From NCBI RefSeq assembly GCF_037076425.1, contig NZ_AP028127.1:278001-342000 (forward strand): a stretch of 64,000 bases of DNA, written 5' to 3'. Under the pieces are notes generated by a model. It saw nothing but the letters and a program-made list of their open reading frames with translations, did no database searches and had not been told where the DNA came from. The position numbers and the translations under genes were made by a program. Shown here piece after piece: positions 1-64,000 of this stretch. Origin of the DNA: Turicibacter faecis (lineage in GTDB: Bacteria; Bacillota_I; Bacilli_A; MOL361; Turicibacteraceae). Positions within the stretch are counted from its first letter, which is position 1; each line of letters starts with the position of its first letter.

Positions 1-1452
<1,452 letters not shown>

Positions 1453-1464
1453 GAGGGGTATACA

Positions 1465-2652
1465 ATGAAATTAAAACGCGGATTTTTGTTAGCTGTTATC
1501 TGTTGTTTAGTTGTTTTGGTGGGGTGTTCTGCGCCCCCAACACCTAAGGTAGAAGAAGGGGGTTCAGAAGATGATTCCATGAAACGCCAACTCTTGTCTA
1601 ACGAGGCAACGGCGGAATATTATCGGACGATGCTTCCCTATAAGACAAGTCCAACGAGGGGATTAGTTTATTCACGATATTCTAAAATGAATAACCGTTA
1701 TGATATTGACGCATTTGAACTTGCCTTAATGCGAGAATCACAATCATATTTTTCTCCAGATCAAGTCTATTTCCAAGAAGGGCAAAACCTGACAAAAGCG
1801 ATGGTTCAACGACTCTTATCTAAACGTTTAACCGAGGCGGAATTAGCTCAAGAATTAGAAGTAGACGCTAATTATAAGGATATCGGGTTAAATCCTACGA
1901 AAGATGAGGGAATTAATATTGATGGAATGGATGTCAATCCTGTTTACCTAGCATATTTACTTGAACAGGATTACGTGGTGACAAAAGATGAGAATACGGT
2001 TCTCGAAGGGGTAACCATAGGGTTAGCTTTAAATCCTTATCAAAATTGGAAAAATGAATTAGGTTACGATCAGACGATTGTATTGGATGAAGAAGCCTTA
2101 ATTGAAAAAGGAAAAGAGATTGCTACTAGATTAATAGATATTCTCAGACAGGAAGAAGCTTTCAAGGATGTTCCAATTATGATTGGCTTATTTATCGTTC
2201 AAGAGGAAAGTGCGGTAACGCCAGGACATATGGTGGCGAAGACTTTAGTTGGTAAAAATAGTTCAACGATAAAAAATTGGGAATCAGTGAATGAGAAGTA
2301 TTATTTGTTACCAGATAGCGCGATATTGGCGGTAGATGCTAACTTATCTAATCAGTTTAGTTCCTTTAAAGATACGATTAAAGAATATTATCCACATTAT
2401 TATGGAGTCATAGGTCTTGCTCATGTTTTAAATAATAAAGTAGATAATTTGGAGATTATTATTAATATAGATTTTTATGGTTTAGCCGAAAAATTGTCTT
2501 TTCACCAGTTAGTGGCTCAGTTAATTCCCGATTCTTTTTCATCGGACTATGACATTGATGTGGTCATTCGTTCTAGTGATGAAATTTATGGAATATTAAA
2601 AAAATCAGCTAATGAACGCGAGGTAACATTAAAACTTACAGGTTGGAAATAA
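1465..2652 (+). CDS. CamS/YerH family lipoprotein
   Basis: This 395-residue protein starts at an ATG with a GGAGGGG Shine-Dalgarno that overlaps the ligA stop. The N-terminus is a type II signal peptide ending in the lipobox LVGC, so the mature protein should be lipid-anchored on the outer face of the membrane. Length and the position directly behind ligA match the CamS/YerH family. In staphylococci the CamS signal peptide is the precursor of the cAM373-like pheromone; here the signal peptide has a different sequence, so pheromone activity cannot be inferred. The mature protein's function is unknown. It probably shares a transcript with ligA and the downstream kinase, since the gaps are short and no terminator is visible. 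Confidence 0.85.
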   Translation: MKLKRGFLLAVICCLVVLVGCSAPPTPKVEEGGSEDDSMKRQLLSNEATAEYYRTMLPYKTSPTRGLVYSRYSKMNNRYDIDAFELALMRESQSYFSPDQVYFQEGQNLTKAMVQRLLSKRLTEAELAQELEVDANYKDIGLNPTKDEGINIDGMDVNPVYLAYLLEQDYVVTKDENTVLEGVTIGLALNPYQNWKNELGYDQTIVLDEEALIEKGKEIATRLIDILRQEEAFKDVPIMIGLFIVQEESAVTPGHMVAKTLVGKNSSTIKNWESVNEKYYLLPDSAILAVDANLSNQFSSFKDTIKEYYPHYYGVIGLAHVLNNKVDNLEIIINIDFYGLAEKLSFHQLVAQLIPDSFSSDYDIDVVIRSSDEIYGILKKSANEREVTLKLTGWK

Positions 2653-2676
2653 AGGATTATTTAGGAAGAGGTTAAA

Positions 2677-4542
2677 ATGAAAAAATTATTTTGGCGTATA
2701 ACAATGACGTTTTGGGTTCTATTCGGAATCGTTGTCGTCTCTTTTACGCTAACTTTCTATTGGAATTATGAAAAAATTTATTCTCAAAAATTGTTAGAGA
2801 TTGATAGAGACGTTAATAAAATAGGAACTCAAATAGATCGTAATATCGTTTCATATGAACGGTTGCTTAAAACAGAGGAGTATAAACTTTTAACATTAAC
2901 CGAAGATAATTTAAGGGTGTTGGAATCCTTAAATGATGAAGCACGTCATCAACTAATGAAGGATGGGGGTTTTGTAGAGTCTGACGATTTATTTGAATCT
3001 GCGTACCTAAGTGCGATTAATAGTATGAATGATATCTTACAAAAAAATCGGGAACTTTACGTGGACGATCATCGAGTATTAGATTTTCAAATCGTACCGA
3101 TATTCGATCAGGGATATTCGGATGTTATGTCTAATAACTATCCAGAAGGGACTGAAACAATTAAGGTAGGTGATGCCCTTTATCTGGTCAATGATAAATT
3201 TGCGGATAAACGGAATTGGACAATCTACAAGCTTATCGAAAGTCAAGGAATATTATTTGGGTATATAAAATTATCAGTTGTATCGATTGGTCCGGGTACG
3301 TATGGGATTAATAGTGATCAGATTGTTGAAATGATTTATTATATTGGTAATAATCAATATATCGACGAAGAATTACCTACAAAGTTAAGTTCCCGAATTA
3401 AGGAATCAAATTTTGAGGAAGCATCTCAGTTATTAAAGGATAATGGGTATTATACGAATCGGTATATTTCATCCAAAAATAATATTAAAATGATTTATTA
3501 CGTTGCCAATAAAGATTTAAGGAAAGCTATATTGAGGGAAACAATTAGTCTATTTGAATTTAGTACAATTTTGTTAACTTTACTATTTTTCTTTGCAGCG
3601 TATACATTATTTATCGTAATTATTAAGCCATGTTATTTATTAATTGAATACGTTGAACGTTGTGGAAATGGGGATTATTCTATGCCACCTAGAATTAATC
3701 CAGCATGGAAGACATCATTCTTAATGGTCCGTAATGCTTATTTAGAAAATGAACGCTTATTAAAGGTTAAGGATAATCAAAGTCAGGAATTAGAGCTTGC
3801 TTGGCAACGGTCCTTGCTCGCTAGCCAGGCGAAGACGTTGTTTTTAGCTAAAGTGTCTCATGAATTAAAAACGCCATTAAATGCGATTAAAGGTTATGTA
3901 CAGTTATTGAAGTTAAGTATTGAGCAACCTAAGCAAAGAAAACAATTAGAAATTATTGAACATTCGAGTGATATTTTATTAAAGCATGTTAATGAATTAT
4001 TAGACTTTTCAATGATCGAGGATGGAAAGGTGAAACTTACGGTTACGCAAATTAATGTTTTCCACATGGTAGACACTATTAAAGAGCTATTTTTTGTAGA
4101 AACAGCCAATAAGGGAATTAAGTTTATTGTGAATACGGATTCGACGATTCCAACTGAATTGTACGGTGATGAGGGACGAATTAAACAGATTATTATCAAT
4201 TTAGTTTCAAATGCGATTAAGTTCACTGAGCAGGGAGAAATCAGGATTGACCTTACCTTGGATTATCAAAATGAATCAGATGCCTATTTAAGTATTAAGG
4301 TTACGGATACTGGAAAAGGAATAGCCCCAGATAAATTAGAATCGATTTTTGAGGCATTTACTCAAGAGAATAATACGATATCAAGACGTTTCGGTGGAAC
4401 AGGCTTAGGATTAAGTATTTCAAAAAGATTAGCTGAGGCAATGGGGGGACGGTTAACCGTTGAAAGTACGGTTGATATTGGATCAACGTTTACTCTATTT
4501 TTACCACTTTCGAAATCTTTAGTGGAAGAGCAAGACATTTAA
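2677..4542 (+). CDS. Orphan membrane sensor histidine kinase
   Basis: The 621-residue protein has a transmembrane segment at about residues 11-29, an extracellular sensor region of about 265 residues, and a second membrane segment at about 296-316. A short HAMP-like linker (GNGDYS) follows. The HisKA motif SHELKTPLN has the phospho-acceptor at His395. The HATPase domain shows the N box (Asn512), DTGKGI (544-549) and GGTGLGLS (573-580). It autophosphorylates and should pass phosphate to a response regulator, but none is encoded next to it. It lies 24 nt after the CamS gene and 24 nt before uvrA, so it is probably co-transcribed with both. The extracellular sensor matches no domain I recognise, and the signal is unknown. 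Confidence 0.9.
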   Translation: MKKLFWRITMTFWVLFGIVVVSFTLTFYWNYEKIYSQKLLEIDRDVNKIGTQIDRNIVSYERLLKTEEYKLLTLTEDNLRVLESLNDEARHQLMKDGGFVESDDLFESAYLSAINSMNDILQKNRELYVDDHRVLDFQIVPIFDQGYSDVMSNNYPEGTETIKVGDALYLVNDKFADKRNWTIYKLIESQGILFGYIKLSVVSIGPGTYGINSDQIVEMIYYIGNNQYIDEELPTKLSSRIKESNFEEASQLLKDNGYYTNRYISSKNNIKMIYYVANKDLRKAILRETISLFEFSTILLTLLFFFAAYTLFIVIIKPCYLLIEYVERCGNGDYSMPPRINPAWKTSFLMVRNAYLENERLLKVKDNQSQELELAWQRSLLASQAKTLFLAKVSHELKTPLNAIKGYVQLLKLSIEQPKQRKQLEIIEHSSDILLKHVNELLDFSMIEDGKVKLTVTQINVFHMVDTIKELFFVETANKGIKFIVNTDSTIPTELYGDEGRIKQIIINLVSNAIKFTEQGEIRIDLTLDYQNESDAYLSIKVTDTGKGIAPDKLESIFEAFTQENNTISRRFGGTGLGLSISKRLAEAMGGRLTVESTVDIGSTFTLFLPLSKSLVEEQDI

Positions 4543-4566
4543 CGTAAATGCACGAGGTGACTAATC

Positions 4567-7407
4567 ATGAATGACAAAATTATTGTAAAAGGTGCACGTG
4601 AACAGAATTTAAAAAATATTGATGTTGAAATCCCACGTAATCAGTTAGTTGTATTGACTGGTTTATCGGGGTCTGGAAAGTCCTCTCTTGCATTTGAAAC
4701 AATTTATGCTGAGGGACAAAGGCGTTATGTAGAGAGTTTATCAGCCTATGCAAGACAGTTTTTAGGTAATATGGAAAAACCGGATGTTGATTCAATTGAA
4801 GGGTTGTCTCCGGCTATTTCGATTGATCAAAAGACGACGAATCGTAATCCAAGATCAACCGTCGGAACTGTAACGGAAATCTATGATTATCTTCGCTTAT
4901 TGTTTGCAAGGATTGGTAAACCCACTTGTCCTGTTCATGGAATTGAGATACAGGCGCAATCGATTGAGCAAATGGTTGATCGCCTATATCAGTACGAGGA
5001 ACGGACAAGAATGCAAATTTTAGCTCCCGTTATTGTCGGTAAAAAGGGTAGTCACGTCAAAACGCTTGAAGGATTAAAAAAAGATGGATATGTACGTGTA
5101 CGTGTTGACGGAGAGATGCTGGATTTAGATGATGAAATTAAGTTAAATAAAAATAAAAAGCATACGATTGAGGTTATCGTTGACCGCATTTCATTAAAGC
5201 CAGATACTCGTTCAAGGGTTGCGGATTCATTAGAAACTGCTTTGAAACTTGGAGCAGGTAAAGTATTAATTGATGTTGTAGGCCGTGAAGAATTAATCTT
5301 TAGTGAGCACTTTTCGTGTCCTTATTGTGATTTCTCCGTCGATGAACTTGAGCCGCGCATGTTCTCATTTAATTCTCCTTTTGGTGCTTGTCCTGAGTGT
5401 AGTGGCCTAGGGGTACAAAAGAAAATTGATATTGACCTATTAGTCCCAGATCAGCGATTATCTATTAGTCAAGGGGCTATTCGTGGATGGGAAAAAGAAG
5501 AAACTCATGGGCGTAAGTTATTAGATACCGTATGTCAACATTATGGGATTGATTTAGATAAACCATTTGAAGAATTGAGTGACGAGGAAAAGAACATTAT
5601 TTTTTATGGAACATCAGAGCCTATTCATTTTCAACTTCAATCAGAGAGTGGAGTTAAACATGAGAAGGTGGATACTTACGAAGGGGTTATTAACAATTTA
5701 GAACGAAGATATATGGAAACGAGCTCTTCATTTATGCGGGAATGGATTGAAGGGTTTATGTCTGAATTAAAATGTAATAGATGTCATGGAAAACGACTCT
5801 CTGAACAAGCATTATCCGTATTAATTGATGGAAAAAATATTGATGACTTTACGGAATTATCGATTCAGGAAGCTTTAGATTTTATTCAGGAGTTAAGGTT
5901 AAGTGAAAAGGATTTAAAGATTGCCCATTTAATTTTAAAAGAGATTAAGGAGCGTTTGCTCTTCTTAGTTAATGTTGGTTTAGATTATTTAACTTTAAAT
6001 CGTTCCGCGGGTTCCCTGTCAGGAGGAGAAGCTCAAAGGATTCGATTAGCTACTCAAATTGGGTCACGCCTATCAGGAGTTTTGTATGTGTTAGATGAAC
6101 CTTCTATTGGTCTTCACCAGCGGGATAATGATCGATTAATTGATACCCTAAAGTCCATGCGGGATTTAGGAAATACGTTAATTGTTGTTGAGCATGATGA
6201 AGATACGATGATGGCGTGTGACTATTTAATCGATATCGGTCCCGGTGCAGGAATACACGGTGGGGAAATCGTAGCTCAGGGAACACCAGAAGAAGTTATG
6301 CAAAATGATCATTCAATTACAGGTCAGTATTTGAGCGGTAAAAAGCAAATCTATTTACCAAAGGAACGTCGAAAAGGAAATGGACAATTTATAGAGATAA
6401 AGGGTGCAAAGGAAAACAATCTTAAAAATATTAACCTAAAAATTCCGATGGGAATTTTAAATGTGGTGACGGGCGTATCAGGGTCAGGAAAATCAACGCT
6501 TATTAATGATATATTATATCGTTCCATTGCCTCTAAGCTTTATCGGATTAAGGATAAGCCGGGTGAACATAAGGAGTTAAAGGGCATGGAGTATATTGAT
6601 AAAATCATTGATATTGATCAATCACCGATTGGTCGAACGCCACGTTCAAATCCTGCCACTTATACGGGAGTTTTTGATGATATTAGAGATCTTTTTGCGT
6701 CAACTAATGAGGCAAAGGTTCGAGGATATCAAAAAGGCCGTTTTTCGTTTAATGTGAAAGGCGGAAGATGCGAATCTTGTCATGGCGATGGCGTATTAAA
6801 AATTGAAATGCATTTTCTACCAGATGTTTATGTGCCTTGTGAAGTTTGCCATGGAAAACGTTACAATCGTGAGACACTTGTGGTTACCTATAGAGGAAAA
6901 AATATATCAGATGTATTAGATATGACAGTCGAGGATGCTTATATATTTTTTGAACATCATCCGAAAATAGCACGAAAATTAAAAACACTTTCTGATGTAG
7001 GATTAGGTTATTTAAAATTAGGACAGCCTGCATCGACCCTATCTGGGGGAGAAGCACAACGTGTGAAATTAGCATCCGAATTACATCGTCGTATTACGGA
7101 TAAAACGGTTTATATTTTGGATGAACCGACCACGGGGTTACATATCGAGGATGTGAAAAGACTGTTAAAAGTTTTAAATCGCATGATTGACGAAGGTGCA
7201 ACGATTGTTGTGATTGAGCACAATTTAGATGTTATCAAAATGGCTGATTATATTATTGATTTAGGTCCAGAAGGCGGAACAAGGGGCGGAACTATTGTGG
7301 CTAAAGGAACCCCGGAAGAGGTGGCTAAGGTACCAGAATCATATACGGGTAAATACTTAAATAAAATTTTAGTACGTGATCGGGAAAGACAAAAAAATCT
7401 TAGTTAA
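4567..7407 (+). CDS. uvrA: Excinuclease ABC subunit A
   Basis: UvrA is the damage-recognition ATPase of nucleotide excision repair and works with UvrB and UvrC. The 946-residue length is typical. Visible features are the first Walker [10 protein letters not shown] (residues 32-40), a CPYC...CPEC zinc module, the first ABC signature SGGEAQR (about 485-491), a second Walker [10 protein letters not shown], a second zinc module (CESC...CEVC) and a second SGGEAQR. The ATG follows a GAGGTGA ribosome site at 4554-4560. uvrB, which normally precedes uvrA in Bacillota, is not present; a CamS gene and a sensor kinase precede it instead. No LexA-type GAAC-N4-GTTC box is visible just upstream. Confidence 0.98.
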
Positions 7408-7612
7408 TTAACGAGACTAGGATTAGTCTTACGGTGTATTTGGTGTTTTAGTAACATTGGATAAGATAAATTTTTAAATTTATATATAGATATGGATTGT
7501 TGTTCCCATCTAATTTTTTATGCTAGATAGGCAATCCTACTTACTTGAAGTAACCACACTAGGCAGTTCGATTTGAATTGTAGAAGAAAGTTATGTTTTT
7601 GAGGATACAAAG

Positions 7613-7647
7613 GAGAGAAGACGTAAAAATGTCCTCTCTCTTTTTTT
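7613..7647 (+). terminator. Rho-independent terminator after uvrA
   Basis: GAGAGAAGAC pairs with GTCCTCTCTC (one mismatch) around an 8-nt loop and is followed by seven T. It lies about 200 bases after the uvrA stop. Confidence 0.75.
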
Positions 7648-7940
7648 AGTCGATGATATTAGCAGCATAAGAGGGATAAATGTGAATGGTTTTTAAATGA
7701 GGGATTAGGTGTATTAATAAAAAATATTTTTAAAAATTAATGTATTCTGTATAGTGTATTAAAAAAGGACCAATAATAGAGTAAACAGATTAATATTTAA
7801 ATTTTTTCTTCTTTAGACAAAAAGTCTTAGTAAAATAAGGAAAAATATCGAAAACCGAACATTTTGTGTCTTTTTCGGGTCTAATTATGTTCTTTTTGTG
7901 TAAAAAGTGTATTAAACAAAGGGTTAACCGGTTTAGAAGG

Positions 7941-7970
7941 TTGACCTTTTTTTTGTACGCGTGCTATGAT
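7941..7970 (+). promoter_or_regulatory. Sigma-A promoter for the YabE-like gene
   Basis: TTGACC (7941-7946) and TATGAT (7965-7970) are separated by 18 bp. The predicted start near 7977 gives a leader of about 80 nt before the coding region. Confidence 0.75.
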
Positions 7971-8040
7971 AGGCACGTCGTAAGCTCACTCTAGAAAGAT
8001 TACTTGCTTGTTTATCGGACGTAAAGAAGGAGGTGAACTG

Positions 8041-8073
8041 TTGCTAAAATGGGCTATCGATGAAAGTCGTTAG
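8041..8073 (+). CDS. Ten-codon upstream ORF overlapping the yabE-like start
   Basis: A strong Shine-Dalgarno AAGGAGGTG (8028-8036) sits 4 nt before a TTG codon that opens a ten-codon frame (MLKWAIDESR) ending in TAG at 8071-8073. The frame overlaps the ATG of the next gene at 8060 in another register. The downstream frame has a TAA at 8045-8047 and no usable start before 8060, so this ribosome site is 23 nt from the ATG it would have to serve. The peptide may act by translational coupling. A sequencing indel that splits one longer N-terminus is the alternative. Confidence 0.4.
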   Translation: MLKWAIDESR

Positions 8074-9076
8074 GATTTGTTTTAGGCAACAGGCGCATGA
8101 GATGAAACGAGATCTAATTGCATTTATTATGTCATTATGCGTAATTGTAGTTGGAATCTACGCTGTCATGCAATCCAACTTGAAGGAAGTAAACATCAAT
8201 GATAACGGAGAGCTGAATACATTCACCACATATCAACAGACGGTGGATGCCTTGTTAAAAGAGCAAGGAATAAGAGTTGGAAATTTTGATGATATGAATG
8301 TAAGTTTTGATGAAGAAATTTACGATGGAATGGACATTGAGATTAATCGTGCCCAGTCAGTCGTTATTAATGATGGTGGAATCAAAACTTTAGTCATGAC
8401 AACAGAATCAACAGTAGATGATGTATTAAAACAACGTAGTATTGAACTTAGTTCAACAGATGAAATTTCAGTCGATAAATCTTCTTTGGTTGAGGGAGAT
8501 ATGGAAATTGAAATTACACGTGTAGAAAAAGCATATGAATCCGTATTTGAAGAAATTAATTTAGATACAGAGTATGTTTACACGGAGGACATTCCACAAG
8601 GGGAACAAGAAGTATGGAATGAAGGTTCGCCAAAAGTAGTCGAACGCGTCATCGAAAAGGTTTATAAGAATGGAGAACAGATCGAACAAACTGAAGTAAA
8701 GACGAATGTGGTTGACGAAGGTCAAACCAAAACGATTGCAATTGGAACGGGTCCAATTACATCTTTCGTTGCTAATATGACTGCCTATGATATTCATTGT
8801 GCAGGATGTGGAACACGAGTGGCGTGTAAACCATACACAGATATTAGCTCAACCATTTACTATAATGATAGTACATATGGTTCAGTTCGGATTGTTGCCG
8901 CTGGAAAAGATTATCCATGTGGAACAATCGTAGACATTGACGGAATCGGTAAAGCGATTGTTTTAGATCGCGGTGGTGCTGTTACCGGAAATGATTTAGA
9001 TTTATTGGTCAATACAAATCCATGGGATTTTGGCCGCAAATACAAACAAACTAAAGTCCTCAGATTGGGCTGGTAA
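8060..9076 (+). CDS. YabE-like G5/3D domain cell-wall protein
   Basis: The 338-residue protein begins with a basic stretch and one membrane segment (about residues 19-38, signal anchor). Two DUF348-type repeats follow (about 45-150), then a G5 domain (about 155-230) and a C-terminal 3D domain (about 235-338). The 3D domain carries the aspartates of VDIDG, VLDRGG and GNDLDLLV. The family includes B. subtilis YabE and resuscitation-promoting-factor-like and Sps-type cell-wall remodelling proteins; the 3D fold resembles lytic transglycosylases of the MltA type. It should act on peptidoglycan outside the cell. Two Cys pairs (CAGC and others) are present in the catalytic half. The start is odd: the good ribosome site serves an overlapping upstream ORF rather than this ATG. 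Confidence 0.88.
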   Translation: MKVVRICFRQQAHEMKRDLIAFIMSLCVIVVGIYAVMQSNLKEVNINDNGELNTFTTYQQTVDALLKEQGIRVGNFDDMNVSFDEEIYDGMDIEINRAQSVVINDGGIKTLVMTTESTVDDVLKQRSIELSSTDEISVDKSSLVEGDMEIEITRVEKAYESVFEEINLDTEYVYTEDIPQGEQEVWNEGSPKVVERVIEKVYKNGEQIEQTEVKTNVVDEGQTKTIAIGTGPITSFVANMTAYDIHCAGCGTRVACKPYTDISSTIYYNDSTYGSVRIVAAGKDYPCGTIVDIDGIGKAIVLDRGGAVTGNDLDLLVNTNPWDFGRKYKQTKVLRLGW

Positions 9077-9230
9077 TCTTTCGTTTACGAAACGTAATCG
9101 TCATCAAAATTTTATATGCTTGTAGAGGGATGGACAGTTAGTGAAAGTTCTTACGACAATCAATAATTTAGGTCATTAGCTGAAGTCATATAAAAGGCGA
9201 GAAACGTCGTTGCGTAAATAGTATGAAAAG

Positions 9231-9279
9231 GGTCTTCTGATTTTAACGTCGATCGGTTAAAGTCAGGAGACCTTTTTTT
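9231..9279 (+). terminator. Terminator after the YabE-like gene
   Basis: GGTCTTCTGA followed by TTTTAAC pairs with GTTAAAG followed by TCAGGAGACC, then seven T. This long stem lies about 155 bases after the stop codon. Confidence 0.9.
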
Positions 9280-9878
9280 GTTATTAAGAGACATCTGTAA
9301 AAAAGTAATCTAATTTACAACAATTACTAAAAGTTTATGATAGAATAGAATTAGATTATTGGCGCGAACTATATTAAATTGATCTGGATTAAAGAAAGAT
9401 CCTTCTTTGTTTTATAAAGATGATTTAAAGGTTAAAGTAGGTCAATATTTAAAAATAAGCATTCCTAAGTTAAATTCAAGAGGAAGATAATTTCTAGATA
9501 GCGTGTTCAGAATAATTAGTCAGATTCATTTATTTATGAGTAGAGGGAGCATATTCTTAATAGCAATCATTCAGTAGAGGTATAATTAATACGAAGGTTT
9601 GTTGAAGATGATTTTATTTTTACTTTAATATAAAGTATTTTCATTGCAGAGTGAATTTGTCATTATTCCAACTTCTAGATTATTTACTAGAATGGTGAAT
9701 GAATTGTTGGAGTCGGTTACAGACTATTGAAGGGAAATCGTGTTTGGGGGAATTTTTTAGTCTAATTCATGTACATTCTATCTTATTGAAAGAATTTAAT
9801 CCCTATTTATTAAAGGAAGCTTTGGAAACAATCCGTGAGGCTGGTTAGTTTATATTATAATTTGGTGGTGAATAGTTG
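9280..9878 (+). other. Gene-poor region before hprK with possible decayed coding pieces
   Basis: About 600 bases. A sigma-A-like promoter, TTTACA (9314-9319) and TATGAT (9336-9341) with a 16-bp spacer, opens it. Downstream are short open stretches in different frames that read like protein, for example one ending at the TAA near 9489, one around 9640-9728 and a 49-codon ATG frame from about 9699 to 9848 ending FNPYLLKEALETIREAG. They may be remnants of one frameshifted gene, but AT-rich chance ORFs are equally possible. A TATAAT at 9856-9861 is the likely -10 for hprK. Confidence 0.3.
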
Positions 9879-10817
9879 ATGAACGTAGTAACAGTTGAAG
9901 ATTTAGTAGCGGAATTAGAGCTAGAGATCGTGACAGGGAAGGATAAATTGAATCGTCCGATTACAGAGCAGATGTTGTCACGTCCTGGAATGGAATTAAC
10001 AGGTGTTGTTGAGTACTTTAGAGATAGTGCGAAGCGTCGTGTACAAATTATTGGGACTAAGGAATGGTTATACTTAGAGTCGCTCGATAGCGAGGTTCGA
10101 CGTGAAAGAGCCCGTGTTTTATTCACTGAGGAAACGCCTGTCATTGTGTTTTCAAAAAATTTCAATATTCCACAAGAGATGATTGAACTTTCTGAGGAAA
10201 CAGGGGTTCCACTTTTAAGAAGTGCAAAAGAAACGACCGTTTTATTTACATCTATTTCTAACTATTTAGAGGAGGCATTATCTCCTATCGAGTCAGTTCA
10301 TGGAGTATTAGTGGACGTCAATGGAATCGGTGTTTTAATTACAGGTAAAAGTAGTATTGGGAAAAGTGAGACTGCGTTAGAGTTAATCCATCGTGGACAT
10401 CAGTTAATTGCAGATGATCGTGTTGATATTTTTGAAAAAGAACCAGGTTTAGTAGTAGGGCGTGCTCCAGAATTGTTACAACAGTTTATCGAGGTACGTG
10501 GAATCGGAATTATCAATGTCGTTGAGATGTTTGGGGCGCGTGCTTACCGTCATAAGAAACGTGTAACTTTAATGATTGAACTAGAAGATTGGAATAATGA
10601 AAAAATATATAATCGCATTGGTTTGTCAGATGAGACGACTCGCTTATTCAATACGGACATTCCAAAAATCACGATTCCAGTTCGTCCGGGACGTTCGATT
10701 GCTTCATTAATTGAAGTTGCTGCTATGAATCATCGGTTAAAGGTAATGGGGTATAATGCGGCAGAAGCATTTACTAATCAATTAAATCAGTTTATTCAGT
10801 CAAAGAGTAATCATTAA
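9879..10817 (+). CDS. hprK: HPr kinase/phosphorylase
   Basis: HprK/P phosphorylates HPr at Ser46 with ATP or PPi and reverses the reaction by phosphorolysis, setting the signal for CcpA-dependent carbon control. The 312-residue length is typical. The N-terminal domain is followed by a P-loop, GKSSIGKS (residues 156-163), then ADDRVDI and the signature VRGIGIINV. I use ATG 9879, 8 nt after the GGTGGTG site, rather than the TTG at 9876. lgt and ppaX follow as in B. subtilis. PpaX removes the PPi formed by the phosphorolysis reaction. No crh gene follows whiA further down, so HPr itself is the likely target. Confidence 0.97.
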   Translation: MNVVTVEDLVAELELEIVTGKDKLNRPITEQMLSRPGMELTGVVEYFRDSAKRRVQIIGTKEWLYLESLDSEVRRERARVLFTEETPVIVFSKNFNIPQEMIELSEETGVPLLRSAKETTVLFTSISNYLEEALSPIESVHGVLVDVNGIGVLITGKSSIGKSETALELIHRGHQLIADDRVDIFEKEPGLVVGRAPELLQQFIEVRGIGIINVVEMFGARAYRHKKRVTLMIELEDWNNEKIYNRIGLSDETTRLFNTDIPKITIPVRPGRSIASLIEVAAMNHRLKVMGYNAAEAFTNQLNQFIQSKSNH

Positions 10818-10845
10818 AAAGTGAGGATGAGTTATCCTCACTTTT
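10817..10845 (+). terminator. Hairpin between hprK and lgt
   Basis: AAAAGTGAGGAT pairs perfectly with ATCCTCACTTTT around a 5-nt loop. Only four T follow, so it may be a partial terminator or an mRNA stabiliser inside the operon. Confidence 0.6.
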
Positions 10846-10872
10846 CAAATCAGATAGAATGGAGGAAGGGTA

Positions 10873-11724
10873 TTGGATCATTCAACAATTGAACCGCTTA
10901 ATAGAGTATTTTTGCAACTTGGCCCACTTACGATTTATTGGTATGCTGTTTTTATCATGTCAGGGGTTGGCTTAGGCCTCTTTTTAGCAGTGCGTGAAGG
11001 GAAGAGAATGGGAATTGGATCAGAGTTTTTTTATGATCTCGTTACTTATGGATTACCTATCTCAATTGTGTGTGCTAGACTTTACTATGTTTTATTTAGT
11101 CTTGATTATTATTTAGCTAATCCAGGCGATATTATTAAAATTTGGCAAGGTGGATTAGCGATTCATGGTGGAGTAATTGGAGCAGTCATTTTTGGCTATA
11201 TGTTTTGTAAAAAGAGAAAGGTTAATTTTTGGCTAGTCGCTGATATCGCAGGGGCAAGCTTTCTTATTGCGCAGGCACTTGGGCGTTTCGGTAATTTTAT
11301 GAACCAAGAGGCGCACGGTGGAGCAGTTCCCGGATCAACGTTAGATGCTCAACGGGAGTTTTTAAAATCTTTATTTATTCCTGATTTTATTGTGAATAAT
11401 ATGTATATAAATGGGGTATATTATCATCCAACATTTTTATATGAATCTTTATGGAATATAATAGGTTTTTTAATTATTATTTTTATTCTCCGTAAACTAT
11501 CTCGTGTACTTGTTGGAGAGATTGCGGCTTTTTACGCTATCTGGTATTCGGTTGGACGTTATTTTATTGAAGGAATGAGAACAGATAGTCTAATGTTAAC
11601 AGATTCCATCAGGGTAGCACAGTTTATTTCATTAATGATTATCCTTGTTGTTTTTTCTATCGTGATTGGACGTCGCATGATGAAGAAGGAATTAATTTCA
11701 TATAGGAGCTTTTATAAATCATAA
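10873..11724 (+). CDS. lgt: Prolipoprotein diacylglyceryl transferase
   Basis: Lgt moves diacylglycerol from phosphatidylglycerol to the lipobox cysteine of prolipoproteins, the first step of lipoprotein maturation. The 283-residue integral membrane protein has about seven membrane segments and the family signature GRFGNFMNQEAHG. The early TIYWYAVFI and the GGLAIHGG motif also match. The start is TTG 10873 with GGAGGA at 10861-10866; no ATG is placed as well. It will act on the several lipoproteins encoded in this window (CamS, the DUF4358 protein, ABC binding proteins, the repeat lipoprotein). It lies between hprK and ppaX as in B. subtilis. Confidence 0.97.
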   Translation: MDHSTIEPLNRVFLQLGPLTIYWYAVFIMSGVGLGLFLAVREGKRMGIGSEFFYDLVTYGLPISIVCARLYYVLFSLDYYLANPGDIIKIWQGGLAIHGGVIGAVIFGYMFCKKRKVNFWLVADIAGASFLIAQALGRFGNFMNQEAHGGAVPGSTLDAQREFLKSLFIPDFIVNNMYINGVYYHPTFLYESLWNIIGFLIIIFILRKLSRVLVGEIAAFYAIWYSVGRYFIEGMRTDSLMLTDSIRVAQFISLMIILVVFSIVIGRRMMKKELISYRSFYKS

Positions 11725-11774
11725 GTCTTGGAATCGATGAGATTTCAATCTATTTAGGAGGTGTGATAGAAGGG

Positions 11775-12422
11775 ATGTTAAAGGCTGTTTTATTTGATTT
11801 GGATGGAACGTTAGTTAATACAAATCACCTGATCTTTAATTCTTTTAGACAGGCATTTTCGGAATTAATGAGTCATCGTGTATTAAGTGATGAGGAAATT
11901 ATGGACTGTATCGGTCCGACTCTTCATCAAACGGGTGAGAAGTATTTTCAAGATAATGCGGAGCAATTTGTTCATTGCTATCGTAAATATTATCAACAAG
12001 ATCATGATGAGATGATTGAGGCATTTCCGGGAATTGTCGGGATGTTGCAGATGCTTCAAGAAATGGGATTAAAATTAGTCATTGTGACTTCAAAAAAACG
12101 TGACATGGCGATTAAGGGATTATCTTATTTGAATTTGCTCTCATTTTTCGATTTAATTGTGTCATCTGACGACGTAACAAATCCTAAGCCACATCAGGAA
12201 CCAATTCAACGCGTGTTAGATTACTATCATTTTTCGGTTGATGAATGTTTAATGGTTGGGGATAATTCGCATGATATTGAATGTGCTCATGCTGCAGGTG
12301 TGAGGAGTGTTGCGGTAGGATGGGCAATGCGAGGTTCGGATTATTTGAAAACGTATCATCCGACTTATATAATTAATGAGGCAAAGGAATTAGTTGATAT
12401 TGTTAAAAAGGAAGGGATATAG
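11775..12422 (+). CDS. ppaX: Pyrophosphatase PpaX (HAD family)
   Basis: This 215-residue HAD hydrolase has the nucleophile motif DLDGT near the N-terminus, a motif II threonine (VTSKK) and [10 protein letters not shown] as motif IV. Its length and position after hprK-lgt match PpaX, which hydrolyses the PPi produced when HprK/P dephosphorylates HPr-Ser46-P. A phosphoglycolate phosphatase-like activity is the main alternative from sequence alone. The frame is open to a GTG at 11763, but that codon lies inside the AGGAGGTG ribosome site, so ATG 11775 is the start. trxB begins one base after the stop. Confidence 0.88.
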
Positions 12423-12423
12423 A

Positions 12424-13353
12424 ATGGAAAAGATTTATGATTTAGCTATTATTGGCGCGGGGCCAGCAGGGATGACTGCTGCAATTTACGCGGCACGTGC
12501 AAGTTTATCAGTTGTAATGATTGAGCGAGGTGCACCGGGTGGGCAAATGGTGAATACATTTGAGATTGAGAACTATACCGGTTTTGAAAAAATTTCGGGT
12601 CCTGAGTTATCGATGAAGATGTTTGAACACGCTCAAGCGGCTGGGGCTGAATATGCATATGGCAATGTAGAGAATATTAGTTTAGGTGATGATGACATTA
12701 AGATTATTGATTGTGGGGATCATCATATTAAAGCACAGACAGTTATTGTGGCAACGGGAACTAAACACCGATTATTGAATGTGCCAGGAGAAAGTGAGTT
12801 ATCTGGCCGCGGTATTTCTTGGTGTGCGGTTTGTGATGGTGCTTTCTTCCGTGGGAAAAAAGTAGCCGTTATTGGTGGGGGTGATTCCGCAATTGAGGAA
12901 GCTATTTATTTGGCGGGACTTGTTGAAAAGGTTGTTGTTATTCATCGCCGTGATGAGCTACGTGCACAAAAGATTTTACAAGAAAGAGCTTTCGCAGATG
13001 ACAAAATTGAGTTCGTATGGGATTCCGTTGTAGAAGAGTTTGTAAATAAAGATGGAAAGTTAGGCGGAGTTAAGGTTAAGAACGTAAAAACAGATGAAGT
13101 ATCTAGTATTGAAGCAGACGGTGCCTTCATCTATATTGGTCTAGACCCAATCACTGATATGATTAAAGAGTTAGAAGTGACAGATGAGGCTGGATATATT
13201 GTAGTGGACCATTCAATGATGACACCGGTTCCGGGAGTTTTTGCAGCGGGAGATGTTATTAGTAAAGAACTTCGTCAAGTTGTTACTGCTGTAAATGACG
13301 GTGCCATTGCAGCGCAGTCGGCATTTAAATATATTGAAACGAAATTAAGATAA
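12424..13353 (+). CDS. trxB: Thioredoxin reductase
   Basis: TrxB is the FAD- and NADPH-dependent reductase that keeps thioredoxin reduced. The 309-residue protein has the FAD-binding GAGPAGM near residue 10, the redox-active CAVC motif, the NADPH-binding [10 protein letters not shown] and the C-terminal FAD motif GVFAAGDV. The start is ATG 12424 with AGGAAGGG just upstream; the frame extends further up but only into ppaX. It follows ppaX by one base, so the pair is translationally linked. The terminator-like hairpin after it (13381-13423) belongs to the left end of an inserted IS element. Confidence 0.96.
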
Positions 13354-13376
13354 CTAATACTAATAAAAAAGTAAAA

Positions 13377-13398
13377 TGTACCCTAGAGAGTAGACAAA
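13377..13398 (+). repeat. Left inverted repeat of the IS3-family element
   Basis: TGTACCCT then 8 unmatched bases then GACAAA; 14 of 22 positions match the right end in inverted orientation. Confidence 0.85.
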
Positions 13399-13466
13399 TA
13401 AAAAAAGTCTACCTTCTAGGGCCTTTTTGTTATAATATTAACTATTAGATTTTAGGAGGATTTTAA

Positions 13467-13877
13467 ATGAGCAAGAAGTTATTTACACCACAAGAGATTG
13501 AACAACTCAAACAAAACGAATATGTTAAGTCAGTATCTGAAAAAGGGATTACTTATACGAAAGAATTTAAGGAGAACTTTATTATGATGAGCGAGAAAGG
13601 AAAGTTTCCGCGAGAGATATTCGAATACTATGGATTTAATGTTACGGTGCTTGGCATGCAGCGTGTGAATTCTGCAGCTAAACGTTGGAAACAAGCCTTT
13701 AAAACCCAGGGCCCATTAGGATTGGATGATAGTCGTACTAAGAATTCTGGAAGGTCCCTAAAACGAGAGTTAACGCTAGAAGAACAATTATTACGCACGC
13801 AGGCTGAATTAGAAGTTTTAAAGATTGAGAACGAATTATTAAAAAAGTTGAGACTCATGAGAAAAATGCTCGAATAG
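13467..13877 (+). CDS. IS3-family OrfA (helix-turn-helix protein)
   Basis: This 136-residue protein starts at ATG 13467 with an AGGAGG site. The middle has a helix-turn-helix region, and the C-terminus has a leucine-zipper-like coiled coil (EEQLLRTQAELEVLKIENELL). IS3 OrfA proteins bind the IS ends and modulate transposition. Near its end the codons TTA AAA AAG contain the slippery heptamer A-AAA-AAG. A -1 slip there fuses OrfA to OrfB to give the active transposase, whereas normal reading stops at 13875-13877. Confidence 0.92.
   Translation: MSKKLFTPQEIEQLKQNEYVKSVSEKGITYTKEFKENFIMMSEKGKFPREIFEYYGFNVTVLGMQRVNSAAKRWKQAFKTQGPLGLDDSRTKNSGRSLKRELTLEEQLLRTQAELEVLKIENELLKKLRLMRKMLE
13841..13847 (+). 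promoter_or_regulatory. Programmed -1 frameshift site (A AAA AAG)
   Basis: The heptamer is in the correct phase with orfA (TTA AAA AAG). The -1 frame continues without a stop through VETHEKNARIVSKEV into the orfB frame. This is the classical IS3 arrangement. Confidence 0.88.
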
Positions 13878-13900
13878 TCTCTAAAGAAGTAAAGTTTCAA

Positions 13901-14797
13901 ATGATTCATCAAGTAGTGAATCAGACATCAACTAAATTTAAATCTTTAATTTCTCATTTATGCGATAGTCTTGGTGTTTCAAGATCAGGTTATTATCGTT
14001 ATTTTTCGTTATGTGCTGAAGAAGCTCGTTTAAAGCGATTAAAGGAGGAACAACATCGTTTAGAAGTTATTCAAAAGGCCATTTGTTTTAAGGGACGAAA
14101 AAACAAGGGAATTCGCCAAGTAGCGATGGTTCTTAAAGGGGAATTCAACATTATCTTTAACCTAAAATCTATTCATCGAATCATGAAAAAGTATGGACTA
14201 TTGAGTCAAGTTCGTCGAAGCAATCCCTATCGTAAACTCGCTAAAGCGACACAAGCACATCGTGTCTGTCCAAATCTTGTTAATCGTCAATTTAGGCCAT
14301 TAGAACCTTATAAAGTTCTATTAACCGATATCACTTATTTAAAATATGGAAAGGGTCAGACTGCCTATCTCTCGACCATCTTAGATAGTGCAACAAATGA
14401 AGTTTTAGCTTTTCAATTAAGTGAGCATTTAAAGATAGATTTTGTTCTCCAAACACTGAACCAACTTCAAGAAAATCCGACTGTCCAATTAACGAAGGAA
14501 ACGATTATTCACTCCGATCAGGGCGTGCATTATACGAGTCCGCAATTTTCGAATCAATTAAAGGAATTAGGAATTCAACAATCAATGTCTAGGAAGGGGA
14601 ATTGTTGGGATAACGCTCCACAAGAATCATTTTTTGGGCATCTAAAAGATGAAGCAGATATAACCAATCAACTGACATTTGATGATTTACTCATTGAAAT
14701 TGAAGAATATATAGATTATCATAACAACTTTAGATATCAATGGAATTTAAAAAAGCTGACTCCTGTAGGATACAGAAATCAGCTTCAAGTTGCTTAG
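13901..14797 (+). CDS. IS3-family OrfB transposase (DDE integrase core)
   Basis: The 298-residue frame has the N-terminal HTH_21-type region (SRSGYYRY) and the rve integrase core. The DDE residues are visible in LLTDITYLKYG, IHSDQGVHYTS and the N..CWDNAPQESFFGHLK segment. ATG 13901 is only the first ATG; the frame is open upstream to the frameshift site at 13841-13847, so the natural product is probably an OrfAB fusion of about 440 residues. No disabling mutation is visible, so the element may be active. Confidence 0.93.
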   Translation: MIHQVVNQTSTKFKSLISHLCDSLGVSRSGYYRYFSLCAEEARLKRLKEEQHRLEVIQKAICFKGRKNKGIRQVAMVLKGEFNIIFNLKSIHRIMKKYGLLSQVRRSNPYRKLAKATQAHRVCPNLVNRQFRPLEPYKVLLTDITYLKYGKGQTAYLSTILDSATNEVLAFQLSEHLKIDFVLQTLNQLQENPTVQLTKETIIHSDQGVHYTSPQFSNQLKELGIQQSMSRKGNCWDNAPQESFFGHLKDEADITNQLTFDDLLIEIEEYIDYHNNFRYQWNLKKLTPVGYRNQLQVA

Positions 14798-14806
14798 GTT
14801 TTTTTC

Positions 14807-14828
14807 TTTGTCCTTGACAAAGGGTACA
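14807..14828 (-). repeat. Right inverted repeat of the IS3-family element
   Basis: TTTGTC, 8 bases, AGGGTACA: the inverted counterpart of the left end. Confidence 0.85.
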
Positions 14829-14961
14829 GATTAAAATGGGATTGTAGGTAATCGAAAATAGTTATTCTTTTTTTTAGATTAAAAGTAGGATACCGACATA
14901 TAATATAGAGTTGTTAGAATCAACGTTGTCAATATCATTTTTCCTATTTCGCTCGGATGTG

Positions 14962-14970
14962 TGATATAAT
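14962..14970 (+). promoter_or_regulatory. Extended -10 promoter of the nudix-rapZ operon
   Basis: TGATATAAT fits the TGnTATAAT extended -10 form. It lies 25 bases before ATG 14996 and shows that upstream in-frame codons such as ATG 14957 cannot be the start. Confidence 0.65.
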
Positions 14971-14995
14971 AGCGATAGTGGAAGAGGGTGGAATA

Positions 14996-15472
14996 ATGCG
15001 TGTCGTAAACAGTTTATTGCTAAAAGATGACAAAATATTGTTGTTATTTAAACAAAGTCGTCAAAAATGGTTTTTACCAGGTGGGAAAGCCGAATTTAGC
15101 GAAAATGTTATTCAAACGGGAATAAGGGAATTTTTTGAGGAGTCTGGCCTTCAATTACAGCACGTTAGCCTTGGTGCCGTGACGACGGTTGTAGTCGAAG
15201 AGGCTGAAGGACAAAAGGAATGGATGTTATACACAATTAAAGGGACCGATGCCGATGGCTCATTACAAGAGGTTAATCGCGAAGGCATTTTAAAGTGGCA
15301 TGATGTAGGTGAGTTAGATCATTTACCGATGTTTGAAGGTGATCGTTTTATCATTAAGCATTTAATTCATCACGATGAACCCATCGTATCGACACAGTTT
15401 TATACTTCGACTTATGAACTAATTAAGGTTATATCAAGTTACGATGTTGAGGATAAAGAAGTTTTAAGTTAA
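14996..15472 (+). CDS. Nudix hydrolase (YvcI-like)
   Basis: This 158-residue protein has a perfect Nudix box: G, five residues, E, seven residues, REFFEESGL (within GGKAEFSE...EESGL). The family hydrolyses nucleoside diphosphates linked to another moiety, and the substrate cannot be read from sequence. It stands directly before rapZ-yvcK-whiA, the place of YvcI in B. subtilis. The frame is open up to 14957, but that codon is upstream of the promoter -10. ATG 14996 follows AGAGGGTGG and is the start. rapZ begins 27 nt after the stop. Confidence 0.88.
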   Translation: MRVVNSLLLKDDKILLLFKQSRQKWFLPGGKAEFSENVIQTGIREFFEESGLQLQHVSLGAVTTVVVEEAEGQKEWMLYTIKGTDADGSLQEVNREGILKWHDVGELDHLPMFEGDRFIIKHLIHHDEPIVSTQFYTSTYELIKVISSYDVEDKEVLS

Positions 15473-15499
15473 CGAATGAAAATGAAGGGGTGTGCTTAG

Positions 15500-16369
15500 A
15501 TGAAGAAAATTAATTTATTAATTGTAACCGGAATGAGTGGTGCCGGGAAGAGTGTCGTTTTAAATAGTCTCGAAGACGTTGGTTATCATTGTATTGATAA
15601 TTTTCCACCGAAACTGTTACCTAAATTAACAGATTTAATTATGGGGACCAGTGAACATGTAGTTAATTTAGCGGTGGTTATTGATTTACGTTCATTGGAT
15701 TTTGATTCTATCGATGAGATGTTATACTTTTTACAAGATAGTCACTATGTGAATGTTCATGTTCTATACTTAGATGCGAATGATGAGACGTTAGTGAAGC
15801 GATATAAGGAAACACGTCGAACACATCCGTTATCAAGAGATACCAACTTATTAGATGGAATTCATAAGGAACGTAAATTACTAAAACCTATTTTTGATAT
15901 TTCTGATTTTAAAATTGATACGACGGGTTTACCAGCAAAAGAATTAAAGAAACAAATCATTACGAAGTATGGGAATATCGATAAGGATTATTTTAGCGTA
16001 ACATTTATGTCGTTTGGATTTAAACATGGGACACCGATTGACACAGATATTATGTTCGATGTTCGATTTTTACCTAATCCATTTTATATTGAGGAGATGC
16101 GTCCACAAACCGGGCTTGATGAAAGTGTTTATGAGTATGTCATGGGGTTTGAGGAGACCACAACATTTTTATCGAAATTGACTGATTTATTGCAATTTTT
16201 AATTCCAAAATATAAAGCGGAAGGAAAATCTCAAGTTATTATAGGAATTGGGTGCACGGGTGGACAACACCGATCAGTGGCAATTGCGGAGTATTTATCT
16301 CACGCATTTGAACATGACTATGCGACGAATGCCACACATCGGGATATTCATCGTGCGTATAAAAAGTAG
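15500..16369 (+). CDS. rapZ: RapZ/YvcJ nucleotide-binding protein
   Basis: The 289-residue length is standard. The P-loop GMSGAGKS is at residues 11-18, and the C-terminal half has the conserved GIGCTGGQHRSVAIAEYL. In E. coli RapZ is an RNase E adapter that controls GlmS through small RNAs. In B. subtilis YvcJ is a GTPase-like protein affecting competence and binds nucleotides such as UDP-GlcNAc. It starts at an ATG behind GAAGGGG and is followed by yvcK after 11 nt. The operon nudix-rapZ-yvcK-whiA is a standard Bacillota block. Confidence 0.96.
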   Translation: MKKINLLIVTGMSGAGKSVVLNSLEDVGYHCIDNFPPKLLPKLTDLIMGTSEHVVNLAVVIDLRSLDFDSIDEMLYFLQDSHYVNVHVLYLDANDETLVKRYKETRRTHPLSRDTNLLDGIHKERKLLKPIFDISDFKIDTTGLPAKELKKQIITKYGNIDKDYFSVTFMSFGFKHGTPIDTDIMFDVRFLPNPFYIEEMRPQTGLDESVYEYVMGFEETTTFLSKLTDLLQFLIPKYKAEGKSQVIIGIGCTGGQHRSVAIAEYLSHAFEHDYATNATHRDIHRAYKK

Positions 16370-16380
16370 GGGGAAGCATT

Positions 16381-17361
16381 ATGGCAGAATATGATTTAAA
16401 AGTAGCGGTTATTGGAGGGGGAACGGGCCTTTCAACGATATTAAGGGGACTAAAACGATATCCTATTGATTTAACTGCTATTGTAACAGTAGCCGACGAT
16501 GGGGGGAGTTCGGGAAGTTTGAGAACGGATTTCGATGTTCCCCCTCCGGGGGATATTAGAAATGTACTCGTAGCTTTATCAGAGGTAGAGCCTCTTGTGC
16601 AGGAGTTATTTCAATATCGATTTACTGGTCAAACCGATTTGGCGGGACATCCTACCGGAAATTTATTAATCGCAGCGATGACCAATATTACTGGAGATTT
16701 TGCATCTGCTATTCAAAAGTTGAGCGAAGTATTAAAAGTTCGAGGATGCGTATTACCAGTATGTAACACTCCGTTATGCTTGTGTGCGGAGTATGATGAT
16801 GGTACAATCATTCAAGGCGAATCACTTATCCCGACTGTTGATAAAAAAATTAAACGGGTTTATTATACTAAAAAGGATGCAAGGGCACTTGAAGAGGCTG
16901 TTGAAGCTATTATGGAGGCCGATTTAGTTCTACTTGGTCCAGGAAGTTTATATACAAGTATTATTCCTAATTTATTATTTAGTGAGATTTCTGATGCTTT
17001 GGTTAAAACATCTGCTGAATGTGTCTATTGTTGCAATATTATGACTCAACCCGGTGAAACAAATGGATATACGGCTTCTGATCATGTGCGTGCGCTTCAT
17101 GAACATGCAGGTGCAAGCTTTGTTGATAAGATTATTGTGAACGATGAGGAACTTGATACTGAGACATATGAGCGTTATTATGATCAAAAATCGGATATTG
17201 TTATAATCGATGAATGTAATCTTCAAGAAATGAATATTGAGATTATTAAAAGTCGTTTAGTTTCATATAACAGTGTAGGGGAGGTACGCCATAACGCTAA
17301 AAAAGTAGCGGCAACTATCTTTTCGCTACTATTAGATATCGAGGAAAAAAGGGAGGGGTGA
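16381..17361 (+). CDS. yvcK: YvcK family gluconeogenesis/morphogenesis factor
   Basis: The 326-residue protein belongs to the CofD-like family. It has the N-terminal GGGTGLSTILRGLK phosphate-binding loop and ADDGGSSG, both typical. In B. subtilis YvcK binds UDP-sugars, is required on gluconeogenic carbon sources and affects cell shape through PBP1 placement. The CofD transferase reaction itself is not expected. ATG 16381 follows GGGGGAAG. The stop overlaps the whiA ribosome site, so the two are translationally coupled. Confidence 0.95.
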   Translation: MAEYDLKVAVIGGGTGLSTILRGLKRYPIDLTAIVTVADDGGSSGSLRTDFDVPPPGDIRNVLVALSEVEPLVQELFQYRFTGQTDLAGHPTGNLLIAAMTNITGDFASAIQKLSEVLKVRGCVLPVCNTPLCLCAEYDDGTIIQGESLIPTVDKKIKRVYYTKKDARALEEAVEAIMEADLVLLGPGSLYTSIIPNLLFSEISDALVKTSAECVYCCNIMTQPGETNGYTASDHVRALHEHAGASFVDKIIVNDEELDTETYERYYDQKSDIVIIDECNLQEMNIEIIKSRLVSYNSVGEVRHNAKKVAATIFSLLLDIEEKREG

Positions 17362-17365
17362 TACC

Positions 17366-18325
17366 ATGTCATTCGCTTCTGAAACAAAAAAAGAATTAGT
17401 TCAAATACAATCAGATGATTGTTGTGCAAAGTCTGAATTATCGGCATTGATTCGGATGAACGGTGTGATTTCGTTATCGAGTAAAGGTTTAGTTTTGGAC
17501 TTTGCGACCGAAAATGCTGCGATTGCCAGGAGAACTTTACAATTAATTAAGCAATTGTTTGATACAGAGGTAGATTTACTATCTCGAAAAAAAATGCAAC
17601 TTAAGAAAAATAATGTTTATATTATTCGTATTAAGAAAAATGCCCGCGAAATTGCGACGGAGTTAGGGATTATGTCAGATACCGGCTTTGTTTTAGGAAT
17701 TGCTAAACATTTAATAGAATATGATTGCTGTAAAAGAGCTTATTTACGTGGAGCTTTTTTAGCAGGTGGATCAGTAAATAATCCGGAGACCTCCTCTTAT
17801 CATTTTGAAATTTGTACGCTTGATGAAGAGCATGCAGAGGATTTAAAGGATCTGCTTAATGTTTTTGACTTAAATGCTCGTGTTCTTCAAAGAAAGAAGG
17901 GTTATATTACTTATATTAAAGAGGCCGAGAAAATTAGCGATTTTTTAAGAGCGATTGAAGCATATAATGCCGTACTAAACTTTGAGGATGTTCGTATTTT
18001 TAGGGATATTAGAAATTCAGAGAATCGTTTGAATAATTGCGAGATTGCTAATGAAACGAAGACAATTGCTGCTGCAAAGCGCCAAATTGATAATATTGAA
18101 CTAATAGACTTTGTTTACGGAATTAATTCATTGCCGGAACGTTTGCAATATGTTGCTAGACTCAGACTAGAATTTCCTGAGGAGAATTTAACGTATTTAA
18201 GTGAAGTTGCAACGCAACGCGGGATGAAATTGACAAAATCAGGAATTAATCATCGAATGAGAAAGTTAACAGAAATGGCCGAAGAAATTCGTGAAAATCA
18301 GCAAAAACGAGCTGAACAAAATTAA
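17366..18325 (+). CDS. whiA: WhiA DNA-binding protein
   Basis: This 319-residue protein starts with the conserved SFASETKKEL. It has the degenerate LAGLIDADG homing-endonuclease fold (about residues 15-215, with YLRGAFLAGGSVNNP) and a C-terminal helix-turn-helix (LTYLSEVATQRGMKLTKSGINHRMRKL). In Streptomyces WhiA controls sporulation genes; in B. subtilis it affects cell division and chromosome segregation without clear transcription targets. The ribosome site GGGAGGGGTG overlaps the yvcK stop. In Bacillus crh would follow; here a terminator and an IS element follow. Confidence 0.96.
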   Translation: MSFASETKKELVQIQSDDCCAKSELSALIRMNGVISLSSKGLVLDFATENAAIARRTLQLIKQLFDTEVDLLSRKKMQLKKNNVYIIRIKKNAREIATELGIMSDTGFVLGIAKHLIEYDCCKRAYLRGAFLAGGSVNNPETSSYHFEICTLDEEHAEDLKDLLNVFDLNARVLQRKKGYITYIKEAEKISDFLRAIEAYNAVLNFEDVRIFRDIRNSENRLNNCEIANETKTIAAAKRQIDNIELIDFVYGINSLPERLQYVARLRLEFPEENLTYLSEVATQRGMKLTKSGINHRMRKLTEMAEEIRENQQKRAEQN

Positions 18326-18376
18326 ACTAAAGTGAGATGATTCTTATTAGTTGTTTCCAATTAGAAACAAAAAGTT

Positions 18377-18417
18377 AAACCTTATTCATGTACAATGTGT
18401 ATGAATAAGGTTTTTTT
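18377..18417 (+). terminator. Terminator after whiA
   Basis: AACCTTATTCAT pairs with ATGAATAAGGTT around an 11-nt loop, followed by T. The T tract runs directly into the target duplication of the next IS element. Confidence 0.9.
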
Positions 18418-18423
18418 AGAATA
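18417..18423 (+). repeat. Target site duplication, left copy (TAGAATA)
   Basis: TAGAATA directly precedes the left inverted repeat; the same 7-mer follows the right repeat at 19798-19804. Confidence 0.8.
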
Positions 18424-18437
18424 CTATTAATGTGCAA
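18424..18437 (+). repeat. Left inverted repeat of the IS4-family element
   Basis: CTATTAATGTGCAA, the exact reverse complement of 19784-19797. Confidence 0.88.
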
Positions 18438-18553
18438 AACTACTTCCAATTAATTTCCAGCTATAAAATACCAGTAAAAAAAGAAAAAACATTAACTTAA
18501 ATCCCTGTATAATTAAGTCTCCTACAACCAATTAACGAGGGGGAATTAAGTTA

Positions 18554-19742
18554 ATGTTCATGGATAGTATTATATCAGATTCAAATTCAATTTTCAAATT
18601 TTTAAAACAACTTGATTTAGATTTATTCTTATCTAAACCTCAGTTTAATCATGTTAACCAGTTTCTAAACTTGATGATTCAGGAAAATTATCAGGGGAAA
18701 ATCTCTGCCGTTAAACACTGTCATCGGACAAGTTTTGGACGATTTTTAACGGATAGTCCTTGGGATGAGGAGGCGATCAGTCACCAGATTCAAACCTATG
18801 TTTTATCCTGTATCTATCAGCGTTCTTATCAAACTCAACAACCTATTTACGTGATGGTTGATGATACGACTTGTGTTAAAACTAAACCTTCGTCACGGGC
18901 AACACATCCTATTCAAGGATGTAGCTGGCACTTTTCTCATCTTCATCATCAACACGTTTATGGTCATCAATTTGTCGCCTTGATGCTTCAATGTGAGGAT
19001 TTAATTCTTCCTTATCAAATCATTCCCTATGAAAAAGAGAAACAGAGTAAAATCGAACTCGTTCGAAGAGCTCTGATGGAATTACCCAAACCTCCCTATA
19101 AAGGCTATGTCTTAGCGGATAGTTGGTATACGTGTGAAGCTCTCCTTCAAACGGCTAAGCAAGTCGGGTTTCATTATTTAGGAGCGATTAAAACGAATCG
19201 AATCATTCTTCCTAAAGGTTACCGTCCCAACGGAATTCAACTGAAACAATTTGCGAAAACATTATCCCTTCATGATCTCGACTTAGTGACCGTCGGATCT
19301 GAGCGTTATTATACGTATCTATATAAGGGACGAATAAGAGGGGGACATGTCGTCCAAATCATTTTAAGTTCGCCAAACGGCTCCTTTGGAAGAAAAAGCT
19401 TTACGTTGTTTTATGAGTCATGATTTGAAAATGTCTGCCAAACAACTACTTAAACACTATACTAAACGTTGGCCTATTGAAATTTTCTTCCGAGAAGTGA
19501 AGCAAAATTTCGGAATGGGGAACTATCAAATTCGAACTTTACAAGGGATTAAACGATTGATGTTAATGATTCAATTCGTTTACCTTTATTTAAAACGAAT
19601 AACGTTAAATAATCGTTGTTTGGGTGACAGTTTACGCCAGTGTCAACGAAAGCAAAAACAAGAATTAGTGAAATTAATTTATCATAAAGCTCAAAAAGGT
19701 GTGGAATTAAAAACCATTTTTGAAGAGTTGAAAATTGCATAG
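18554..19742 (+). pseudogene. IS4-family DDE transposase, frameshifted
   Basis: The first frame (18554-19423, 289 residues) carries the first two catalytic aspartates, in VMVDDTTCVK and VLADSWYT. The last part is in another frame (up to 19742) and carries the IS4 signature Y-x2-R-x3-E-x6-K within YTKRWPIEIFFREVK. The frames overlap at 19386-19423. Removing one G near 19379-19380 would restore PNAPLEEKALRCFMSHD and a protein of about 395 residues. A single-base insertion, or a sequencing error, is therefore the simplest cause. Programmed frameshifting is less likely because no slippery heptamer stands there. Confidence 0.87.
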
Positions 19743-19783
19743 GGTAAGTGTATTTTCATTCCTTGGAAAATTTTTCTTAAAAA

Positions 19784-19797
19784 TTGCACATTAATAG
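19784..19797 (-). repeat. Right inverted repeat of the IS4-family element
   Basis: TTGCACATTAATAG, the exact reverse complement of the left end. Confidence 0.88.
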
Positions 19798-19804
19798 TAG
19801 AATA
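19798..19804 (+). repeat. Target site duplication, right copy (TAGAATA)
   Basis: Identical to 18417-18423. Confidence 0.8.
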
Positions 19805-19870
19805 TAAGAAAAGCTTGGATAAAAAATATTTAATTAGAGATAATAAAAAATGTTTTTGTCTGAAAAAAAT

Positions 19871-19885
19871 TACAACCGCTTACAA
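19871..19885 (-). promoter_or_regulatory. Probable CcpA cre site upstream of gpmI
   Basis: On the minus strand this reads TTGTAAGCGGTTGTA. It agrees with the cre consensus WTGNAANCGNWWNCA at every defined position except one (T for the last C). It lies just upstream of the predicted gpmI promoter, where CcpA usually activates rather than blocks. Confidence 0.55.
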
Positions 19886-19901
19886 ATTGATATCCGTATA
19901 C

Positions 19902-19930
19902 TTGTGAATTAAAGTTTAGTATACTATTAT
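19902..19930 (+). promoter_or_regulatory. Candidate gpmI promoter
   Basis: TTGTGA (19902-19907) and TATTAT (19925-19930) with a 17-bp spacer. An overlapping TATACT at 19920-19925 is an alternative -10. Confidence 0.5.
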
Positions 19931-19954
19931 TATAAGAACGAAGGAGGAAATACT

Positions 19955-21496
19955 ATGACTAAAAAACCTGTAGCATTAATTATTTTAGATGGTTTTGGTT
20001 TACGTGATGAAACTGCTGGAAATGCAGTTCAAGCAGCTAAAATGCCAAACTTAGATCGTTTATTCCATAAATATCCTCATAATACGTTAGAGGCATCTGG
20101 ATTAGGAGTTGGATTACCTGATGGACAAATGGGGAACTCAGAGGTAGGACACTTAAACTTAGGTGCAGGACGTATCGTTTATCAATCATTAACTCGTATT
20201 AACTTAGCTGTGAAAAATGGAGACTTAAAAAATGATCCTGTTATTGAAAAAGGATGTGCACACGCATTAGAAAATAACAAAAAAGTGCATGTTATGGGAT
20301 TATTATCACCAGGTGGAATTCACTCACATAATGAGCATATTTACGCGTTAGTAGAAGCAGCTAAAGCTCAAGGTGCAAAAGAAGTGTATGTACATATTTT
20401 CTTAGATGGACGCGATACTGCTCCTAAATCAGCATTAGAGTATGTAGAAGCATTAGAAAATAAATTAACAGAAATCGGAATTGGAAAAATTGCGACTGTA
20501 TCAGGGCGTTATTATGCAATGGACCGCGATAAAAACTATGACCGTACTCAATTAACATATGATGCAATGACTCAAGGAACAGGTGAAAAATTCGAATCAG
20601 CGAAAGCTGGGGTTGAAGCTTCATATAAAAACGATATCTTAGATGAATTCGTTGTTCCATTTGTAGTTGATGCAAACGGATTAATTCAAGATGGAGATAC
20701 AGTAATTTTCGCTAACTTCCGTCCTGACCGTGCACAACAAATTGCAATTGCATTATCTAACCCTGAAAATGTAGCAAGCTTTGCTAAAGAAGGTAAAGAA
20801 GCATTAGATCCTTCAAAAGGACCTAAAGATGTTTACTTCATCTCAATGATGTCTTACGGGGATGCTGTAAAAGGACCAGTTGTTTTTGGATTACAGGATT
20901 TAGCTAATACTTACGGAGAAGTTATCTCAGCAAACGGATTAAAACAATTACGTATCGCTGAAACTGAAAAATATGCTCACGTTACATTCTTCTTTGACGG
21001 TGGGGTAGACAAAGAAATCGAAGGAGCAACACGTGTATTAATTAACTCACCAAAAGTTGCAACATATGATTTAAAACCTGAAATGTCAGCATACGAAGTT
21101 GCAGATGCTTGTGTGGCTGAAATTAATAAGGATATTCACGATACAATTATCTTAAACTTTGCTAACCCAGATATGGTAGGACATACAGGGGTATTTGATG
21201 CAACAGTTAAAGCTTTAGAAGCAGTTGATGAGTGTTTAGGTAAAGTAGTTGATGCGATTATCGCTAAAGGTGGAGTCGCTATTATTACAGCTGACCACGG
21301 AAATGCTGAAAAATTAGTGGACGAAAATGGTGGAGCATATACAGCTCATACATCAAATCCAGTTCCAGTCATCGTAACAAAAGAAGGAATTGAGTTACGT
21401 GATGGTGGAAACTTAGGAGACTTAGCACCAACAATGTTACAATTATTAAATGTTAAACAACCTGAAGAAATGACAGGAAAATCAATTATTAAATAA
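19955..21496 (+). CDS. gpmI: 2,3-bisphosphoglycerate-independent phosphoglycerate mutase
   Basis: GpmI interconverts 3- and 2-phosphoglycerate in glycolysis and gluconeogenesis. The 513-residue alkaline-phosphatase-fold enzyme has the N-terminal metal aspartate in ILDGFG (Asp12), the catalytic serine Ser62 in [15 protein letters not shown], the DGRDTAPKS loop and [11 protein letters not shown]. The ATG follows AAGGAGG. Codon choice is strongly biased (many GGA, GAA, TTA, CCA), as in eno and fba, which points to high expression. Unlike many Bacillota it is not in a gap-pgk-tpi-gpm-eno operon; it stands alone between an IS element and an M15 peptidase gene, with its own promoter and a cre-like site. 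Confidence 0.98.
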
Positions 21497-21507
21497 TAAT
21501 TTTTATG

Positions 21508-21538
21508 AAAAGGGCATCGCTTCTCGCGATGCTCTTTT
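21508..21538. terminator. Bidirectional terminator between gpmI and the M15 peptidase gene
   Basis: AAAAGGGCATCGC and GCGATGCTCTTTT pair around a 5-nt loop, with A and T tracts on both sides. It serves both convergent genes. Confidence 0.9.
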
Positions 21539-22316
21539 AAGATATATTTTTTTCGAAATGTTGATAATCTTTTGGTTGGTTCCAATCACCACCCCAACTC
21601 CAACCATATTTTTTGAAAATTTCACATACTTCACTTTCCGCAGTAATCATACCAGGAATCTCCTGTCCCCGGTCCGTATAGTCTTCGCCGTTTGCGGGTA
21701 ACACTTTATTTGCGTACACATAAGGATTTATTTTAGGATTAATGTCAATCGCTAATCCGTAGGCGTGATTTGAAGGAGTAGATCCATTTGTAATCATCCT
21801 GAAATTAAAGGCGCTTGTATTATTATCTTCCATGGATAATTCATCAGAGTTATCGTAATGATGGATGGCCTTCATTTTTTCAATTGGAAAAGAAATTGTA
21901 TAAAGTTCTTTAAAGATTTGTAGTACCTCTTCGGCAATCGCCTGATTTACAATGAGTTCTCCTTGGTGTATCTCACCATCAAAACCAACATGAAGAATTT
22001 CTAGGTACCGTAGGTCATCATATTCAATGTATTGTGGATCGATTGGGATTAAGGAAGCGAGAGAGTCTCCGTATTTTTCTTGTAGAGTTTGAATGGTAAA
22101 AAAGTCATCTACCGTGAACTCGGGAACTGATGATGTTTCAGAAACTTGATCATTTTCGGTGATCGTTGAACTAGGTGGGGAAACTTCCCTTACTAAAGGA
22201 TTTTCTTCAGGTGAAGAAAAAGGATCGGATTCTTCTGAAACAAACGATAAGGTAATAGGGAGGTATAGACTAAGAGGAATTCCAATCATTAGGAGTGAGA
22301 TGATAATTTTTTTCAT
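21537..22316 (-). CDS. Exported M15-family peptidoglycan peptidase
   Basis: This 259-residue protein has an N-terminal signal peptide (MKKIIISLLMIGIPLSLYL) and an acidic, Ser/Glu-rich linker. The C-terminal M15 zinc-peptidase domain has SNHAYGLAIDINP (first zinc His and Asp), WSWGGDW and a final DYQHFEK carrying the third ligand. The arrangement fits the D-alanyl-D-alanine carboxypeptidase or L-Ala-D-Glu endopeptidase branch (peptidase_M15_4). It should cut peptidoglycan stem peptides outside the cell. The ribosome site AAAGGAG stands 11 nt before the ATG. It converges on gpmI and shares its terminator. Confidence 0.85.
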   Translation of the reverse strand: MKKIIISLLMIGIPLSLYLPITLSFVSEESDPFSSPEENPLVREVSPPSSTITENDQVSETSSVPEFTVDDFFTIQTLQEKYGDSLASLIPIDPQYIEYDDLRYLEILHVGFDGEIHQGELIVNQAIAEEVLQIFKELYTISFPIEKMKAIHHYDNSDELSMEDNNTSAFNFRMITNGSTPSNHAYGLAIDINPKINPYVYANKVLPANGEDYTDRGQEIPGMITAESEVCEIFKKYGWSWGGDWNQPKDYQHFEKNIS

Positions 22317-22436
22317 TTAAGACGTCTCCTTTTCAAAATGGGTTGATAGGTTTATTATTGAGTAAGGTTATTATAAATGAGATCGTTGAAGAAATTTAGT
22401 TTTTTATGAAATACTCCTAAATGATGGGATAGGGGA

Positions 22437-22464
22437 TTGAAATTTTAGAAATATATGTTAGAAT
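22437..22464 (+). promoter_or_regulatory. tRNA promoter
   Basis: TTGAAA (22437-22442) and TAGAAT (22459-22464), spacer 16 bp, placing +1 just before the tRNA. Confidence 0.7.
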
Positions 22465-22477
22465 AATAGTGTGAATG

Positions 22478-22551
22478 GCCAGGTTAGTTTAGTGGTAAAA
22501 CAACGCAATGGTAATGCGTAGCCGCGAGTTCGATTCTCGCACCCGGCACCA
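22478..22551 (+). tRNA. tRNA-Thr (anticodon GGT), unusual core
   Basis: The 74-nt cloverleaf includes an encoded CCA end. Acceptor strands GCCAGGT/ACCCGGC give six pairs and one A4-C69 mismatch. The D arm is GTTT/AAAC with a 7-nt loop, the anticodon stem ACGCA/TGCGT, the loop ATGGTAA (anticodon GGT, reading ACC/ACU), the variable region only 4 nt, and the T arm GCGAG/CTCGC with TTCGATT. G1-C72, C2-G71, G35 and U36 are the known ThrRS identity elements. The short D arm and variable loop look like a tRNA-Gly scaffold. It is a solitary tRNA gene with its own promoter and terminator. Confidence 0.9.
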
Positions 22552-22569
22552 GTTTATGAAAAGATTGAT

Positions 22570-22596
22570 TCAGCTTGATGAAGCTGATTTTTTTTT
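22570..22596 (+). terminator. Terminator after the tRNA
   Basis: TCAGCTT and AAGCTGA around GATG, followed by nine T. Confidence 0.9.
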
Positions 22597-23102
22597 GCTT
22601 TTTTCGCCAATTTTTATATCTTCACTTAAAATAAAAATCTCGAGGTTTGTAGAATTTATCGATTGTTTCATCCACAATGGTTATTAAATAAGGGGATGGG
22701 AAGAGGGAGCGGCAGGTTGATGATTAAGTTTTCATTTTTGAAAGGCTTTTATCGTCATTAAAATGGATTTCTTTACTTTAGGAGAAGATTTAGATTTTTT
22801 CTACATTACCGCATCAGTTGTTTATAGCGAGGGATTAATTGGTTAAAGATGACACTTTTATTTTTAATAAAGGATATCTAATAGAGATATAATAAAGTGT
22901 ATAAATGGAGGATATTTAGAAATAATAAGTAATTACCTGATTTGGAAAAGGGGAATTAAGGAGTTTGTCGTTTTTTTTAGTATTATGGTAGGAATGAATA
23001 AAAATATAAAAAATAGCGTTTTCAATTTAAAAATATCTTTAATATGCAAAAAAATGTATTATAATAAGAAGTGTGAAAAAATTAGAAAAAGGAGTGTCTT
23101 AA
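22597..23102 (+). other. tRNA-eno intergenic region
   Basis: About 500 AT-rich bases with no convincing gene. TATAAT occurs near 22890 in front of a GGAGG without a usable ORF. The likely eno -10 is TATAAT at 23060-23065, with a weak -35 (TTTAAT near 23038). No riboswitch or cre site with fewer than three mismatches was seen. Confidence 0.5.
23060..23065 (+). promoter_or_regulatory. Candidate eno -10 box
   Basis: TATAAT 38 bases before the eno ATG. The -35 is weak. Confidence 0.5.
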
Positions 23103-24392
<1,290 letters not shown>

Positions 24393-24423
24393 TTTAATTA
24401 TTTTAGTTTAGATTAACTTTATG

Positions 24424-24459
24424 CCCCCTCTCTTTCTCCGACAAAGAGAGGGGGTTTTT
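24424..24459 (+). terminator. Terminator after eno
   Basis: CCCCCTCTCTTT pairs perfectly with AAAGAGAGGGGG, followed by five T. Confidence 0.95.
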
Positions 24460-24646
24460 AGTTTATCATCTGAATGATAGGTTAACGCTTATTGCAGGAG
24501 CTAGGTCTACAAGTAGGTGTTAAAGGATATACTGTAATTGGATTAAGGGTGAGGACACTCTACAAAGGATAAAGTGGATTATTTATGCCGAAATTAGCGT
24601 GCGTAGATTATTCTTCTCGCTATATATTTAAAAAGGGGGATTGTCA

Positions 24647-25750
24647 GTGAAGTTTTTCAAGGGATCAATCAATTACGCTTGTTTGAATGGGGTTCTTATT
24701 TTAATCGGTATTTTGGTATTGATCCATATCATTAAATTAGTTTTTCCGATTTTAACTCCAGCTCTTGCTATCATGAATTTTATTTTGTCACCATTTTTGA
24801 TTGCAATTTGTCTTGCTTATTTATTAAATCCAGTCGTTGAATTGTTTTGCCGATTTAAAATTAAGCGAAGTTATTCCGTCTGGTTAACATTCTTAACGAT
24901 TATAGGAACTGTTTTTTATGCTATTTTTAGCCTTATTCCCTATTTTGTTGTAAATATCCAGCAGGTGATGGGAAGAATTCCTGCCCTATTAGAAAGACTT
25001 CAATTTTTAGTTGATAAGTGGCAATTAAGCGATATCGATTTTTATCATTATGATTTTACAAAGTTGTTTTCTCAAAACTCTGAGGTGATTAAAATTTTCT
25101 CATCGTTTCTATCACGTTTAGGACCGTGGCTATCTTCATTTAGTAGTAGTTTTACCTTGGTGTTAGGAATGGTTTTTTTGGTACCGGTAGCGTTGTACTA
25201 TATTTTGAGCCATTTTCATGAAATAAGGGGAGGAATTCGCCAGGCATTACTTATACATCATCAGGACCGACTATTCAAAATGCTTAAAGAATGTGAGTCT
25301 GTCGTGACCGCATATGTTTCGGGAACATTATTGGTTTCTGTTGTTCTGTCTATTATAGCCTCTATCTATTTTTCAATTATTGGATTAGATAATGCGATTG
25401 TTTTTGGGACTCTCATTGGATTTTTAAATATTATCCCCTATGTGGGACAGGTTATTGGGACGATACCTGCTGCGATTTTTGGTTTGATGGTTTCGCCGTT
25501 AACCCCGATTTATGTTATTTTAGGAGTTGCAGCCTTGAATGTGATTGAGGGAAATTTAGTTAAACCGTTTGTTTTTTCTAAATCGATTGATTTTCATCCG
25601 ATTATTGTATTTACGTTGATTATGATTGGTGGACAGTTTTTTGGGGTTATTGGAATGATATTAATTATTCCAATCGCAGGTATTTTGAAAATTATCGGAA
25701 GATATATGTGGGAATTAATGAAAGAGAAAAAAGAAAAAGTTCGCGCTTAG
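24647..25750 (+). CDS. AI-2E family transporter (first copy)
   Basis: This 367-residue membrane protein has about eight hydrophobic segments and the PF01594 pattern: LNPVVELF near the N-terminus, LVPVALYYILS in the middle, and IIPYVGQVIGTIPAAI and FSKSIDFHPIIVF near the end. The family includes TqsA (AI-2 export) and Na+/H+ antiporter-like members, so the substrate is open. I place the start at GTG 24647, 7 nt after AGGGGG; TTG 24641 is too close to that site. The terminator stem overlaps the stop codon. A second family member is encoded at 53425-54612 on the other strand. Confidence 0.85.
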   Translation: MKFFKGSINYACLNGVLILIGILVLIHIIKLVFPILTPALAIMNFILSPFLIAICLAYLLNPVVELFCRFKIKRSYSVWLTFLTIIGTVFYAIFSLIPYFVVNIQQVMGRIPALLERLQFLVDKWQLSDIDFYHYDFTKLFSQNSEVIKIFSSFLSRLGPWLSSFSSSFTLVLGMVFLVPVALYYILSHFHEIRGGIRQALLIHHQDRLFKMLKECESVVTAYVSGTLLVSVVLSIIASIYFSIIGLDNAIVFGTLIGFLNIIPYVGQVIGTIPAAIFGLMVSPLTPIYVILGVAALNVIEGNLVKPFVFSKSIDFHPIIVFTLIMIGGQFFGVIGMILIIPIAGILKIIGRYMWELMKEKKEKVRA

Positions 25751-25763
25751 CGAACTTTTTTTT
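25734..25763 (+). terminator. Terminator overlapping the AI-2E stop codon
   Basis: AAAAAGTTCGC and GCGAACTTTTT around a 5-nt loop, then T. Confidence 0.9.
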
Positions 25764-25862
25764 GTCTGTTGTTGCAAGGAAATGCTCTTACTGCATATTT
25801 TAGTTTATTATAACATACGGTTAGATGTATGAGTTTGGTTATGGTCGTAGGAGGAGCTTTTG

Positions 25863-26834
25863 ATGGGGATGCTATTAACTCAGTACTTTATATTATCAAT
25901 CATTGTTGTTGTATCATCCATACGTATTTCTTCTTGTGTAGATGAGTTTACAAAACGGACTAAAATTGGTGGAGCCTTTATTTCAGGTATCGTATTAGCA
26001 GGGGTGACTTCCCTTCCGGAATTAATTACAAGTCTTTCTTCTACCATTGTGTTAAATAATGCTGATTTAGCAATGGGTGATATTTTAGGGAGCAACGCTT
26101 TTAATATTTTTATTTTAGCGGTAGGAAATTTAATATTTATTAAATCGCGTCTATTTAATTGGACAAAGCAGTTGAATGTAAAGACAAATGTGCTGAGTAC
26201 GTTCGTTTATTTTTTTATTTTCTTGAACTTATATGGGTTTTTAACCGGACGAATAGGTCATATTGGAATTACATCATTTTTTATTTTAATTTTATATTAT
26301 ATCAATATTCGCCTAGTTGCTGATGGCGAGGAGCAGGAATTGTTAAATCCAAAGGTTACGTGCCGGCTCAGGGTTCTCGTCTATCAATTTATTTTATCTG
26401 CTATTGTAATTGTTGTTTCAAGTTTACTTATTTCTGTTGTTACAGACAAGATTGCTCGAATAAGTGGAATTGGGTCTTCCTTTATTGGGGCCATGTTTTT
26501 AGGGGTAGCAACTTCTCTACCGGAGATGGCAAGTTTGGTAAGTCTTGTGCGCCTAAAAAATTATGATTTAGCGGTAGGAAATATTGTAGGAAGTAACCTA
26601 TTTAATTTCGTTATTATAGCATTGTCGGATATTTGTTATGTATCAGGGAGTATTTTTGAATTTTTAGATACATCGAATCGATTGTTAGTTATTGTCGGTT
26701 TATTAGAGTCTATTTTGTTAACTTATATGTTATTAAGAAAAGAAGTGAAAAATTTGTTGTTATATGTTTTACCCTCTTTAATGATTATTTTTATTTATTT
26801 TTATTATCTAAGACTCTCCTTAAATAATGGTTGA
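25863..26834 (+). CDS. CaCA-type sodium/calcium exchanger-like membrane protein
   Basis: The 323-residue protein has ten or so membrane segments in two homologous halves. Each half has an alpha-repeat: GVTSLPELITSLSST followed by GDILGSNAFN, and GVATSLPEMASLVS followed by GNIVGSNLFN. These are the ion-binding repeats of the CaCA superfamily (YrbG/K+-independent Na+/Ca2+ exchangers). Transport of Ca2+ out of the cell in exchange for Na+ or H+ is the family expectation. ATG 25863 follows TAGGAGGAG; the TTG at 25860 is less likely. It stands alone between two terminator-bounded units. Confidence 0.85.
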   Translation: MGMLLTQYFILSIIVVVSSIRISSCVDEFTKRTKIGGAFISGIVLAGVTSLPELITSLSSTIVLNNADLAMGDILGSNAFNIFILAVGNLIFIKSRLFNWTKQLNVKTNVLSTFVYFFIFLNLYGFLTGRIGHIGITSFFILILYYINIRLVADGEEQELLNPKVTCRLRVLVYQFILSAIVIVVSSLLISVVTDKIARISGIGSSFIGAMFLGVATSLPEMASLVSLVRLKNYDLAVGNIVGSNLFNFVIIALSDICYVSGSIFEFLDTSNRLLVIVGLLESILLTYMLLRKEVKNLLLYVLPSLMIIFIYFYYLRLSLNNG

Positions 26835-26886
26835 AATTGTATACTGGATATGATAAAGTTTTGTTATAGTATAAGGAGGGTTTAGG

Positions 26887-27117
26887 ATGTTTCAATATGG
26901 CGTAGTAGATATTCTATTTATGATTGTTTCTGTAATCCTAATTATTTTGGTAGCCTTACAAAGTTCTAAACAGGGGTTAAGTGATTCTCTTTCAGGTGGT
27001 AATAGCGAGTTATTTAAAAATCAAAAGGAACGCGGAGCAGAGGTATACGTTGTTCGAGCAACATATATTTGTTCAATTGCCTTTTTAGTTTTAGGATTAA
27101 TGGTTTTTATGAAATAA
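26887..27117 (+). CDS. secG: Preprotein translocase subunit SecG
   Basis: This 76-residue protein has two membrane segments (about residues 6-25 and 52-74) joined by the conserved loop SSKQGLSDSLSGGNSELF. SecG assists SecYEG-SecA protein export. Length and loop match the family well. The ATG follows AAGGAGGG. secG-rnr-smpB is the Bacillus order; here a terminator separates secG from rnr. Confidence 0.95.
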   Translation: MFQYGVVDILFMIVSVILIILVALQSSKQGLSDSLSGGNSELFKNQKERGAEVYVVRATYICSIAFLVLGLMVFMK

Positions 27118-27124
27118 TTGTGGG

Positions 27125-27154
27125 CTCATATTCAAAATGAATATGAGTTTTTTT
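27125..27154 (+). terminator. Terminator after secG
   Basis: CTCATATTC and GAATATGAG around a short loop, followed by seven T. Confidence 0.9.
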
Positions 27155-27434
27155 ATTGAATGAAGTAGGATATGAATAGGATTTAAAAGTTAAGGATGCG
27201 GTTAAACTCTTTTTCGTAAGGTAGAGCTTGAGGGGAATAGAGGTAATGGATGAGCCCTTTTTATAAAAATTGGGTAAATTTTTTAGAGTAGGGAATAATA
27301 GTGATATAAAATAGACCTATTTGTATAAACTAGTGATAGGATAGGTTTGGTTAGTTTATCTATTCGTAGTAAAAAATGGTTAAATGTTTATGGAGTTATG
27401 ATAGAATATAAGTTATGAGTTGGAGGTGTGCTAT

Positions 27435-29765
27435 TTGCGCAATACAGTATTAGAGTTATTAGGATCGAGTCACTATGAGGCAATGACGATTGATGAATTA
27501 GTGGATTATTTACAGATTGATGATTCAAAGTCTTTTAAGGAATTTGTTAAATTGATGGTATCTCTTGAAGATGAAGGGATCGTGGTGCGTTCAAAAAATG
27601 ATCGATATGATTTGGCGCGTGAGTTAGGTTATTATAAAGGAATTATTTCTATTCACCCCAAAGGATTTGGGTTTGTTGAAATTGAAGATATGGATGACGT
27701 TTATGTTCGAAGTGAGGATTTAAACGGGGCGTTACACAAGGATACGGTACTCGTAAAAATTTTACCAAGTTCAAAAGGTGATAGTTTAGAAGGTGAAATT
27801 ACTCAGGTTCTTGAACGAGGAATGACGGATTTTATTGGGACGTATTATGAAATCAAACAGGTTGGCTATGTTAAACCGGACAATTCACGCTATCAGGCTG
27901 TTGTGGCAATTCCTAAAAATAAAACGAAGGGTGCTGTTAAAGACCATAAGGTGCGTGTTCGTATTATAGACTATTTAGAGAATAATGTGGTGAAAGCAGA
28001 AGTCACTGAAATTTTAGGACATAAAAATGATCCGGGAATTGATATTTTATCGGTTGTGTATAAGTATGATATTGTTCCCGAATTTAGTAAAGAGGCATTA
28101 GAACAGGCGGAGCAAATTCCGAGTGAACCTGATTATGATAGTTATAAAGGACGCCGTGATTTACGAGGGGAAACGATCGTTACAATCGATGGGGATGACG
28201 CGAAGGATTTAGATGATGCTGTCCATGTTCGTATGCTTGAAAATGGGAATTATTTATTAGGAGTCTCAATTGCCGATGTTTCTTACTATGTGACTGAGGG
28301 ATCACCTCTTGATCGAGAAGCCTTCTTTAGAGGAACGAGTGTCTACTTGGTTGACCGTGTGATTCCTATGATTCCACATCGTTTATCAAATGGAATTTGT
28401 TCATTAAATCCACAGGTTGATCGTTTAACAATCACGTGTGAGATGGAAATTTCTCCAAAAGGTGAAGTCGTTAACCACGAAATTTTCCCTTCTATTATAA
28501 AGACAACTGAACGGATGACTTATAATCACGTTAATCGCATTTTAATTGATGAAGATCCACAATTATGCGAGCGCTACAAGGAGTTAGTTCCGACTTTTAA
28601 AATGATGTATGAACTTTCTCAAATTTTACGTCAACGTCGTCATGATCGAGGATCAATCGATTTCGATTTAGAAGAGTCAAAAATTATTGTGGATGAATAT
28701 GGATTCCCAGTTGACGTGGTTCTTCGTGAACGAGAAATCGCGGAACGAATTATCGAAGATTTTATGCTAGCGGCAAATGAGACAGTGGCAGAACATTTTC
28801 ACTGGATGGATGTTCCGTTTATTTATCGTGTGCATGAACATCCAAAACCAGAAAAGTTAGAACGTTTCTATAAATTAGCACGTGCATTAGGTTATGAGAT
28901 TAAGGGAACGAAGGAACATGTTCATCCAAAAGCTTTACAGATGATTACAGAAGCGGTACATGGTAAACCAGAACATGCAGCCATTAATACGATGATGCTT
29001 CGTTCGTTACAAAAGGCACGGTACAGTGAGGAGAGTCTGGGCCATTTCGGATTGGCGGCCGAGTTTTACACACATTTCACTTCCCCAATTCGACGTTATC
29101 CGGACTTAGTTGTTCATCGATTAATTCGACGTTATTTATTTGACCAAGATTTATCGAAAGAAACCCTTGCTTATTATTCAGCGGTCATGCCTGAAATTGG
29201 TGAACAGACATCTAAGCGTGAACGGGATGCAATTGATGCAGAGCGCGAAGTAGAGGATATGAAAAAGGCGGAATACATGACTCAATTTATTGATGAAGAG
29301 TTTGAAGGGATTATTTCTTCAGTCACTAAGTGGGGAATGTATGTGGAGTTGCCAAATACCGTAGAGGGTCTTGTTCATGTGAATGATTTAACAGATGATT
29401 ACTATGAGTTTGATGAGGATAATTTGGCTCTAATTGGGCGTCGAACTAAAACGGTGTACAAAATAGGGGATAAAGTTAAAGTTATCGTTTTAGCAGCTAG
29501 TAAAGAAGAACGTACGATTGACTTCCAGTTAGTAGGAATGAGTAAAAGCCGTCAAAAACGCGGATTTAAACGAATTGATACACGGGAAGTGTCACGTAAA
29601 GGGCGCTCAAAGGATCGTTCACGTGATAGAAAAGGAGGTAACCGTGATTATCGTCCTGTTCGTTCGCGTAAAACGAATAAATCAACGGATACTAACTTTA
29701 AAAATCCAAAACCAAAACGTAAAAAAACGAATGCTACTTCAAATGGCAAGTTGAAAAAGAAGTAA
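27435..29765 (+). CDS. rnr: Ribonuclease R
   Basis: RNase R is a processive 3'-to-5' exoribonuclease that degrades structured RNA and, with SmpB and tmRNA, non-stop mRNAs. The 776-residue protein has an N-terminal winged-helix region, cold-shock-like OB folds, and the RNB catalytic domain with DGDDAKDLDDAVHV holding the metal-binding aspartates. An S1 domain (GIISSVTKWGMYVEL) and a long Lys/Arg-rich tail follow. The start is TTG 27435, 6 nt after GGAGGTG; an upstream TTG at 27420 lies before that ribosome site. capA-like and smpB genes follow without a terminator. Confidence 0.97.
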   Translation: MRNTVLELLGSSHYEAMTIDELVDYLQIDDSKSFKEFVKLMVSLEDEGIVVRSKNDRYDLARELGYYKGIISIHPKGFGFVEIEDMDDVYVRSEDLNGALHKDTVLVKILPSSKGDSLEGEITQVLERGMTDFIGTYYEIKQVGYVKPDNSRYQAVVAIPKNKTKGAVKDHKVRVRIIDYLENNVVKAEVTEILGHKNDPGIDILSVVYKYDIVPEFSKEALEQAEQIPSEPDYDSYKGRRDLRGETIVTIDGDDAKDLDDAVHVRMLENGNYLLGVSIADVSYYVTEGSPLDREAFFRGTSVYLVDRVIPMIPHRLSNGICSLNPQVDRLTITCEMEISPKGEVVNHEIFPSIIKTTERMTYNHVNRILIDEDPQLCERYKELVPTFKMMYELSQILRQRRHDRGSIDFDLEESKIIVDEYGFPVDVVLREREIAERIIEDFMLAANETVAEHFHWMDVPFIYRVHEHPKPEKLERFYKLARALGYEIKGTKEHVHPKALQMITEAVHGKPEHAAINTMMLRSLQKARYSEESLGHFGLAAEFYTHFTSPIRRYPDLVVHRLIRRYLFDQDLSKETLAYYSAVMPEIGEQTSKRERDAIDAEREVEDMKKAEYMTQFIDEEFEGIISSVTKWGMYVELPNTVEGLVHVNDLTDDYYEFDEDNLALIGRRTKTVYKIGDKVKVIVLAASKEERTIDFQLVGMSKSRQKRGFKRIDTREVSRKGRSKDRSRDRKGGNRDYRPVRSRKTNKSTDTNFKNPKPKRKKTNATSNGKLKKK

Positions 29766-29798
29766 TAGGTTATCGATTGAAAGGGAGCAAGGAAAGTC

Positions 29799-31295
29799 AT
29801 GATGAAGAAATTGAAATCAATTAATTGGCGTAATGTTATCTTATTTTTATTCGTCATGGTTGGTTTATTAGTATTAGCCCAATCGTTCGTCTTACCAGAC
29901 ATGGTTGGTTGGGATGTTGAACGTGTGAAACACTATGAATCGGGTAATGATATAACGATTGATTACCGCTCTGTTTATTCGGATACAGTTGCCTATGGGA
30001 CTGTTACCGAACAAGAAAAGTGCGGTAAAGAACAAAAATGCGATGTCATTTTAACCTTTTCTAAAGGAAAAGATGTGTCGAGTCAGTCTGAGGAAGAGGT
30101 TAAAGCATATATAGATGAGTTAATCGCTAGTCAATTGATTGATTCTAAACAAGTTGTATATAATGAACCAGAATACTCAAATGAGGTAAATCAGGGGTAT
30201 CCTATTAGTTATGATGCCGAACCTTATGAAGAAAAAATTAGAATTACCTTTTCTAAGGGACCTGAGATTCATGTTTATGAGGCAAGCATGGTAGGTATTG
30301 GTGATATTTTGTTACATGACACGGTTTATAATGATTTCCGTGTAGAAGGAGAGGCATTTGACTTTGCGCCACTTTTTGAACATGTCAAACCTTATATTGA
30401 TCCAGCTGATTTTGCCTTTGTTAATCAAGAAACAAACATTGGTGGGGTTGAGATTGGTCTATCGAGTTATCCTAATTTTAATAGCCCTTATGAAATTGCA
30501 AGGGATTTAATTAATATTGGATTTAATATGTTTTCACGTGCAAATAACCATACGTTAGATAAAGGTGAAGACGGAGTTTTAGCAGCTCAAAAACACTGGG
30601 AAACCTTTGAAGGAATTATTACGTCTGGATCGACGGATTCTGCAGAAAAAAGAGAACAGATTCCTGTTATTGAACAAAATGGAATTAAAGTTGCTTTATT
30701 ATCTTATTCCTATGGGTTTAATGGACATCGTCTACCAGAGGATAAACCATACTTGGCCAATGAATTTGATTATGAAATTGCACGTTCTGATATAGAAAAA
30801 GCGAAAAGTGTGGCCGATTCTATTGTCGTATCGATGCACTGGGGAGTTGAATATTCAAATATTCCGAGTGAGATGCAAAAAGAACAGGCTCAATGGTTAG
30901 CCGATCAAGGCGTTCATATTATTTTAGGGACTCATCCTCATGTTTTACAACCTGTGGATTTATTAACAGGGCAACACGGAAACAAGACATTGGTTGCTTA
31001 TTCGCTTGGAAATTTTGTTTCTGGACAAAAAGGTTTAGATCGCTTAGTCGGTGCTATTTTAAAATTTAATATTAAAAAGACGACAATTGGAAATGTAACG
31101 ACGATTGAGATTGAACACCCTCAGTTAATGCCAACTTATAATTATGCAAAACAAGCTGGACAAGAATACGATGTTATTCCATTGATTGATTCCGATCAGG
31201 CAGAGTACTTTGAGACAGTAAGGGCGTTAATGGAGACTTATTCATCAACAGTTGAAGTAGTAGAGTATATTACTTATGATAAGGTAGAGCAATAA
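29799..31295 (+). CDS. PASTA-CapA fusion: membrane-anchored CapA-type metallophosphatase
   Basis: The 498-residue protein begins with a signal anchor (about residues 11-31). Two PASTA-like repeats follow: the first from VLPDMVG with YSDTVAYGTVTEQ and LTFSKG (about 33-96), the second with YSNEVNQGYPIS and ITFSKG (about 97-163). The rest is a CapA/PGA_cap domain of the calcineurin-like superfamily, with GIGDILLHD, NQETNIGG, RANNHTLDKG, SMHWGVEYS and ILGTHPHVLQ. CapA domains are known from poly-gamma-glutamate capsule synthesis, but no capB/capC is near. PASTA repeats bind muropeptides in PrkC-type kinases. A surface role linked to peptidoglycan is inferred. It lies between rnr and smpB, an unusual place. 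Confidence 0.83.
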   Translation: MMKKLKSINWRNVILFLFVMVGLLVLAQSFVLPDMVGWDVERVKHYESGNDITIDYRSVYSDTVAYGTVTEQEKCGKEQKCDVILTFSKGKDVSSQSEEEVKAYIDELIASQLIDSKQVVYNEPEYSNEVNQGYPISYDAEPYEEKIRITFSKGPEIHVYEASMVGIGDILLHDTVYNDFRVEGEAFDFAPLFEHVKPYIDPADFAFVNQETNIGGVEIGLSSYPNFNSPYEIARDLINIGFNMFSRANNHTLDKGEDGVLAAQKHWETFEGIITSGSTDSAEKREQIPVIEQNGIKVALLSYSYGFNGHRLPEDKPYLANEFDYEIARSDIEKAKSVADSIVVSMHWGVEYSNIPSEMQKEQAQWLADQGVHIILGTHPHVLQPVDLLTGQHGNKTLVAYSLGNFVSGQKGLDRLVGAILKFNIKKTTIGNVTTIEIEHPQLMPTYNYAKQAGQEYDVIPLIDSDQAEYFETVRALMETYSSTVEVVEYITYDKVEQ

Positions 31296-31318
31296 AGTTT
31301 TTATAAGGTGGTGTAATA

Positions 31319-31786
31319 ATGCCAAAAGGCGTGGGATCAACAATAGCACAGAATAAAAAAGCGGGGCATGATTATTTTATTGAAGATACGTTTGAAGCGG
31401 GACTTGTACTACAAGGGACAGAAATTAAATCTATCCGTGCTGGAAAGGTTAATTTACGGGATTCATTTGTTAGGATCGATCGTAATGAGGCATTTGTTCA
31501 CAACATGCATATTTCGCATTATGAGCAAGGTAATCGTTTTAATCATGATCCGTTACGTACCCGAAAGTTATTGTTACATAAAAAGGAAATTGATCGTTTA
31601 ATTGGCGTTCAAAAAATGGGAGGATACTCATTAATTCCTTTAAAGTTATATATCAAGGATGGCTATGCTAAATTATTGTTTGGAGTTGCTAAAGGTAAGA
31701 AAAATTATGATAAACGTCAAGACCTTAAAGCAAAGGACGCTAATCGTCAAATCGAAAAGGCCTTACGTGATCGACAAAAGTATTAA
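31319..31786 (+). CDS. smpB: SsrA-binding protein SmpB
   Basis: SmpB binds tmRNA and brings it to stalled ribosomes for trans-translation. The 155-residue protein has the conserved [37 protein letters not shown] and the basic C-terminal tail [16 protein letters not shown]. The ATG follows AAGGTGG. It is the last gene of the rnr-capA-smpB unit and is followed by a terminator. The tmRNA gene ssrA, often nearby, is not in the following intergenic region. Confidence 0.98.
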
Positions 31787-31790
31787 AATT

Positions 31791-31836
31791 AAAAAAGTCA
31801 GTATTTCTTTTTAAGAATGAAATGCTGACTTTTTTT
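31791..31836 (+). terminator. Terminator after smpB
   Basis: AAAAAAGTCAGTATTTC pairs with GAAATGCTGACTTTTTT (one G-U pair) and ends in a T tract. Confidence 0.92.
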
Positions 31837-32172
31837 ATAGATTAGTAGCGGCATTTGAATTTTATAGTTATCATAAATAGTAGACCAATCAGTTAACTAT
31901 ATTTTCACTTAAAGGGTTGTTAGATTGATCGATTAAACAGAAAATCATATATTTGAAAAGAGGCTTAATTCCCTGATGGACGGGAGAGTAGGAGAGAAAC
32001 TTTAAGGATACGAAAGTTATAGCGGATGATAGCGATGTATTACAGAAGGAGAGGTTATATGGTGGATAGTTATTAATTATAAGTAAGATACATATTTATA
32101 AATGAAGGGGCATATAATGTTTGAGGTAGTGCCTATAGGAGTAGGCATCGTCAGAGAATAAGGGGGGAGAAT
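31837..32172 (+). other. smpB - 32173 intergenic region
   Basis: About 335 bases with no recognised RNA. Two tiny ORFs carry ribosome-site-like sequence: ATG GTG GAT AGT TAT TAA behind AAGGAGAGG near 32049, and the 14-codon frame at 32117-32161. No tmRNA-like sequence is present. Confidence 0.45.
32117..32161 (+). CDS. Possible 14-residue leader peptide
   Basis: An ATG behind GAAGGGG opens MFEVVPIGVGIVRE and stops at TAA 32159-32161, eleven bases before the start of the next gene. The same bases contain a TATAAT (32113-32118), so the stretch may be a promoter rather than coding. Confidence 0.2.
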   Translation: MFEVVPIGVGIVRE

Positions 32173-32574
32173 ATGTTAAAAACTGAAACACTTAACATCA
32201 TCGAGTTTAATAATGGTCAGTTTAAGAAACCAGTTTTGATTAGATATACTATTGTCATTCATTCGAATGAGCCGAAACCTTATGATGAAGATGCCTTAAA
32301 TTTAATTAGTTTTCTTAAGAGTTTACCCGAACAATTTGAAACGGTTGAATTGGTCTATCAGGTTGCAGACGCAAAGGTAACAAATTTAGTCCGTCAAAAG
32401 ATTGTGGTGAAGGTTGATGAAAACATCTACTCAACTTATGTTTTAGATGATGATTTAGACTTATTTTTTAATTTGTTAAGGTTATTTAAAAACTATGAGT
32501 ATGATGTTGAAGGGGAGGAGCAAAGTGTTAATCCAATAAGATTGGCTGTTGCCCTAAAAAATTATCAAATTTAA
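32173..32574 (+). CDS. Hypothetical protein, 133 aa
   Basis: I do not recognise a family. The protein has no signal peptide or membrane segment and is acidic, with alternating hydrophobic beta-like stretches (VLIRYTIVIHS, FETVELVYQVADAKV, RQKIVVKVDENIYSTYVL) followed by helical parts (DDLDLFFNLLRLFKNYEY, NPIRLAVALKNYQI). This fits a small alpha/beta cytoplasmic fold. A very strong ribosome site (AGGGGGGAG) stands just before the ATG, and a terminator follows, so expression looks real. It forms a single-gene unit between smpB and the surface-acylation cassette. Confidence 0.65.
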   Translation: MLKTETLNIIEFNNGQFKKPVLIRYTIVIHSNEPKPYDEDALNLISFLKSLPEQFETVELVYQVADAKVTNLVRQKIVVKVDENIYSTYVLDDDLDLFFNLLRLFKNYEYDVEGEEQSVNPIRLAVALKNYQI

Positions 32575-32582
32575 TGATCCCC

Positions 32583-32619
32583 AAAAAAGGTCCTGTTTCA
32601 TTGAGAAGGATCTTTTTTT
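32583..32619 (+). terminator. Terminator after the 133-aa gene
   Basis: AAAAAAGGTCCT and AGGATCTTTTTT around a 12-nt loop. Confidence 0.88.
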
Positions 32620-32697
32620 ATCTGCTCCTTTTATAGATTAAGTGATCAAGGTAATCGTTTTAATGAAATAATCGTACTTATTCGGAGGATAAATCAA

Positions 32698-32799
32698 ATG
32701 ATAGACGAGGCTAGTGCGAGAAATTTATTAGCAAAGAAAGAAGTCCCTACGGGTTCCATTTATAAAATCAAGGTGTTTGTTTATAAGGTTTTTACGTAA
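32698..32799 (+). CDS. Possible 33-residue small ORF
   Basis: ATG 32698 follows CGGAGGAT with a 7-nt gap. The frame encodes a basic peptide starting MIDEASARNLLAKKEV and ending KVFVYKVFT, with no recognised family. Its 3' half falls inside the inverted repeat at 32741-32815. It could be a small protein, a leader peptide or chance. Confidence 0.25.
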   Translation: MIDEASARNLLAKKEVPTGSIYKIKVFVYKVFT

Positions 32800-32814
32800 A
32801 CCCAATAAGGGACT
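32741..32814 (+). repeat. Long inverted repeat (AAGTCCCT / AGGGACTT with GGGTT / AACCC)
   Basis: AAGTCCCT (32741-32748) and AGGGACTT (32808-32815, shifted by at most one base) are perfect inverted arms. Inside them GGGTT (32751-32755) pairs with AACCC. The loop is about 45 nt. No T tract follows. It may fold as an RNA element in a leader, or be the trace of an old small mobile element. Confidence 0.45.
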
Positions 32815-33007
32815 TTAATAGATACTGATGGACGTTTAAGGAATATCCACAAGCGATAAAGGATCATTCTTGATTGAGAAATAAAAAAAGGGTGGAAATA
32901 ATGTTATTATTTATTTAAATAATGGAACACTATTAATGAATAAATCGTCTAATTAAACGAATAGAAATTTGTTAATCAAATCGAATCACTTCATGGAGGA
33001 ATCAAAG

Positions 33008-33532
33008 ATGAAAAACTTAAAGTTAATGTTAGTGGCCTTATTAATGATTGTATTAACTGTCGGATGTAGTAAGGACAAACAAGAAACACCTTCTTCGGGT
33101 GAAGTATCGCCTAAGGAAGTTATTAATCAAATCCAAGCCGAACTTGCAAAAGCATACGATGTAAGTTTAGAAGATGGGGTTTTACCAGGATATGCGTTAA
33201 TCGATATGACAAATCAAGATGAAATGGCGATGTATGAAGGAATTTTTAATCCAGAAGATATTAAGTCAGGATATATTTTACAAAACTTAATGAATGTTAG
33301 ATCAGAATTAATTATGGTTGCTGAAGGAAAAGATGCGAAAGCGACAGAAAGTATTAAATCATCTTATGAAAAAGTTTTATCAAATCAAGAAGCTACATGG
33401 TCAACTTATTTACCTGATCAATATGAATTGGTAAAAAACAATAAAATAAAAACAAAAGGAAATTATATTTTATATGTAACAAGTGAAGAGTCTGAAAAAA
33501 TTATTAAACTTTTTGAAAAGGCTGTTAAATAA
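33008..33532 (+). CDS. DUF4358-type lipoprotein
   Basis: The 174-residue protein starts at ATG 33008, behind TGGAGGA; upstream in-frame codons have no ribosome site. A lipoprotein signal peptide ends in the lipobox LTVGC, followed by a Ser/Lys/Glu-rich linker. The rest (YALIDMTNQDEMAMYEGIFNPED..., KSGYILQNLMNVRSELIMVAEG) resembles the DUF4358 family, whose function is unknown. Such genes often stand beside MBOAT acyltransferase and DHHW genes, as here. It is probably an extracytoplasmic partner of that acylation machinery (inference). Confidence 0.65.
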   Translation: MKNLKLMLVALLMIVLTVGCSKDKQETPSSGEVSPKEVINQIQAELAKAYDVSLEDGVLPGYALIDMTNQDEMAMYEGIFNPEDIKSGYILQNLMNVRSELIMVAEGKDAKATESIKSSYEKVLSNQEATWSTYLPDQYELVKNNKIKTKGNYILYVTSEESEKIIKLFEKAVK

Positions 33533-33543
33533 AATAAAGAGTT

Positions 33544-33571
33544 AGATTGGGGATAACCCAATCTTCTTTTT
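33544..33571 (+). terminator. Terminator-like hairpin before the MBOAT gene
   Basis: AGATTGGG and CCCAATCT with a 5-nt loop, followed by TCTTTTT. It may lower read-through from the lipoprotein gene into the acyltransferase gene. Confidence 0.75.
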
Positions 33572-33593
33572 ATATGAAAGGAGATGATAATGA

Positions 33594-35006
33594 ATGGTTT
33601 TTAGTAGTTTAGTTTTTCTATTTGTTTTTTTACCCCTTACGCTACTTCTCTACTTCAGTGTGCCTCGAAGGTTAAGAAATACTATTTTATTAATCGTGAG
33701 TCTTATTTTTTATGCCTGGGGAGAGCCAATTTATATTATTTTAATGCTTTTCTCTACGGTGACAGACTTTGTACACGGCCTATTAGTAGAGAGGTACAGG
33801 AATCAACCTAAAAAAGCTAAGCTTGTGGTGTTGTCTTCGATTACTATTAATTTAGGGTTATTAGTGTTTTTTAAATATTCTACGTTCTTATTAACTAATA
33901 TTAACTTATTATTTCACACAAATTTTTATATTCCCCAAATGTCCTTACCGATAGGAATTTCCTTTTATACCTTTCAAACGATGTCCTATACGATTGATGT
34001 GTTCAGACAGGAAGCTAAGGCAAAGAAAAATATGATTGATTTAGGAGCCTATGTCACCATGTTTCCACAGCTTATCGCGGGACCAATCGTTCGATATCAA
34101 ACGATTGCAAATCAGTTAGATCATCGAGTAGAGAGTGAAGATCTCTTTGCCAAAGGAATTTGGCGTTTTACCATTGGGTTAGGTAAAAAGGTGTTATTGG
34201 CTAATAATATAGGATTACTATGGAATCAAATACAATTAACAGAGATGAGTGATTTATCAATTGTAATGGCATGGCTTGGATTAGTGGCTTTTGGATTTCA
34301 AATTTACTTTGATTTCAGTGGATATTCTGATATGGCTATTGGTCTTGGCTACTTATTTGGATTCGAATTATTAGAAAACTTTAATTATCCCTACATCTCA
34401 CAAAGTATTACCGAGTTTTGGCGACGATGGCATATTTCGTTAGGATCATGGTTTAGAGACTATGTGTATATTCCATTAGGCGGAAATCGTAAGGGTAAAA
34501 AAAGAATGTATTTGAATTTGTTTATTGTTTGGATGTTAACGGGATTGTGGCATGGGGCAAGTTGGAATTTTGTGTTATGGGGCTTATACTTTGGAATCTT
34601 AATCATCATAGAAAAGGCCTTTTTGCTCTTTTGGTTATCACGTGCTCCTCGCTGGATGCGGCATGTCTATACAATTATTTTATTACTGATTGGATGGGGA
34701 CTTTTTGCGTTTGAGGACTTTCATCAATTAATCAATTATTTTACGGTGCTTTTTGGATTAAGGAACGCGACATGGGTTAACCAGGAAACACTCTATTATT
34801 TAAGCCAAAATATCATTCTTTTCGTTCTCTTAACGATCGCTTCTACTCCTATGATTCGTCTAATTGGGCAAAAACTATTTAATAGCCCATATGGTTCAGT
34901 AATTAAAGCATTCATCGTTCCTATGATTTGTTTATTGATTTTAATTGCCTCAACGGCCTATTTAGTCGACTCATCTTATAATCCATTTTTATATTTTAGG
35001 TTTTAA
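33594..35006 (+). CDS. MBOAT family O-acyltransferase
   Basis: The 470-residue protein has ten or more membrane segments and the MBOAT motifs: PIGISFYTFQTMSY, FPQLIAGPIVRY, SITEFWRRWHISLGSWFRDY, YIPLGGNRKG and MLTGLWHGASWNF with the catalytic histidine at about residue 320. The AlgI/PatA/DltB branch moves acyl groups across the membrane onto secreted polymers. No dltA or dltC is near, so this is not the D-alanylation system; acetylation of a surface polysaccharide or peptidoglycan is more likely. The DHHW gene follows after 14 nt, as AlgJ/PatB-type partners do. ATG 33594 lies 10 nt after AAAGGAG. Confidence 0.9.
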   Translation: MVFSSLVFLFVFLPLTLLLYFSVPRRLRNTILLIVSLIFYAWGEPIYIILMLFSTVTDFVHGLLVERYRNQPKKAKLVVLSSITINLGLLVFFKYSTFLLTNINLLFHTNFYIPQMSLPIGISFYTFQTMSYTIDVFRQEAKAKKNMIDLGAYVTMFPQLIAGPIVRYQTIANQLDHRVESEDLFAKGIWRFTIGLGKKVLLANNIGLLWNQIQLTEMSDLSIVMAWLGLVAFGFQIYFDFSGYSDMAIGLGYLFGFELLENFNYPYISQSITEFWRRWHISLGSWFRDYVYIPLGGNRKGKKRMYLNLFIVWMLTGLWHGASWNFVLWGLYFGILIIIEKAFLLFWLSRAPRWMRHVYTIILLLIGWGLFAFEDFHQLINYFTVLFGLRNATWVNQETLYYLSQNIILFVLLTIASTPMIRLIGQKLFNSPYGSVIKAFIVPMICLLILIASTAYLVDSSYNPFLYFRF

Positions 35007-35020
35007 GGAAGGATAGCTAT

Positions 35021-36142
35021 ATGAACAAATTAACGAACCGATTAATCAGTTTTACTTTTTTAATCTTTATTTTTGGATTTTCCCTCCTTAATTTATTGAC
35101 GCCAGATCGCGAAAAGTCAGAATCAGAGAATCGATTGCTTCAGCAATTTCCGCACTTTTCTTTAGATCGTCTATTGTCAGGGGATTATACAAGGGATTTT
35201 GATAAATACATGACGGATCAATTTGTTTTAAAAGACCACTGGGTTGGTTTAAAATCGGATTTTGAACAATTCGTCCACAAAAGTGAGAATAATGGTGTGT
35301 ACTTTGGAAAGGATGGTTATTTATTAGAAAAGTTTTCTGATAAAGGAGAGTATTTTGATATTAATTTACAGGCCATTAATTCTTTTCACAACAAAATGGA
35401 GCAACTAAATACAACGGTGATGCTTGTTCCAACAGCAGTTAAGATTTATGAGGATAAACTCCCTCTTTTTGCCCCAACATATGATCAGGAAAAAATGTTG
35501 TCCCAGGCGCAGGATGAATTGAAGGTTCACCTGGTCGATGTCATGCCTATTTTAATGGAGCATAAAGAAGAAGCTATTTATTATAGGACGGATCATCATT
35601 GGACCACGCTAGGTGCCTTTTATGCGTATCAACAATTGTTGAAAGAATGGGGAATTAATCCTTATTTGGATTATCACGTAGAGACTGTTACGCACAATTT
35701 TTATGGGACGCACTATTTTAAAGCAAATGATCATCGCTTAAAACCGGATGAGATTCATGTGTACTATCCGAATCACCCCGTTGACTTTTCACTAACTTTT
35801 CCGGGAACAGGGGAGTCATTAGATGGATTATATAATTATGATTATTTAGATCAGCGAGACAAATATTCTCTGTTTATCAACGGGAATCAAGCTTTGACGG
35901 TGATTAAGAGTAATGTTGAAAATGGTCAAAAATTAGTGATGTTTAAGGACTCTTATGCCCATAATTTTGTCCCATTTCTCGCCATGCATTTTGAGGAAAT
36001 ACATTTAATCGATTTACGCTATTTTAATTTAAATCCGTATGATTATATAAGAGAACATGAATTTACTCAGGCATTATTTTTATATAATTTATCGAGCTTT
36101 GGAACAGATTCTACGATTAAAAAGTTAAAGGCCTATCATTAA
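35021..36142 (+). CDS. DHHW family protein (AlgJ/AlgX-like)
   Basis: This 373-residue protein has an N-terminal signal anchor (about residues 7-28), so the rest is extracellular. The family motif YRTDHHWTTLGAF has D-H-H-W at residues 191-194. A downstream MFKDSYAHNFVP supplies the GDSY-like serine region found in AlgX/AlgJ proteins. These SGNH-type enzymes transfer or remove acetyl groups on exopolysaccharides together with an MBOAT protein. The gene follows the MBOAT gene after 14 nt and ends the unit. Substrate is unknown. Confidence 0.85.
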   Translation: MNKLTNRLISFTFLIFIFGFSLLNLLTPDREKSESENRLLQQFPHFSLDRLLSGDYTRDFDKYMTDQFVLKDHWVGLKSDFEQFVHKSENNGVYFGKDGYLLEKFSDKGEYFDINLQAINSFHNKMEQLNTTVMLVPTAVKIYEDKLPLFAPTYDQEKMLSQAQDELKVHLVDVMPILMEHKEEAIYYRTDHHWTTLGAFYAYQQLLKEWGINPYLDYHVETVTHNFYGTHYFKANDHRLKPDEIHVYYPNHPVDFSLTFPGTGESLDGLYNYDYLDQRDKYSLFINGNQALTVIKSNVENGQKLVMFKDSYAHNFVPFLAMHFEEIHLIDLRYFNLNPYDYIREHEFTQALFLYNLSSFGTDSTIKKLKAYH

Positions 36143-36181
36143 AAAAGGAAGAAGGAACAATTTGTGTTCCTCCTTCCTTTT
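36141..36181 (+). terminator. Terminator after the DHHW gene
   Basis: AAAAGGAAGAAGGAACA pairs with TGTTCCTCCTTCCTTTT with one mismatch; the stem overlaps the stop codon. Confidence 0.88.
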
Positions 36182-36294
36182 ATCAAATAAATTCGGATAT
36201 AGAAAAATCTATTGAGTAAGATTAAGACTCGTTTTCTTTCCTTCATGACTATAAACGAGGAGAGGTTCATGAGAGGGTAGTCGTCAACGGGCAC

Positions 36295-37116
36295 TTATTT
36301 TTTTGTACTTTGTTTTTTTCTTAAATAGGTTTCAAGAAGGTTGACCCCTTGATACATAATAAGGGTAAGGATGGATAGAACGAAGACGCCCATCATGACA
36401 ACATTTAATTTGAAAACTTGTCCCCCGTAAACGATAAGATATCCAATTCCCGCTTTAGAGGCGATGAATTCTCCGACGATGACACCGACCCAGGTCATAC
36501 CGATATTAATTTTTAAAAGATTAATCATATTAATTCCGTTAGCGGGTAAAATGAGTTTGGTGAGAATTTGCCATTTATTTGCCCCGAAACTTTGCATGAG
36601 CTTGATTTTATCGGGATCCACCGTTACGAAATAATTATAAGCAGACATAATCGTGACGGTAATTGAGGTAATCACAGCAATGACAATAATTCCTTTCATG
36701 CTAGCGCCGACCCAAACAATTAAAATAGGGGCAAGTGCTGTTTTAGGAAGCGCATTTAGGACAACGAGGAAAGGGTCAAAGATTTTAGCGAGTTTATCTG
36801 ACCACCATAAACAAATCGCAATAAATAACCCCCCAATTGTTCCGATGACTAAACCAATTAAGGTTTCAAAGAGGGAAATTCCAATATGTCTAAATATTTC
36901 TCCCGTTTCAATATATTTAATTAATAAGAACCAAATGGCAGAAGGTTTACTCACAAAGAAGTCATCAATCCATCCAATCGTGGCTGCAACTTCCCAAAGA
37001 ATTAAGAAAATGAGACACGATAAAAGTTGAATCCATAAAATATGCCGGGCCTCTTTTTTGATATTTTTTAAATAGCTAAGGTAACCAGCTGAGCCTTTAC
37101 TGTCTTTTTTCATCAT
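36295..37116 (-). CDS. ABC transporter permease (SsuC/TauC/ThiX type)
   Basis: This 273-residue inner-membrane protein has about six membrane segments and the EAA-loop motif MKLMQSFGANKWQILTKLILP. It forms the channel of a family 15 importer with the ATPase and binding protein encoded upstream on the same strand. I start it at the ATG at 37116, behind GGAAGGAG, rather than at an in-frame codon 81 bases upstream. The start lies inside the end of the ATPase gene (20-bp overlap), which indicates translational coupling. Confidence 0.9.
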   Translation of the reverse strand: MMKKDSKGSAGYLSYLKNIKKEARHILWIQLLSCLIFLILWEVAATIGWIDDFFVSKPSAIWFLLIKYIETGEIFRHIGISLFETLIGLVIGTIGGLFIAICLWWSDKLAKIFDPFLVVLNALPKTALAPILIVWVGASMKGIIVIAVITSITVTIMSAYNYFVTVDPDKIKLMQSFGANKWQILTKLILPANGINMINLLKINIGMTWVGVIVGEFIASKAGIGYLIVYGGQVFKLNVVMMGVFVLSILTLIMYQGVNLLETYLRKKQSTKK

Positions 37117-37855
37117 TTTGCAACTCCTTCCAGAATAAATCGAAGTAATGTTGGAATTCGGGAGCCGTTCGTGCATTGAATGGCGTTTTTTCACCATCTA
37201 ATGTTAAGTGAATTTGGTGAACACTCTGAATAGTTGTTGGACGGTGACTCAAAACAGCAACAGTATCAGCGAGTGAAATAGCTTCTGAAATGTCGTGGGT
37301 AACAAGAATAGCAGTTTTATTTTCTTTCTTAATGATTTTATAGATATCGTCTGTAACGGTTAGTCTCGTTTGAAAATCAAGCCCTGAGAAAGATTCATCT
37401 AACAATAGGATATCAGGATTGAGGGCAAGCGTTCGAATTAGAGCGGCACGTTGTTTCATTCCCCCTGAAAGTTCCCGTGGAAAATTATTTCTGAATTCCC
37501 ATAAATCATAAATTTGTAATAGCCTTTGTATTTCTACTTTCGTTTTATCATCTAGCTTATGTTGAATTTCCAGACCAAGTGTAATATTTTTCATAATGGT
37601 TCGCCACTCAAAAAGTTGATCTTTTTGAAACATATAGCCAATTTTTTTTCCGTGGGTATCGATAGATCCTGCAGTAGGTTCTAAAAGTCCGGCAATTATA
37701 TTTAAGATAGTTGATTTTCCGCATCCTGAAGGCCCGAGTAACACTAAAATTTCGCCTTCCTTTACAGAAAAGTTGATATCTTTGAGAATTTGACGTTCTT
37801 CATCTAAGGAGTAGAAATCTTTGTAGATATGATTCACATCGAGTATGTTTGACAT
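37097..37855 (-). CDS. ABC transporter ATP-binding protein (SsuB/TauB/ThiZ type)
   Basis: The 252-residue ATPase shows Walker A GPSGCGKST, the Q-loop region MFQKDQLFEWRTI, the signature LSGGMKQR, Walker B ILLLDESFSGLD and the switch histidine in LVTHDISEA. The Walker B/D-loop sequence and MFQKDQLFEW are typical of the nitrate/sulfonate/taurine or thiamine-precursor group. The ATG follows TGGAGGTG. It powers uptake with the overlapping permease. A strong hairpin separates it from the binding-protein gene. Confidence 0.92.
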   Translation of the reverse strand: MSNILDVNHIYKDFYSLDEERQILKDINFSVKEGEILVLLGPSGCGKSTILNIIAGLLEPTAGSIDTHGKKIGYMFQKDQLFEWRTIMKNITLGLEIQHKLDDKTKVEIQRLLQIYDLWEFRNNFPRELSGGMKQRAALIRTLALNPDILLLDESFSGLDFQTRLTVTDDIYKIIKKENKTAILVTHDISEAISLADTVAVLSHRPTTIQSVHQIHLTLDGEKTPFNARTAPEFQHYFDLFWKELQNDEKRQ

Positions 37856-37922
37856 ATAATGACACCTCCATTTTGCGCATATGTCATACTATATCATATT
37901 AAAAATAAAGCGGTTTGTACCT

Positions 37923-37966
37923 AAAAAAGGATTTAACTCCGAATCATCGAGGTTAAATCCTTTTTT
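37923..37966 (-). terminator. Attenuator-like terminator between binding protein and ATPase genes
   Basis: AAAAAAGGATTTAAC and GTTAAATCCTTTTTT form a 15-bp stem with T tracts on either strand. Transcripts from the binding-protein gene would be partly stopped here, giving excess binding protein over the membrane complex. Confidence 0.8.
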
Positions 37967-37972
37967 ATGACG

Positions 37973-38998
37973 TTATTTTATAGATTCAACTGCATGTTCA
38001 GCATAACTTGTATCCACGATAACATCGTAAGGTGCACGTTGATCAAGTTGTCCAGCTTCCTCCATGACTGTCATGAGGTTATTTAGACTTTCCTCTTTTA
38101 AAATAGGGGTTTCTGCCCATGCATCAATTGATTTATATCGATTAACAACAGTGACTAAATCGTCATACTCCATTTCGCTAAAGAATCCATGGATTGAGGT
38201 TGCGATTTCTTCACTACTGTGTGAAGCGACCCATTGTTGCGCTTTGTAGATGGCATTTGTAAAGGCCTGGATTTGATCACCATTTTCGTTCATATAAGAA
38301 GCTGTCGTACTGTAGCAAGTGTAAGGGATGTTATCCACTTGTTCCCCAATAGAAGCTACAATATAACCTTTCCCTTCATTTTCCATAGAAGTTGCTAAAG
38401 GTTCAAATAAGGTTACATAATCCGCATCTAGTCCAGTAAATGCGCCTGCCATTGCATCAAAGGCAATATCTGTTCGGACATTGACTTCTGCATTTTTATC
38501 ATCAGGGCGTGCATCTAAACCTTTTGATTTAAGGACATATTCAAGCGTCATTTCAGGAACGCCACCTTTACGTCCACCAATGATTTCAGATCCTTTTAGA
38601 CTATCGAATGTAAAATTAGGATTAGGATTTTTAGATACTAAGAAACTTCCATCGCGTTGTGTTAATTGAGCAAAGTTGATTGGAATATCCTTTCCACCTT
38701 CGTTATAAACATAGATGGTTGCTTCAGGTCCCATAAACCCAACCTGAACTTCACCAGAAATGAGGGCTGCCATTGCTTTGTCAGCTCCACCAGCATTTGT
38801 TAATTCTACCTCTAAGCCTTCTTCCTCGAAAAATCCTTCGCTCATGGCTACATAACTAGGGGCATAAAAGACAGAGTGAGTTACTTCTGCTACCTTAATT
38901 TTTGTTAATGAACTTGTATCCTTTTGACAACCGGCTAAGAGACCTGTAAATACAAATAATAATATAAAGAACGATAGAAAACATTTGAAATTTTTCAT
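37973..38998 (-). CDS. ABC transporter substrate-binding lipoprotein (NMT1/SsuA-like)
   Basis: This 341-residue protein has a lipoprotein signal peptide ending LLAGC. The mature part has the NMT1/THI5-like fold: VTHSVFYAPSYVAMSEGFFEEEGLEVEL, ALISGEVQVGFMGPEATIYVY and a later domain with TLFEPLATSMENEG. The family binds sulfonates, taurine, nitrate or pyrimidine precursors of thiamine. No TPP riboswitch, sulfur-gene neighbour or other clue fixes the ligand. The ATG follows AAGGAGG. It is the first gene of a minus-strand operon with the ATPase and permease. Confidence 0.9.
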   Translation of the reverse strand: MKNFKCFLSFFILLFVFTGLLAGCQKDTSSLTKIKVAEVTHSVFYAPSYVAMSEGFFEEEGLEVELTNAGGADKAMAALISGEVQVGFMGPEATIYVYNEGGKDIPINFAQLTQRDGSFLVSKNPNPNFTFDSLKGSEIIGGRKGGVPEMTLEYVLKSKGLDARPDDKNAEVNVRTDIAFDAMAGAFTGLDADYVTLFEPLATSMENEGKGYIVASIGEQVDNIPYTCYSTTASYMNENGDQIQAFTNAIYKAQQWVASHSSEEIATSIHGFFSEMEYDDLVTVVNRYKSIDAWAETPILKEESLNNLMTVMEEAGQLDQRAPYDVIVDTSYAEHAVESIK

Positions 38999-39209
38999 AA
39001 TATCCTCCTTATTACCGACACATTATTTCTCGGTCTAAGATAGTTTATTAAGGAGTGGGCGAAAGTGTGATTAATCGTAAAGAATTAATAAAAAAATATT
39101 TGTTTATTATAATAATTTTATTATTGGGCATAATTGTAAGAGAGTGAAAAAACAATCTGCATAGTTCGACAGTTATTGAAGGATATCTCTATTTTTTTAG
39201 GGAATTTTG

Positions 39210-39239
39210 TTGACTTAAACTACCATTATTCTTTAGAAT
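39210..39239 (+). promoter_or_regulatory. Promoter of the UgpB-like ABC operon
   Basis: TTGACT (39210-39215) and TAGAAT (39234-39239), spacer 18 bp; +1 near 39246. Confidence 0.7.
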
Positions 39240-39285
39240 ACTAAATGAATGCAAAAAAATTATAAAAGTATCCCTATAAGTTGAG

Positions 39286-39300
39286 TCGTAAACGGATGCA
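39286..39300 (+). promoter_or_regulatory. Probable CcpA cre site in the ABC operon leader
   Basis: TCGTAAACGGATGCA matches WTGNAANCGNWWNCA with one mismatch (C at position 2). At about +40 to +55 it stands where CcpA acts as a roadblock repressor. Confidence 0.6.
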
Positions 39301-39320
39301 TATTTTTGGAGGTTAGTTCA

Positions 39321-40361
39321 ATGGAAGTAAGATTAGAGGGCATTACAAAGAGCTTTGGCGATTTTACCGCAGTTAACAACTTGAATGTCACAATTGACGA
39401 TGGAACATTAGCAGGACTTTTAGGCCCATCGGGTTGTGGGAAATCGACAACACTGTACATGATTGCAGGATTAGAAAAACCAACAAGTGGACGTATTTAT
39501 TTTGGTGATGAAGATGTAACGGATTTACCACCAGAAAAACGTGGAATTGGACTGGTATTCCAAAACTACGCATTATATCCACATATGACAGTCCGTCAAA
39601 ACATTATGTTTCCTTTAGAAAATGCTAAAGTTCCTAAAGCGGAAGCATTAAAGACTGCCCAAGAAATGGCTGATTTAGTTCAAATTGGTCACCTTATGGA
39701 TAGAAAGCCGGGAGAATTATCAGGAGGACAGCAACAACGTGTGGCAATTGCTCGTGCTATTGCTAAAAAACCACGCGTATTGTTATTAGACGAACCATTA
39801 TCAAATCTTGATGCTCGCTTACGTTTAGAGACGCGAGAAGAAATTCGCCGTATCCAACAAGAAACGGGTATTACTACTATTTTCGTAACTCATGATCAAG
39901 AAGAAGCTATGAGTATTACGGATACAATCGTTTTAATGAAGGACGGGGTATTACAACAAAAAGAGGCGCCTCAAGAGATGTACCGTAAACCAGCTAATCA
40001 GTTCGTCGCTTCATTTATGGGAACGCCACCGATGGGATTTTTAACAGGTAAAGTTGAAAATCATAAAATTATGATTGGTTCATCTGTTTTAAGTGAAATG
40101 GAGGCTGCAGATGGTGAAGTAATCATTGGGGTGCGCCCAGAATCATGGCGTTTATCAGAGCATGAAGGAATGGATGCGACGGTAACGATGGTAGAGGTTA
40201 TTGGACGTGATACTTTAATGACAGTTGAAGTTGAAGGACAAAAAATTCGTTGCTTAATTGATTCAGATTATGAAGTGAAAGTTTCAGATAAAGTTAAACT
40301 GGCTGTAAAACCACAAGCCATTCATTTATTTGATAAAACTTCAGGTCATCGTTTAGGGTAG
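39321..40361 (+). CDS. Sugar/G3P ABC importer ATPase (MsmK/UgpC family)
   Basis: The 346-residue protein has Walker A GPSGCGKST, signature LSGGQQQR, Walker B VLLLDEPLSNLD, switch THDQEEAM and a C-terminal TOBE-type regulatory domain (about residues 235-346). The last is typical of the MsmK/MalK/UgpC group. ATG 39321 follows GGAGGT; an upstream in-frame TTG at 39306 precedes that site. It energises the two permeases encoded next. As MsmK proteins often serve several importers, it might also work with transporters elsewhere. Confidence 0.93.
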   Translation: MEVRLEGITKSFGDFTAVNNLNVTIDDGTLAGLLGPSGCGKSTTLYMIAGLEKPTSGRIYFGDEDVTDLPPEKRGIGLVFQNYALYPHMTVRQNIMFPLENAKVPKAEALKTAQEMADLVQIGHLMDRKPGELSGGQQQRVAIARAIAKKPRVLLLDEPLSNLDARLRLETREEIRRIQQETGITTIFVTHDQEEAMSITDTIVLMKDGVLQQKEAPQEMYRKPANQFVASFMGTPPMGFLTGKVENHKIMIGSSVLSEMEAADGEVIIGVRPESWRLSEHEGMDATVTMVEVIGRDTLMTVEVEGQKIRCLIDSDYEVKVSDKVKLAVKPQAIHLFDKTSGHRLG

Positions 40362-40370
40362 GTGTATAAA

Positions 40371-41288
40371 ATGAAAAATAAAACCAATCTCTCAAATGCG
40401 ACTAAAACTACGATTAAACAAAACTTTTTAGGTTATTTATATTTATTACCAACCCTCATCATCACACTGATCTTTGTTGTGTATCCATTAGTAATGTCAT
40501 TTCGTATGGGATTTTACGAAAGATATAATTACTATACTGACGAAGGAAGTGGATTTGGATTATCAACATTTCAGTTTGTTTTAACAGACGCTAATTTTCA
40601 AAAAGCGTTAATGAATACTTTTTTAATTGTTGTTATCGCAGTACCTGTTTCGATGATTATTGCGTTGGCCATTGCTTTACTTTTAAATTCAGGAATTAAG
40701 GCGAGTAAGTTTTTTCAAGCAATTTATTTCTTACCTTATGTAACGTCTGTTATTGCAATCGGAATCGTTTGGAGTTGGTTATTCCATAGTGATTTTGGAT
40801 ACATTAATCAATTTTTAGGGTTATTCGGAGTACAGCCGATTCAATGGTTAAACGATCCGAAGATGGCCATTTGGGCCCTTATTATCTTTAATATTTGGAG
40901 TGGATTAGCATTTAAAATTGTTATCTTCTTATCAGGATTGCAAAATATCGATCCCCAATATTATAAAGCGGCGCAGATAGATGGAACACCTAAATGGAAG
41001 GTTTTCACACGTATTACGTTGCCACTTTTATCACCGACTGTGTTTTTCTTAACAATTACGTCTGTTATCGGAAGTTTTAAAGTCTATAATGAGGTATTCG
41101 CCTTATTTGGTGGTAAACCTGGCCCAGCTAATAGCTGTATGACTGTCGTATATTACATTTATGATATGTTTTATGGATCTTCTCAAGTACATAAAGCAGC
41201 AGCGGCATCAATTATCTTATTTGTAATTATCTTGATTATTACAGGTATTCAAATGTTGTTAAGTAAAAAATTAGTTCACTATAAATAA
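40371..41288 (+). CDS. ABC sugar/G3P permease (UgpA/MalF-like)
   Basis: This 305-residue protein has six membrane segments after a hydrophilic N-terminus and the EAA motif YYKAAQIDGTPKWKVFTRITLPLLSP. The FLPYVTSVIAIGIVWSWLF stretch is typical of UgpA/MsmF-type subunits. I choose ATG 40371, 6 nt after the AGGGTAGGTG site, over GTG 40362 inside that site. It follows the ATPase gene at once and pairs with the next permease. Confidence 0.92.
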   Translation: MKNKTNLSNATKTTIKQNFLGYLYLLPTLIITLIFVVYPLVMSFRMGFYERYNYYTDEGSGFGLSTFQFVLTDANFQKALMNTFLIVVIAVPVSMIIALAIALLLNSGIKASKFFQAIYFLPYVTSVIAIGIVWSWLFHSDFGYINQFLGLFGVQPIQWLNDPKMAIWALIIFNIWSGLAFKIVIFLSGLQNIDPQYYKAAQIDGTPKWKVFTRITLPLLSPTVFFLTITSVIGSFKVYNEVFALFGGKPGPANSCMTVVYYIYDMFYGSSQVHKAAAASIILFVIILIITGIQMLLSKKLVHYK

Positions 41289-41306
41289 AAATAGGGAGTG
41301 TACAGA

Positions 41307-42149
41307 GTGGAAAGTAATACAAAAAAAATTACGTCAGTTTGGGCCAAAGTACTCATTTATGCAGCGCTCATTTTAGGGGCATTGGTGATGCTTTTCCCAT
41401 TTATTTTCATGCTTTTAACATCATTAAAAACATATGGTGAGTCAATCTCTGTGCCACCTAAAATTTTTCCAGCGGTGGCACAATTCGAAAATTATAAAAC
41501 GGCAATGGAAATGGCTCCTTTCGATATTTATTTTAAAAATACGTTAATTTCTTCAGTTGGAAATACTATTTTAACGTTATTTGTAACGATTTTCGCGGCT
41601 TTTTCATTTACACGCTATAAATTTTTCGGAAGTAATACTATTTTTACGCTTTTATTAGCGACGATGATGGTTCCAGGTGAAATGTTAATTATTCAAAATT
41701 ATCAAACGGTTTCAACGTTGGGTTGGATTGATACATTTCAAGGGTTAATTATTCCTTATATTGCAAATGTTTTTTATATTTTCTTATTAAGACAATATTT
41801 CATGCAAATACCGGAACAATTATATAAGGCAGCAAAAATTGATGGATGTAGTGATTGGAAATACTTATGGAAAATCATGATTCCTAATACGATTAGTGCG
41901 ATCGTAACGATTGCTATCTTAAATTTCATTGCAAGTTGGAATGCCTTCTTATGGCCATTATTAATTACAAATAATGATAAAATGCGTGTTTTAACGATTG
42001 GGTTAACACATTTTACAAATGAATCGGGTTCACAAGTTCATTTGCAAATGGCAGCAGCAACAATTATTATTATTCCAGTTGCAATCATTTACTTATTCTT
42101 ACAAAAATATATTATTAGCGGAGTGACTCGTGGAGGATTAAAAGGGTAG
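41307..42149 (+). CDS. ABC sugar/G3P permease (UgpE/MalG-like)
   Basis: The 280-residue protein has six membrane segments and the EAA motif LYKAAKIDGCSDWKYLWKIMIP. MVPGEMLIIQNY and FIASWNAFLWPLLIT are typical of UgpE-type subunits. The start is GTG 41307, nine bases after AGGGAG; the GTG at 41298 abuts that site. A 95-nt gap without a terminator leads to the binding-protein gene. Confidence 0.92.
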   Translation: MESNTKKITSVWAKVLIYAALILGALVMLFPFIFMLLTSLKTYGESISVPPKIFPAVAQFENYKTAMEMAPFDIYFKNTLISSVGNTILTLFVTIFAAFSFTRYKFFGSNTIFTLLLATMMVPGEMLIIQNYQTVSTLGWIDTFQGLIIPYIANVFYIFLLRQYFMQIPEQLYKAAKIDGCSDWKYLWKIMIPNTISAIVTIAILNFIASWNAFLWPLLITNNDKMRVLTIGLTHFTNESGSQVHLQMAAATIIIIPVAIIYLFLQKYIISGVTRGGLKG

Positions 42150-42244
42150 TCTCCCCTAATAACATCAATGGTGAGTATAAAAGGAAGATTCCTTTATACA
42201 TATAAATATATCATTCAATGTAAATTGAATAGGAGGTCTAAACC

Positions 42245-43561
42245 GTGAAGAAATTAATGTTATCATTATCTCTTGTTGCTGGTTTAACATCCCTTGTCGC
42301 ATGTTCCTCAAAGGATAACAAACAACCAGAAAAAGAACAATCAGAAATTGTTACAACTATTGAAAATCCTGTAACCATTGAATTTTGGCATGCTATGGCA
42401 GGAACAAATCAGGAAGCTGTAGAAAAATTAGTTGCAGATTTTAATGCTACCGTTGGAGCAGAAAAGAAAATTACAGTTAAACCTGTTTACCAAGGTCAAT
42501 ATACCGATTTAAAAACAAAAACAACAGCTGCTTTAAAATCTGGATCGGTTCCAGCTATCGCGCAAGCTTATCCAGACTGGGTAGCTGAATATTTACAATC
42601 AGGTTCTGTTGTGGATTTAGATCCGTATATTAATGATGGAAAAGTGGGAATCAAAGATTTCGATGACATTATTAAATCTTACCGTGAAGAAAATAGCCAA
42701 TATGAAGGTGGAAAATTCTATTCACTTCCATTTAATAAATCAACAGAAGTTTTATATTACAATAAAAAATTCTTTGATGAAAATGGTTTAAAAGTTCCTA
42801 CAACTTGGGATGAAGTAGAAGAAGTTTCTGCTAAAATTCATGAGTTAACGGGAAAAACAGCATTTGGTATTGACGCACCTGCAAACTATTTCATCACGAT
42901 GGTTCAACAATACGGTGGTAAATATACAAATTCTAAAGGAGATATTTTATTCGCCGAAGATGGAGCAAAAGCAGCTAAAGAAGCATTAGAGTTATTAAAA
43001 CGTAATGCAGACGCTGGATATTGGCGCTTACCAGGGGAAGATAAATATTTATCAGGACCTTTTATGAGTGAATTACTTTATATGTATACGGGTTCAACAG
43101 CTGGATACTCTCACATTGCAACAGCTGACTTTGAAGTAGGAATTGCTCCAATGCCTCAAGTTTCTGATGAAACAGGAGCGGTTATTCAACAAGGAACAAA
43201 CGTTGTTGTATTTGATCAAAACAAATCAAAAGAAGAAGTTTATGCTGCTTATGAGTTTGCTAAATATTTATCATCATATGAAGGAAACTTATTATTTGCA
43301 ACTGAAACATCATATCTTCCAATCCGTGAGTCAGTTGTTGCATCTGATGCTTACCAAAATTATGTTGTAGAATCAAATGATCAAACAAAAATTGTAGGGC
43401 CTGAACAAGCAAAATATTTCTTCTATGACCCATCATTCTATAAAGATGCATACTCTTCATACAACGTACGTATGGCAGTTGAAAAAGCAGTAGAATCAGT
43501 TGTGTTAAATGGAGTTTCTCCAGAACAGGCAATTGAAGAAGCGGTTAATTCTTTAAAATAA
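42245..43561 (+). CDS. ABC extracellular solute-binding lipoprotein (UgpB-like)
   Basis: The 438-residue family 1 binding protein starts at GTG 42245 behind AGGAGGTC and has the lipobox LVAC. IEFWHAMAGTNQEAV, ALKSGSVPAIAQAYPDWVAEYL and SLPFNKSTEVLYYNKKFF match UgpB proteins better than maltose- or lactose-binding ones. Uptake of sn-glycerol-3-phosphate or glycerophosphodiesters is therefore my first guess, with an oligosaccharide as the alternative. It is the last gene of the operon and sits behind the cre-controlled leader, consistent with repression when a better carbon source is present. Confidence 0.9.
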   Translation: MKKLMLSLSLVAGLTSLVACSSKDNKQPEKEQSEIVTTIENPVTIEFWHAMAGTNQEAVEKLVADFNATVGAEKKITVKPVYQGQYTDLKTKTTAALKSGSVPAIAQAYPDWVAEYLQSGSVVDLDPYINDGKVGIKDFDDIIKSYREENSQYEGGKFYSLPFNKSTEVLYYNKKFFDENGLKVPTTWDEVEEVSAKIHELTGKTAFGIDAPANYFITMVQQYGGKYTNSKGDILFAEDGAKAAKEALELLKRNADAGYWRLPGEDKYLSGPFMSELLYMYTGSTAGYSHIATADFEVGIAPMPQVSDETGAVIQQGTNVVVFDQNKSKEEVYAAYEFAKYLSSYEGNLLFATETSYLPIRESVVASDAYQNYVVESNDQTKIVGPEQAKYFFYDPSFYKDAYSSYNVRMAVEKAVESVVLNGVSPEQAIEEAVNSLK

Positions 43562-43572
43562 TAGTAGTTTAG

Positions 43573-43602
43573 AATAGGGGTAGGCAACTATCCCTATTTT
43601 TT
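43573..43602 (+). terminator. Terminator of the UgpB-like operon
   Basis: AATAGGGGTAG and CTATCCCTATT (one G-U pair) around GCAA, followed by T. Confidence 0.9.
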
Positions 43603-43623
43603 ATATCGTAGGAGATGATTATT

Positions 43624-44565
43624 ATGGATATTACCCAGCAAATTGTTAATAAGATAGAAGAGTTTGAAACCATTATTATTCACCGACATGTGATTCCGGA
43701 TGGAGATGCATATGGTTCATCGTTTGGACTATACGAAATTATTAAAACAACTTTTCCAAATAAAAAAGTATACATTGTAGGGGAAGAACTTGACTACTTA
43801 CGCTACATTGGGGTTACTGATAAGATTGAGGATGAAACTTATCAGGGGGCTCTAGTTATTGTTACAGATACACCGAATGCGGCACGAATCTCTGATGAAC
43901 GTTGGAAATTAGGGGCTTATAAAATAAAAATTGATCATCATCCATTTACAGATGAATTTGCGGATATTGAATGGATTGATACTTCTTATACTTCAACATG
44001 TGAAATGATTACACATTTATTAATAAAATGTCATTTGAAAATTAATGCGAATGGGGCCCGCTGTTTATACAATGGAATCGTATCGGATAGTGGACGATTT
44101 TTATTCAGGGGGGTTTCACCTCAGACATTAAAATATGCATCAGAGCTATTGAAGTATAATTTTGATATGGTAGAGCTGTATGCCCAAATGTATACGCAGT
44201 CTAAAGAAATGGTACGATTTAAAGGGTATACTCTTTTAAATTTTGAGGAGACTGAACACGGAGTTGCTTATGTTAAGTTAACTGATCAATTATTAAAACA
44301 GTTAAAGGTTTCAGAGAATTCGGCTTCATCTCAAGTTAACACATTAGCGAACATTGAAGGAATAAAAATATGGGCCTTTTTTGTTGAGGATAAAGACTCA
44401 GGAGTTATTAGAGTTAACCTTCGATCAAGCGGTGCTGCTGTTAATGAGGTTGCTAAAAAATATGGCGGTGGTGGCCATATTCAAGCGGCAGGTGCTCGGG
44501 TAGAAGCATGGGCGACTGTTAATGAAATTATTGAAGATTTAAATGCCCTGGCGGCGCAAAATTAG
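43624..44565 (+). CDS. DHH/DHHA1 phosphoesterase (NrnA-like)
   Basis: This 313-residue protein has the DHH motifs HRHVIPDGDAYGSS and IVTDTPNAARI, and Asp104-His105-His106 in KIDHHPF. The C-terminal DHHA1 domain ends with GGGGHIQAAGARV. NrnA-type enzymes hydrolyse nanoRNAs and 3'-phosphoadenosine 5'-phosphate; some relatives cut pGpG or pApA. There is no membrane or GGDEF part, so it is not GdpP. I use ATG 43624; ATG 43615 is too close to the TAGGAG site. surE follows after 11 nt. Confidence 0.9.
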   Translation: MDITQQIVNKIEEFETIIIHRHVIPDGDAYGSSFGLYEIIKTTFPNKKVYIVGEELDYLRYIGVTDKIEDETYQGALVIVTDTPNAARISDERWKLGAYKIKIDHHPFTDEFADIEWIDTSYTSTCEMITHLLIKCHLKINANGARCLYNGIVSDSGRFLFRGVSPQTLKYASELLKYNFDMVELYAQMYTQSKEMVRFKGYTLLNFEETEHGVAYVKLTDQLLKQLKVSENSASSQVNTLANIEGIKIWAFFVEDKDSGVIRVNLRSSGAAVNEVAKKYGGGGHIQAAGARVEAWATVNEIIEDLNALAAQN

Positions 44566-44576
44566 GAGAGGATAAG

Positions 44577-45293
44577 ATGAAGATTTTAATTACAAATGAT
44601 GACGGAATTTCTGCCCCTGGGATTGGCAAACTTGCTAAGTTAGCTTCCCATTATGGTGAGGTGTATGTTGTTGCTCCCCATCATAACAACAGTGCTGTCG
44701 GTCATGGAATTACGATGAGGCGTTCCTTAAAATCTTATTCAACCTTGATGGAGGGCACTCAGTTAGCGGTAAGTATCGATGGGACTCCAGCTGATTGTGT
44801 AAAATATGCAACGGCACATTTAAAAATAATTCCTGATTTAGTCCTATCAGGGATAAATGATGAAAGGAACGTTGGGACAGATGTATTGTACTCGGGTACA
44901 GTATCTGGTGCAATTGAGGCCAATCTCTGTGGGTATCCAGCTATGGCTATTTCGACAACAGATTCTAACTTTGACGTTGTAGTTACCTATTTGCCTGAAA
45001 TTTTAAATAAATTACTGGAGCGTCCGTTACGATCAGATACTACAATAAATATTAATTTTCCTTCGTTGGCCCATCCTAAAGGAGTTAAAATTACAACCGT
45101 TGGGATAAGTCGTTATGAGGAGGTTTATGTCGAGGATTCGGAGGGACATCGTTTGTCTGGTCCTTTGTTAGATATTGATCAGTCAGAAGAGACTGATGTG
45201 AAGTCTATTATGAAGGGATACATAACGATTTCTCCACTTAAATTTAAACTAGACGATGATGAACAAATCAATGAGTTAAAAAATATTTTTTAA
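44577..45293 (+). CDS. surE: 5'/3'-nucleotidase SurE
   Basis: SurE is a metal-dependent phosphatase acting on nucleoside 5'- and 3'-monophosphates. The 238-residue protein has the N-terminal ITNDDGISAPG (metal-binding Asp8 and Asp9), VVAPHHNNSAVGHGIT, GTPADCVK and VLSGINDERNVGTDVLYSGTVSGA. The length is slightly short but complete. The ATG follows AGGAGAGG. It forms a two-gene unit with the DHH phosphoesterase, suggesting shared work in nucleotide turnover. Confidence 0.95.
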   Translation: MKILITNDDGISAPGIGKLAKLASHYGEVYVVAPHHNNSAVGHGITMRRSLKSYSTLMEGTQLAVSIDGTPADCVKYATAHLKIIPDLVLSGINDERNVGTDVLYSGTVSGAIEANLCGYPAMAISTTDSNFDVVVTYLPEILNKLLERPLRSDTTININFPSLAHPKGVKITTVGISRYEEVYVEDSEGHRLSGPLLDIDQSEETDVKSIMKGYITISPLKFKLDDDEQINELKNIF

Positions 45294-45307
45294 TACGCAT
45301 AATATCC

Positions 45308-45341
45308 AATTCCTGAGAAATTATTTCCCAGGAATTTTTTT
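45308..45341 (+). terminator. Terminator after surE
   Basis: AATTCCTG and CAGGAATT, followed by T. Confidence 0.85.
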
Positions 45342-45728
45342 ATAGGCATGGGTTTAACTCTTTTTTATCTAATAAAAATTAGTATGATGTATACCAGTTG
45401 CCTTGTTTTCTCATTAATAACTCCTCTAAAAACGGAAATTAATGAGGTTTTATTGAAGAATGATGTCTTTTATTGCATCTTTCCATAGGATGAGAAAAAA
45501 ATTTAGTTGAAAATATGAGATTTTAGAAGAAAAAAGGGATTAACGTCAAGGAATAATAACGATTATTTTCTCGTAAATTGGAAATAATGAGGGTCATGTG
45601 AGAAAAATAATAGGGTGTCAGATGTTTAGAGACGGGGGGATTTATCATGTTAATTTAGGTTGCTTGTGGCAACGACTATCTCCTTATACAATGGGTTTAG
45701 TGATGGAGTAAAAAGGAGGTTAACAAAT
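45342..45728 (+). other. surE - XRE intergenic region
   Basis: About 390 bases. CTCATTAAT (45410-45418) and ATTAATGAG (45438-45446) form a 9-bp hairpin followed by GTTTTATT, perhaps a weak terminator. A ribosome-like GGGGGGA precedes a three-codon ORF near 45649, and GTTGC/GCAAC (45659-45673) is a small dyad in front of the regulator gene. Nothing larger was recognised. Confidence 0.4.
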
Positions 45729-46043
45729 ATGTTAAATGAAAATATTAAGTTAATGAGACAGTCAAGGGGATTATCTCAAGAGAAACTAGCTCGTGAGTTA
45801 AAAGTAGTACGTCAAACAGTTTCAAAATGGGAACGGGGATTATCAGTTCCTGATTCCGAAATGTTGATTTCTATATCAGCAATTTTAGAAACAAACGTAA
45901 GTGTTTTATTAGGTGAAACGGTTAGGGTATCCAAGATTGAAATGAATGAAGACCTACTAGCTATTTCAAAAAAACTAGAGGATATAAATTTGCAACTCGT
46001 GCAAATTAAAGTCTCAAGAAGAAAAAAATTCGATGGTTATTGA
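45729..46043 (+). CDS. XRE-family transcriptional regulator
   Basis: This 104-residue protein has a Cro/CI-type helix-turn-helix at residues 5-60 (LMRQSRGLSQEKLARELKVVRQTVSKWERGLSVPD). A short coiled-coil-like tail (EDLLAISKKLEDINLQLVQIK) may dimerise it. ATG 45729 stands behind AAAGGAGGT; the upstream open frame has no such site. The next gene, a small membrane protein, overlaps its stop by four bases (TTGA), so the two are translated together. Such HTH plus small membrane protein pairs are common in Bacillota and usually of unknown function. Confidence 0.88.
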   Translation: MLNENIKLMRQSRGLSQEKLARELKVVRQTVSKWERGLSVPDSEMLISISAILETNVSVLLGETVRVSKIEMNEDLLAISKKLEDINLQLVQIKVSRRKKFDGY

Positions 46044-46246
46044 TCTCCCTCGTTATTATTATTTTGATTATTTTTATTGTGCTATTCTTATTAAAGAGTC
46101 CTTACCTTGGTTGGGACTATAGTCATCCAGAAACGGTCGTGGTCGGTGTCCTCTTCCATATCTTCGAATGGTTATTTATTAGATTATCGCCACTTATTTT
46201 CATTGGAGCAATTATGGGGATTTTCCTTAAAAAGAAAAACGCATAA
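46040..46246 (+). CDS. Small two-segment membrane protein
   Basis: The 68-residue protein starts at a TTG that overlaps the preceding TGA. Membrane segments are at about residues 2-18 and 33-61, separated by a short aromatic loop (YLGWDYSHPET). The C-terminus is basic (KKKNA). No family is recognised. Coupling to the XRE gene suggests a partner or sensor role for that regulator (inference). Confidence 0.65.
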   Translation: MISLVIIILIIFIVLFLLKSPYLGWDYSHPETVVVGVLFHIFEWLFIRLSPLIFIGAIMGIFLKKKNA

Positions 46247-46629
46247 GATTATGATGTCATTTGAAAAAGGATGATAAAGCAGAAAAAGTGGAATAGTGGC
46301 AATTTGTTTAAGAAAAGGCATTCATTTATTAATGAAATTCTCGCCTTTTTCTTTTTTAGGTGAATTTAAAAAGTTCAATTTAAATTAAGTTTAAATATGT
46401 TTTTAATAACTACTCTTTTCAAGTCAATCGTAGGGAGCAATAAAGGGGAATATTTCATTTTAAAATAATAGATTCCCTTTTTATTTGTATTAGATAGTCT
46501 CTTGCCTCATAAGAGAGATGGAGTATCATATTAAAGGCAATAAATATATGAAATTTCATAGTCACAAGAGAATATTTTTATCTTCCCTTTTCATACTAAT
46601 AGTAATGATTAGAAATGGGTGTGACATTA
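46247..46629 (+). other. Region before the rhodanese gene
   Basis: About 380 bases. A terminator for the XRE pair is at 46311-46356, and a weaker hairpin (AAAGGGGAAT with ATTCCCTTT) at about 46440-46484. A 33-codon frame at 46548-46649 (start MKFHSHKRIFLSSLFILIVM) reads like a signal or membrane peptide and overlaps the rhodanese start in another frame. Confidence 0.4.
46311..46356 (+). terminator. Terminator after the XRE/membrane pair
   Basis: GAAAAGGC pairs with GCCTTTTTC, and TTCATT with AATGAA inside; T tract follows. Confidence 0.75.
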
Positions 46630-47025
46630 ATGACATTTTCCAAAATTAATAGACTAACTCTTTTACTTTTTTTCTTTTTATTTTCTTTTACGCCAGTAGA
46701 ATACAGGGATATATCTGCAAATGCCCATCAGAATCAAGGCATTCTCTATTTATCTAAGGCGGAAGCTGAAAAAATGGCAAATGATACACGAAACAATCTA
46801 TTAGTAGATGTTCGAAATCACGCGGAATATCTTCAGTTCCATTTGGATCATGCAATTAATATTCCGATGTCTGAATTAAATGAACATTTGAATGAGTTAG
46901 AGCCGTATAAGGAGAAAAACATTATTATTTATTGCCAAAAGGGAACACGTAGCAAATATGTAGCTCAACAATTAAATTCTTTAGGCTATAAGCATTTATA
47001 TGTGATTATGAATGGCGTTAATTGA
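46630..47025 (+). CDS. Exported/membrane-anchored rhodanese-like protein
   Basis: This protein of about 131 residues has a hydrophobic N-terminal segment (LTLLLFFFLFSF), then a single rhodanese domain with LLVDVRNHAEYLQFHLDHAINIP and the active-site loop IYCQKGTRSK. The catalytic cysteine is about residue 102. Single-domain rhodaneses transfer sulfane sulfur; its extracytoplasmic placement makes the partner unknown. The start is uncertain: ATG 46630 is preceded by GGTGTG, while in-frame ATG 46615 lacks a ribosome site. It is followed by its own terminator. Confidence 0.83.
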   Translation: MTFSKINRLTLLLFFFLFSFTPVEYRDISANAHQNQGILYLSKAEAEKMANDTRNNLLVDVRNHAEYLQFHLDHAINIPMSELNEHLNELEPYKEKNIIIYCQKGTRSKYVAQQLNSLGYKHLYVIMNGVN

Positions 47026-47033
47026 TCAAATAG

Positions 47034-47063
47034 AATCATCCAAATTTTTGGATGATTTTTTTT
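47034..47063 (+). terminator. Terminator after the rhodanese gene
   Basis: AATCATCCAAA and TTTGGATGATT, then a T tract. Confidence 0.9.
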
Positions 47064-47094
47064 ATTTTATACGCTAATTTTAGGATAAAATACT

Positions 47095-47124
47095 AACAAA
47101 AATTCGACTTTTTAATATAGTATA
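47095..47124 (+). promoter_or_regulatory. Candidate late-sporulation (sigma-K-like) promoter
   Basis: AACA (47095-47098), 17 bp, then TATAGTATA (47116-47124), one base from the CATANNNTA -10 form. The match is weak by itself but suits the coat-like genes that follow. Confidence 0.3.
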
Positions 47125-47161
47125 TTGTAAAGCTCAAGGGAAACCGAAAGGAGGAGATAAC

Positions 47162-47413
47162 ATGGAAGGATGGCAGTCCTATGCTATAACCAATGAAATA
47201 AAAGGAGCCAATACCTTTAAATCTTCTCATCAATTTGAGCCAAACCCCAATTCTACTCATTCAATGGATAGTTTTGGGTACTTAAGAGGTGACACCCCAG
47301 TCATTGTAACAAGAATCGGAAATCATTATTATCATCATCACTATGTGTATGTTCCCATTATGCAGAATAATATCGAGTATTATTCAAATGAGATAAATAC
47401 TCCAATGCGGTAA
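47162..47413 (+). CDS. Small His/Tyr/Asn-rich protein, likely spore coat
   Basis: The 83-residue protein has no signal peptide and no hydrophobic segment. It is rich in Asn, Ser, Tyr and His, with the cluster NHYYHHHYVYVP near residues 60-71. That composition and its place 66 bases before a CotD-like gene suggest a spore coat or crust component. No family is recognised. The ATG follows AAAGGAGGAG. Confidence 0.55.
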   Translation: MEGWQSYAITNEIKGANTFKSSHQFEPNPNSTHSMDSFGYLRGDTPVIVTRIGNHYYHHHYVYVPIMQNNIEYYSNEINTPMR

Positions 47414-47436
47414 CTAAACAGATGTGGGAGGTAGTA

Positions 47437-47532
47437 ATGAACGACAAAATACAGTTAACATTAAAGGAGATAAGAAACTATGAAAAGAAACGATTATACA
47501 CGTATGCAAGAAGGAACAGAATGGTATACTGA
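47437..47532 (+). CDS. Possible 31-residue ORF overlapping the CotD-like start
   Basis: ATG 47437 follows GGGAGG by 5 nt and opens MNDKIQLTLKEIRNYEKKRL..., a basic peptide. Its last 53 bases overlap the CotD-like gene in another frame. It may couple translation of the two coat genes, or be chance. Confidence 0.2.
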   Translation: MNDKIQLTLKEIRNYEKKRLYTYARRNRMVY

Positions 47533-47935
47533 AGGTATGGAAGAAAATTACTTCGACTTTAATCAAGAATATGAAGCCGAAGAATGTGAATTTGAAGAGT
47601 TCAAAGGATGCGGTTGTCAACAACGTAAACCAGAAAAACCTATGAGAGGATGCGGATGCCAACAACGTAAACCTCAAATGGGATGCGGATGCGGACGTGA
47701 ACGTCGTTGTAAAGTGATCGTTGAACCAACCGTATATTGTAGAACAGATAAAGAAGTTCATCATTGTGTAAAACATATTATTCCAGTTGTATGCAAAGAA
47801 GTAGAACATCATCATTATCATCATAACTATATTACTAAAACAGAAGTTGTGAAAGAATATGATCGTCGTGACCATGGACGTCGCCCTCAAGACGTGTGTA
47901 AAAAAGCAGGATGCAACGATAAATTCGACTGCTAA
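47480..47935 (+). CDS. CotD-like Cys/His-rich spore coat protein
   Basis: The 151-residue protein has an acidic N-terminus, then three GCGC-type repeats (two as GCGCQQRKP, a third GCGCGRERR). The C-terminal half has a VEPTVYCRTDKEVHHC / HIIPVVCKEVEHHHYHHNY pattern resembling the CotD inner coat family. Cysteine and histidine richness fits a cross-linked coat protein. The ATG follows AAAGGAG. Together with the 83-aa protein it forms a small coat operon. Presence of coat genes implies a spore-forming host. Confidence 0.72.
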   Translation: MKRNDYTRMQEGTEWYTEGMEENYFDFNQEYEAEECEFEEFKGCGCQQRKPEKPMRGCGCQQRKPQMGCGCGRERRCKVIVEPTVYCRTDKEVHHCVKHIIPVVCKEVEHHHYHHNYITKTEVVKEYDRRDHGRRPQDVCKKAGCNDKFDC

Positions 47936-47957
47936 TTATATAAAAGAACCTCTTAGC

Positions 47958-47991
47958 AAAAAAAGACTGAGTCAATTACTCAGTCTTTTTT
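47958..47991. terminator. Bidirectional terminator between the coat gene and trhA
   Basis: AAAAAAAGACTGAGT and ACTCAGTCTTTTTT around CAATT, with A and T tracts on both sides. Confidence 0.92.
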
Positions 47992-48050
47992 GTTATATCT
48001 AAAAAGGCGTGTGGGAAGTAAACGTTGTTTAAGCGTCTTTTAGATACTGG

Positions 48051-48698
48051 TTATAGAACGTATAAGTAAATACAAAGGAAGTGATAAAGGCTTCCCATCA
48101 TGATAAAGAGGTGAAATATTTCATGAAATCCCCAGTGTTTAAAGGATAAAGATTTTGGTTTTAGGGCGTAAATCACACCCCCAACAGTATAAAGCAACCC
48201 ACCAAAGATTAAAAGAAATAATCCATTTGTACCTAAAGATAATAATAAAGGTTTAAAAACAAAAATAGCTAACCATCCCATCACAATATAGATTGTTGTA
48301 GAGATAACTCGAGGGCATTTAAACCAGGCTAATTTAAAGACGACGCCGAGTACGGCGAAGAGGCCAACGATACTAAATAAGATCCACCCTAATTTGTTAT
48401 CTAGTGCAATTAGGCAAAAGGGAGTATAGGAACCTGCAATTAATATAAAGATCATACTGTGGTCGAGTCGTTGTAAAAAGTTAAGAACGTGATCAGATGA
48501 AATTACCATATGGTAAGTTGCAGAGGTAGCATACAGTAAAATCATACTTATTCCAAATATAATAACTGCTGTTAATTCAATCGAGGTCTTACCAGAAACG
48601 CATACCTTTGTAATCATAGCGATTAGTGCTAGTAAAGATAGGATAGCTCCTATAAGGTGAGTTAAACTATTAATGGGTTCGCGTATATAATTTCTCAT
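48051..48698 (-). CDS. trhA: TrhA/hemolysin III family membrane protein
   Basis: This 215-residue protein has seven membrane segments and the PAQR/HlyIII motifs: INSLTHLIGAILS near the N-terminus, LDHSMIFILIAGSYTPFCL in the middle and HEIFHLFIMMGSLYHF at the end. The Asp and His residues that bind zinc in adiponectin-receptor relatives are kept. B. subtilis YqfA/TrhA is linked to membrane fluidity control together with flotillins; a flotillin gene stands divergently next to it here. The ATG follows TTAGGAGG. Confidence 0.88.
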   Translation of the reverse strand: MRNYIREPINSLTHLIGAILSLLALIAMITKVCVSGKTSIELTAVIIFGISMILLYATSATYHMVISSDHVLNFLQRLDHSMIFILIAGSYTPFCLIALDNKLGWILFSIVGLFAVLGVVFKLAWFKCPRVISTTIYIVMGWLAIFVFKPLLLSLGTNGLFLLIFGGLLYTVGGVIYALKPKSLSFKHWGFHEIFHLFIMMGSLYHFLCIYLYVL

Positions 48699-49002
48699 TC
48701 TTGTTCCTCCTAACTATATAATCTAGTTTTTAATACTAGATAACGTGATAATAAAATTATATGTCTAATAGGTATCATTGTCAACTAACAATGTTGAAAG
48801 ATGTTAAATCGTCCTAAAGGGACAGAATAAATATTATTTTGTTATAAAACCGATATTTTCATACTCTTTAATTTTTAAAATAGGTGATGCCTTCAACTAT
48901 TTTATCTTATAAGTGAGGGGGTTAATAAGTAAACCTTAGTGTTCTATCTGGGGGAATATTGTCATATATTTATGATAAGGTTGGAATTGAGGAGGAGTGA
49001 AG
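48699..49002. other. Divergent region trhA / flotillin
   Basis: About 300 bases that must hold both promoters. AT-rich with no clear -35/-10 pair. A tiny GTCC/GGGAC dyad lies near 48812. Nothing else was recognised. Confidence 0.35.
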
Positions 49003-50400
49003 ATGATACCTATCATTATTTTTGTTGGGGTGTGTATTCTGTTGTTAATTGTATGGAAAAAGGCACCGCAGGATAAGGCGATTGTGGTGACGGGGTTAAA
49101 GCGTCGTGTTATTAGCGGAAGCGGGGGAATCGTGATTCCTTTTTTAGAACAAACGTCGCGAATTTCTTTAGAAAATATTAAGGTTGAAGTAAAGACACAT
49201 GAATCACTTGATAGTAACGGTGTACCACTTGATACGGATGGGGTAGCTATTATTAAGGTTAATTCGGATCCCCGAAGTGTTTTGTTAGCAGTTGAACAGT
49301 TTAATACAGGACGTGAGAAGGAAACGATTAATGTTATTAAAGAAACGGTTCAAGATGTACTAGAAGGAAAGCTTCGGGAAATTGTCTCTAAAATGACAAT
49401 TGAGGAAATTTATAAGGACCGCGAGATGTTCGCCAATGAGGTGGAAAATGTTGCAAAGGCGGATCTAGATAAGATGGGGCTTGAGATTAAAACATTTACG
49501 ATTCGTGATATTGATGATACAAAGGGGTATTTAACAGCACTAGGAGCTAAACAAATTGCAGAAGTTAAGAAGAATGCTGCAATTGCGGAGGCTGAGGCTG
49601 AACGGGATAAAATGCAGAAAACTTCAGAGGCAAAGCGCCTTGGAACCGAAGCGCAGTTAAAAGCAGAAACGGAAATAGCTTTAGCTAAGAAAGAAAAAGA
49701 ATTACGTATACAGGCTTATAAGGAAGAGGAGCAGAAGGCGCAGGCAAAAGCGGATTACGCGTACGAGGTTGAGCAGAATGTGGTGAAAAAGAGCGTGATT
49801 GAAGCTTTGAAAAATACTCAATTATTTGAGGAGCAACGCCAAACAGAGATTGCTGTTCAGCAGGCGATTAAACAGGAGAAAGAACTAGAGGCAACAGTTA
49901 GAAAGGTTGCAGAAGCCCAAAAGTATAAAGAAGAACAGGAAGCCGATGCAAAACGATATTCTATTATTAAAAGTGCGGAAGCTGAGGCAGAATCAATTCG
50001 CATTAAAGGTCAGGCGGAAGCGGAAGCAACGAAATTGAAGGGAGAAGCAACTGCACTAGCTATGAAGGCAGAGGCAGAAGCACTTCGTGAGAAAGCGGAG
50101 GCCTATAAACAATATAAAGAGGCGGCTATGGTCCAAATGATTGTCGATAAGTTGCCGGAAATTGCAAAAAATATAGCTGAACCTTTATCAAAAACAGAAA
50201 AAATGGTTATTATCGATAATGGTGATGGACGTGGTGCAGCAAAGGTTACCCAAAATATTACGAAAATGATGACAGAGGTTCCTGAAGTGGTCGAGGCATT
50301 AACTGGGGTTAACTTAGTGCAATTGATTTCTAATTTTCATCCAGTAAATAGCGATGATGATCATCAAGTGAATAATGAAGAGGTTTCTAACGGAGGATAA
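49003..50400 (+). CDS. Flotillin-like SPFH domain protein
   Basis: This 465-residue protein has an N-terminal membrane segment (about residues 1-17), an SPFH/PHB domain (about 25-190) and a long coiled coil rich in Ala/Glu/Lys (about 190-400, with several AEAEA runs). It resembles YuaG/FloT. Flotillins form membrane microdomain scaffolds. An NfeD (YuaF-like) partner, usually adjacent, is absent. ATG 49003 lies 6 nt after GGAGGA; the GTG at 48997 abuts that site. The divergent trhA gene is a functional neighbour, since TrhA and flotillins both affect membrane fluidity in Bacillus. Confidence 0.9.
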   Translation: MIPIIIFVGVCILLLIVWKKAPQDKAIVVTGLKRRVISGSGGIVIPFLEQTSRISLENIKVEVKTHESLDSNGVPLDTDGVAIIKVNSDPRSVLLAVEQFNTGREKETINVIKETVQDVLEGKLREIVSKMTIEEIYKDREMFANEVENVAKADLDKMGLEIKTFTIRDIDDTKGYLTALGAKQIAEVKKNAAIAEAEAERDKMQKTSEAKRLGTEAQLKAETEIALAKKEKELRIQAYKEEEQKAQAKADYAYEVEQNVVKKSVIEALKNTQLFEEQRQTEIAVQQAIKQEKELEATVRKVAEAQKYKEEQEADAKRYSIIKSAEAEAESIRIKGQAEAEATKLKGEATALAMKAEAEALREKAEAYKQYKEAAMVQMIVDKLPEIAKNIAEPLSKTEKMVIIDNGDGRGAAKVTQNITKMMTEVPEVVEALTGVNLVQLISNFHPVNSDDDHQVNNEEVSNGG

Positions 50401-50513
50401 TAATAATCTTGAAAATAGAATAGAAAATTCGTCTTTTTTATGAGTTTAATGACGAAAAAAAATACAATAATTGTCTAATTCTTTCGATAATTTAAACTAA
50501 TTAGATTAATTTG

Positions 50514-50522
50514 TGATATACT
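50514..50522 (+). promoter_or_regulatory. Extended -10 promoter of the VanY-like gene
   Basis: TGATATACT fits TGnTATACT and lies 40 bases before the ATG. Confidence 0.55.
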
Positions 50523-50561
50523 AAAAGAAGATAAACAAATAGATGGGATAGGTAAGAAACG

Positions 50562-51380
50562 ATGAAATGGATGGAGCTAGTACGTAAAAGAATTGAATTA
50601 AAATTTATTTTAGGATTAGTATTGATGGTCAGCGTTTTGAGTGTAAGTAATTATTTAACCATTTCTGGTGAAAGTGATGCGAAGTTATTAGAAGACTCTT
50701 CAAAGGTATCGCAGGTACGGGAAGATCAGGCAAAGGATGGAGAAAATCAATCTCTTGAAGAAGAAACGCAAGATAAACCTGGATTTTATGAAAACATTGT
50801 TACGGTTGCTGAAGGGGATGCAACACTTGTTTTAGTGAATAAAAATTATGCGTTGGATTCTAATTATGAGCCATATGACCTCGTATTACCTAATGTATTA
50901 ACGGTTGGGGGAAACCGTAATCAATCAATCTATTTGCGTGAAGAGGCAGCTTTTTACCTTGAGCAATTATTTACGACTGCTCGTGAAGAGGCTGGTTTAA
51001 TTCTCTTAGCACGTAGCGGTTATCGATCATATGATACTCAGGTTGCACTTTATCAACGTTATGTTTCAGAGAGTGGCCAAGAGGCAGCTGATAAATTTAG
51101 CGCAAGGGCTGGACATAGTGAACATCAGACGGGGTTAGCTATTGATGTGACGTCTGATAGTGTGGATGGTGACTTATCAATCTTATTTGGTGAAACGAAC
51201 GAAGGAATATGGTTGAAAGAGAATGCCCATCGCTTTGGATTCATTATCCGTTATTTAGAAGGGCGCGAATCTGAAACAGGATATCAGTATGAACCCTGGC
51301 ATTTACGTTATGTAGGAACTGAAGCAGCAACGGAAATTTATGAAAATAATTGGATATTAGAGCAATATTTAAACCAATAA
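50562..51380 (+). CDS. VanY-type D-alanyl-D-alanine carboxypeptidase
   Basis: This 272-residue protein has a signal anchor (about residues 14-34), a Glu/Asp/Lys-rich spacer and a VanY (PF02557) domain. Zinc-site motifs are SGYRSYDTQ, GHSEHQTGLAIDV and EPWHLRYVG. It should remove the terminal D-Ala of peptidoglycan stem peptides. It stands alone and not in a van cluster, so a role in normal wall trimming is likelier than glycopeptide resistance. The ribosome site is weak; ATG 50571 is an alternative start. Confidence 0.9.
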   Translation: MKWMELVRKRIELKFILGLVLMVSVLSVSNYLTISGESDAKLLEDSSKVSQVREDQAKDGENQSLEEETQDKPGFYENIVTVAEGDATLVLVNKNYALDSNYEPYDLVLPNVLTVGGNRNQSIYLREEAAFYLEQLFTTAREEAGLILLARSGYRSYDTQVALYQRYVSESGQEAADKFSARAGHSEHQTGLAIDVTSDSVDGDLSILFGETNEGIWLKENAHRFGFIIRYLEGRESETGYQYEPWHLRYVGTEAATEIYENNWILEQYLNQ

Positions 51381-51410
51381 AAAAACTACCCAATAATGGG
51401 TAGTTTTTTT
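51381..51410 (+). terminator. Terminator after the VanY-like gene
   Basis: AAAAACTACCCA and TGGGTAGTTTTTTT around ATAA. Confidence 0.9.
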
Positions 51411-51471
51411 GATTTAAAACAATATAGGAGTAGAAAAAACTACTGTTTTGACTTCATTTCTTAAAGAACGG

Positions 51472-52032
51472 TTATTGAATTTCCATTTTACCTGTTACTT
51501 TTGACGAGTCATCTAATTGGAAACTATCTTGTGCCGCTTTATCTTTAAAGTATACATTTCCATCGATAGTTGCATCAATTAGTTTAAAGTTATTACATTC
51601 AACATAGACGTCACCTTTAAATGTTCCACCTTTAATTGCTGATCCATCTTCTTTAAAGGTAGCACGGGGAGCTGTTAATGTATAAGAAGCGGTTTTAACC
51701 TTGTTTTCATCTTGATTATATAATGTGATTAAGCGAGGAGTAACAACGTCACCTTTTTTAAGACCACCTTGGAAAACTAAATCGTGATCAGCTGTTACAT
51801 CATTTTGAAGGATTACAATCCAACTTGTTTCGCGTGCAACCTCTAATGATTTATCATCTGTTACGAGCGAAGGATTGGTAATTGTATCAACAGTATTATT
51901 TTTAGAATCGTCATTCTTTTTGTCTTCTACCGTTGAAGTTTGATATGGTGTTTCGCCTTGTTTAGTGTGGCTACATGCACTTATAAGAGTAATTACTGTG
52001 ATGATGGCAAGAGCCGTTAAACTTTTTTTCAT
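51472..52032 (-). CDS. Lipoprotein with a short beta-helix-like C-terminus
   Basis: The 186-residue protein has a lipobox LISAC, a polar Asn/Lys/Asp-rich linker, and a middle part with SWIVILQNDVTADHDLVFQGG. The C-terminus has repeated G-D/N-V-Y units (GGTFKGDVYVECN, ATIDGNVYFKD, SSKVTGKMEI) that look like two or three turns of a right-handed beta-helix, as in polymer-forming proteins. No family is recognised with certainty. The ATG follows AGGAAGG. It is a single gene between the VanY-like and fba genes. Confidence 0.6.
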   Translation of the reverse strand: MKKSLTALAIITVITLISACSHTKQGETPYQTSTVEDKKNDDSKNNTVDTITNPSLVTDDKSLEVARETSWIVILQNDVTADHDLVFQGGLKKGDVVTPRLITLYNQDENKVKTASYTLTAPRATFKEDGSAIKGGTFKGDVYVECNNFKLIDATIDGNVYFKDKAAQDSFQLDDSSKVTGKMEIQ

Positions 52033-52308
52033 AGATATGACCTTCCTATCCTAATTAAAATTATTTTTATTAACTTAATCGCTTTTGATTGGATAAGTTA
52101 ACACATCTATTTTCTTTATCACATGAACGGATAAAAAAAATGAATGGAATATCACCCATTAATTGGATGAAGCGAATAAACACAAAGATATTTTATCCTT
52201 TTTTTATCTAAATATACAAAAGTTAAAAAAATATTGGTATTTTAGGAAGCCATTCTATTAAATTTTAATAAGATGCAGTTTATAGGGGGGAGAGTAAAAA
52301 GAATTAAT
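52033..52308 (-). other. fba - lipoprotein intergenic region
   Basis: About 275 AT-rich bases between the fba terminator and the lipoprotein gene, with the promoter of the latter presumably inside. No other element was recognised. Confidence 0.35.
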
Positions 52309-52343
52309 AAAAAAAAACCGCCTACAAAAGGTAGACGGTTTGG
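52309..52343 (-). terminator. Terminator after fba
   Basis: On the minus strand ACCGTCTAC and GTAGGCGGT (one U-G pair) flank a short loop, followed by nine T. Confidence 0.9.
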
Positions 52344-52358
52344 ATGGAAGAAGGAAAA

Positions 52359-53222
52359 TTAAGCTTTGTTAATTGATCCGAATAATTCCATTTTTTCTTT
52401 AACAGTTGCTTTGATAGCTTCGAATCCTGGGTTTAATAATTTACGAGGGTCGAATCCTTTACCTTCTAAATCTTTTCCAGCTTCGATGTATTTACGAGTA
52501 GCTTCTTGGAATGCTAATTGGCATTCAGTGTTAACGTTGATTTTAGCAACACCTAAAGAGATTGCTTTTTTGATCATTTCTTCAGGGATTCCTGTTCCAC
52601 CGTGTAATACTAATGGAGTGTTTCCAGTTGAAGCGTTGATTGCTTCTAAAGCATCGAATGCTAATCCAGCCCAGTTTTCAGGGTATTTACCATGGATATT
52701 TCCGATACCAGCAGCTAACATAGTAACTCCTAAGTCAGCGATTTGTTTACATTCAGCTGGGTCAGCAACTTCACCTTTACCAACTACACCGTCTTCTTCT
52801 CCACCGATTGATCCAACTTCAGCTTCTAAAGATAATCCTTTTTCAGAAGTTAATTTAACCATTTCAGTTGTTTTAGCGATGTTTTCTTCGATTGCATAGT
52901 GAGAACCATCGAACATGATTGAAGAGAATCCAGCTGCCATAGCATCTAATGCACCTTGGTAGCTTCCGTGGTCTAAGTGTAAAGCTACAGGAACAGTGAT
53001 GTTTAATTCTTTCATCATTCCATTTACCATACCCACGATTGTTTCATAACCGCACATATATTTTGCAGCACCTTCAGAAACACCTAAGATAACTGGTGAG
53101 TTATTTTCTTGAGCAGTTAATAAAATGGCTTTTGTCCACTCTAAGTTGTTGATGTTGAATTGCCCAACAGCGTATTTACCTTCATAGGCTTTTTGTAACA
53201 TATCTTTAGCAGAAACTAGCAT
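52359..53222 (-). CDS. fba: Class II fructose-bisphosphate aldolase
   Basis: This zinc enzyme cleaves fructose 1,6-bisphosphate into DHAP and glyceraldehyde 3-phosphate. The 287-residue protein shows the class II motifs VALHLDHGSYQGA (zinc His and catalytic Asp), LEAEVGSIGGEEDGVVG, and the phosphate/zinc region VLHGGTGIPEE followed by AKINVNTECQLAF. Codon bias is as strong as in eno and gpmI. The ATG follows TGGAGGT. It is transcribed alone, with its own terminator. Tagatose or ketose bisphosphate specificity cannot be excluded, but the bias supports the glycolytic role. Confidence 0.96.
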   Translation of the reverse strand: MLVSAKDMLQKAYEGKYAVGQFNINNLEWTKAILLTAQENNSPVILGVSEGAAKYMCGYETIVGMVNGMMKELNITVPVALHLDHGSYQGALDAMAAGFSSIMFDGSHYAIEENIAKTTEMVKLTSEKGLSLEAEVGSIGGEEDGVVGKGEVADPAECKQIADLGVTMLAAGIGNIHGKYPENWAGLAFDALEAINASTGNTPLVLHGGTGIPEEMIKKAISLGVAKINVNTECQLAFQEATRKYIEAGKDLEGKGFDPRKLLNPGFEAIKATVKEKMELFGSINKA

Positions 53223-53424
53223 GTTGTTACCTCCATTGTATTATTAAAATTATTGGACTTAGAATTTCACAAATCTTGCTTATTCTTATCTTCCTCATCC
53301 ATAATTATAACGGAATCTATAAGAAAAATAAATAAAAATGTTAATATTCCCATCTGTTAAACTGAATAAAACTAAAGACATTAGGCCTGTTTCATAACAA
53401 TCTCAAAAAAGAAAGGGCTATCAT

Positions 53425-54612
53425 TTAGAGGTGAAGATTTGTTGAAGAAGCGGGTGTTTCTTTTTTTATTTTGTGAAGTCGTCGTGAGAGATAGACTTTG
53501 ATAAGTGCAAGAACAGGAACCGATAAAATCATACCGATTGTTCCAAAATAATTACCACCAATTAAAATAGCCATAAAAATCCAAACAGGTGCTAATCCTG
53601 TACTATCTCCTAAGATTTTAGGTTGAATAAAATTTCCGTCAATTTGTTGGTAAATAATTAAAAGTGCAGCGCCTAATAGACCTAATTTTATATCAGTAAA
53701 AAGTCCTAAAATAATGGCTAAGGTGGCACCAATCATTGGTCCAATATAAGGAATCACGTTCATGACTCCTGCGATAAAACCGATGAGTAGGGCAAAGGGA
53801 TGACCGATAATGAAAAGGAGGATGGTTGATGCAATTCCAACAAGTAAGGCATCAAGCAGTTGACCTAAAACAAATCCCCCAAAAATTTGATGAACATCAT
53901 GAATAAAATGTTTCAGCTTTAATTTAAAAGTTGGTTTTAAAGTGATGGTTGACACTTTATCGAGGACATCAAAAATGATTTCTTTATCTTTTAAAAAATA
54001 AAAAGTTAGAATTAACGTTGCGAATAAGTTGAGGCAAAAGGTAGCAACATTAGTGACCATCCCTGTTCCCGAAGCAAACATTTTTTTAAGAAATCCACTT
54101 AACATTCCTGTGATATACAACGTCACCTGATGAATCTGATCATCCGTAATATGTAGGGATTTAAAATATGCTGCTAGTTTAGAAAGACTTTCCGTTAAAA
54201 TCATTTGCACATGCGGAATATCGGCCCCAATGGTTAATAGATTTTGAACAAGTGGTGGAACAACAGCCTGAATTAATAGGAAGAGGCTTCCCAGTAAGGA
54301 GAGAATCAAAAGAAGGAGACAGATGAGACGCACCTTTTTAGCATCAGGCTCTTTTTTAAAGACGGCTTTCCAACCTTTGATCCACCATTTTTCTAAAAAC
54401 AGCAACGGTCGATAGAGAATATAAGAGATTATAAAGGCGTAGATAATAGGTGAAAGGGCATTAAATAGGTGGGCCAACATGATTCTTAACGTAAGAAAAA
54501 TGTCCCCTGCATGGCGAGATATTTGATAAACACAGACTAAGATGACGCCAATAATTAAGGTAATCAGACCGATACTGAGATATTTTTTATTTATTTTTAA
54601 TTTCTCAAACAT
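53425..54612 (-). CDS. AI-2E family transporter (second copy)
   Basis: The 395-residue membrane protein has the PF01594 layout: LNALSPIIYAFIISYILYRPL at the N-terminus, ATLILTFYFLKD in the middle and MNVIPYIGPMIGATLAII near the end, with about eight segments. It is clearly a paralogue of the protein at 24647-25750 but with a longer extracellular part and a polar C-terminal tail. Substrate is unknown. The ATG follows GTGAGGAT. No neighbouring gene suggests a partner. Confidence 0.85.
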   Translation of the reverse strand: MFEKLKINKKYLSIGLITLIIGVILVCVYQISRHAGDIFLTLRIMLAHLFNALSPIIYAFIISYILYRPLLFLEKWWIKGWKAVFKKEPDAKKVRLICLLLLILSLLGSLFLLIQAVVPPLVQNLLTIGADIPHVQMILTESLSKLAAYFKSLHITDDQIHQVTLYITGMLSGFLKKMFASGTGMVTNVATFCLNLFATLILTFYFLKDKEIIFDVLDKVSTITLKPTFKLKLKHFIHDVHQIFGGFVLGQLLDALLVGIASTILLFIIGHPFALLIGFIAGVMNVIPYIGPMIGATLAIILGLFTDIKLGLLGAALLIIYQQIDGNFIQPKILGDSTGLAPVWIFMAILIGGNYFGTIGMILSVPVLALIKVYLSRRLHKIKKETPASSTNLHL

Positions 54613-55290
54613 ATCCTCACGTGACTGCTACTTCAAACATAGCTAAAAAGTGATTGTTATTAACTTTGGGACTGGTTAAATTGAAATGAAAGTTTATAAT
54701 CTTTGTTGAATTTGAATTTTTTTATGTCATTCATATAGACAAGTTAGCTTTATTTATGTTGTTTCACACTTTTTAGTTTTTAGGCTGTCTAGTAGCAGTT
54801 CCTCCTCTCTTTTTTTAAAGTGTATCTTTCTTAATTATTTTCTTTGTTCCCATTTCTGGTTCGTTTCCAATTTTCTGATGGTGCTTCTCTGAAGTTATGA
54901 TTAGGACGCGTAAAGGTTTTAAGGAGTTTCTGTTAAGTTGGTAAGGGATGTTGTGTGTGTGCGCTTGAAATATTTTCGCTTCTGCTTCCCTTATTCGTGT
55001 CACAGGTAGTTCTTGTTTAATTAACGATTTACTCCTGTCCAATCGTTCGTAGGATGAGGGGTAGAAAAAAAGGGACCAGTAAAGAAAAGGCATCTTAATA
55101 TCAAAGTGGATGCCGCTTCAATCAAATTGAAATCAGGTAAAAAATTGAATTTTTATTCCATGATGATTTTTCCCTTTAATGTTAGAATGCACGAATTCAA
55201 TGATTTTAATCTTAAAAATTTGGCTAAAAATTAAGGAAATGGAAAATATCTTGAGCTCTTTTTATGCTAGTTATTTTAGGAGGTAGTGGA
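54613..55290 (-). other. Gene-poor region between AI-2E and MATE genes
   Basis: About 680 bases. A minus-strand frame at 54815-55093 (92 codons) is the longest open stretch. It has no ribosome site, is open upstream of its ATG and has no recognised domain, so it is probably a remnant or chance. GAGGAGG-like sequence at about 54798-54810 has no start codon behind it. No RNA gene was recognised. Confidence 0.35.
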
Positions 55291-55291
55291 T

Positions 55292-55320
55292 AAAAAAACC
55301 GCTAGTTTTATAACTAGCGG
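55292..55320 (-). terminator. Terminator of the minus-strand MATE gene
   Basis: CCGCTAGTT and ACTAGCGG around ATAAA on the minus strand, followed by seven T. Confidence 0.92.
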
Positions 55321-55329
55321 CCATATGTT

Positions 55330-56658
55330 TTAGTAATGTTTAAATTCTCGTTTTACTAAATAAAAAGCGAGGAGAGAAATGATTAAATCAGTGATGGGTT
55401 GCGCAATCCACACCCCAGTTAAACCAAAGAAAGTTGGTAGGAAAATGATGAGGGGGACGAGTAAAATAAGTTGGCGTAAAACGACTAACCCAATAGAAAT
55501 TCTTGATTGTCCAATGGCTTGAAATAGGTTAGGCGCAGTTGTTGCAAGAGCACATAGTGGAAGCGTAAATAAATAATATTTGAGTCCACTTACTGTTTGT
55601 GTGAGTAGCATCTCGTCAGAATTAAAGAATCGAACAAGGTGCTCAGGAATCAGTTGGATGAGAATATACCCAACCATAAAAATCACTGTTGAAGCAAGTG
55701 TTCCTAAGATGAAGGTTGACTTAACTCGATCAAATCGTCGTTGTCCATAGTTATACCCAATAATAGGCACGCATCCTTGATTAATTCCGATGGCGGGCAT
55801 TAACGCTAAATTGGTAATTGTTGTAATGGTTGTGAAGGCCCCAATAGATAGGGGAGTTCCGTAGTGTGCTAAAGAGCGGTTAAATAATATTTGCACGAGG
55901 GCGGTCATAATTTGAACAAGGGATGTTGAAAGACCAAAAATTAAAATAGGGATGATATAGGTACGACGAGGTTTGAATAAAGAAGGTTTTAATTTTAGGT
56001 TAGATGCCCCACGTGTATAGTAATAAAAGACGTAGGCAAATACAAAAAGATAAGAAATGACCGTTGCAATTGCAGCACCTGCAATTCCTAAATCAAAGGT
56101 GAAAATGAAAATAGGATCCAAAATCACGTTAATTAAACAACTGGCAATCAAAATAAGGGCGGCTCGTTTAGGATTTCCTTCTGAACGAATGCTTGCCATG
56201 AGAGAAAATCCGATAATATAAAAAGGAATCCCAAGAATCATAATATCTAAATATTGAGTGGCCAGTGGAAGTGTCGTTTTGGTAGCCCCGAATAAGGTGA
56301 GAAGCGGGGCTTTAAAGGTTGTGAAGATAAAAATGAGAAGAAGACTGATGAGAAGGCCAAGAACCGGAACTTGATTTAGAAAATTTTGCGCTTCAGCTTC
56401 CTTTTTTTCCCCAAGTTTTAAGGAAAGATTAGCGATGACCCCGTATGTAATCAAGAGCTCACTTGCTAAAATGAGCGTTATAAAGGGTAGTACTGTTCCT
56501 AAGCTAGTTAAGGCGATATTCCCAATTTCAGGGATGTGGCCGATGAAAATTCTATCAACGGTATTATATAAGGAAACGGTCATCATACTAATAATAGCTG
56601 GAATACAATATTTAAGTAGTAAGCGATGAATAGGTTCAGATTTAAGTGGTGAACTCAT
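55330..56658 (-). CDS. MATE family efflux transporter
   Basis: This 442-residue protein has twelve membrane segments in two six-helix halves. MATE patterns are visible: LLLKYCIPAIISMMTVSLYNTVDRIFIGH at the start (about residues 12-40) and the repeat in the second half with GINQGCVPIIGYNYG. It resembles the MepA/NorM group that exports cationic drugs or dyes with Na+ or H+. Substrate is unknown. The ATG follows AAGGGGG. It is divergent from the metal ATPase gene and shares the intergenic region with it. Confidence 0.88.
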   Translation of the reverse strand: MSSPLKSEPIHRLLLKYCIPAIISMMTVSLYNTVDRIFIGHIPEIGNIALTSLGTVLPFITLILASELLITYGVIANLSLKLGEKKEAEAQNFLNQVPVLGLLISLLLIFIFTTFKAPLLTLFGATKTTLPLATQYLDIMILGIPFYIIGFSLMASIRSEGNPKRAALILIASCLINVILDPIFIFTFDLGIAGAAIATVISYLFVFAYVFYYYTRGASNLKLKPSLFKPRRTYIIPILIFGLSTSLVQIMTALVQILFNRSLAHYGTPLSIGAFTTITTITNLALMPAIGINQGCVPIIGYNYGQRRFDRVKSTFILGTLASTVIFMVGYILIQLIPEHLVRFFNSDEMLLTQTVSGLKYYLFTLPLCALATTAPNLFQAIGQSRISIGLVVLRQLILLVPLIIFLPTFFGLTGVWIAQPITDLIISLLAFYLVKREFKHY

Positions 56659-56787
56659 GTATAAAATCCCCCTTGCTTTAAAATAATATATTTTCTTATC
56701 TTATCAAAAAATGTCAGATGATGCGACTGTTTTTTTAAAAAAACAATTTTTATAACAATAAAAATTAACTTTTATTGGAAAGGTAAG

Positions 56788-56816
56788 TTGACAAAGTGGG
56801 GTCGAGGGCATATATT
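56788..56816 (+). promoter_or_regulatory. Promoter of the P1B ATPase gene
   Basis: TTGACA (56788-56793), 17 bp, TATATT (56811-56816): a near-consensus sigma-A promoter; +1 near 56823. Confidence 0.85.
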
Positions 56817-56827
56817 AGGAGTATGAA

Positions 56828-56849
56828 CATATGAATAATTATTCATATG
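56828..56849 (+). promoter_or_regulatory. Perfect palindromic operator (ArsR/SmtB-like)
   Basis: The arms CATATGAATA and TATTCATATG flank AT. The dyad starts about 5 bp after the predicted +1 of the metal ATPase gene. ArsR/SmtB/CzrA-type metal sensors bind imperfect repeats with TATGAA and TTCATA half-sites, so a metal-responsive repressor is likely. No such regulator gene lies in the window. Confidence 0.75.
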
Positions 56850-56871
56850 AGTGGATAGGAGGAGGATGGTT

Positions 56872-59019
56872 ATGGAGACTAATCGAGTGTTTAAGCTAGT
56901 ATTAATGGGATTAAATTGTGCGAACTGTGCGAATAAAATTGAAACTCGTATTAATCATTTAGAAGGTGTAGAAGAGGCAACACTTAATTTTTCTACCAAC
57001 CAATTAACGGTTTTAATAAAAGATACAGTAAATAAGGATGAGATCGTTGGTGGTATTAAACAAATTGTTAAACAATTAGAACCAGATGTTGTCGTTAAAG
57101 AAAGCGAAACCGCTATTGGTCCTCATAATATGTGTCATCATGGAGAATGTGGGGGAGATCATGATGAAAAAGTCAAAACGAGAAGTTTCTTTGTAGAGAA
57201 TATAGCTTTATTACTTGGGGTATTTATCTTTATTATTGCGAGTTTGTTTGCTATTGAGGAACCAGTAAAGATTGCCCTTTATGTTGTCAGTTATTTATTA
57301 ATTGGAGGGGAAGTTTTACAAACTGCGCTCCGAAATATTTTTCGGGGTGAAATCTTTGATGAGAATTTTTTAATGATGGTTGCGACAGTGGGAGCGTTTG
57401 CCATTGGAGAATACCCAGAAGCGATTGCAGTGATGCTATTTTATGAAATCGGTGAATTATTTCAAGGATATGCTGTCAATCGTTCGCGTAAATCAATTAG
57501 TAGCTTATTAGATATTCGTGCCGATCATGCTAATTTAGTGACCAAATCAGGAGTTAAAGAGGTTGTACCGGAGGCCGTTTTAATTGGTGAATGGATTGTG
57601 GTGAAACCAGGGGAACGAATTCCGCTTGATGGAGAAGTGATTGAAGGTGAGTGTTACTTAGACACGTCTGCCTTAACAGGGGAATCCGTTCCGAGGTTAG
57701 TGCGCGTAGGAGACGAAGTTTTAGCAGGTTGCATTAATACGAATGCTTTGATTACGGTTCGTGTGACAAAAGTAGCCGGGGAATCAACCGTAGCCCGTAT
57801 TCTTGAATTGGTGGAAAATGCTTCATCTAAAAAGGCGGAGACTGAAAAATTTATTACTAAATTTGCCCGTATTTATACACCGGTTGTTGTCGGATTAGCT
57901 GTTTTACTTGCGGTTGTTCCAACGATGATGGGGGCCGACCTCTCAACGTGGCTTTATCGTGCGCTAAGCTTTTTAGTTGTTTCATGTCCTTGTGCGTTAG
58001 TTGTTTCGATTCCACTCGGTTTCTTCGCTGGACTCGGCGGGGCATCGAAACAAGGGGTTCTAATTAAAGGCGGAAATTATCTAGAGGCATTAAATCATGT
58101 CGAAACGGTTGTTTTTGATAAAACGGGAACATTAACAGCAGGGGTGTTTAAGGTCACTCAAATGAATCCTATGGGCATGGATGAAACACAATTTTTAGAG
58201 TTCGCCGCTTACGCGGAGAGTCAGTCAACACATCCAATCGCAACGTCTATTGTTGAAGCTTATCGTCAGGTGATTGATTCAACACGAATAACAGCGTATG
58301 AAGAGATAGCGGGGCATGGAATTAAGGCAACAGTAGATGGAAAACAAGTTCTCATTGGAAATAAAAAACTCATGACTCAAGCACATCTTGAAAGTGAAGA
58401 GGTTGAAACAATAGGTACCGTTATTCACTTGGCAGTGAATGGAGTTTACGCTGGATATATGGTGATTTCTGATGAAATTAAGGAAAATGCGAAAATGGCG
58501 GTGACTAAATTAAAACAACAAGGGATAAAACGTATCGTGATGTTAACAGGAGATCATGTAGGTGTTGCAAATAAAGTCGCGGAAGAACTTTTAGTGGACG
58601 AGGTTTATGCCGAGTTATTGCCTGATCAAAAGGTGGAACACGTGGAGGCCATTTTAGGGCATAAATCAAAAGATAAACACGTTGTCTTTGTTGGCGATGG
58701 AATGAATGATGCACCGGTTCTTGCGCGTGCTGATATCGGGGTAGCGATGGGAGGTATTGGTTCGGATGCCGCGATTGAAGCCGCAGATGTCGTGTTAATG
58801 GAAGATGATCCGTTGGCGCTTTGCAAAGCGATTGAACAGGCAAAACAAACACGCGCGATTTTATATCAAAATATTATTTTTGCTTTAGGGATTAAAGTGC
58901 TCGTCATGATACTTGTGGCTTGTGGCTTAGCAACGATGTGGGCCGCGGTGTTTGCAGATGTAGGTGTGACTTTATTAGCAGTCATTAATAGTACACGGGC
59001 GTTAAAATTACGCAAATAA
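56872..59019 (+). CDS. P1B-type heavy-metal ATPase (Zn2+/Cd2+/Pb2+ efflux type)
   Basis: This 715-residue protein has an N-terminal HMA domain with C16-A-N-C19, then a His/Cys-rich stretch (HNMCHHGECGGDHDE). The membrane metal site is CPC (372-374), the phosphorylation site DKTGT is at Asp416, STHPIA supplies the HP locus, and GDGMNDAPVLA the hinge. SCPCALVVS and the His-rich linker fit the ZntA/CadA (zinc, cadmium, lead) subgroup better than copper CopA. ATG 56872 is 6 nt after GGAGG. The promoter and palindrome upstream suggest metal-induced expression. A terminator follows. Confidence 0.93.
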   Translation: METNRVFKLVLMGLNCANCANKIETRINHLEGVEEATLNFSTNQLTVLIKDTVNKDEIVGGIKQIVKQLEPDVVVKESETAIGPHNMCHHGECGGDHDEKVKTRSFFVENIALLLGVFIFIIASLFAIEEPVKIALYVVSYLLIGGEVLQTALRNIFRGEIFDENFLMMVATVGAFAIGEYPEAIAVMLFYEIGELFQGYAVNRSRKSISSLLDIRADHANLVTKSGVKEVVPEAVLIGEWIVVKPGERIPLDGEVIEGECYLDTSALTGESVPRLVRVGDEVLAGCINTNALITVRVTKVAGESTVARILELVENASSKKAETEKFITKFARIYTPVVVGLAVLLAVVPTMMGADLSTWLYRALSFLVVSCPCALVVSIPLGFFAGLGGASKQGVLIKGGNYLEALNHVETVVFDKTGTLTAGVFKVTQMNPMGMDETQFLEFAAYAESQSTHPIATSIVEAYRQVIDSTRITAYEEIAGHGIKATVDGKQVLIGNKKLMTQAHLESEEVETIGTVIHLAVNGVYAGYMVISDEIKENAKMAVTKLKQQGIKRIVMLTGDHVGVANKVAEELLVDEVYAELLPDQKVEHVEAILGHKSKDKHVVFVGDGMNDAPVLARADIGVAMGGIGSDAAIEAADVVLMEDDPLALCKAIEQAKQTRAILYQNIIFALGIKVLVMILVACGLATMWAAVFADVGVTLLAVINSTRALKLRK

Positions 59020-59021
59020 GT

Positions 59022-59047
59022 GGATGACCTTATGGTCATCCTTTTTT
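59022..59047 (+). terminator. Terminator after the P1B ATPase gene
   Basis: GGATGACC and GGTCATCC around TTAT, then six T. Confidence 0.92.
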
Positions 59048-59093
59048 ATGTTTGTGGGTGAGGGCAGAAGTCTAGTAACAGAAAAGTTTTTAT

Positions 59094-59152
59094 TTTCTTT
59101 AGAATTTCTTTAGTTTTATCCCTACTTTTTCTTAAAAATTACTTGTTATACT
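59094..59152 (+). promoter_or_regulatory. Direct repeats and distal promoter before the response-regulator gene
   Basis: TTTCTTTAG occurs at 59094-59102 and 59105-59113 (11-bp period), with a degenerate TTTCTTAAA at 59128. An extended -10 TGTTATACT (59144-59152) follows. Direct repeats of one helical turn are typical OmpR/PhoB-family sites, so autoregulation is plausible. Confidence 0.45.
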
Positions 59153-59221
59153 AGGGTTAACAGTTGGAGAGACAGAAAGGGGATGGTTTCTTGAAGTGGT
59201 GGGGAGATCAATCTTTTAAAA

Positions 59222-59230
59222 TGGTATAAT
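59222..59230 (+). promoter_or_regulatory. Proximal extended -10 promoter of the two-component operon
   Basis: TGGTATAAT fits TGnTATAAT; no good -35 is present. It is 35 bases before the response-regulator ATG. Confidence 0.6.
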
Positions 59231-59265
59231 GAAAGAATCATGTTTGTGTTAGGAAGAGGGATAGG

Positions 59266-59964
59266 ATGAAAAAGTCACATATTTTAATTGTTGAAGATGA
59301 GCGCGAGATTGCAGTGGCGATTGAGGCGTATTTATTGAATCAAGGCTATTTGGTGAGCATCGCCGCAAACGGGGTTGAGGCACTTGAAGTGGTTTCCTCA
59401 CAACCCATTGATTTAGCGATTGTCGATGTCATGATGCCGAAGATGGACGGCATTACTTTTACGATGAAATTAAGAGAAACGCATCATTTTCCAGTGATTA
59501 TGTTATCGGCTAAATCGGAGGAAGTTGATCAAATTATGGGACTCAATATGGGGGCGGATGACTATGTAACCAAACCGTTTCGTCCGCTTGAATTACTCGC
59601 CCGTGTCAATTCACAACTAAGAAGATACCAGCGTTTTTCGGCCATTAATCCCGAAAATCAACAAAATGTGTTAACGATTGGGGGACTTGAGTTAAATATG
59701 GAGACGAAAGAGTTCACTGTCGATGGGAGTTTGGTAAAATTAACTCCTATCGAATATAAAATTCTGAATTTGTTAATGAGGCATCCTGGTCGTGTCTTTC
59801 CGGCTGAGGAGATTTATGAACGGATTTGGAATGAAACGGCAGTAAGTACGGATACCATTATGGTTCATATCCGTAATATTCGAGAGAAAATTGAGATTAA
59901 TCCAAAAAAACCAAAATATTTAAAGGTGGTGTGGGGCGTTGGCTACAAAATTGAAAAACAATAA
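59266..59964 (+). CDS. OmpR/PhoB-family response regulator
   Basis: The 232-residue protein has a receiver domain (residues 1-120) with the acidic pair Glu10-Asp11, phospho-acceptor Asp54 in IVDVMMPKMDG and the conserved lysine in DDYVTKPF. A C-terminal winged helix (about 135-230) contains LTPIEYKILNLLMRHPGRVF, TIMVHIRNIREKIE and VWGVGYKIE. It resembles VanR and other Bacillota regulators, but that alone does not indicate vancomycin resistance. Its last 26 bases overlap the sensor kinase gene. Confidence 0.93.
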   Translation: MKKSHILIVEDEREIAVAIEAYLLNQGYLVSIAANGVEALEVVSSQPIDLAIVDVMMPKMDGITFTMKLRETHHFPVIMLSAKSEEVDQIMGLNMGADDYVTKPFRPLELLARVNSQLRRYQRFSAINPENQQNVLTIGGLELNMETKEFTVDGSLVKLTPIEYKILNLLMRHPGRVFPAEEIYERIWNETAVSTDTIMVHIRNIREKIEINPKKPKYLKVVWGVGYKIEKQ

Positions 59965-62308
59965 ATGGTTTTGTTTAATTGTATCCTTCTTTGTGATCTT
60001 AGGACTTTCGTTGGGAATGATGGCAACCTATCCAAAGATTGCAACCTATGTTAAGAAAAATCAAGAAGGATATTACGATCAATATGATATGTATAGTCAA
60101 ATCACGATAAAAAATTATTTAACTTATATTGAAGCTTTAGATGAAAGACACAATGATTTCATTGGTCTAGCTAAAGATCTCTATGATGATAAGGGAAATT
60201 CAAGAAATTTAGGCGCATGGTGTGAAACTCTATTTGAGTATTATACCGAGACAGATGATATTGGGTACGAGGAGTATATCGATGAAGAGTATTCAGAGGG
60301 AGGAAATGAATATTCTGTTCCAACAGTTGCCGTAGATTATCGGCGTATCTTAAAAACAATTAATCCCCAGTTAGCGCGGGAGTTGGCAGACGTTCCGTTT
60401 GAACAACTCACTGAAGAACAATTAGTACAAGTCATCGAGTGTTTATTATCTGAGATGATTTCAGAAGAAATACGATCTCTTCGGGGGGAATATCATCTAT
60501 CTGAATTGGATTCAATCGTCCGGGAGACTAAGTCAGAGTCGGAGGCGGATGAGGCCACTGAAAATCCCTCTTTTTCGACTGAGGAGTTGGAAAAAGACAA
60601 GAACCTAGCTCTCTTATTAAATGAATTAAGTGAAAATGACTTAAAGGAGCTTCAAAAAGAATATCAATATTTTATTCGTTTAGATTATGATGCGGCTGGG
60701 AGATTATCCATTCCTTATTTTTATGGAGAAAGCGGGAAGTCATCGCAACAATTTGCCTACGAGAGTTTAAAGGAAACTTCTAATCCTTATTTTATGTCTT
60801 CTGAGCTAGCCCCCATTAAAAATATGACGTTTATTTATGGAATCCCTAAGGGGAGTACAGCCGGGTTTGATTATGGGAGTGGTTATTATGCAACTTCTAC
60901 GATTAGTATATTTTATGAATCAATAGTTGTCCTTTTGCTTACTGGGGTTACGATACTCATTCCGCTTGCCGGTCTGAATCAATTTAAACTCATAAAGGGA
61001 TGGTTTAAATGGCCACTTGAGATAGTGAGTATTATTTCTACTGGCTTAATTGGCGTTTATCTATTGATGATTGAGCTGATCCATTCTGTGATTTCTAACC
61101 CACCCTTCTTACTTGAGTTATCTGAGAAGTTTTCGGTGAACTTAACATTTATTCAAAATCTAAGCTTATGGTTTATGCTTCTTTTAGTTACATTTATGAC
61201 TCTCCTGTATTTTAAACAGTTGATTGTTCAAGGAGGGAGACGAACAATGCGTCAAAATTGTTGGTGTTATCGCCTAGGACGATTCATTTATCGTCAAGGG
61301 AAACGGTTGACAGAAGTTGATTTAAAAGAAGAAAATACGAAAAAGTTAGCCTTGTTTATTTTTATCCAAGCAATTTTAGTTTCCTTATGTTGTTTTGGTT
61401 GGTTTTTCGGGGTTTTTGGCGTGATTATCTATAGTGTCGGATTGTACATCTTTTTACGTAAACACCTTCTAACTCTTCAACAAAACTATGCCACTCTATC
61501 TCAGGTGACAGAGGCATTAGCAGATGGGAATTTAGAGGTTGAAATGAATCAGGATCTTGGCATTTTCAATGCCTTCAAAGAAGAAATTATGGCCATTCAA
61601 GATGGATTTAAAAAGGCGGTAAACGAAGAGGTTCGGAGTCAGAAGATGAGGAGCGATTTAATTGCGAATGTGTCGCATGACTTGAAAACGCCGTTAACGT
61701 CGATTATTACGTACACAGATTTATTGAAAGATGAGACGTTGTCTAAAGAGAAGCGGGAGCAATACTTACAAACGCTTGATCAAAAGGCGCAACGCCTAAA
61801 AGTATTGATTGAAGATTTATTTGAAATGAGTAAGGCAAGTAGTGGGAATATTACGATGAATCTTCAAGAGGTAGAAGTGACCTCGTTAATGAAACAAACG
61901 TTACTCGAACTTGAGGATAAAATTCAGGATGCGAATTTAATGATTCGGCGCCAGTTTCCAGCCCATAAAGTGATATTAAAATTAGATAGTGAACGAACAT
62001 TCCGCGTGTTTGACAATTTAATTTTAAATATGACGAAGTATGCGATGCCAGGAACTCGGGCGTACATTGAGATTTTAGATCAATCAGAAGTCGTTCAAAT
62101 TGTATTTAAAAATATGTCAGCAGATGAACTTTGTGTAAGTGCACAGGAGTTAACGGAGCGTTTTGTTCGTGGGGATCAATCCCGTCATACGGAAGGTTCA
62201 GGATTAGGACTAGCGATTTCAAAAAGTTTTGTGGAGCTTCAAGGCGGAAGTTTAGATATCCAAATCGATGGAGACTTATTTAAAGTTATAATTACTTTTA
62301 CTAAATAA
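59939..62308 (+). CDS. Large multi-pass sensor histidine kinase
   Basis: The 789-residue protein starts at TTG 59939, nine bases after AAGGTGG, inside the regulator gene. It has an N-terminal membrane segment (about residues 10-32), an acidic extracellular domain of about 290 residues, and five or six more segments between about 322 and 505. The HisKA motif ANVSHDLKTPLTS has phospho-His580. The HATPase domain ends with GSGLGLAISK; the G2 glycines are kept. The many membrane segments and large extracellular domain differ from simple VanS proteins. Signal is unknown; envelope stress or an antimicrobial is a reasonable guess given the MATE and metal pump neighbours. Confidence 0.9.
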   Translation: MATKLKNNKWFCLIVSFFVILGLSLGMMATYPKIATYVKKNQEGYYDQYDMYSQITIKNYLTYIEALDERHNDFIGLAKDLYDDKGNSRNLGAWCETLFEYYTETDDIGYEEYIDEEYSEGGNEYSVPTVAVDYRRILKTINPQLARELADVPFEQLTEEQLVQVIECLLSEMISEEIRSLRGEYHLSELDSIVRETKSESEADEATENPSFSTEELEKDKNLALLLNELSENDLKELQKEYQYFIRLDYDAAGRLSIPYFYGESGKSSQQFAYESLKETSNPYFMSSELAPIKNMTFIYGIPKGSTAGFDYGSGYYATSTISIFYESIVVLLLTGVTILIPLAGLNQFKLIKGWFKWPLEIVSIISTGLIGVYLLMIELIHSVISNPPFLLELSEKFSVNLTFIQNLSLWFMLLLVTFMTLLYFKQLIVQGGRRTMRQNCWCYRLGRFIYRQGKRLTEVDLKEENTKKLALFIFIQAILVSLCCFGWFFGVFGVIIYSVGLYIFLRKHLLTLQQNYATLSQVTEALADGNLEVEMNQDLGIFNAFKEEIMAIQDGFKKAVNEEVRSQKMRSDLIANVSHDLKTPLTSIITYTDLLKDETLSKEKREQYLQTLDQKAQRLKVLIEDLFEMSKASSGNITMNLQEVEVTSLMKQTLLELEDKIQDANLMIRRQFPAHKVILKLDSERTFRVFDNLILNMTKYAMPGTRAYIEILDQSEVVQIVFKNMSADELCVSAQELTERFVRGDQSRHTEGSGLGLAISKSFVELQGGSLDIQIDGDLFKVIITFTK

Positions 62309-62314
62309 ATCAGA

Positions 62315-62350
62315 AAAAGGAGTCATGCATGAATAGGCGTGACTCCTTTT
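62315..62350 (+). terminator. Terminator after the sensor kinase gene
   Basis: AAAAGGAGTCA and TGACTCCTTTT with a 14-nt loop; short T run. Confidence 0.8.
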
Positions 62351-62436
62351 CATATAGAGTTAGGAAACCACAGATTAGAAATAGGTAAGAGGGGGGGAAG
62401 AATTGTTTTTAATGACAAGAGACTTGTATTATTTTC

Positions 62437-62503
62437 AAGTTCATTTATCATTCTACTTTTCTCCAAAAAGTTCATCTAAAGTTTCAGAAAGAGTTCATTT
62501 ACC
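62437..62503 (+). repeat. Three AGTTCATYTA direct repeats upstream of the second MATE gene
   Basis: AGTTCATTTA (start 62438), AGTTCATCTA (62469) and AGTTCATTTA (62492) are spaced 31 and 23 bp. The third overlaps the -35 of the promoter at 62498-62526. They may be activator sites, possibly for the adjacent OmpR-type regulator. Confidence 0.5.
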
Positions 62504-62526
62504 AAAGGGCTGTTGTCATTTATACT
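62498..62526 (+). promoter_or_regulatory. Promoter of the second MATE gene
   Basis: TTTACC (62498-62503), 17 bp, TATACT (62521-62526); +1 near 62533. Confidence 0.65.
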
Positions 62527-62534
62527 TATATATG

Positions 62535-62568
62535 AATAAAGTATTTGGCGATTGCTAAATACTTTATT
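62535..62568 (+). promoter_or_regulatory. 5'-terminal stem-loop in the MATE mRNA
   Basis: AATAAAGTATTT pairs perfectly with AAATACTTTATT, extended by GGC/GCT to a 15-bp stem with a GATT loop. It begins at the predicted transcript start. It could stabilise the mRNA, act as an attenuator, or end a short RNA. Confidence 0.55.
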
Positions 62569-62643
62569 TTATGAAATACTTAACGTGCGATTAAGTGATT
62601 TAACAAGATAGAGTGTGAGAGGGTTAAGGAGGAGATAAAATCA

Positions 62644-64000
62644 ATGGTTTTGGAAAATGATTTAGGAAGAGATGATATTAAGAAACTGGTGTTTAGGTTG
62701 GCCATTCCATCTATGTTGGCCCAGTTTATTAATGTTTTATACGGCGTAATCGATCGCATTTATGTTGGAAATATTGCCGAGATTGGCGATTTAGCGCTCG
62801 CCGGAATTGGAATATGCGCCCCGATTACAGCTCTCGTTTTAGCTTTTGCGTCGTGGATTGGAGTTGGTGGGGCCCCATTATTAAGTATTTATTTGGGAGA
62901 GGATAAAAAGGATGAGGCACGCCGTGTATTAGCCAGCTCGTTTATGATGCTTTGTGTGATTTCTTGTGTGTTAACTATTCTTTTATTGCTGTTTAAGAAG
63001 CCTTTATTACTCGGGTTTGGAGCAAGTGAGGTGATTTATCCACTAGCAGATGAATATTTTTCGGTCTATATTCTAGGGACCATTTTTGCTCTACTTGCTC
63101 TTGGGATGAATCAATTTATTTTAAGTCAGGGATTCGCGAAGGTGGCCATGAAGTCGGTTTTAATTGGAGCTATTTTAAACATTGTTCTGGATCCTATTTT
63201 TATTTTTACGCTTGATATGAAAATTCAAGGGGCCGCCCTGGCGACCGTTATTTCCCAAGTTGTTTCATGTGCGTATACGTTGAGGTTTTTATTTGGGAAG
63301 CAGACATTAATCCCGATTACCTTTGGTGGCTATTCTTGCTCAATCATGAAAAAGATTTTAAAAATTGGAGTTATTCCATTCATTATTGTTGCTTTGGATA
63401 GCGTGATGCTCATTGCCTTAAATATGGTTTTTAAAAGTTATGGTGGAGAAAAGATGGGAGATCTTCTCATTACAGCGACTGCCATTTTACAAAGTTTTAT
63501 GCTCATGATTACGATGCCTCTTAGTGGGATTACGATGGGAACACAAGCCATTTTAGGTTATAATTATGGAGCTCGAAATTCAAAACGGGTACTGTCAGCT
63601 CAAAAGTATATCTTTATTTTAAGTTTAATTTTCATCCTGATTATGTTATTGATTGCTCAAACGATTCCCCATTTATTTGTGAGAATTTTTACTGATAATG
63701 TAGAAACGATTCAGTTAACGAGTTGGGCAATTAAGATTTATACGCTCGCCTTAATTGGAGTGGCTATTCAATACGTGGTGGTGGATGGATTTACGGGAAT
63801 GGGTGTCATTAATGTCGCTATTTTACTATCGATGGGACGAAAATCATTTTTCTTTATTTTCGTCTGCCTCATTCCGCTAGTATCAGATGTGACTCACGTT
63901 TATTATGCGGCACCGCTTTCTGATACGATTGGTGCGACGATTACGTCGATTTGTTATTGTTTATTAATTAAGCGTATTTTAAGAAAGCGAGAGCTCGCTG
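62644..64000 (+). CDS. MATE family efflux transporter (3' end outside window)
   Basis: The frame runs from ATG 62644 (behind AAGGAGGAG) to the end of the window without a stop, giving 452 residues, close to full MATE length. The N-terminus has the MATE start LAIPSMLAQFINVLYGVIDRIYVGN, and the second half has PLSGITMGTQAILGYNYGARN. Twelve hydrophobic segments can be counted. It resembles the MepA group and differs clearly from the MATE protein at 55330-56658. It follows the two-component operon and has its own repeat-bearing promoter, so it may be a target of that system (inference). Confidence 0.88.
   Translation, partial: MVLENDLGRDDIKKLVFRLAIPSMLAQFINVLYGVIDRIYVGNIAEIGDLALAGIGICAPITALVLAFASWIGVGGAPLLSIYLGEDKKDEARRVLASSFMMLCVISCVLTILLLLFKKPLLLGFGASEVIYPLADEYFSVYILGTIFALLALGMNQFILSQGFAKVAMKSVLIGAILNIVLDPIFIFTLDMKIQGAALATVISQVVSCAYTLRFLFGKQTLIPITFGGYSCSIMKKILKIGVIPFIIVALDSVMLIALNMVFKSYGGEKMGDLLITATAILQSFMLMITMPLSGITMGTQAILGYNYGARNSKRVLSAQKYIFILSLIFILIMLLIAQTIPHLFVRIFTDNVETIQLTSWAIKIYTLALIGVAIQYVVVDGFTGMGVINVAILLSMGRKSFFFIFVCLIPLVSDVTHVYYAAPLSDTIGATITSICYCLLIKRILRKRELA

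Follow-up and report, generated by a model that had tools for sequence, protein, structure and literature searches.

A P1B-type ATPase gene of Turicibacter faecis is preceded by a strong promoter-like sequence and, just beyond it, by a long perfect palindrome, which raises the question of what reads this element and where the reader is encoded. In the window (the whole stretch of DNA analyzed, 64,000 nucleotides, genome positions 278001-342000), the region contains the following features:

56788..56816, plus strand: sigma-A-type promoter (TTGACA 56788-56793, 17-bp spacer, TATATT 56811-56816)
56822..56828, plus strand: candidate third half-site TATGAAC (a TGAAY oriented like the first TGAA of the dyad and 8 bp ahead of it)
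56828..56849, strandless: perfect 22-bp palindrome CATATGAATAATTATTCATATG (operator core ATATGAAYA-NN-TRTTCATAT)
56857..56865, plus strand: ribosome-binding site AGGAGGAGG
56872..59019, plus strand: P1B-type ATPase, 715 aa (TIGR01512, PF00122, PF00702, PF00403)

Judged from its motifs, the ATPase is of the Zn/Cd/Pb type and a putative metal exporter. It scores 514 bits against TIGR01512 (cut-off of 313.5) and carries an HMA domain with CANC, a Cys/His-rich stretch (HNMCHHGECGGDHDE), DKTGT, and HP. P1B-2 pumps, which carry Zn, Cd, or Pb, are recognized by CPC-x4-S-x-P, a Lys in the next helix, and DxG in the last; all three are found here, in CPCALVVSIP, IIFALGIKVL, and DVGVTL. The listed GTG start at 56851 is probably not the true one, because AGGAGG, present twice (56857-56862 and 56860-56865), falls inside the frame that this codon opens, and the ATG at 56872, the probable start, is well spaced from it. 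Downstream of the ATPase gene, on the same strand, lie genes for a response regulator resembling VanR and for a sensor kinase of 789 aa whose N-terminal region is long (59266-62308). The orthologous ATPase of another Turicibacter genome (L009, G003:C1:1471183-1473603) is an 815-aa frame with a second N-terminal HMA-like domain, visible as an extra match to query residues 4-79.

The original prediction described a near-consensus promoter with a perfect 22-bp dyad within 5 bp of +1, and the sequence agrees on each point. The promoter has 11 of 12 consensus bases and is the best of three promoter-like matches between 56600 and 57000. The palindrome mirrors without mismatch and starts after a gap of 11 bp from the -10 box; if +1 is assumed to lie about 7 bp past that box, the dyad begins at about +5/+6 and extends from roughly +5 to +27. 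Its core, TGAATA-AT-TATTCA, fits TGAAYA-NN-TRTTCA with 0 mismatches. The arms mirror perfectly over 10 bases about a 2-bp center, while the outermost two bases (AACATATGAATA-AT-TATTCATATGAG) do not; the 12-2-12 repeats of known operators are likewise termed imperfect in the excerpted text of PMC8790569. Conservation extends beyond these 22 bp, to include TATGAAC (56822-56828). A second perfect palindrome (18 bp, TGTTTTTTTAAAAAAACA; 56728-56745) lies in the same intergenic region, with a divergent MATE-family gene on one side and the ATPase promoter on the other.

We compared the 900 bp upstream of the ATPase at 30 class-level loci (L006-L035; drawn from 60 genomes of that class, a single locus per genome) and the upstream regions of a second set of 80 ATPase loci from genome contigs, in which L096 duplicates L007 and L104/L105 represent one MAG. 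The 14-bp core TGAAYANNTRTTCA with at most one mismatch was found at 22/30 class-level loci (reversed control, 0/30), and a 20-mer (ATATGAAYANNTRTTCATAT, at most three mismatches) at 23/30 (reverse, 0/30). Outside Turicibacter, the core was present upstream of 17/25 class-level ATPases, most of which have arsR alongside, and absent at this threshold from the other 8. The second set gave 46/80 (reversed control, 3/80), and among 19 hand-picked copper-ATPase-like (CopA) paralogues of the same class a single one had the core upstream. A looser count (at most two mismatches) was discarded because the reversed control scored as well (12/30 and 23/80; 8.7 and 17.8 expected from Markov shuffles). A matrix made from 18 sites, all of them outside Turicibacter and thus independent of the genus, placed position 56828 at the top of the window with 29.1 bits (next place, 11.8). 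Within the genus, the promoter (TTGAC[A/T]-17-TATA[T/C]T), its spacing, and the dyad are kept in 5/5 genomes, as is the 12-bp distance from the -10 box to ATATGAATA; the spacer keeps its 17-bp length but not its sequence.

The neighborhood of the pump differs between Turicibacter and its relatives. With our own ArsR HMM (E ≤ 1e-8; built from 29 of 30 loci, L059 being omitted as a frame with a stop), arsR was found within 1.5 kb of the ATPase at 21/25 class loci outside Turicibacter and at 0/5 loci within it; at one of the 21 (L031), the arsR domain is fused to the ATPase. Many of the linked operons have the dyad immediately 5' of arsR. The half-sites had been likened to those of SmtB, CzrA, and CadC, and this likeness is borne out by the same dyad at orthologous and more distant ATPase genes, by the arsR genes alongside many of them, and by a matching ArsR/SmtB-family protein encoded in this genome. 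Together, these comparisons suggest that the palindrome is very probably the binding place of a zinc/cadmium-sensing repressor.

Two readings would do without a DNA-bound repressor. That the palindrome arose by chance in an AT-rich intergenic stretch is hardly credible: shorter palindromes are indeed frequent (4 perfect even palindromes of at least 16 bp in the window, 1.92 expected), but this is the sole one of 22 bp, for which 0.03 are expected per 64 kb (100 first-order Markov sequences), and it is conserved in 5/5 Turicibacter and in other families. It is also very improbable that the palindrome works in RNA, as a 5'-leader hairpin affecting how stable the ATPase message is or how it is translated. 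A stem of 9 bp with a 4-nt loop could form in the RNA; however, folding of the leader is only moderately better than that of its shuffles (z = -1.53; 17/200 as good), and it is bases rather than pairs that are conserved: in TGAA the T, G, and first A, and in TTCA the C and A, are invariant (18/18 sites). Among 66 compared operators (68 before identical rows were merged), a -10-like hexamer lies ahead of the dyad in 34, whereas in 11 the dyad fills the -35/-10 spacer and would be untranscribed, which excludes a hairpin as the general explanation. Either position, in the spacer or after the -10 box, is compatible with a DNA-bound repressor.

Where such a repressor might be encoded was addressed with PF01022. 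As originally predicted, the regulator gene is absent from the window (0 of the 4 matches in the genome), and ArsR-type regulators are encoded elsewhere: a 117-aa CzrA/SmtB/CadC-like protein, an SdpR-like protein of 86 aa, a 97-aa ArsR, and one marginal match that reads as MarR-like. The refuting case of a genome devoid of ArsR-type regulators is thereby excluded. The best candidate is:

872509-872859 of G000:C1, 538 kb from the ATPase: candidate ArsR/SmtB metalloregulator, 117 aa (PF01022, NF033788)

This protein scores 68.7 bits against PF01022 and is above the cut-off of NF033788 (ArsR winged helix), and its nearest PDB entries are SmtB (1.5e-21), CadC (5e-17; 1u2w), and CzrA (6e-17). An ungapped alignment places D98, H100, H111, and H114 on CzrA residues 84, 86, 97, and 100, which we take to be alpha5 metal ligands; a literature search on CzrA His97/Asp84 found no match. 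For the orthologue L037, also from Turicibacter, alignment pairs C4 with CadC residue 7 and CVCD with the CadC CVCD, and CadC Cys7, 58, and 60 presumably have functional roles. By alignment, the putative metal ligands of the 117-aa protein are those of an alpha5 site (D98, H100, H111, and H114) and an alpha3N site (C4, C55, and C57). Its metal box, EMCVCD, is one conservative change away from ELCV(C/G)D, a motif that is in print together with the 12-2-12 rule (PMC5658604, in excerpt). The best operon-linked ArsRs from other families are 53-60% identical to it and the next ArsR of the genome 35%, and in a FastTree phylogeny the Turicibacter regulator clade (support of 0.991) joins the linked ArsRs L043, L045, and L046, with weak support (0.562).

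Orthologues of the regulator occur in 3/4 other Turicibacter (87, 87, and 80% identity), and none of the four regulator loci (L036-L039) has a 20-mer site with up to three mismatches; at L038 and L039, the core matches at two mismatches only, far off. The regulator is therefore most likely unlinked from the pump and outside the control of its operator. Autoregulation was considered and rejected, there being no dyad at the regulator's own promoter. Directly after the gene, its last 24 codons and downstream sequence are repeated in tandem (L036:1780-1968, G000:C1), and the copy at 872905-872976 matches regulator residues 94-117 at 96%.

A different protein could nonetheless bind the operator, either the other ArsR (L004, G000:C1:1189959) or a repressor from a different family, for example of the TetR or Fur type; we regard this as unlikely. 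L004 (97 aa) is above the NF033788 and PF01022 cut-offs and has a Cys-X-Cys in ERCACEL. Moreover, in the draft Turicibacter genome G002 (85% complete) the operator is present, yet no close orthologue of the 117-aa protein was found (best match, 40%), so the operator-regulator pairing holds in 4/5 Turicibacter. Against L004 stand its identity of only 35% to the 117-aa protein and its putative recognition stretch, ISQPTLSHHMKIL, which is unlike the QSAISHQLRVL-like stretch common to the 117-aa regulator and most operon-linked ArsRs. Fur-type boxes have a 7-1-7 layout, unlike this dyad with its 2-bp center and TGAA..TTCA arms.

We consider it highly likely, from these sequence comparisons, that the 22-bp palindrome is the operator of the ArsR/SmtB-family metal sensor encoded at 872509-872859, and that this sensor controls the metal-exporting P1B ATPase. 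When metal is not in excess, a dimer of the protein from G000:C1:872509-872859 would occupy the dyad, covering the region of the transcription start, and block initiation at the ATPase gene; repression by occlusion is proposed because the dyad spans about +5 to +27. By analogy with the protein families, Zn(II), Cd(II), or Pb(II) at the alpha5 and/or alpha3N site would lower the affinity for DNA, the repressor would be released, and the promoter would fire, allowing the ATPase to export the metal. The arsR and ATPase genes, neighbors in most relatives, lie apart in Turicibacter, where the operator is found with the pump.

The original prediction had further proposed that the regulator might control a small regulon, and this expectation was not upheld. 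In the whole 2.43-Mb genome, the palindrome is the only site at one mismatch or fewer, and the only match to its 22-mer with up to three mismatches; no site was found at the regulator promoter or at the three CDF transporter genes (PF01545), which were rejected as co-regulated candidates (0 with a site). The 20-mer with up to three mismatches gave 11 genomic sites, fewer than its reversed control (19). The next best of these, the only other with up to two mismatches, lies over the start codon of a gene that we take to be spoIIIAH-like. Other dyad-like sites were therefore rejected as regulon members, given their count under the reversed control and the position of the best one.

The operator may extend beyond the dyad. 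TGAA occurs at an 8-bp upstream offset in 21/66 operators (5/5 Turicibacter and 16/61 others) and only once in total at 16 other upstream offsets (4-20 bp) of the same operators, with TTCA at the mirror position downstream in 6/66; these rows are not independent, many being from Lachnospiraceae, though both Bacilli and Clostridia are included. The extra half-site is put forward tentatively, because its outer AAC partly belongs to the known 12-base arm. A stronger version, which we find doubtful, is that three half-sites, arranged asymmetrically in an 8-bp register (TGAACA-TA-TGAATA-AT-TATTCA) and oriented by transcription, make up the operator, which may bring in a further repressor dimer or allow the repressor to work via direct repeats. 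Before the linked arsR of G006, a genome from the same family, two such half-sites form a direct repeat (TGAGCATATGAACATA), with no good inverted dyad. Searches for SmtB half-site direct repeats and for verbatim operator strings returned nothing apparently related among the literature matches listed. We suggest that the direct half-site 8 bp upstream be included in models of such operators.

In two genomes from another family of the class (G040 and G051), the ATPase frame runs on into a C-terminal ArsR-like winged-helix domain:

L031:1489-3834 (G040:C13): fusion frame, clear (PF01022, CzrA)
L030:1207-3525 (G051:C1), minus strand: fusion frame, weak (NCBIfam ArsR-type)

The G040 domain scores 30.4 bits against PF01022 (cut-off of 22) and matches CzrA at 1.8e-4; the G051 domain has no Pfam ArsR match, and its NCBIfam ArsR-type models are below cut-off. 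Imperfect dyads (2 and 3 mismatches, respectively) lie 62 and 52 bp 5' of the match start. These frames possibly represent a membrane pump joined to a repressor domain of its own, which, if true, would be unusual; none of the best 8 of 25 literature matches plainly describes such a fusion.

Among known systems, staphylococcal CadC/CadA and the linked arsR-ATPase operons of Bacilli and Clostridia have the same type of ATPase, and the Turicibacter dyad is common to many of these linked operons. In contrast to CadC/CadA, the Turicibacter regulator is unlinked and has no dyad at its own promoter, and it lacks a second N-terminal Cys at the place of CadC Cys11, which we take to be that residue in CadC. 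The czrA gene of Bacillus subtilis is also unlinked from its targets. CzrA is described, in the excerpted text of PMC5189952, as a sensor of Zn excess that derepresses CadA efflux, with cadA and czcD as targets; relative to that account, Turicibacter has one visible operator and none at its three CDF genes. The operators of SmtB, ZiaR, AztR, and AzuR, as excerpted from PMC8790569, are imperfect 12-2-12 inverted repeats near the transcription start, and one listed there has a TGAACA-GA-TGTTCA core; compared with these, the Turicibacter operator has ATAT outer arms and an asymmetric upstream half-site. According to the same excerpt, azuR and its target nmtA are far apart, and no repeat was found in the azuR operon or within 500 bp on either side. 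The Turicibacter regulator is similarly distant from its predicted target and has no repeat at its own gene, but that target is a P1B ATPase rather than a metallothionein (nmtA). Literature searches on Turicibacter returned nothing apparently related for ArsR among the matches listed and no match for cadmium and P-type ATPase.

Since both unlinked regulators and operators of this type close to the transcription start are already in print, the Turicibacter case would be an ordinary switch except for a regulator about half a million bases away. At the operator itself, the possible third half-site is the one less usual feature. Regulator and pump, adjacent in most relatives, are separated here, with the operator retained by the pump. 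A gut commensal genus thereby gains a concrete, testable candidate for a Zn/Cd switch, consisting of one operator, one pump, and one distant regulator.
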